Notes under the pieces: generated by a model
What the model saw: the letters and a program-made list of their open reading frames with translations, nothing else
Told to the model about the DNA's origin: nothing
Databases searched by the model: none
Position numbers and translations under genes: made by a program
IMG/VR virus record: IMGVR_UViG_3300046457_000209
Span: 1-21,103 of that record
DNA: 21,103 bases
Strand: one strand, 5' to 3'
From: a virus
Part shown: positions 1-21,103 of the stretch, one piece after another
Position numbering within the stretch: the stretch's first letter is position 1
Layout: every line of letters begins with the position of its first letter

Positions 1-1407
1 TTTCGCGTCGGTGGTGTTGAAGCCGCCATTCATTTGGGCCATGAATGCAGTAGCAACGCCGTACTTTCCGCCTGACGCCATTATCGTTCCCAGCGGGTGA
101 GCGAGATCGGCGATGCGCGGAGCAGATCCAGGCTTTTCACCATTTCCGAGCTGCACTAGCGCTGCAGAGGCGATTGAGTGTCCACCACTAGCCGTGACTG
201 TGCCGAGCGGATCAGCGGCTGACTTGCAGCCGATACCCCAGCGCTGGGCGCCACCTCGCTTTCCTTCGTCGTGCGCGGCGGTGACCATCACCGGGCTGAT
301 GAACGTCAGCTCGCCGCGGTTGGCGCAAGTCACCGTCGGCAGTGGCGCGTGTGGATCATTGATTCTGTCGCTACCCTGGTGCGTAGCTGGCGCAATGATC
401 GGGCTGGCCACGGCGAATGAACCACCGCGAGGCCAGGAGGTAACTGTGCGTAGCGGGTCATGCGTTGACTGGACACTTTCGCCGGACCAGTTCGCGATCG
501 GCACAATGAACGGGTCAGCGCCGTCGATGACGAACTTCTTCATGCCCTTGGCGATCCGGCGCAGGGTGGCAGGTGCCAGCGGCTTTGGCCGATCGAAGAT
601 GCTCTTGCTCGGGATCGTCCAGTCGATACATTCGGCGGCGGTGCGCCATTTCTTCTGGCCCTTGGCTGGGTGCTTGGCGTGGGTTGGTTCAGGCCACACG
701 ATAGGCTGGGCGTCGCAGCGAGCGATCATGAACAGACGCTCCCGGCTCGTCGGTGCGCCGTAGTCGCAGGCCTTCAGCACCCTCCACTCAACGACGTAGC
801 CCAGGTGCTGCAGCTCGGCGACGAACACTGTCCAGGTCTGCCCGCGGCGTTTCGGGTCAGGTACCAGGAACTGCTGTTGGACCGGAACCACTTCGCCAGG
901 TTCAGCAACGCCGCCGCCCAGCTTCACCACACGGCCGGTGGACTTGCATCGCTTGGCAATAAGCGGTCCCCACTGGAGGATCTGCTTTACGTTCTCCAGA
1001 CTGATGACCCGGGGCTTCTTCTTTCCTGCCCACTTCAGGCCGACCCATGAAAGGTTGCGAATCTCGCGCTTGCGCGGCTGACCGCCGGCGGCCTGGCTGT
1101 GGTGCGTACAGTCCGGTGACATGTGGAACCAGCCCACGGCCTTGCCGCCGCATTCGGTATCCGGATCCCCATCGAATACATCGGTGGTGTAGTGAGCCGC
1201 GCCTGGGTGATTGACGGTATGCATGCTGATTGCACTAGCGTTGTGGTTCTTCGCCACGTTCACCGCGCGGCCCAAGCCCATCTCCAGCCCGGTACCGGCG
1301 CCACCCCCACCACAGAAGAAGTCGACAACGATCTCGTCATCCTGTGCGTTGAATCCAAGGCCATATTGGGTTTTGAAGTCGAATGGATGCTTTTTGAATG
1401 CAGTCAT
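1..1407 (-). CDS. C5-cytosine DNA methyltransferase (3' end outside window)
   Basis: This probably methylates cytosine C5 in phage or host DNA, giving protection from restriction. The frame is open for 469 residues from ATG 1407 to the window edge, so the C-terminus is missing. Visible C5-MTase motifs, in order: the AdoMet-binding motif I at residues 29-40 (DFFCGGGGAGTG), motif IV with the catalytic Cys100 in SPDC, motif VI ENV at 138-140, and motif VIII SRER at 221-224. Motif IV reads SPDC instead of the usual PPCQ. After residue 300 comes a long region with four spaced PLxTVT-like units (about 317-323, 354-360, 399-405, 437-443), where the target recognition domain is expected. It overlaps the upstream membrane-protein gene by ATGA (1404-1407), which suggests translational coupling. 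GGGAG lies about 9 bases before the ATG. Specificity cannot be read from the sequence. Confidence 0.93.
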   Translation of the reverse strand, partial: MTAFKKHPFDFKTQYGLGFNAQDDEIVVDFFCGGGGAGTGLEMGLGRAVNVAKNHNASAISMHTVNHPGAAHYTTDVFDGDPDTECGGKAVGWFHMSPDCTHHSQAAGGQPRKREIRNLSWVGLKWAGKKKPRVISLENVKQILQWGPLIAKRCKSTGRVVKLGGGVAEPGEVVPVQQQFLVPDPKRRGQTWTVFVAELQHLGYVVEWRVLKACDYGAPTSRERLFMIARCDAQPIVWPEPTHAKHPAKGQKKWRTAAECIDWTIPSKSIFDRPKPLAPATLRRIAKGMKKFVIDGADPFIVPIANWSGESVQSTHDPLRTVTSWPRGGSFAVASPIIAPATHQGSDRINDPHAPLPTVTCANRGELTFISPVMVTAAHDEGKRGGAQRWGIGCKSAADPLGTVTASGGHSIASAALVQLGNGEKPGSAPRIADLAHPLGTIMASGGKYGVATAFMAQMNGGFNTTDAK

Positions 1408-1784
1408 ACAGCGGCTCCCGACTGAACGGAGTCGCTGATGCGGTTAGCCAGCTCGATAACTTTTTTTGCCTGCTGCTCGGCCTTCAACTGGGTTGATTCG
1501 GTGCCTGGCATTGCCCGCCAGGTCATCTGGGCGAGAGTCAGCGTGGCGTGTGCTTGCAGCAGCGTTTGATAGTCAGCCCAGGTGAGAATTGATTCGGTTT
1601 TGGGGAGTTGGCTGAGACGGATGATGTCGTTCGTCAGTGCGGCGACTCGCTCCCGGTGGTACGTGGATTGGGCCGCAACACCGCTCGCGATGGCACGCAG
1701 GACTGCTTGACGGACGAAGTAGGCCATCAGAAAAAGCCCAACGGCTGAGCAGGTGGCGATGATGATCAAGTGATGTGTTTGCAT
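1404..1784 (-). CDS. Small single-pass membrane protein, unknown function
   Basis: The 126-residue product has a hydrophobic N-terminal segment at about residues 6-26 (LIIIATCSAVGLFLMAYFV), which looks like a membrane anchor. The rest is helical, rich in Ala, Leu, Gln and Thr, and probably cytoplasmic. I do not recognise the family. A good ribosome-binding site, GAGGAG, lies 8 bases before the ATG. The stop overlaps the methyltransferase start by ATGA, so the two proteins are probably made together. A link to superinfection exclusion would only be a guess from its being a small membrane protein in the early left operon. Confidence 0.8.
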   Translation of the reverse strand: MQTHHLIIIATCSAVGLFLMAYFVRQAVLRAIASGVAAQSTYHRERVAALTNDIIRLSQLPKTESILTWADYQTLLQAHATLTLAQMTWRAMPGTESTQLKAEQQAKKVIELANRISDSVQSGAAV

Positions 1785-1856
1785 GTGCTGTGCTCCTCGG
1801 TAGAGCCCGCCGCCGGGATCATTGGTGAGAGGCCGGTGGCGGGTGTTGCAGTGGTG

Positions 1857-2669
1857 TTAGCCCAAGTTGAAGCTGCCGATGGTCAACTTCGCGGCGCCGC
1901 CGACTTCCTGCTGAACGACATCCTTGAATTCTTGTGCGAGGTCCTCGCGCAGTTGCTCTTCGCCAATCCAGCGCAGGCGCAGTAGGGGCTTGTCACCGCC
2001 GGTGAGGACAGCAACACGGAGTCGGATGATCTGAACTTTCAGCCCTTCATATGGCTCGACGGTGAATAGGAATTCAGCGGGCAGGCCTTCCGAGGATTTC
2101 GCTTCGATCTGATCCATCGCCGAACGGGATGCGCTCAGGTCGCCGACGACATGTTCGCTTTTGCGTGCTTGCTCGATGCTGATGGAGCGGATGGCGCTTG
2201 CGGCTTTGCGCAGATCGATGTGGCTGTCGTCCGCTGCAAGGGCTTGGAGGTTCGACGCCCAATCCTCAATCCAGTCGCTCAGGTCTTTCTGTGCGAATTG
2301 GATGGTGGCGGCACGCTCCAGCGCTCGGAAGGCGGCAGTTTTTCTCAGGTTGAGGGTGGCGGTGAAGTCGCCGTGCCCTGGTTCTTTGGTGTTGCCCAGG
2401 TTGAAAATCACGGTGCAAGACATTGCTTCGGCATCGACAAAACCAGATGCGATGACTTCGGCGCTTTGCTCCATCACGTAGTTGCCGAAGTCCAGCAACG
2501 AGTGGGTGGTGAGCGCACCGCGGAAGCGACTACGAGCGGCTTGGAACTTCTCGATGCTGTGGATCTTCTGATCAGACGGCAGAACCAGCGCCGGAGTGAA
2601 GGTGCTCAGCGGCTTGGCATAGGCCAGTAGGGCGGTGTCTTGAATCAACTGAATTGCTTTGGCTTCCAT
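1857..2669 (-). CDS. YfdQ/DUF2303 family phage protein
   Basis: The 270-residue soluble protein resembles the DUF2303 family, whose best known member is YfdQ of the E. coli CPS-53 prophage. Supporting features are the N-terminal MEAKAIQLIQDTALLA, the FxxxRxRFRGALTTHSLLDF segment (about 43-62), the central FNLGNTKEPGHGDFTATL region (about 89-106), and a C-terminal stretch rich in aromatic and acidic residues. The family's biochemical role is not known to me. It occurs in early, non-structural operons of temperate phages, as here. The start is supported by AAAAGGAAAA about 6 bases upstream. A 40-base gap separates it from the preceding gene. Confidence 0.82.
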   Translation of the reverse strand: MEAKAIQLIQDTALLAYAKPLSTFTPALVLPSDQKIHSIEKFQAARSRFRGALTTHSLLDFGNYVMEQSAEVIASGFVDAEAMSCTVIFNLGNTKEPGHGDFTATLNLRKTAAFRALERAATIQFAQKDLSDWIEDWASNLQALAADDSHIDLRKAASAIRSISIEQARKSEHVVGDLSASRSAMDQIEAKSSEGLPAEFLFTVEPYEGLKVQIIRLRVAVLTGGDKPLLRLRWIGEEQLREDLAQEFKDVVQQEVGGAAKLTIGSFNLG

Positions 2670-2709
2670 TGGATCGTTTTCCTTTTAGCGAGAAACATGG
2701 ATAGAGCGG

Positions 2710-3060
2710 TTAGGACTTCGGGTGAATCGGCGCGGCGTCTCGGTTGAACAGCTGGCCCGCGCGAGGGGCTTCGGCAAACAAGGTCAGGCGACCGCCCTCG
2801 TTGACATGCATCGGCGTGTCGAGGGTTGTGTCTTCGCTGCGGCTGCCGCGTTTGGTTGGCACCTTGTAGGCGAGCTTGTGGTTGACCGTTACCTGGTGGC
2901 TATCGGCAATCTGTTTCAGCGTGAAGGTCAGCGTGACGGAGCCGACCTTGCCGTTATCGACAACGCCCGATGCAACTTCGGAAAGGGCGTGGCCGATCTG
3001 GTTCGCGAAGACGCCCGCGTTGAGTTCACCGATGAATTCGGCTGTGTCTGTTGGTTTCAT
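2710..3060 (-). CDS. Conserved-looking phage protein beside YfdQ-like gene
   Basis: The 116-residue protein has no signal peptide or membrane segment. The pattern from GKVGSVTLTFTLK (about 38-50) to NEGGRLTLF suggests a small beta-rich or mixed fold. I do not recognise a named domain. By position, directly upstream of a YfdQ/DUF2303 gene, it could play the role of YfdP in the E. coli prophage operon, but I see no sequence basis for claiming homology. The ATG is preceded by TGAGGCACAGCAC; the GCACAGCAC part also precedes the membrane-protein start at 1784. Confidence 0.8.
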   Translation of the reverse strand: MKPTDTAEFIGELNAGVFANQIGHALSEVASGVVDNGKVGSVTLTFTLKQIADSHQVTVNHKLAYKVPTKRGSRSEDTTLDTPMHVNEGGRLTLFAEAPRAGQLFNRDAAPIHPKS

Positions 3061-3119
3061 GTGCTGTGCCTCAGTGAGTGCGGGTTGTTAGCCCCTGAAC
3101 GGCAGGGGCCACCGATAAA

Positions 3120-3362
3120 TCAGGCCGCTTGCCTCGCCGCTTGGGCGTCGATGAAGTCGGCCAGGTCGTGCAGATAAACCACGCGCTTCGCTCGTGCCGA
3201 GTTGTGTAGCCGTTTGACGACCAGGGCGATGCGACCGGCCTTGATCTCTTCCAGCAGATAACGGTCGGTCCGGATGTGCGTGAAGTACTGTTCACGGACT
3301 GCCGTCAATGAAGGGCAGGGTGTGGCGAACTGTCTACGAAGCAGGTCGAGGGTGTTGCTCAT
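3120..3362 (-). CDS. PrtN/pyocin-activator-like DNA-binding protein
   Basis: The 80-residue protein looks like the PrtN (pyocin activator) family. It has an N-terminal segment LDLLRRQFATP, an AVREQYF turn (22-28), a DRYLLEEIKAGRIALVV stretch (33-49), and the characteristic end RVVYLHDLADFIDAQ (about 60-74). PrtN is known in P. aeruginosa as the activator of pyocin genes, released when PrtR is inactivated after DNA damage. Phage homologues are often annotated but mostly untested. Its ATG overlaps the stop of the preceding gene (ATGA, 3359-3362). Lying in a repressor-controlled early operon, it would be made only on induction, so it may activate phage or host promoters. Confidence 0.75.
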   Translation of the reverse strand: MSNTLDLLRRQFATPCPSLTAVREQYFTHIRTDRYLLEEIKAGRIALVVKRLHNSARAKRVVYLHDLADFIDAQAARQAA

Positions 3363-3742
3363 GCGGCTTCCTCCCCGAACCCCTCCGATCGGGGCACCAG
3401 CTTGAGGCGTATCAATTCGGCCAGTCCCTCTTTGCTTTTGCCCATCGCGGCGGCGCAGATTTGGCCTTTGGCATCAGCCACCACGGCACCGAATGGGTAC
3501 TCCGGCGAGTTGGTAGGGGTGACGTAGGCCACTTGCCCGTCTTGAATGACGTTGTTGACGCAACGAAATACCTCAGCCAGATCGGTACTCAGCGCTGGCA
3601 TGCTTTCCAGCAACTGGACGGCTTCCGTCGAGGCGCCGATCAGGGTGGCGCGGCTAATGACGCCGGGGCAGCTGAGGAAGATCGGGATCAACTTCAGGGC
3701 GCCGAGGGCTTGGGTGTAGGCGTTGGCTTGATTGGTTTTCAT
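3359..3742 (-). CDS. Unknown phage protein (127 aa)
   Basis: I chose ATG 3742 because it overlaps the preceding stop in an ATGA (3739-3742); the frame continues upstream but those codons lie inside the KilAC-like gene. The product is 127 residues, with a hydrophobic stretch ALGALKLIPIFLSCPGVI (about 12-29) followed by ASTEAVQLLESMPALSTDLAEVF, and a C-terminal helix KSKEGLAELIRLKLVPR. It has no signal peptide or clear motif, and I do not recognise it. It is flanked by two putative DNA-binding proteins in the same polycistronic unit, so an accessory regulatory or anti-host role is possible but unsupported. Confidence 0.75.
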   Translation of the reverse strand: MKTNQANAYTQALGALKLIPIFLSCPGVISRATLIGASTEAVQLLESMPALSTDLAEVFRCVNNVIQDGQVAYVTPTNSPEYPFGAVVADAKGQICAAAMGKSKEGLAELIRLKLVPRSEGFGEEAA

Positions 3743-4014
3743 GCAGCGGCGTCCTTCTTCGTAATGGTGATTCCCAGCTTCTTCGCCAGCCATTCCACCC
3801 CGGGTTCTTTCACCATCACTACGGCGTAGTGAACCGGTTTGCCTATCGTGGGGTTCCAGCGGACGCGGGGGTCTGAGTACAGACGGCCTTGGTCGCGATA
3901 CTGACTGGCGAGGTCACCGCTGCTGTTCAGGATGCCCAGCTCCCGCAACCTGGTGCGGAAGGCGCGGGGCTTGATGCCGAGCACTGCGGCGGTTTGGTCC
4001 AGGGTGCGGTTCAT
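3739..4014 (-). CDS. Stand-alone KilAC-like (phage antirepressor C-terminal) domain protein
   Basis: The 91-residue protein matches the pattern of the KilAC domain, normally the C-terminal DNA-binding half of phage antirepressors. It starts with LDQTAAVLGIKPRAFRTRLR (about 5-24), a helix-turn-helix-like segment, then ELGIL, then RDQGRLYSD (about 40-48), and ends VKEPGVEWLAKKLG (about 68-81), resembling the usual VTxKGxEWLxKxL end. No N-terminal BRO, Rha or AntA domain is present, so this is a lone domain. Its position in the left early operon fits a regulator active after induction. The start has a weak ribosome-binding site. Confidence 0.72.
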   Translation of the reverse strand: MNRTLDQTAAVLGIKPRAFRTRLRELGILNSSGDLASQYRDQGRLYSDPRVRWNPTIGKPVHYAVVMVKEPGVEWLAKKLGITITKKDAAA

Positions 4015-4024
4015 GGCGCTGTCC

Positions 4025-4396
4025 TCAGGCGGCGATCAGTTTGCGAACTCGGTCAAGCAATGCTTCCGAGTCGGCCAGTGCCTGATCAATTTGCGCCAGT
4101 CGGCCGGACTGTTCTGGTGGCGCGGGTCGCGCCGACTCAATCCGGCCGTTCGCAATGTCCTGGATGAAATCTCGCAGGTGCAGGTGATTGGCTCGGTCTG
4201 ATCGCTTGAGGGTCAGTTCGCCGGTGTGGCCGCCCAGGTCAACATTGATGAGGGCCGTGGTGTCGGTGAGCTCGACTTCAAAGCTTGCGTGGATGGTTTG
4301 CTCTGGTCTTTGAAGGGGGCACACGGCGGCGCCGCCGACCTGCAGCATGTGGTGCAGGAGGTCTTGCTTTGCCAGTGGGATTAGATAGCTGTTCAT
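4025..4396 (-). CDS. Unknown phage protein (123 aa)
   Basis: The 123-residue protein has no recognisable domain. The middle part (TIHASFEVELTDTTALINVD, about 34-53) looks beta-rich. The C-terminus, LAQIDQALADSEALLDRVRK (about 100-119), is probably a coiled coil, as often seen in small oligomeric phage proteins. Its ATG overlaps the stop of the preceding gene (ATGA, 4393-4396), so its translation is probably coupled. Confidence 0.75.
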   Translation of the reverse strand: MNSYLIPLAKQDLLHHMLQVGGAAVCPLQRPEQTIHASFEVELTDTTALINVDLGGHTGELTLKRSDRANHLHLRDFIQDIANGRIESARPAPPEQSGRLAQIDQALADSEALLDRVRKLIAA

Positions 4397-4599
4397 GCTG
4401 CGTCACCCCCGAAAGGCCAAGAGCTGTTATCGACTGCGATGATGTCGAATGGCTTGACGGCTTCGGTGCGGTCTTTAGCGCTGGTGATTACCAGCAGTCC
4501 GGTGCGGCGCTGGATCGCTTCAACGGCGGCCCGGCTACTGCATGCGGATGGGTGCAGGTACACCGGGCAACGGGTGTTGCTGTGCTGTGTGGTTTGCAT
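4393..4599 (-). CDS. First gene of left early operon, unknown (68 aa)
   Basis: The 68-residue product has three cysteines near the N-terminus (residues 11, 20) and a basic helix AAVEAIQRRTG (about 24-34), then SAKDRTEAVKPFDIIAVDNS. I do not recognise it. It lies about 30 bases downstream of the proposed PL start, making it the first gene expressed after induction from that side. The ATGA overlap with the next gene supports its being real, although the ribosome-binding site is poor (AAGAG far upstream). Confidence 0.62.
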   Translation of the reverse strand: MQTTQHSNTRCPVYLHPSACSSRAAVEAIQRRTGLLVITSAKDRTEAVKPFDIIAVDNSSWPFGGDAA

Positions 4600-4635
4600 G
4601 GCTCGTACTCTTGGTGAGAGGTAGATACGAGTGCA

Positions 4636-4664
4636 AAATTAGCAACGGCTAAATAAACATGCAA
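4636..4664 (-). promoter_or_regulatory. PL, promoter of left early operon
   Basis: On the minus strand TTGCAT (4664-4659) and TAATTT (4641-4636) are separated by 17 bases, a good sigma-70 layout. The -35 box touches OL2 and the -10 box lies inside OL1, so a bound repressor would block polymerase. Confidence 0.65.
4638..4653. promoter_or_regulatory. Operator OL1
   Basis: TTAGC (4639-4643), four bases, GCTAA (4648-4652) is a perfect dyad of the same form as the operators in front of the cro-like gene. It overlaps the PL -10 box. Confidence 0.72.
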
Positions 4665-4677
4665 TAGCAAATGCTAA
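4664..4677. promoter_or_regulatory. Operator OL2
   Basis: ATAGC, AAAT, GCTAA is one outer base short of the perfect TTAGC-N4-GCTAA dyad. It lies 25 bases from OL1 and touches the PL -35 box. A further half site, TTAGCAA, lies at 4691-4697 next to the repressor terminator. Confidence 0.68.
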
Positions 4678-4695
4678 ATTAGTTTTTCGATTAGC

Positions 4696-4720
4696 AAAAA
4701 AAACCCGCACTTGGCGGGTT
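4696..4720 (-). terminator. Rho-independent terminator of the repressor gene
   Basis: On the minus strand AACCCGC, loop CAAGT, GCGGGTT forms a 7-bp stem (4720-4714 with 4708-4702), followed by a run of eight T (4703-4696). It starts 18 bases after the repressor stop codon and separates the repressor transcript from PL. Confidence 0.88.
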
Positions 4721-4737
4721 CTTCGATGCGTGAGGTC

Positions 4738-5484
4738 CTACAGCAACACGGAATACCAGAAGACCTTACCGATCACGATGATCTCGTTTTTGATGAGGTC
4801 AGTCGCGCTGTACTCTTCGTCGGGATGCTCTTCACGATTGTAGCTGCGCATTCTCAAGCCCCCGCCAGGTAAGCGGTATAGCGTCTTAACTCTTAGCTGA
4901 CCACCGTGATTCAGCGCGTACATTTTTCCATCTGTGATGGTTGTACAGCCCTGATCAACACCGACGGTGCTGCCGTGTGGCAGTACAGGCTCCATGCTGT
5001 TGCCGTTAACTGTTACGCATACGGCCTCATTCGCCTGAACGTTTTGCCGCCGAAGCGTCATCTTTCCGAATCGAAGTTTTTGCTTGTGGGACTGGTGAAC
5101 CGCAGTCCTGCCGCTTCCCGCGGACAATTCAACTTCCTTAAGGAAAGGCACGTAAACCTCGTCATCATCCAAGGGGGTATCGTCGTCCCAGACGTCGATT
5201 GGGCCGAGGTAATAGGCATTGCTGTCGACTGACTGATTCTCAGATGGTGGGAGCGTTCCGGTTGTGGAGGTGCGCATCGAGACAGAAGGCGTGGTGAGGG
5301 TTCCCGCAGCAAGGCCGATTTTCGCTTCGAGATTCGCCGCCGCTTTTTCGCCCAACGATCTATGCCCATTGAGAAGCTGGGAAAGGTACGAGGCATCCAG
5401 GTTGTAATGCTCGGCGAACTCTTTCTGGGTTCTTTCACCCATCAAGTCGCGCAAAACTTGAATTCGCATTTTCTTTATATCCAT
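4738..5484 (-). CDS. CI/LexA-type phage repressor with S24 self-cleavage domain
   Basis: The 248-residue product has an N-terminal helix-turn-helix domain (about 10-58; TQKEFAEHYNLDASYLSQLL at 19-38), a linker rich in Ser, Thr and Asp (about 60-110), and a C-terminal S24 peptidase domain. The catalytic pair appears as Ser163 in GNSMEP and Lys200 in RVKTLY. The likely cleavage bond is Ala122-Gly123 in ELSAGSG. Family knowledge says RecA-stimulated self-cleavage would inactivate it after DNA damage. I prefer ATG 5484: the in-frame TTG at 5511 lies upstream of the predicted PRM start site and inside operator OR3, and the family usually begins close to the helix-turn-helix. ATG 5469 is another option. 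Diverging from a cro-like gene and flanked by its own operators, it is the lysogeny switch. Confidence 0.95.
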   Translation of the reverse strand: MDIKKMRIQVLRDLMGERTQKEFAEHYNLDASYLSQLLNGHRSLGEKAAANLEAKIGLAAGTLTTPSVSMRTSTTGTLPPSENQSVDSNAYYLGPIDVWDDDTPLDDDEVYVPFLKEVELSAGSGRTAVHQSHKQKLRFGKMTLRRQNVQANEAVCVTVNGNSMEPVLPHGSTVGVDQGCTTITDGKMYALNHGGQLRVKTLYRLPGGGLRMRSYNREEHPDEEYSATDLIKNEIIVIGKVFWYSVLL

Positions 5485-5504
5485 TCGCCAATCATCGCCT
5501 TCCG

Positions 5505-5518
5505 TTAGCAAACAGTAA
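5505..5518. promoter_or_regulatory. Operator OR3
   Basis: TTAGC, AAAC, AGTAA: one perfect half and one degenerate half of the TTAGC-N4-GCTAA dyad. It is the operator nearest the repressor gene and overlaps the proposed PRM -10 box, as expected for autoregulation. Confidence 0.55.
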
Positions 5519-5540
5519 ATTACGGTTTGCTATTGCTCAA
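5512..5540 (-). promoter_or_regulatory. PRM-like repressor promoter
   Basis: On the minus strand TTGAGC (5540-5535) and TACTGT (5517-5512) are 17 bases apart. The predicted start lies near 5505, giving a leader of about 20 bases before ATG 5484. The -10 match is modest. Confidence 0.45.
5526..5539. promoter_or_regulatory. Operator OR2
   Basis: TTTGC, TATT, GCTCA matches the dyad TTAGC-N4-GCTAA at eight of ten positions. It lies 21 bases from OR3 and 19 from OR1, so the three sites sit close to two helical turns apart. Confidence 0.58.
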
Positions 5541-5561
5541 TGCATTAGCAATTGCTAATCT
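5534..5561 (+). promoter_or_regulatory. PR-like promoter of right early operon
   Basis: TTGCTC (5534-5539) and TAATCT (5556-5561) are spaced 16 bases apart, with OR1 filling the spacer and touching the -10 box. The match is weaker than that of PL, but the place is right: the cro-like ATG follows 23 bases downstream. Confidence 0.45.
5544..5559. promoter_or_regulatory. Operator OR1, perfect 16-bp palindrome
   Basis: ATTAGCAATTGCTAAT is fully symmetric and is the best copy of the operator motif in the window, so it is probably the highest-affinity site. It covers the spacer and -10 region of the proposed PR. Confidence 0.75.
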
Positions 5562-5583
5562 CGGCGCTCAGAAGGAGGTGTGT

Positions 5584-5811
5584 ATGACCTTGCACGAGTA
5601 TTTGAAAAGTCTTGATAAGGCGTCGCTGGATGCATTCGCGGGCCGATGCGGTACGTCAGTAGGCCAGTTAAAACAGGTCGCTTACGGCAATCGCAGGGCC
5701 AGCGCCGCGTTGGCGGTAGGCATTGAGCGAGAGTCTGCGGGTTCAGTCACCTGCGAACAGCTTCGTGCAGATATCGACTGGGCTTATTTGCGCGGCGCCA
5801 AAGGAGCTTAA
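5584..5811 (+). CDS. YdaS/Cro-like helix-turn-helix regulator
   Basis: The 75-residue protein starts at ATG 5584, directly behind a near-perfect Shine-Dalgarno AAGGAGGT (5572-5579). It resembles the YdaS/Cro family: MTLHEYLKSLDKASLDAFAG then CGTSVGQLKQVAYGNRRASA (about 22-41), a helix-turn-helix, and an end CEQLRADIDWAYLR. It diverges from the repressor across a 99-base operator region, the standard cro position. Its likely role is to bind the same operators and shut off repressor and early transcription during lytic growth. Some YdaS homologues in other prophages are toxic to the host. Confidence 0.87.
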   Translation: MTLHEYLKSLDKASLDAFAGRCGTSVGQLKQVAYGNRRASAALAVGIERESAGSVTCEQLRADIDWAYLRGAKGA

Positions 5812-5819
5812 AAGGTGCC

Positions 5820-5853
5820 GAGCTGGGGCCTCTCACCAAAGATCCCCCAGCTC
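5820..5853 (+). terminator. Hairpin after cro-like gene (possible tR1-like terminator or leader element)
   Basis: GAGCTGGGG (5820-5828) pairs perfectly with CCCCAGCTC (5845-5853) around a 16-base loop, eight bases after the cro-like stop. There is no T run, so it is not a classical intrinsic terminator. Its place between cro and cII is where lambda has tR1 and the nutR site. Confidence 0.4.
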
Positions 5854-5925
5854 AGCTACGACGACACACAGCACATGCACATCGGTCGTGGTCTTAGGAT
5901 AGGGTCTGCCCTGGTCTATGGCTAC

Positions 5926-5948
5926 ACCGTAAATAGGGGATTTACGGT
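5926..5948 (+). promoter_or_regulatory. Perfect 9-bp dyad with the cII Shine-Dalgarno in its loop
   Basis: ACCGTAAAT (5926-5934) and ATTTACGGT (5940-5948) are perfect inverted repeats around AGGGG (5935-5939), the only Shine-Dalgarno-like sequence for ATG 5950. In RNA the hairpin would end one base before the start codon. It could equally be a protein-binding dyad in DNA. Confidence 0.55.
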
Positions 5949-5949
5949 T

Positions 5950-6438
5950 ATGAGTCGCACAGATCTTTTACCGGACGCTGGTCCGGTCCTTCCATTGCGT
6001 CAGGCGATCTATCGCGCTGGTCGTGATTACAAAGGCGGAATCACCGCCCTTGCCTTTGACATGGTGTTGGACAACGACACCCTTCAAAAGAAACTCAAGC
6101 TCGATGAAGAGCGCCGTTGGCTGAACCCTGATGAGCTTGAAGAGTTGATCAGGCTTACTGGCGATTCGCGCTTACTTGATGCGCTGATGCGCCCGGCCGG
6201 CGCTGTCTGGTATCGCCCGGTGCCAGTACCAGCAACGCGGGATGCCCTGAAGGCCGTCGGTAAGTTGCTCGGCGAAACCGGTGAGTTCGTGGCTGCCATG
6301 CACGATGGTGCTGCCGACAATGTATGGGAGCTTCACGAAGTTCTCGATCTTGAAAAGCAGGGCATGGATGTGATCCGCGAAGTTCTCGGCATCATGGCGG
6401 GCGCTCGACAGGCAATGGAGGATCGTGTCCATGGCTGA
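5950..6438 (+). CDS. CII-type transcriptional regulator (Phage_CP76 family)
   Basis: The 162-residue protein resembles the phage regulatory CII (Phage_CP76) family. It has MSRTDLLPDAGPVLPLRQAI at the start, GRDYKGGITALAFDM (about 25-39), DTLQKKLKLDEERRWLNPDE (about 44-63), and DALMRPAGAVWYRP (about 77-90). The N-terminal half is a helix-turn-helix-like DNA-binding unit; the C-terminal half is helical and probably oligomerises. In related phages CII activates establishment of lysogeny. I chose ATG 5950 because family members begin with MSRTD-like sequence; a GTG at 5815 with AAGGAG upstream would add 45 residues unlike the family. A striking stem-loop sits just before the ATG. Its stop overlaps the next gene by 8 bases. 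Confidence 0.88.
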   Translation: MSRTDLLPDAGPVLPLRQAIYRAGRDYKGGITALAFDMVLDNDTLQKKLKLDEERRWLNPDELEELIRLTGDSRLLDALMRPAGAVWYRPVPVPATRDALKAVGKLLGETGEFVAAMHDGAADNVWELHEVLDLEKQGMDVIREVLGIMAGARQAMEDRVHG

Positions 6439-6637
6439 CGAAATCGATCGCGCCAACGACCAGGCGCAATACCTGCTCGATGTTGCGCTTCAGCGCCGTA
6501 GACCCGCGCCATCAAGCCGCGTAAGCGCTCAATATTGCGCGGATTGCGACGATCCCATCCCGTTGCTTCGACAGCAGACGATTGCCGGTTGCCAAACCTG
6601 CGTCGACTGTCAGGGGTTGCGGGAGGCTCAGCGATGA
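6431..6637 (+). CDS. Small TraR/DksA-type zinc-finger protein
   Basis: The 68-residue product starts MADEIDRANDQAQYLLDVAL, a typical TraR/DksA N-terminal helix, and carries a four-cysteine finger: C36-x2-C39, seventeen residues, C57-x2-C60, with an additional Cys54. Family knowledge: TraR and short DksA-like phage proteins bind RNA polymerase in its secondary channel and alter transcription without ppGpp. It overlaps the cII stop by 8 bases and the primase start by ATGA (6634-6637), so all three are probably translated together. It may retune host or phage promoters in the early phase. Confidence 0.86.
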   Translation: MADEIDRANDQAQYLLDVALQRRRPAPSSRVSAQYCADCDDPIPLLRQQTIAGCQTCVDCQGLREAQR

Positions 6638-9330
6638 CTGAACCGGCAAAAGGAATAGCCATCGCCACATGGGCAAAACGTTACATCACTAATTTCGATC
6701 TCGCCCTGGTCTCAATTGAACCCGGTGAAAAAGCCCCAAAGGGACTGGGGTGGAACAAACCCGGCGGTTACATCACTGATGCCGCCACCGCTGAAGCATT
6801 CTGGCACCGAAACCCTAATCACAACCTCGGCGTCGTACTCGGGCCGAGCCGTGTCTGTTCGCTGGACGTCGACGACGTTCAGTGGACGCGGCACGTGTTG
6901 TATGAGCTGCTGGGTGTCGATCTGGATGCCATGGCGTTGGTGTATCCGACTATTGTTGGTAACCCTGCGCGCTTCCGGGTCGTGTTCAAAGTGCCGGAAG
7001 GTATTGAGCTGACCCGGCACTCTCTTTCCTGGCCGAATGAAAAAGACCCTGACGGTTCGATTCACAAAGGCCTGATGGATAAAGCCAAGGCTGCGAAAGA
7101 GCAGGGCGATGAGGTCGGGGAGGCTGCGGCGCGCGCGGAGGCTGAAGAGTACAAGCGCTTCACGGTGTTCGAGCTTCGCGCTGGCCTGGTACAGGACGTG
7201 TTTCCGCCTTCGATTCATCCGGGTACCGGCAAGCCTTACGCCTGGAGAACCCCACCGAACGCCAACGACGGCCTGCCGACGCTGACTGTCGATCTGCTGA
7301 ATATCTGGCAAGGCTGGGAATTTTTCAAGCGTGATGCCGAGGCAGCCTGCCCATGGGCCATCAAGCCAGCCACGGCGCCGGCGAAAGTCATTAAGCGTTC
7401 AGCACCTGCGGTGGGTAAGCAGCCATCGGTGATCGACGAGTTCAACCGCTGCCACGACATCGAAGAACTGCTGCGTACTCACGGCTATATCAAGCGGGGT
7501 AGCAAGTGGCTTTACCCGCAGAGCAGCACCGGCCTACCAGGGGTGACTATCGCAGACGGTAAGGTCTATTCGCACCACGGTGCCGATCCGCTCGCGAATG
7601 GGCATCAGAACGACGCCTTCGAGGTGTTCTGTTTGCTCGAGCACGGCGGCGATCAGTCAAAAGCGGTGAAGGACGCTGCGCGTATGTTGGGTATGCAGCG
7701 TTCATCGCGGCCTGATCCGCAGGATCTTCCCCCGACCCCATCCGGTGAAGTGAGCGAGCCGAGCTGCGCGAACGACGCCATCGGCGAGGCTGCACCGGCT
7801 CCTGACGGGGGGGCGGGGGAGGCACTCACGCTAGACCATTTACTTCGTCGTTTTGCGCTGGTCGAGGGCACCACGCAAGTGTGGGACTGCGACCAGTCGC
7901 GGGTGATGAAGAAGGCCGCATTTGAAGCGCGCGTGGGCAAGCCCCTCGCCAAGGCGTGGCTGGACGACATGGCCAAACGGTTGATTGCGGATGATCACGT
8001 CCGCGACATCGAGCAAGCGCGACGTATGGCGGGTAAGAAGGGCGGCGCGCTCGGTATGCCGCCGACTGATCGGTATGTGTACATCGATGGCACCAAGGAT
8101 GTCTGGGATCGGGAAAAGAAGCGGCGTATTGCCGAAGGCGCCGTGAAGATGGCGCTGGGTGACACTTATCCGCTGTGGCTCAACAGCAGTGAGCGGCGAA
8201 CCGTGGATGTCGAACACATCGTGTTTGATCCGACCATGAGCAAGGACCCTGCGGTGTACATCAATACCTTTGATGGCCTGCCGCTGGAACCTGTCAGGGA
8301 TGATGAAGCCTGCGCCAATCTGCGTTGGCTGATTTCGTTTTTGTGCAACCACGATGAAGCAGCGGCCCAATGGCTCGTCCGCTGGTTGGCGTACCCGTTG
8401 CAGCACCTGGGCGCCAAGATGGACACCGCGGTACTAATGCACTCGATCATGGAAGGCTCAGGCAAAAGCCTGCTGTTCGCCGATGCACTGGGCATGCTGT
8501 ATGGACAGTACGCGGCCACGGTCGGCCAGACGCAGTTGGAGAGCAACTTCAACGCCTGGCAAAGCCGCAAGTTGTGGTCGGTGTTTGAAGAGGTTGTGAG
8601 CCGTGACCAGCGGTACAACCAAGTGGGCAAGATCAAGCACCTGATCACCGGCAAAACGGTGCGAATGGAATCGAAGTTCATCAACGGTTGGGAGGAAGCC
8701 AACCATATGAACGCGGTATTCCTGAGTAACGAAATTTTGCCGTGGCCAATCAGTGACAGTGACCGGCGGATGCTGGTGATGTGGCCAATGGAAACCTTGC
8801 CGGTCGAACGGCAAAAGGCGATCGGACGAGAGCTAGAGCAGGGTGGAGTCGCGGCGCTGTACGGCTGGCTGTTGTCGGTCGACCTGGGCGATTTCAACCA
8901 GCGGACACGACCACCGTCGACGGATGCCCGTGAGCGTCTGGTGGCCTTGAGTCGCGCCGGATGGCAGACGTTCTTGCATCTGTGGAAGTACAGCGAGTTG
9001 GGCCAGGGGCTTTGGGGGCCGTGTCTGTCGACCGACCTCTATTCGCTGTTCCTCGAATGGTGTCAGCGCAATAAAGAGCACGTGATGAGTCAGACGAAGT
9101 TCTCGCTGTTCATCAGTTCCGAGGTCGATAAGACGCGGGCGATTCCCTGGACCGATGGCAGCAACCGGCGTTTTGGCGCGTTCTTCTTTCCCGTCGATCA
9201 GGCCGCTGCCCCGCCCCCATCACTGAAGGCGGCCGAGCTGGGCAAGCAGGTCGAAAACTGGCGCGCTAAGGCGAAGCTTGCGGGCTGGCATGTAGACAGC
9301 TGGGACCACATCAAGGCGGCTGCCGCATGA
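6634..9330 (+). CDS. Bifunctional prim-pol / SF3-like replicative helicase (DUF5906-type)
   Basis: The 898-residue protein should prime and unwind phage DNA. The N-terminal prim-pol part has SLDVDD (76-81, acidic residues 78 and 80) and PPSIHPGTGKPYAW (191-204), matching primase-polymerase motifs. A linker at about 355-398 is rich in Pro, Gly and Ala. The C-terminal part is helicase-like: Walker A EGSGKS (607-612), acidic FEE (651-653), motif C-like FLSNE (696-700) and an arginine-finger region DSDRRMLVM (708-716). The start ATG 6634 has GGGAGG 7 bases upstream and overlaps the zinc-finger stop; the frame is open upstream, but that region encodes the zinc finger. A repeat block follows directly, as expected for a replication initiator beside its origin. 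Confidence 0.92.
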   Translation: MTEPAKGIAIATWAKRYITNFDLALVSIEPGEKAPKGLGWNKPGGYITDAATAEAFWHRNPNHNLGVVLGPSRVCSLDVDDVQWTRHVLYELLGVDLDAMALVYPTIVGNPARFRVVFKVPEGIELTRHSLSWPNEKDPDGSIHKGLMDKAKAAKEQGDEVGEAAARAEAEEYKRFTVFELRAGLVQDVFPPSIHPGTGKPYAWRTPPNANDGLPTLTVDLLNIWQGWEFFKRDAEAACPWAIKPATAPAKVIKRSAPAVGKQPSVIDEFNRCHDIEELLRTHGYIKRGSKWLYPQSSTGLPGVTIADGKVYSHHGADPLANGHQNDAFEVFCLLEHGGDQSKAVKDAARMLGMQRSSRPDPQDLPPTPSGEVSEPSCANDAIGEAAPAPDGGAGEALTLDHLLRRFALVEGTTQVWDCDQSRVMKKAAFEARVGKPLAKAWLDDMAKRLIADDHVRDIEQARRMAGKKGGALGMPPTDRYVYIDGTKDVWDREKKRRIAEGAVKMALGDTYPLWLNSSERRTVDVEHIVFDPTMSKDPAVYINTFDGLPLEPVRDDEACANLRWLISFLCNHDEAAAQWLVRWLAYPLQHLGAKMDTAVLMHSIMEGSGKSLLFADALGMLYGQYAATVGQTQLESNFNAWQSRKLWSVFEEVVSRDQRYNQVGKIKHLITGKTVRMESKFINGWEEANHMNAVFLSNEILPWPISDSDRRMLVMWPMETLPVERQKAIGRELEQGGVAALYGWLLSVDLGDFNQRTRPPSTDARERLVALSRAGWQTFLHLWKYSELGQGLWGPCLSTDLYSLFLEWCQRNKEHVMSQTKFSLFISSEVDKTRAIPWTDGSNRRFGAFFFPVDQAAAPPPSLKAAELGKQVENWRAKAKLAGWHVDSWDHIKAAAA

Positions 9331-9662
9331 CTACATCTAAAAGTGTGTTGGGTGTGTCGGGTGTGTGTTGGGTTGATGTGAGATACCCCACACAGACTGA
9401 AGCCTTCTTTTCCGGCGGTTTGCGGGCTTTGTGTCGGGTGTGTTGGGTTCCGCTACGCGTGCGCGCAGGCGTGACGTTAGATGTTCGGTTTCCGATGGCT
9501 GAGTATTTTTTTCATGCGAGGACGGAAATACCCAACAAACCCAACACACTAAACACAACACGATTAGGGCTATTGATTTTAAAGGGTTTTGTTTGTGTTG
9601 GGTTTGTGTCGGGTTGGGTGTTTTTCGTGTCGGGTTCGGTTTTCGGGGGAGTAGGGCGATGA
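9327..9662 (+). CDS. Doubtful ORF spanning the GTGTYGGGT repeats
   Basis: The 111-residue frame begins in an ATGA overlap with the primase stop (9327-9330) and ends in an ATGA overlap with the next start (9659-9662), which looks like an operon gene. Against this, its sequence is dominated by repeat-derived Val, Gly, Cys, Trp and Phe (VLGVSGVCWV, CVGFVSGWVFFVSG), with no recognisable fold. It may be a real, poorly conserved protein evolving over a repeat block, or an accidental frame. Confidence 0.33.
   Translation: MTTSKSVLGVSGVCWVDVRYPTQTEAFFSGGLRALCRVCWVPLRVRAGVTLDVRFPMAEYFFHARTEIPNKPNTLNTTRLGLLILKGFVCVGFVSGWVFFVSGSVFGGVGR
9345..9635 (+). repeat. Iteron-like array of GTGTYGGGT; candidate replication origin
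   Basis: The 9-mer GTGT(T/C)GGGT occurs forward at 9345, 9354, 9365, 9431, 9440, 9595, 9606 and 9627, and in reverse at 9539 plus one-mismatch copy 9530. Several copies abut exactly (9345/9354, 9431/9440, 9530/9539). A 14-bp perfect inverted repeat (9535-9548 with 9594-9607) flanks an AT-rich segment at about 9561-9594. The place, directly after the primase-helicase, fits an origin with initiator-binding iterons and an unwinding element. No clear DnaA box was seen. Confidence 0.6.
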
Positions 9663-10141
9663 TCCAGGCAATGGAAGTACTGCTGAAGCACTGGGGCGAG
9701 CAACTTCGGCTGAATGGCGAAAGCGGCGGCATGGGCAGTCCGATGGCAACGATCATGGAGTGGGGTGGCTGCGCACCACGCGGCACGCCTGGATCCCGAG
9801 TCATCCTTGGCGCCGGAGCGGGGCCTGATGCAGTTGCGCAGGAGATCGCCGCCGCCCTGTCGGAGATCGGGCGTCAGGGTGAGCAGGGTGATCGGCTGAT
9901 GCGGTTGGCGAGCCTGCGTTACGGCGATGATCCGGCGCCGACCTGGCTGATGCAGTTGCATCTGCTGGGGATGGAGTCGAGAGCGAAACAGACTTATTAC
10001 GACCAGGTGCACCGTCTGCATAAGTGGCTGCTGGAAGTGCTGGCCGAGCGTGCTGACGCCCGTAAGTGGCTTACCGCCGGTCGGGGCGTTTTGCCTCAAA
10101 GTCTCCTCAAAGTTGCGTCAAAGTTGCATCGAGTCGGATAA
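9659..10141 (+). CDS. Probable Q-type late gene regulator / antiterminator
   Basis: The 160-residue protein begins MIQAMEVLLKHWGEQLRLNG and has a MATIMEWGGCAPRGTPGSR segment (about 29-47). A helical middle holds LASLRYGDDPAPTWLMQLHL, and a helix-turn-helix-like end QTYYDQVHRLHKWLLEVLAE (about 111-130) follows. I cannot place it firmly in a named family. The assignment rests mostly on position: last gene of the early operon, followed by a dyad, a terminator and then the lysis and head genes, the layout of lambda Q, pR' and tR'. A small sigma-region-4-like or DUF1133-type protein is an alternative description with the same expected role. ATG 9659 has GGGGGAGTAGGG upstream; the longer frame from 9593 would start inside the repeats. 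Confidence 0.78.
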   Translation: MIQAMEVLLKHWGEQLRLNGESGGMGSPMATIMEWGGCAPRGTPGSRVILGAGAGPDAVAQEIAAALSEIGRQGEQGDRLMRLASLRYGDDPAPTWLMQLHLLGMESRAKQTYYDQVHRLHKWLLEVLAERADARKWLTAGRGVLPQSLLKVASKLHRVG

Positions 10142-10164
10142 CCGAAAATGCCCCCTTTTCGGTT
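10140..10164. promoter_or_regulatory. Perfect 9-bp inverted repeat after the Q-like gene
   Basis: AACCGAAAA (10140-10148) and TTTTCGGTT (10156-10164) flank TGCCCCC. The dyad begins on the stop codon of the Q-like gene. As RNA it is a hairpin without a following T run; as DNA it could be a binding site. A weak promoter-like pair, TTTTCG (10156-10161) and TAAAAA (10179-10184), 17 bases apart, overlaps it. Confidence 0.45.
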
Positions 10165-10267
10165 CCGTACTCAGGGGGTAAAAAGTCACCACGATATGAA
10201 ATTTGCGCCTTGGCGCTGACCCGAGCACGTGCTGTGCACTCCGTCCTGGCTAACGTCATGGCATCGA

Positions 10268-10297
10268 AACCCTGCCCCCGGCAGGGTTTTCTTTTTT
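10268..10297 (+). terminator. Rho-independent terminator before the lysis gene (tR'-like)
   Basis: AACCCTGCC (10268-10276), loop CCC, GGCAGGGTT (10280-10288) forms a 9-bp stem followed by TTTTCTTTTTT. It lies upstream of the late operon, so late transcription must read through it or start after it. This is what an antiterminator such as Q would overcome. Confidence 0.88.
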
Positions 10298-10330
10298 GTA
10301 TTCGGCACACTCCTTCACTTGAGGCACAAC

Positions 10331-10669
10331 ATGACAAATGAGCAGCAAGCGCTGGCAGAGATGCCGATCTGGTTGGTGATCGTTCTGGCCCTGGTTGGCG
10401 GTGTATCTGGAGAGATGTGGCGAGCTGATAAGGATGGGGCGCGCGGCTGGGCGCTATTACGGCGCCTGGCACTTCGCTCCGGTGCCTGTATCGTTTGCGG
10501 CGTGTCAGCAATGATGCTGATGATCGGCGCGGGCATGACGATCTGGACAGCCGGAAGCCTGGGTTGCCTGACTGCCATGGCCGGCGCCGATGTTGCCATA
10601 GGCCTGTACGAACGCTGGGCTGCCAAACGCCTCGGCGTCAACGAGTCGCCTGCCGCTGATAGCGAGTAA
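10331..10669 (+). CDS. Phage holin (three transmembrane segments)
   Basis: The 112-residue membrane protein has hydrophobic segments at about 12-26, 49-67 and 70-92, a charged loop at 28-46 (EMWRADKDGARGWALLRR), and a charged C-terminus (YERWAAKRLG, then acidic residues), the class I holin plan. Holins make pores in the inner membrane at a set time, letting endolysin reach the cell wall. ATG 10331 has GAGG 6 bases upstream; a longer in-frame start at 10229 would cross the terminator and is rejected. It is the first gene of the late operon. No endolysin follows here, so that gene must be elsewhere. Confidence 0.85.
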   Translation: MTNEQQALAEMPIWLVIVLALVGGVSGEMWRADKDGARGWALLRRLALRSGACIVCGVSAMMLMIGAGMTIWTAGSLGCLTAMAGADVAIGLYERWAAKRLGVNESPAADSE

Positions 10670-10674
10670 GGGCG

Positions 10675-11406
10675 ATGATGCGGCTTGAGATGCGCGACAA
10701 CATCGACAAGATCGTGCGGGATATTCGCGGGCTGGCCCGTAGCAAGGTGCCCATGGCTGCGGCCAAGGCACTGACCTTCACCGCTGAGCGAGTGCAATTA
10801 GCCGAGACGGCCGAGATAGCCCGCGTGTTTGATCGCCCAACCCGCTGGACCTTGAACTCGATCTACAAGCGCGGAGCCAGCCCCACCAGGCTTTTTTCTC
10901 GCGTGTGGGTAAAGGATGAATCCAGCTCAGGTGTTGCCGCCTCGAAATACCTGCCGGTGCATATGGACGGCGGCAGTCGTCCACACAAGCGATTTGAAAA
11001 GGCGCTGATTCACTACGGCCTGATGCCGGCGGACATGTACGCGGTGCCAGGTCGGCGCGCCCGAATGGATGGCAGTGGCAACATCAGCCGCGGCCAGATC
11101 ATGCAGATACTCTCAGCCCTTGGTGCTGCCGAGCGTGTATCAGGCTTCATGGCCAACCGCACGGCGCGCAGCAAGCGGCGCAATCGCAACGCCCCTGACT
11201 ACTTTGCTGGTCGCCCAGGCAATGGCACGGGGCCGCTGGGTATCTGGCAACGCGTCGGCAGCGGTGCGCGTCCCATCCTGATCTTCGTCAAGCGGCCAAC
11301 CTATCGCCGACGCTTCGACTTCTACGGCGTGGCTGATCGCGTCGCCGCGGCTGAGTTCGAACCGCTGTTTCGCCGGGCATTGGCCCGCGAGATGGGCCGT
11401 GGGTGA
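10675..11406 (+). CDS. Basic phage protein, possibly minor tail protein gpZ-like
   Basis: The 243-residue, Arg-rich protein starts DNIDKIVRDIRGLARSKVPM, then AAAKALTFTAERVQLAETAE (about 28-47) and RVFDRPTRWTLNSIYKRGA (about 50-68). It has a low-complexity basic stretch near TARSKRRNRNAPDYF and ends with a PLFRRALAREMG helix. The N-terminal plan, an IxxLxRxxVPxAAAxAL helix followed by basic beta segments, recalls the lambda gpZ family, but the match is loose. No gpZ is found between the connector and tail terminator genes, its lambda position, so this may be a displaced copy. ATG 10675 follows the holin stop by 5 bases with AAGGG upstream. Confidence 0.82.
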   Translation: MMRLEMRDNIDKIVRDIRGLARSKVPMAAAKALTFTAERVQLAETAEIARVFDRPTRWTLNSIYKRGASPTRLFSRVWVKDESSSGVAASKYLPVHMDGGSRPHKRFEKALIHYGLMPADMYAVPGRRARMDGSGNISRGQIMQILSALGAAERVSGFMANRTARSKRRNRNAPDYFAGRPGNGTGPLGIWQRVGSGARPILIFVKRPTYRRRFDFYGVADRVAAAEFEPLFRRALAREMGRG

Positions 11407-11595
11407 CGGCGGGCCTCGATTTCGCCCGGTTTCGGTCGATTTTGGTGCATTTCGGCCGGCCATGCAGGCCTCACCCCCTTTTTCAATGGGTCCTTCCGGG
11501 CGATGACGGAATTGGGGTAATTCGAACCCCGATCTTTTTGCAGATTCAACCCGACATAGGGGGTTCCGCTTCCTGTCCAGTCTTAGGAGATGACC
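11407..11595. other. Probable cos/packaging region
   Basis: This 189-base stretch has no credible gene and lies directly before the terminase small subunit, where lambda-like phages carry cos. It holds four 10-bp repeats (11418-11457), dyads GGCCGGCC and GGCC-N5-GGCC near 11453-11470, a GGGGT/ACCCC inverted repeat around TTCGAA (11514-11530), and pyrimidine-rich tracts. A gpA/Nu1-type terminase pair normally cuts at cos, which supports this reading. The nick positions cannot be seen directly. Confidence 0.5.
11418..11457 (+). repeat. Four tandem 10-bp repeats, helically phased
   Basis: Units gatttcgccc, ggtttcggtc, gattttggtg and catttcggcc share a TTTCGG core at 11420, 11430, 11440 and 11450, exactly one helical turn apart. 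They may be terminase small-subunit binding sites (cosB-like) or a bent-DNA element. Confidence 0.6.
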
Positions 11596-12093
11596 ATGCC
11601 AACACAGCGCGAGATAGCCGATCACCTGGACATGAGCGAGCGCAATGCCCGCGATGTGTTGAAGGGGTTGGGCATCAGTGACTGGCAGGCGGCCAGCCTG
11701 GACGAGATCCGGATCGCGTACATCCGCGACCTGCGCAACAAGGCGGCGGGACGAGGGGGAAGCCAGTTGGAAGAACTCAACGCCGTGCGGATCGACGAAG
11801 GGCGGGTCAAGGCGGCGAACGGGCGTCTGCTGTATCACGAGAAGTTGCGGTCGCTGATCCCCAGCATGGAAGCGGAGCGCGTGCTGTCCGACTGGTCGGC
11901 CTTTGCCAACCGGGAATACCTGGGCGGCGTTGAACGATTAATTCAGGAAATCGAGAACGTGCAGAAACTCACGGTCGATCGATCTGTGGTGGCCAAAGTT
12001 GCTGGACCTACAACCGAACGAATTGCAGGCTACGCGCGAAAACTTGGCGCAGAGCTTGTTGGCAGCAGCGGGGAAGTTCAACCCGCCGCGTGA
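11596..12093 (+). CDS. terS: Terminase small subunit (Nu1/DUF1441-like)
   Basis: The 165-residue protein starts with a helix-turn-helix, TQREIADHLDMSERNARDVL (about 3-22), then GLGISDW and DEIRIAYIRDLRNKAAGRG (about 34-52), as in Nu1/DUF1441 small terminases that bind cos. Two long helical regions follow, DEGRVKAANGRLLYHEKLRS (about 72-91) and WSAFANREYLGGVERLIQEI, typical of the oligomerisation part. ATG 11596 is preferred over ATG 11590 because AGGAG (11585-11589) would otherwise abut the start codon. It is followed, with 95 bases of overlap if the TTG start is right, by the large subunit. Confidence 0.87.
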   Translation: MPTQREIADHLDMSERNARDVLKGLGISDWQAASLDEIRIAYIRDLRNKAAGRGGSQLEELNAVRIDEGRVKAANGRLLYHEKLRSLIPSMEAERVLSDWSAFANREYLGGVERLIQEIENVQKLTVDRSVVAKVAGPTTERIAGYARKLGAELVGSSGEVQPAA

Positions 12094-14131
12094 TGTGCCC
12101 ACGGCGGAGTACTTGAGCACAGAGTTTTACTTGCCCGCTGAAAGCGGTGTGCTGCACGGCCTGTACGACTTCCACTACACGCCGTACTTCCTCGGCGTTG
12201 CCGCCGCGCTGGATGATCCGCGCGTTAGCGAAGTGGACCTGATGAAAGCCGCGCAGATCGGCTGGACCTGGTTCCTGATCGGTTACCTGTTCAAGTTTGT
12301 CCAGTTCCTGCCCCGGCCGATCATGATCCTGTTTGCTAAGGAAAAGGACGGGAAGAACTTTCACGATGAGAAGCTCAAGCACGGCGTGATGGCGAACAGC
12401 GAGGTCAATCGGTTGATGCCGGTCGACACCAGCCGGTCCTCCGGCAACCGCTGGGACCACAAGAGCTTCCCCGGCGGCTTCCTCAAGTTGGTCGCCTCGA
12501 ACTCCCCCGGCAACGTGAAGTCGACGTCATCGGTGGGGCTGTCGGTGGTCGAGGAACCGGACGACACCAGCGACGACGTGAAGGGGCAGGGCGATGCGAT
12601 CGCCCTGCTCGAAGAGCGTGGTAAACGTTATCCGGGTTCGAAGATGCTGGTGGGCGGAACCCCGGCGATCAAGGGCGCGAGCAAAACCGAGGCGCGCCTG
12701 GCCCAGACCGATTGCCGCGTGCTGCCGATTGTCTGCCATGCCTGCGGCCAGGCTCATGTCCTGGACTTCGCCCATATCAAATACCTGGACATCAATGAGG
12801 GGGTCGAGCCGCACGAAATCTACGGTCGTGCCGATCCCGACACCGCCGGTTACGCCTGCCCGCATTGCGGGGAAATCTGGGACGACTACCAGCGCAAAGA
12901 AAACATCCGCAACACGGTGTTCAACGCCGTCGAGGCGGGTGATCCATTCTGCGGTTGGGTGGCAACCAAACCCTTTGCCGGGCGAGCCGGGTTCATTGAA
13001 TTGAACGAGCTCTATGCCTGCCTGCCGGGTACCAGCTTGGCAAACATCGTGCGCGAGCAGCTCAACGCCGAGCACCAGGCCGCGATGGGCAACCTGTCGC
13101 TGCTGATCAAGTTCGTTAACCAGAAACAGGGTCGAGCCTACGAGTACAAATCGGATCTGCCCGAAGCCGACAAGCTGGCGGAGCGGGCCGAGGATTACCC
13201 TGAAATGTTCGTGCCCATGGGTGGGCTGGTGATTACCGCGGGCGTCGACGTGCAGCACGATCGCCTGGCAGTCGTTCTTCGCGCATGGGGCCGTGGTGAG
13301 GAGTCCTGGTTGCTTTACTGGGGTGAGATCTACGGCGAAGTGGTGTTGCCTGGGCAGGGCGTTTGGCTGGACCTGGAAAAGCTGCTGTTCTCGCCGATCA
13401 CCCATGCCTGCGGCGCGAGGCTGAAAGTCCTGGCCGTCTCTCTGGACACCTCGGACGGCACCGTCACCCAGGATGCGGCCTACGCGTTTTGCCGTAAGTA
13501 TCAACAACGCGGAGTGATGGCGATCAAGGGTGCCAGCGAGCGAGGCAACAGCCGGGACGATGAACGCAAAGAAATCTTCAGTGCGCCTCGACAGGGTGTG
13601 GACACCGACAAGGAGCAAAAGGCCTCGAAGTATGGCCTGCGCCCTTACATCGTCGGTACGTCGCGGGCCAAGGATCTTTGGATCGAAGGCCGGCTGCCGT
13701 TGACGGGCGAAGGTCCGGGTCGGATGCACTTCTACAAGACCGTGCGGCCGGACTATTTCCGGCAGATTACCGCCGAAGTGAAAGCCCCCAGCCGCCGGCA
13801 CCACTATCGCAAGGTCTGGCAGAAAAAGGCAGGCGAGCGAAACGAAGCCACGGACTGTGAAACCTACGCGCTGCATGCGGCCCGATCGCTGAAAACGCAC
13901 CTGCTCAATGAACACGATTGGGCCGCGTTGGACGCGCAGATCCGACAAGGCGGTTTGTTTGATTCGCCACCACCGGAATCGGACATCGAGCCGGATTCGG
14001 GCCCCGCACCGGCACCGGAAAACCCGGTACCGAAACCACCCGCTGAACCCAACGAGCTCCCGCCTTCTGGCGGGAGAGTTGTTTCTGGGCGCCGCACTGC
14101 TATGCGCGTGCTCTCTCAACGCAGGAATTAA
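11999..14131 (+). CDS. terL: Terminase large subunit (gpA family)
   Basis: The 710-residue packaging motor and nuclease pumps DNA into proheads and cuts it. Visible: tPYFLGVAAA (61-70), a deviant Walker A KAAQIGWT (83-90) with the lysine at the front as in lambda gpA, a Walker B-like VVEEPDD (183-189), and a zinc-finger-like insert C246-x2-C249 with C287-x2-C290. The nuclease core shows AGVDVQHD (414-421), SLDTSDG (481-487) and EATDCETYALHAARSL (616-631). The C-terminal tail (about 655-700) is rich in Pro and Glu. No ATG is available early, so I use TTG 11999, inside terS; GTG 12095 is the alternative and would remove 32 residues. Length fits the gpA family. Confidence 0.93.
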   Translation: MLDLQPNELQATRENLAQSLLAAAGKFNPPRDVPTAEYLSTEFYLPAESGVLHGLYDFHYTPYFLGVAAALDDPRVSEVDLMKAAQIGWTWFLIGYLFKFVQFLPRPIMILFAKEKDGKNFHDEKLKHGVMANSEVNRLMPVDTSRSSGNRWDHKSFPGGFLKLVASNSPGNVKSTSSVGLSVVEEPDDTSDDVKGQGDAIALLEERGKRYPGSKMLVGGTPAIKGASKTEARLAQTDCRVLPIVCHACGQAHVLDFAHIKYLDINEGVEPHEIYGRADPDTAGYACPHCGEIWDDYQRKENIRNTVFNAVEAGDPFCGWVATKPFAGRAGFIELNELYACLPGTSLANIVREQLNAEHQAAMGNLSLLIKFVNQKQGRAYEYKSDLPEADKLAERAEDYPEMFVPMGGLVITAGVDVQHDRLAVVLRAWGRGEESWLLYWGEIYGEVVLPGQGVWLDLEKLLFSPITHACGARLKVLAVSLDTSDGTVTQDAAYAFCRKYQQRGVMAIKGASERGNSRDDERKEIFSAPRQGVDTDKEQKASKYGLRPYIVGTSRAKDLWIEGRLPLTGEGPGRMHFYKTVRPDYFRQITAEVKAPSRRHHYRKVWQKKAGERNEATDCETYALHAARSLKTHLLNEHDWAALDAQIRQGGLFDSPPPESDIEPDSGPAPAPENPVPKPPAEPNELPPSGGRVVSGRRTAMRVLSQRRN
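14057..14076 (+). other. Strong hairpin near the 3' end of terL
   Basis: CTCCCGCC (14057-14064) and GGCGGGAG (14069-14076) form a perfect 8-bp stem around TTCT, inside the last 25 codons of terL. The following sequence AGTTGTTTCT is only mildly T-rich. It could tune terL against downstream head genes by partial termination or by protecting an mRNA end. Confidence 0.4.
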
Positions 14132-14134
14132 TCT

Positions 14135-14356
14135 ATGGCCATCACCCTGGAACAGGCGCAAAGCCAGCTTCAAGCCTGGCTCGACGCAAGCATGAAGGTC
14201 AGCCAGAAGCAGAGCTACCGCATTGGCACCCGCCAGCTGAACTACGCCGACGCGGCGGAGATCACCAAGATGATCGATTACTGGCAACTGCAGGTGGATC
14301 GACTGGCCAGCGGTCGCCCTCGCGGCATTGTCTTGCGCGGGATCACGCCGTTATGA
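14135..14356 (+). CDS. gpW/DUF6148-like head-tail joining protein
   Basis: The 73-residue protein begins MAITLEQAQSQLQAWLDASM and continues SQKQSYRIGTRQLNYADAAEITKMIDYW (about 23-50), a pattern I associate with the short DUF6148/gpW-type proteins between terminase and portal. In lambda, gpW sits between gpA and gpB and plugs the portal after packaging. Position and size match exactly. The start has AGGA 9 bases upstream. The stop overlaps the portal ATG (14353-14356). Confidence 0.82.
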   Translation: MAITLEQAQSQLQAWLDASMKVSQKQSYRIGTRQLNYADAAEITKMIDYWQLQVDRLASGRPRGIVLRGITPL

Positions 14357-15963
14357 GCCGCGGGTTCAAGGCCCCCCAACCGACGTTGTTGGATCGGGCC
14401 ATCAATTGGTTGAACCCCGTGCAGGGTGCAAAACGCATGCATGCGCGGATGACGGTGACGGCACTGGGCGGATACAGCGGCGCCTCGAAGAACAAACGCT
14501 CGCTCAGTGCCTGGAACCCGGGGGCTGGTAGTGCAGCCTCGGATCTGCTGCCGGATCTGCCAACTCTTCGGGAACGTTGCCGCGACCTGGAGCGTAACAA
14601 TCCCATCGGCGGCGGCGCGATCAACACGGTGGTGACCAAAACGGTCGGTACCGGGTTGGCGCTGAAGTCAGTGGTTAACCGGCAGATCCTCGGCTGGGAT
14701 GAGGACACCGCGCGTGAGTGGCAGCGCAACACCGAGTCGTTGTTCAAGTCGTGGGCGGAAACCACGGCGTGCGACATCACTCGCGAACAGAACTTTTACG
14801 GTTTGCAGGACCTGGCTTGGCGTTCGGTGCTCAGCAGCGGTGATGTCTTTCCGCTGTTGACCCACAAAGAACGCCCGGGTCAGCACTACTCGGCCTGCAT
14901 CCAGCTGATCGAAGGCGATCGGGTGTGTAACCCGGACAACAAGGCCGATACCGAAACGCTGACCGCCGGCATCGAGCGTGATGCTGATGGGGAGCCGATC
15001 AAGGCTCACATTTTACGCAGCCACCCGGGTGCACTGGGTGTGCGAGAGCGGAAGTGGGATGAACGCCCCTTCTTCAATGAACGCGGCGGTCGGGCGCTGC
15101 TGCATTTGTATCGGCGCAAACGTGTCGGTCAGCCTCGCGGAGTACCGTATCTGGCACCTGTGATCGAGAAGCTCAAGCAACTTGATCGCTACACCGATGC
15201 GGAACTGGAAGCCGCCGTGGTGTCGGCGTTCTTCGCGGTGTTCATCAAGCCCGGGCCTGGGGGAGACCTCAGTCCGCTGGCCTCTGCCGCGACCGGCAAC
15301 ACGCCGGTGGGTGGTGATCGTCCTGCAGATCGCGCGGTCGGTGGTTGGGACGGCACGCTCAGCGGCGGCATTGTCGCCGAGCTGGATCCCGGCGCATCGA
15401 TAGAGTCCGCCGCGCCCGGGCGTCCGAACCTGGCGTTCGATCCGTTTGTATTGGCGATGTTGCGCCAGATCGGCATGGCGCTGGAGCTGCCCTATGAAGT
15501 GTTGATCAAACACTTCACCGCCAGTTACACCGCCGCGCGCGCCGCTGTGATGGAGGCCTGGCAATTCATCCGTGGCTGTCGTGATTTTCTGGGCAACGAT
15601 TTCTGTCAGCCGGTATATGAGCACTGGCTGGAAGAGGCGGTCGCGCAGGGTGACATCGAGGCTCCCGGCTTTTTCGACCATCCGCTACTGCGGTATGCCT
15701 ACTGCGGCTCGATCTGGGTCGGCGATGGTCCAGGCACCGTGGATCCGCTCAAGGACATCAATGCCGCCAAGGCGCGTGTCGATCTCGGCGTCAGCACGCT
15801 GGCCAAGGAATCGATGCTCTACGACGGCAGCGACTGGGAAGAAAACCACGAACAACGCGCGCTGGAAGTGAAACGCCGAATGGAAGACGGCCTGTCTGTC
15901 ACGCCGGCCTCTCAACCTGAAGACCAGTTGCCTCAAAACCCCGACCTACCCGAACGGACCTGA
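14353..15963 (+). CDS. Portal protein (lambda gpB family)
   Basis: The 536-residue protein forms the dodecameric ring at the capsid vertex through which DNA enters and leaves. Family-typical features include TLRERCRDLERNNPIGGGAI (about 71-90), RNTESLFKSWAETTACDITR (about 119-138), FYGLQDLAWRSVLSSGDVF (about 142-160), HLYRRKRVGQPRGVPYLAPV (about 251-270), and the late segment LPYEVLIKHFTASYTAARAA. Its length is close to lambda gpB (533). Translation is probably coupled to gpW by the ATGA overlap. The C-terminal 30 residues are acidic and Pro-rich. Confidence 0.95.
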   Translation: MSRGFKAPQPTLLDRAINWLNPVQGAKRMHARMTVTALGGYSGASKNKRSLSAWNPGAGSAASDLLPDLPTLRERCRDLERNNPIGGGAINTVVTKTVGTGLALKSVVNRQILGWDEDTAREWQRNTESLFKSWAETTACDITREQNFYGLQDLAWRSVLSSGDVFPLLTHKERPGQHYSACIQLIEGDRVCNPDNKADTETLTAGIERDADGEPIKAHILRSHPGALGVRERKWDERPFFNERGGRALLHLYRRKRVGQPRGVPYLAPVIEKLKQLDRYTDAELEAAVVSAFFAVFIKPGPGGDLSPLASAATGNTPVGGDRPADRAVGGWDGTLSGGIVAELDPGASIESAAPGRPNLAFDPFVLAMLRQIGMALELPYEVLIKHFTASYTAARAAVMEAWQFIRGCRDFLGNDFCQPVYEHWLEEAVAQGDIEAPGFFDHPLLRYAYCGSIWVGDGPGTVDPLKDINAAKARVDLGVSTLAKESMLYDGSDWEENHEQRALEVKRRMEDGLSVTPASQPEDQLPQNPDLPERT

Positions 15964-15965
15964 CC

Positions 15966-17321
15966 ATGACCGATAAACCAACCGACGCTCCCCCGGCGCA
16001 TCGGGTGACGGCGTTCGACCTGGTGTCGCGCGAGCCTTGGGCGATCACCCCGGACATGCTGCACACCATCGCGGCGATCGCCCGTCGTGAAAACGAAGGC
16101 CCCGAAGCCTTAGAGGCACGGCAGGGGCGGCCGCTGCAGAACACCCGCAACGTGACCCAGCGCGGCAGTGTGGCGCTGGTCCCGGTCACCGGTCCGGTGT
16201 TCCGGTACGCGAACCTCTTCACCGCCATGTCCGGCGCGACTTCGCTGGACGTTCTTGCGAAGGAGTTCACCGCGGCAGTCGATGACCCGCGCACCGACAG
16301 CATCATCTTGGTGATGGACACGCCCGGCGGCCAGGCCAGCGGCATCGCCGAGTTCGCCCAGATGATTCGAGCGTCCCCGAAACGGGTGGTCGCCTACGTG
16401 TCGGGCAACGCCGCCAGTGCGGGTTACTGGATGGCGGCCGCGGCCCACGAAATCGTCATGAGCCGCACCGGCGCGGTTGGCTCGATCGGCACCGTGCTCT
16501 CGGTGCGCACGAACAAGGATGACGGCAGCGTCGAGATCGTCAGCAGCCAGAGCCCCAACAAACGTCCCGACTTTGCGACCGAGCAAGGCCGTGCACTCGC
16601 CCAGAACCATGTCGATCGCTTGACCACCATCTTCGTCGAGGACGTCGCGAACTATCGCGCTGTGGGCGTCGATACCGTCCTTTCTGACTTCGGTCAGGGC
16701 GACATGCGCATCGGCTCAGACGCTGTTGCACTGGGCATGGCCGACCGTGAATCCACCCTTGAATCTTTGATTGCCGAACTCAACGGCAGCAACTCCGGAG
16801 ATCGTTCTATGAGTACTACCACCGCAACCCAGCCAGGCACGCCCGCTGCCGATAAGCCAACCATCGACCGCGCTTACCTGGCGGCCAACCACGCCGAGCT
16901 GCTGGCGACGCTGGAGCACTCCGCTCACGCCGCCGGTGCGAAAGCTGAGTGTGAACGTATTCAGGCGGTCGAGGCTGCCGGCCTTCCAGGCCATGAAGAG
17001 TTGATCGCCTCCCTGAAATTCGATGGCGTGACCTCTGGTGCTGAAGCAGCCAGCCAGGTGATCGCCGCGGAAAAGTCCAAACGCACTGCCGCTTTGGCGG
17101 ATATCCGCAGCACGGCGACCAAGCCAGTCCCCGCCGCAGCCGCACCGGACACGCCGGCGGCCGCGGCTGATCAGGAAGATCCCGAGGCGCCGCTCGAAGA
17201 GCGAGCCAAGGCGACCTGGGATGGCAACAAGGAACTGCGGGCTGAGTTCGGCGACTTCGGTGCGTACCACGCGTACCGCAAAGCCGAAGACAAGGGCCTG
17301 ATCAAAGTCCTGAAGAAGTAA
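15966..17321 (+). CDS. S49 family capsid maturation protease with scaffold domain (gpC-like)
   Basis: The 451-residue head protease: the N-terminal S49 peptidase domain (about 60-275) contains LVMDTPGGQASG (115-126), a GNAASAGYWMA segment with the probable nucleophile Ser151, GAVGSIGTVLS (169-179), and Lys199 in PNKRPDF as the probable general base, matching the Ser-Lys dyad of lambda gpC. The C-terminal part (from about 280) is Ala-, Glu- and Lys-rich, helical and scaffold-like. An internal in-frame start at 16809 probably makes the scaffold alone. It starts two bases after the portal stop with only a weak ribosome-binding site, suggesting coupling. Confidence 0.94.
   Translation: MTDKPTDAPPAHRVTAFDLVSREPWAITPDMLHTIAAIARRENEGPEALEARQGRPLQNTRNVTQRGSVALVPVTGPVFRYANLFTAMSGATSLDVLAKEFTAAVDDPRTDSIILVMDTPGGQASGIAEFAQMIRASPKRVVAYVSGNAASAGYWMAAAAHEIVMSRTGAVGSIGTVLSVRTNKDDGSVEIVSSQSPNKRPDFATEQGRALAQNHVDRLTTIFVEDVANYRAVGVDTVLSDFGQGDMRIGSDAVALGMADRESTLESLIAELNGSNSGDRSMSTTTATQPGTPAADKPTIDRAYLAANHAELLATLEHSAHAAGAKAECERIQAVEAAGLPGHEELIASLKFDGVTSGAEAASQVIAAEKSKRTAALADIRSTATKPVPAAAAPDTPAAAADQEDPEAPLEERAKATWDGNKELRAEFGDFGAYHAYRKAEDKGLIKVLKK
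16809..17321 (+). CDS. Nested in-frame scaffold protein (Nu3-like)
   Basis: ATG 16809 lies in the protease frame with GGAG (16797-16800) eight bases upstream, and opens just after the protease domain. The 170-residue product is low in hydrophobic residues, with an Ala/Thr/Pro-rich start (MSTTTATQPGTPAADKP), helical AHAAGAKAECERIQAVEAAG (about 41-60), a Pro/Ala linker, and a basic end KAEDKGLIKVLKK. Lambda makes Nu3 in the same way inside gene C. The scaffold would guide capsid assembly and then be removed. The internal start is inferred, not proven. Confidence 0.72.
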   Translation: MSTTTATQPGTPAADKPTIDRAYLAANHAELLATLEHSAHAAGAKAECERIQAVEAAGLPGHEELIASLKFDGVTSGAEAASQVIAAEKSKRTAALADIRSTATKPVPAAAAPDTPAAAADQEDPEAPLEERAKATWDGNKELRAEFGDFGAYHAYRKAEDKGLIKVLKK

Positions 17322-17362
17322 CCCGGACCACACCCACCACCCTTTAGGCTTTGGAGATCCTC

Positions 17363-17779
17363 ATGCCTCTTACTCTCGACACTCCCCGCGCTTATGAGAC
17401 GGGCGACATCAATGATCTGGCTGTCGCTTCCGGCGTGCAGATCTTCGAAGGCTCCGCCGTCGGCATCAACTCCGCGAATGGCCTGGCGCGTCCGCTGGCT
17501 GCTGGTGATCTGTTCGTCGGCTTTGCTGACCGCGGCGTAGACAACCGCACTGGGGCTGCCGGCGCGGCACGCGTTCGCTTGCGTGAAGCGGGCAAGGTGC
17601 AACTGCCTGTCGCTGCCTTGGCCATCACCGACATCGGCAAGGCCGTGTACGCCAGTGACAGCGGCACCTTTGTCCTCACCGCAGCCAGTAACAGCCGGAT
17701 TGGCCATGTACACCGCTTTGTCAGTGGCGGCGCGGGCATCGTCAAGTTCGCCGCACAGGCCATTCCGGTCGCGCCGTAA
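17363..17779 (+). CDS. Head decoration / capsid cement protein
   Basis: The 138-residue protein starts at ATG 17363 with GGAG (17353-17356) upstream. It is rich in small residues, with beta-type sequence: VQIFEGSAVGINSANGLARPLAAGDLFVGFADRGVDN in the middle, then VRLREAGKVQLPV and AVYASDSGTFVL. This suits the beta-tulip decoration proteins (gpD/DUF2190 type) that bind the outside of the expanded capsid and stabilise it. Its place between protease-scaffold and major capsid genes equals that of lambda gpD. The exact family is uncertain. Confidence 0.83.
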   Translation: MPLTLDTPRAYETGDINDLAVASGVQIFEGSAVGINSANGLARPLAAGDLFVGFADRGVDNRTGAAGAARVRLREAGKVQLPVAALAITDIGKAVYASDSGTFVLTAASNSRIGHVHRFVSGGAGIVKFAAQAIPVAP

Positions 17780-17816
17780 CACGCCGGCTCACACTCTTTC
17801 ATCAGGAGATACACCC

Positions 17817-18761
17817 ATGGGTGCTGAAGTACTGTCTAGCCGTGCCGTCATTGGCACGTTTTACGAGCTGCTCGAGCAAAACGCCGGGGCGACGTGGATC
17901 GATCTGATCTCCAACCTCTTTGACTCCGACCAGGCCAAGGAAACGTATCCGTGGATCGGCGCGGTACCGACGTTGCGTGAGTGGATCGGCGGTCGCCACG
18001 CCAAGGGCTTTGTGAGCGCTGACCTCGAAATCGAAAATCTGCACTACGAAGCGACGATCGAAGTCCTGGTCAAGGAGCTGCGCCGCGACAAGACCGGGCA
18101 GCTGCGCATTCGTCTCGGTGAACTGGCCGATCGCACCAATTCGCACTGGGCCCGGCTGCTGTCGGCCCTGGTGCTGAACGGCGAAAGCCAGATCTGCTAC
18201 GACGGCCAGTACTTCTTCGATACCGACCACGAAGAGGGCAACAGCGGCGCGCAGTCGAACAAGATCACCACCGACATCAGCGAACTGGCGGCCACACTGC
18301 ACGGCACCCCCTCGCGCCCGAGCCCTGAAGAGTTCCAGCAGGCCGTGGCCAAGTCGGTGACCCAGCTGACCAGCCTCAAGGACGATCAGGGCGAGCCCAT
18401 CAACGAACTGGCCCGCGAGTTCCTGGTGATGGTGCCTTTCGGTTTGCTGAGCGTGGCCCAGTCGGCGCTCACCGTACCGCGCGGTACCAACATCAGCGAG
18501 ATCGTCATGCCGGACAACGTCAACGTGCGGGTGATCGGTAATGTCCGCCTGAATGCCTGGACCGACAAGTTCGTGACCTTCCGAACCGATGGGCGCCTGA
18601 AGTCGTTCATCCGTCAGCAGGAAACCGACGTGGTGATGAAGGCCAAGGCTGAGGGCTCGGAGTACGAGTTCGACAACGACGCGCACCAGTACGGTGTCGA
18701 CACCTGGCGCAACGTTGGCTTCGGGCGCTGGCAGTACGCCGTCCTGAACCAACTGGTGTAA
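17817..18761 (+). CDS. Major capsid protein (Mu gpT-like)
   Basis: The 314-residue coat protein starts at ATG 17817 with AGGAG eight bases upstream; the open frame before it is not coding. It resembles the Mu-like major head subunit gpT. The segments are FYELLEQNAGATWIDLISN (about 15-33), TYPWIGAVPTLREWIGGRHA (about 43-62), LEIENLHYEATIEVLVKELR (about 71-90), a long middle domain with YFFDTDHEEGNSGAQSN (about 138-154), and the C-terminal HQYGVDTWRNVGFGRWQYAV (about 292-311). It would have an HK97-type fold. No N-terminal delta domain long enough for HK97-like processing is evident, which fits a separate scaffold. Confidence 0.93.
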   Translation: MGAEVLSSRAVIGTFYELLEQNAGATWIDLISNLFDSDQAKETYPWIGAVPTLREWIGGRHAKGFVSADLEIENLHYEATIEVLVKELRRDKTGQLRIRLGELADRTNSHWARLLSALVLNGESQICYDGQYFFDTDHEEGNSGAQSNKITTDISELAATLHGTPSRPSPEEFQQAVAKSVTQLTSLKDDQGEPINELAREFLVMVPFGLLSVAQSALTVPRGTNISEIVMPDNVNVRVIGNVRLNAWTDKFVTFRTDGRLKSFIRQQETDVVMKAKAEGSEYEFDNDAHQYGVDTWRNVGFGRWQYAVLNQLV

Positions 18762-18796
18762 GCCCTCGGGCTTGCACCTCATTCGAGGACATCACA

Positions 18797-19039
18797 ATGC
18801 CGAAATACACAGTCGATCAGAACATCACCTTGTTTGGTGGCGAACTGATCCTGACGGCTGCTCAGGCCGGTGCGCGGTCGCACTGCCTGCAGGAGCTCAA
18901 GAAAGGCCGCTACGAAATCATCAGCCCGGTCCAATTTAAGAAGGGTGAGGTGATTGTGATTCCGGGTGAACCGGACAAGGCGCTGGCTCAGAAGGTCACC
19001 AAGCTCGAAAAGGATGCAGGGGGCGGCAATGGCGAATAA
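18797..19039 (+). CDS. Small unknown structural-region protein (80 aa)
   Basis: The 80-residue protein reads VDQNITLFGGELILTAAQAG, then LKKGRYEIISPVQFKKGEVIVI, which suggests a small beta-barrel, and ends in a charged helix (LAQKVTKLEKDAG). I do not recognise the family. It stands right after the major capsid gene, the place of lambda FI, so a head-packaging or head-completion role is possible. ATG 18797 has GAGGAC 7 bases upstream. Confidence 0.78.
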   Translation: MPKYTVDQNITLFGGELILTAAQAGARSHCLQELKKGRYEIISPVQFKKGEVIVIPGEPDKALAQKVTKLEKDAGGGNGE

Positions 19040-19217
19040 ATTTTACCGGGTGCTCAGCGGTTCATTCCGAAAGCCCAACGACGCGCTGGTCGAAGTCGGT
19101 GGGACGATCGAGTTACCGGCCGATGTTGCGGAGCGTTTCCGTAATCAACTGAGCGAAGTTTCCAGCGCCGAGTCGACCAAGAAAGCCGGTCAGGCCAAGG
19201 CTGACAGCGATGTTTGA
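19029..19217 (+). CDS. Small unknown structural-region protein (62 aa)
   Basis: The 62-residue product begins MANKFYRVLSGSFRKPND, then ALVEVGGTIELPADVAERFR (about 19-38), and ends in a charged tail (STKKAGQAKADSDV). I do not recognise it. The frame opens upstream, but ATG 19029 with GGGGGCGG upstream is the sensible start; it overlaps the preceding gene by 11 bases and the next by 8. Tight overlaps on both sides argue that it is real, probably a minor head or neck component. Confidence 0.74.
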   Translation: MANKFYRVLSGSFRKPNDALVEVGGTIELPADVAERFRNQLSEVSSAESTKKAGQAKADSDV

Positions 19218-19497
19218 GGAAGACCTTTCGGCCTTCCTTGAGGATTTTGATGCGGGTGGGTTGGTCGACGGCCAGCCCTTCCTGGCGGTGCGGGACATGC
19301 CGGACGAGATCCGTGCCATGGCCGGCATCAACAGCCAGTCGACCTACTACGAAATCCTGATCATCACCGCGGAGGCAGATCGCCTGGGCATCGTCAACGG
19401 CAAGTTGATCAGCGTAGGTGGCGTGTCCTACAGGATGCGCGACCGGCTGATGATCGATGACGGGGCCTTCAGTCTCGCTTCACTCACTAAGGTCTAA
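19210..19497 (+). CDS. Head-tail connector (gpFII-like)
   Basis: The 95-residue protein has the plan of lambda gpFII-type head-tail joining proteins. Near the N-terminus it has MFEEDLSAFLEDFDAGGLV, followed by beta strands, a Tyr-rich YYEILIITAEADRLGIV (about 46-62), and the end GGVSYRMRDRLMIDDGAFSL. In lambda, FII joins the finished head to the tail. The order FII-like, tail terminator, tail tube agrees with lambda apart from the missing Z gene. Its ATG overlaps the previous stop by 8 bases. Confidence 0.8.
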   Translation: MFEEDLSAFLEDFDAGGLVDGQPFLAVRDMPDEIRAMAGINSQSTYYEILIITAEADRLGIVNGKLISVGGVSYRMRDRLMIDDGAFSLASLTKV

Positions 19498-19501
19498 CCC
19501 T

Positions 19502-19954
19502 ATGTCTTCCATTCAAGAGCGCATCGTCGATCGGGCGAAGGTGCTGATTCTTGCCGCCGGTACGCTGGCCGGCGACCGGGTGTTTCGCAGTCGTACGGAA
19601 GCGATTACCCGGGACATGTCGCCGGCCATTGTGATTCGTCCGAACCTGGAAACCACCGAACGCGAAAGCCAGTCGGTGGACCGCAACCAGTTTGAGCTGT
19701 CGGTGGAAATTCTTGCTCGCGAGGACACGACCACAGGCGAGGCCTGGGATCAGGTCGCGGACCTGGTCAAGGTCGCCGTGCACGCGGTCTTGCTGGAGGA
19801 GGATGCTTTTCCCGAGGCTGACCGTGTTCAACGTTTCTACATCGACTGGATCGAGGACGACGGCGACAACACCGCGGGCAACTGCATGGTGCGCTATCGC
19901 TTCACCTATCTGTGCAACACCGGCGACCTATCGTCGAGTCCCACTATTTACTGA
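19502..19954 (+). CDS. Tail terminator / minor tail protein U-like
   Basis: The 150-residue protein starts at ATG 19502 (AAGG about 10 bases upstream). The N-terminal helix IQERIVDRAKVLILAAGTLA (about 4-23) is followed by DRVFRSRTEAITRDMSPAIV (about 25-44), an alpha-beta core ELSVEILAREDTTTGEAWDQ (about 66-85), and the RYRFTYLCNTGD end. This is the usual shape of gpU-type tail terminators, which cap the tail tube and set its length. The identification rests on pattern and gene order. Confidence 0.82.
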   Translation: MSSIQERIVDRAKVLILAAGTLAGDRVFRSRTEAITRDMSPAIVIRPNLETTERESQSVDRNQFELSVEILAREDTTTGEAWDQVADLVKVAVHAVLLEEDAFPEADRVQRFYIDWIEDDGDNTAGNCMVRYRFTYLCNTGDLSSSPTIY

Positions 19955-19966
19955 GGAATACCTCTC

Positions 19967-20722
19967 ATGCAAATTGCATTCGGTAGCGGGCTGTTTTATG
20001 CCACCCCGCTGATGGACGCCTATGGCAATGCGTTGGCGGCACCCACCCCCATCCTGCTGGGCATCATGCAAGAAGCGTCGATTGACCTGTCCTTCGATTC
20101 GAAAGAATTATTCGGCGGCGAACAGTTCGCGGTCGATGCGGCGCGTGGCCAGGGCAAGCTGTCGGGCAAGGCCAAGGCGGCGCAGATCAGCCTTTCGCAA
20201 TGGAATGCCCTGGTTTTTGGTCAGCAGCTGCAACCTGGCCAGGTGTTGGTGCATCACGCGACCACACCGACGCCTATTCCCGTAGGCGGCAAAATCATCG
20301 TCGATCCGCCGGCAGGTGGTTTGTTGGCCGGTGACCTGGGTGTTCGCGGTGGTGGCGCGGTGGCTTTTGAGCGCGTCCTGACTGCGCCAGTCGCTGGTCA
20401 GTACACCTATGACGCCGCGACAGGCGAGTACGCCTTTGCGGTGGCTGACGCCAATACACCAGTGTTTATCGACTATCGCTACTCAGTGGCCACCGGCAAA
20501 AGTCTGTCCGTGCGCAACCTGCCGATGGGCGATATGCCGGTGTTTCAGGGCGAGCTGTACCTGAAGTACAAGGGCAAATCGATCTATGTCCGGGTTCCGA
20601 ACTTTGTCAGCAACAAGCTCGGCATTGCGACAAAGCAGGATGACTACACCATCCCCGACTTCGAATTCACCGGATACGCCGATGAGTTCGGCGAGGTCGT
20701 TTACTGGAGTGCCAGCGAATGA
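19967..20722 (+). CDS. Major tail tube protein
   Basis: The 251-residue protein shows tail-tube traits: ASIDLSFDSKELFGGEQFAV (about 37-56), SGKAKAAQISLSQWNALVFG (about 68-87), then beta-rich segments, and the characteristic late strands PVFQGELYLKYKGKSIYVRV (about 188-207) and YTIPDFEFTGYADEFGEVVY. It would polymerise into the non-contractile tail tube. No sheath gene is next to it, so a siphovirus-type tail is likely. ATG 19967 has TGAGGAAT upstream, and the stop overlaps the next ATG (20719-20722). Confidence 0.9.
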   Translation: MQIAFGSGLFYATPLMDAYGNALAAPTPILLGIMQEASIDLSFDSKELFGGEQFAVDAARGQGKLSGKAKAAQISLSQWNALVFGQQLQPGQVLVHHATTPTPIPVGGKIIVDPPAGGLLAGDLGVRGGGAVAFERVLTAPVAGQYTYDAATGEYAFAVADANTPVFIDYRYSVATGKSLSVRNLPMGDMPVFQGELYLKYKGKSIYVRVPNFVSNKLGIATKQDDYTIPDFEFTGYADEFGEVVYWSASE

Positions 20723-21069
20723 CGCCCGTCAATGTACCGGGTGTTGAGTTCCCGTTCCCGGGCAAAACACTGGTGATACCGCCTATGGCGCTGGGGGACC
20801 TGGAACAGCTGCTCGATCGCATCAATAACGTCATGTCCGGGCGGATGGACAAGGACAGCATCGCCACTGTCATTGATGCCACGCATGCCGCCTTACGCCG
20901 AAACTACCCGGGCATGGAGCGAGCTGAAGTGGCGAGCCTGCTGGACCTGCAGAACATGCGTGCGGCGCTGGACGCAGTGATGAGCGCCTCGGGGATGGAG
21001 GCGCAGCCCGTGAACGAGACGGGGGAAGCGCTGGCCCCCTCGACTGGGGCCAGCTCTACGCGCACCTGA
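20719..21069 (+). CDS. Tail assembly chaperone, gpG-like
   Basis: The 116-residue protein directly follows the tail tube gene, as gpG does in lambda. It has VNVPGVEFPFPGKTLVIPPM at the N-terminus and a helical middle ALGDLEQLLDRINNVMSG (about 24-41) with AALRRNYPGMERAEVASLLD (about 57-76). The last 20 residues (VNETGEALAPSTGASSTRT) look like the part beyond a frameshift point. gpG and its extended form gpGT bind the tape measure protein during tail assembly. Its ATG overlaps the tail tube stop. Confidence 0.85.
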   Translation: MTPVNVPGVEFPFPGKTLVIPPMALGDLEQLLDRINNVMSGRMDKDSIATVIDATHAALRRNYPGMERAEVASLLDLQNMRAALDAVMSASGMEAQPVNETGEALAPSTGASSTRT

Positions 21070-21103
21070 TCGCCTGCACAGGCCAGAGTCCGGTCACGCT
21101 GCG
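21021..21103 (+). CDS. T-like -1 frame extension of the tail chaperone (partial)
   Basis: In the -1 frame relative to the gpG-like gene, codons from 21039 read LDWGQLYAHLIACTGQSPVT up to the window end. This resembles the start of the T part of tail chaperones, where a W-x-x-L-Y-A-x-L-A/I-x-x-T-G pattern is common. I see no ATG or GTG in this frame nearby, so it is probably made by -1 frameshifting from the G-like gene. Candidate slip sites are the G run at 21021-21025 and the C run at 21035-21039; neither is a textbook heptamer. The gene continues past the window. Confidence 0.65.

Follow-up and report, generated by a model that had tools for sequence, protein, structure and literature searches.

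We propose that positions 9345-9635 of the viral DNA studied here are a replication origin that lies directly 3' of the gene for its own initiator and inside an open reading frame read by ribosomes. We place the probability of this reading, which draws on sequence comparison, at about 80%. The DNA, referred to below as the window, makes up an entire IMG/VR virus record (21,103 bases), and its source is a temperate, prophage-type phage of Pseudomonas.

The iteron array

The array occupies the interval between a gene encoding a Prim-Pol/DUF5906 protein (6631-9330) and a gene assigned to PHROG 4300 (9659-10141). The 9-mer GTGTYGGGT is present in nine exact copies, all within 9345-9635, eight of them on the plus strand (starting at 9345, 9354, 9365, 9431, 9440, 9595, 9606, and 9627) and one on the minus strand (9539-9547). 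Copies with one mismatch are found at 9385 (-), 9530 (-), 9553 (-), and 9611 (+). With its diverged copies included, the whole array has about 12 sites in about 290 bp. There are no exact copies in the rest of the 21.1-kb contig, and in 5000 dinucleotide-preserving shuffles of 9331-9660 the mean count was 0.04 and the maximum 2, compared with the nine observed.

The initial annotation had counted ten copies of the repeat; the repeats are real, with an exact count of nine and the remainder being near copies. Its description of abutting copies in both orientations holds, the pairs at 9345/9354 and 9431/9440 being exactly contiguous, as does that of a 14-bp inverted repeat around an AT-rich stretch. 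The inverted repeat (9535-9548 / 9594-9607) is perfect and encloses 45 nt, and the spacer at 9557-9594, with iterons on both flanks, is 68% A+T. The features of the region are as follows, with the evidence for each in parentheses.

6631-9330, +, Prim-Pol/DUF5906 primase-helicase, 899 aa, proposed initiator (Pfam and PHROG)
7825-9327, +, C-terminal half of the primase-helicase (residues 399-899), SF3-type AAA+ helicase and winged helix (AlphaFold2, Foldseek, double dissociation)
9091-9117, +, candidate recognition helix Q821-S829 of the C-terminal winged helix (AlphaFold2 model helix 423-431, followed by a beta wing)
9327-9662, +, bridging ORF of 111 codons that spans the array (stop deficit in its own frame only; no codon-position signal)
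9345-9353, +, iteron A1, GTGTTGGGT (exact copy; relatives)
9354-9362, +, iteron A2, GTGTCGGGT, contiguous with A1 (exact copy; relatives)
9365-9373, +, iteron A3, GTGTTGGGT (exact copy; relatives)
9385-9393, -, iteron A4, GTGTGGGGT, one mismatch in the window, exact in many relatives (relatives)
9431-9439, +, iteron B1, GTGTCGGGT (exact copy; relatives)
9440-9448, +, iteron B2, GTGTTGGGT, contiguous with B1, exact in 99% of 85 same-layout arrays (exact copy; relatives)
9455-9472, no strand, alternating purine-pyrimidine GC tract, common to most word classes (comparison)
9506-9521, +, T-tract followed by a CATGCGAGG element, common to most word classes (comparison)
9530-9538, -, iteron C1, TTGTTGGGT, one mismatch (array alignment)
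9539-9547, -, iteron C2, GTGTTGGGT, exact in 96% of same-layout arrays (exact copy; relatives)
9548-9556, -, degenerate iteron C3, GTGTTTAGT, exact in some relatives (relatives)
9557-9594, no strand, 38-bp AT-rich spacer between the inverted C and D blocks, candidate unwinding element (A+T content, spacing)
9595-9603, +, iteron D1, GTGTTGGGT (exact copy; relatives)
9606-9614, +, iteron D2, GTGTCGGGT, 11 bp from D1 (exact copy; relatives)
9627-9635, +, iteron D3, GTGTCGGGT, 21 bp from D2 (exact copy; relatives)
9659-10141, +, downstream gene, PHROG 4300 (1.5e-41), start overlapping the stop of the bridging ORF (PHROG match; ATGA at 9659-9662)

An Rfam search of 9200-9800 returned only sub-threshold chance matches. 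DnaA boxes were found in just three of 272 array regions, and the GC skew over the contig has no turning point at the array.

The upstream protein matches the Pfam families Prim-Pol (5.5e-17, residues 16-215) and DUF5906 (4.2e-18, residues 605-713), and the PHROG 1156 DNA primase family at 2e-128. Residues 399-899 were modeled with AlphaFold2 at a pLDDT of 86. In a Foldseek search with this model the best match was the ring helicase of the NrS-1 CTR (1.7e-20), and SaPI5 PriRep was matched at 4e-9. The model ends in a helix-helix-beta-wing unit in which Q821-S829 is the candidate recognition helix. The C-terminal domain in isolation had no significant fold match in the PDB, with Orc1/Cdc6 and RFX winged-helix proteins among the weak hits.

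Conservation of the layout

Nine Pseudomonas phages have DNA that matches the array region, and in nine related phage records GTGTYGGGT is almost confined to the array position. Six of the seven annotated phages that we compared carry 9-12 exact copies in the same place; the seventh, KT1, has none. Each of the 80 nearest IMG/VR relatives (81-100% identity) has the array, and its distance from the primase stop codon hardly varies among them. Iteron columns are 95% conserved, compared with 79% for the spacers, so that the repeats persist as their surroundings change, which had been suggested as a check on the origin proposal. Among 178 nonredundant arrays, the modal spacings are 9/11 in block A, 9 in block B, 9 in block C, 56 from C to D, and 11/21 in block D.

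In more distant relatives the layout runs, in order, through three plus-strand sites, one minus-strand site, a head-to-tail pair, an alternating GC tract, a T-tract/GCGAG element, an inverted block, a 38-bp AT-rich spacer, a pair 11 bp apart, and one more site. The distance from C2 to D1 is 56-57 across word classes, and the AT-rich spacer between the inverted C and D blocks is 38-39 bp in most of them; the orientation of block D is reversed in some distant classes. The A+T content of the spacer is mostly 69-87% in the other representatives of the family defined by the C-terminal half. In most word classes the alternating CGCG tract and the T-tract/GCGAG-like element persist in the interval from block B to block C though the spelling of the iterons changes. 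These two elements are possibly a melting-prone site or a site for a host factor.

The layout is not a property of every Prim-Pol primase. An evenly drawn Gammaproteobacterial sample collected by PHROG 1156, in which mostly distant primases were matched, gave 22 readable 3' regions, of which two carry the complete layout and a few show a compact form with four sites. The 12-site layout is therefore a feature of the C-half family. An array is missing behind the primase gene of L309, a distant relative at 37% identity.

The spelling of the iterons follows the C-terminal half of the primase-helicase

The same layout occurs with other words in place of GTGTYGGGT. KT1 has GGTTAGGGT-type repeats, and further lineages have GTCTAGGGT, TACTAGGGT, GCTAGGGTT, GTGCAGGGT, TTCCGACA, TCAGACAG, or GGGAAGGGT. 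The Moraxella phage Mcat9 has the word TGTGAAGGG and the Stenotrophomonas phage S1 the word ATGTGCGGG, again in the layout of the window.

As judged from comparison of these loci, changes in spelling accompany changes in the C-terminal SF3-helicase/winged-helix half of the protein. They do not track the N-terminal half or the downstream gene. In 13 loci the N-terminal half has no detectable similarity to that of the window and the helicase half is 72-85% identical; all of them have GTGTYGGGT. Conversely, the KT1 primase is 82% identical to that of the window in the N-terminal half and 59% in the helicase half, and has another word. The same is true of L194 and L196-L200, with identities of 62-67% and 41-42%, respectively. 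The downstream gene of L193 is 89% identical to that of the window, yet its helicase half is only 37% identical and its word is TTCCGACA; L195, with a downstream gene 74% identical and a distant helicase half, likewise has TTCCGACA. This double dissociation, together with L193 and L195, indicates that the C-terminal half and the array form one cassette that is exchangeable among otherwise similar neighbors. Such behavior fits an initiator and its own sites, since priming signals for the N-terminal Prim-Pol domain or sites for the product of a neighboring gene would behave otherwise. The suggestion in the initial annotation that the array is an initiator-type origin beside its replication gene thus gains support from both the conservation and the spelling, which appears to track the C-terminal half. 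It had also been proposed that relatives with the same protein and no repeats would count against an origin. KT1 does lack GTGTYGGGT, yet it keeps the layout of the array with a different word, and the C-terminal half of its protein has diverged.

These observations bear on three other functions that the repeats could have. Priming at TTTGGTTA or GTG is described for NrS-1 polymerase and pRN1 ORF904 (PMC8718748). As GTGTYGGGT begins with GTG and the KT1 array contains TTTGGTTA, the repeats could be signals at which the Prim-Pol domain primes on single strands, in the manner of NrS-1 polymerase, and not duplex sites bound by the C-terminal domain. We consider this unlikely, because the 13 loci without a detectably similar Prim-Pol half share the same word, a similar Prim-Pol half joined to a different helicase half goes with a different word, and many words, among them TACTAGGGT and TTCCGACA, have no GTG. 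The array could also consist of operator or other regulatory sites for a CII-like or CI-like regulator, given that regulator genes are located in the same early region and that arrays of sites can be operators. This is highly improbable: a scan of 9250-9720 found no promoter-like or terminator-like sites, the spelling goes with the C-terminal half of the primase, and the AT-rich spacer and inverted blocks have a fixed geometry. The terminase genes about 2 kb downstream could point to a packaging (pac/cos) site, or the array could be a parS-like partition site. We give this hardly any credence, as the spelling in L193 dissociates from the downstream side, and as the site abuts the primase gene in every lineage that has an array and is spelled according to the initiator.

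Within the GTGTYGGGT family, some changes in the candidate recognition helix accompany changes in the iterons. In about 185 loci an A at iteron base 5 is absent or very rare. The candidate helix contains FAEF in four loci, whose iterons are of the form GTG(C/T)AGGGT; in six others, where residue 829 is E or T, several sites are GTGTAAGGT. Residue 829 is among the five columns that best separate the GTGTAAGGT loci, and residues 825, 826, and 850 are among those separating the FAEF loci. Changes at residues 825, 826, and 829 thus go with changes at iteron bases 5-6 in ten loci, in which other columns separate the groups as well. These loci represent about one branch for GTGCAGGGT and up to three for GTGTAAGGT. 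With so few independent branches, the link between helix residues 825/826/829 and iteron bases 5-6 is suggestive only.

An open reading frame across the proposed origin

A bridging ORF runs the length of the array. Its ATG overlaps the primase stop codon as ATGA (9327-9330), and its TGA overlaps the ATG of the downstream gene, again as ATGA (9659-9662). In 174 of 192 loci the ORF stop nearly coincides with the start of the downstream gene, at -2 to +5 nt from it. An A stands before the primase TGA in 193 of 195 loci. The final sense codon of the primase is GCA in 189 loci, compared with a GCA share of about 11% among the alanine codons elsewhere in the gene.

The frame is kept free of stops. 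In 26 diverse loci there are two stops in the ORF frame and 114 in each of the other two frames. In a test on 76 ungapped, unique aligned loci, which are related sequences, the ORF frame has one stop, compared with a mean of 44 (minimum 36) after shuffling of columns. Frames 1 and 2, which served as internal controls, have no deficit, with 515 stops observed and 498 expected in one and 326 observed and 317 expected in the other. Short indels shift the iterons between phases, and the ORF is open for each of the three phases of B2 (136 of 140, 24 of 26, and 14 of 15 loci). Words that contain TAA or TAG never stand in the stop phase within the ORF and do so 25 times in the other phases; the sole stop-phase case, at +300 in L119, is beyond the end of the ORF of that locus. 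Sites in the stop phase have GTGCAGGGT or GTGTTGGGT instead of the words with TAA or TAG. An open frame recurs in some other word classes (L167, L168, L177, L201, and L203); it is absent from most loci with TTCCGACA, from the TACTAGGGT class, and from KT1.

A frame that is open in nearly all relatives and ATGA-joined to both neighbors could simply be a repetitive protein-coding gene, with the repeats as part of it. The amino acid sequence shows no sign of constraint, however. Variation in the spacers is 0.18/0.21/0.19 by codon position, with none of the third-position excess seen at the 3' end of the primase gene (0.06/0.05/0.26). The ORF is open in every one of the three phases that the iterons occupy, it matches no PHROG family, and several word classes keep the array without it. 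We therefore regard a coding gene as very unlikely. The stop deficit in one frame, with equal variation at the three codon positions, indicates that the frame and not a protein is under selection. The view in the initial annotation that the structure is not explained by coding is right to the extent that no conserved protein accounts for the repeats, and has to be qualified by the selectively open ORF that spans them.

ATGA overlaps are described as coupling translation (PMC6728339, PMC10666635). A termination-reinitiation coupled ORF would have ATGA or near-ATGA junctions at both ends and selection against stops, and both were found here. Our best reading is that ribosomes appear to translate through the origin by termination-reinitiation, which would couple the next gene or avoid polarity. 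It is somewhat probable that this is an origin that must be translated, its ORF being without function at the amino acid level, ATGA-joined on both sides, and kept open through the iterons. If so, ribosome traffic or freedom from Rho-dependent polarity would be built into the origin, and the iteron spellings would be restricted at stop-phase sites, from which GTGTAAGGT and GTGTAGGGT are excluded.

A model for initiation

The array is best supported as an initiator-bound iteron origin of the SaPI-Rep/PriRep type, situated behind the initiator gene. In our model, the C-terminal winged helix of the Prim-Pol/SF3 primase-helicase would bind the 9-bp iterons. Its subunits would then form helicase rings on the A/B and C/D blocks, and the 38-bp AT-rich spacer between the inverted C and D blocks would melt. 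By homology, the helicase would unwind the DNA and the N-terminal Prim-Pol domain would prime synthesis. Translation through the origin would keep the transcript and its ribosomes coupled into the downstream genes.

Relationship to known replicons

The closest known systems are SaPI Rep, SaPI5 PriRep, and SCCmec Cch2, in which iterons located immediately 3' of the helicase gene are bound by a C-terminal domain of its product (Ubeda et al., as reported in PMC7581432). The window resembles SaPI Rep and PriRep in its SF3-like AAA+ helicase, with the fold match to PriRep noted above, and in having iterons directly 3' of the initiator gene that flank an AT-rich element. It differs from them in combining the helicase with a Prim-Pol (AEP) domain in one protein and in belonging to tailed temperate phages of Proteobacteria, in having a single 290-bp array of about 12 sites with fixed layout and lineage-specific spelling, and in the location of that array within an open, non-conserved reading frame.

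In pRN1 and phage BIP-1, no iteron origin was found, recognition of a 3' stem-loop was proposed, and the BIP-1 repeats were dismissed as an origin (PMC4234260). Like pRN1 ORF904 and its BIP-1 counterpart, the protein of the window combines Prim-Pol, SF3 helicase, and C-terminal winged helix, with an origin element directly 3' of its gene; unlike in those replicons, iterons are clear in the window and its relatives. The inverted repeat of blocks C and D could form a hairpin around the AT-rich loop, resembling the stem-loop of those replicons (z -3.9 in the window and -4.9 in KT1). This stem is absent from L155 and L157 (z 0.0 and -1.7), in which block D has the orientation of block C. The stem may therefore be a by-product of inverted sites, with the iterons being the shared element. 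Among Prim-Pol/SF3 phage replicons, where a stem-loop was the earlier proposal (PMC4234260), the array would add an origin of the iteron type.

NrS-1 polymerase (PDB 6k9c; PMC7102993, PMC8718748) also joins a Prim-Pol domain to a ring helicase and is the best structural match of the C-terminal half. Unlike the iterons of the window, its recognition sequence occurs twice in the genome and is a template priming site, and an array is not described (PMC7102993, PMC8718748). The alpha protein of satellite phage P4 is a primase-helicase whose DNA-binding domain binds origin repeats (PMC4234260). The primase-helicase of the window similarly adjoins repeats at a proposed origin; it is of the Prim-Pol (AEP) type by Pfam, whereas the P4 alpha primase is of the bacterial (Toprim) type. 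P4 requires a second site, crr, and no second, crr-like array was found in the window or in the nine related phage records. As in the lambda origin, which is inside gene O (PMC6022878), the iterons would lie within a translated region. Gene O encodes a conserved initiator protein, whereas the ORF in the window shows no amino acid conservation.

In the literature we searched, we found no description of the 9-mer iterons or of the array. An ORF with an open frame and free sequence over an origin is likewise undescribed as far as that search extends, and it would link the start of replication with translation. More than 180 initiator-array pairs, with at least a dozen spellings in one layout, are a natural data set on how SF3 initiator helicases read their origins, and they point to residues 825, 826, and 829 and iteron bases 5 and 6 as candidate specificity positions.

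Variant arrays

Several individual arrays have unusual features. In Stenotrophomonas phage S1 (L160:2454-2804), the annotated gene gp2 overlies the ATGTGCGGG array directly 3' of the primase gene; gp2 is either a spurious gene or another case of a translated origin. In L119 (6699-6762), block A is expanded to seven copies of GTGCAGGGT, six of them exactly 9 bp apart, and this is a recent tandem expansion. In L278, L280, L281, L277, L285, and L287, the A4, B, and C sites are GTGTAAGGT and the A and D sites largely GTGTTGGGT; avoidance of stops in the bridging ORF accounts for only part of this mixture. Four distant Gammaproteobacterial primase genes (L299, L294, L295, and L300) are followed on the 3' side by compact arrays of about four sites, with 9-mers 9 bp apart and inverted copies about 75-100 bp away, for example TGTGACGCT at 4+, 13+, 88-, and 97-. 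The compact four-site array is a possible minimal form of the same origin.
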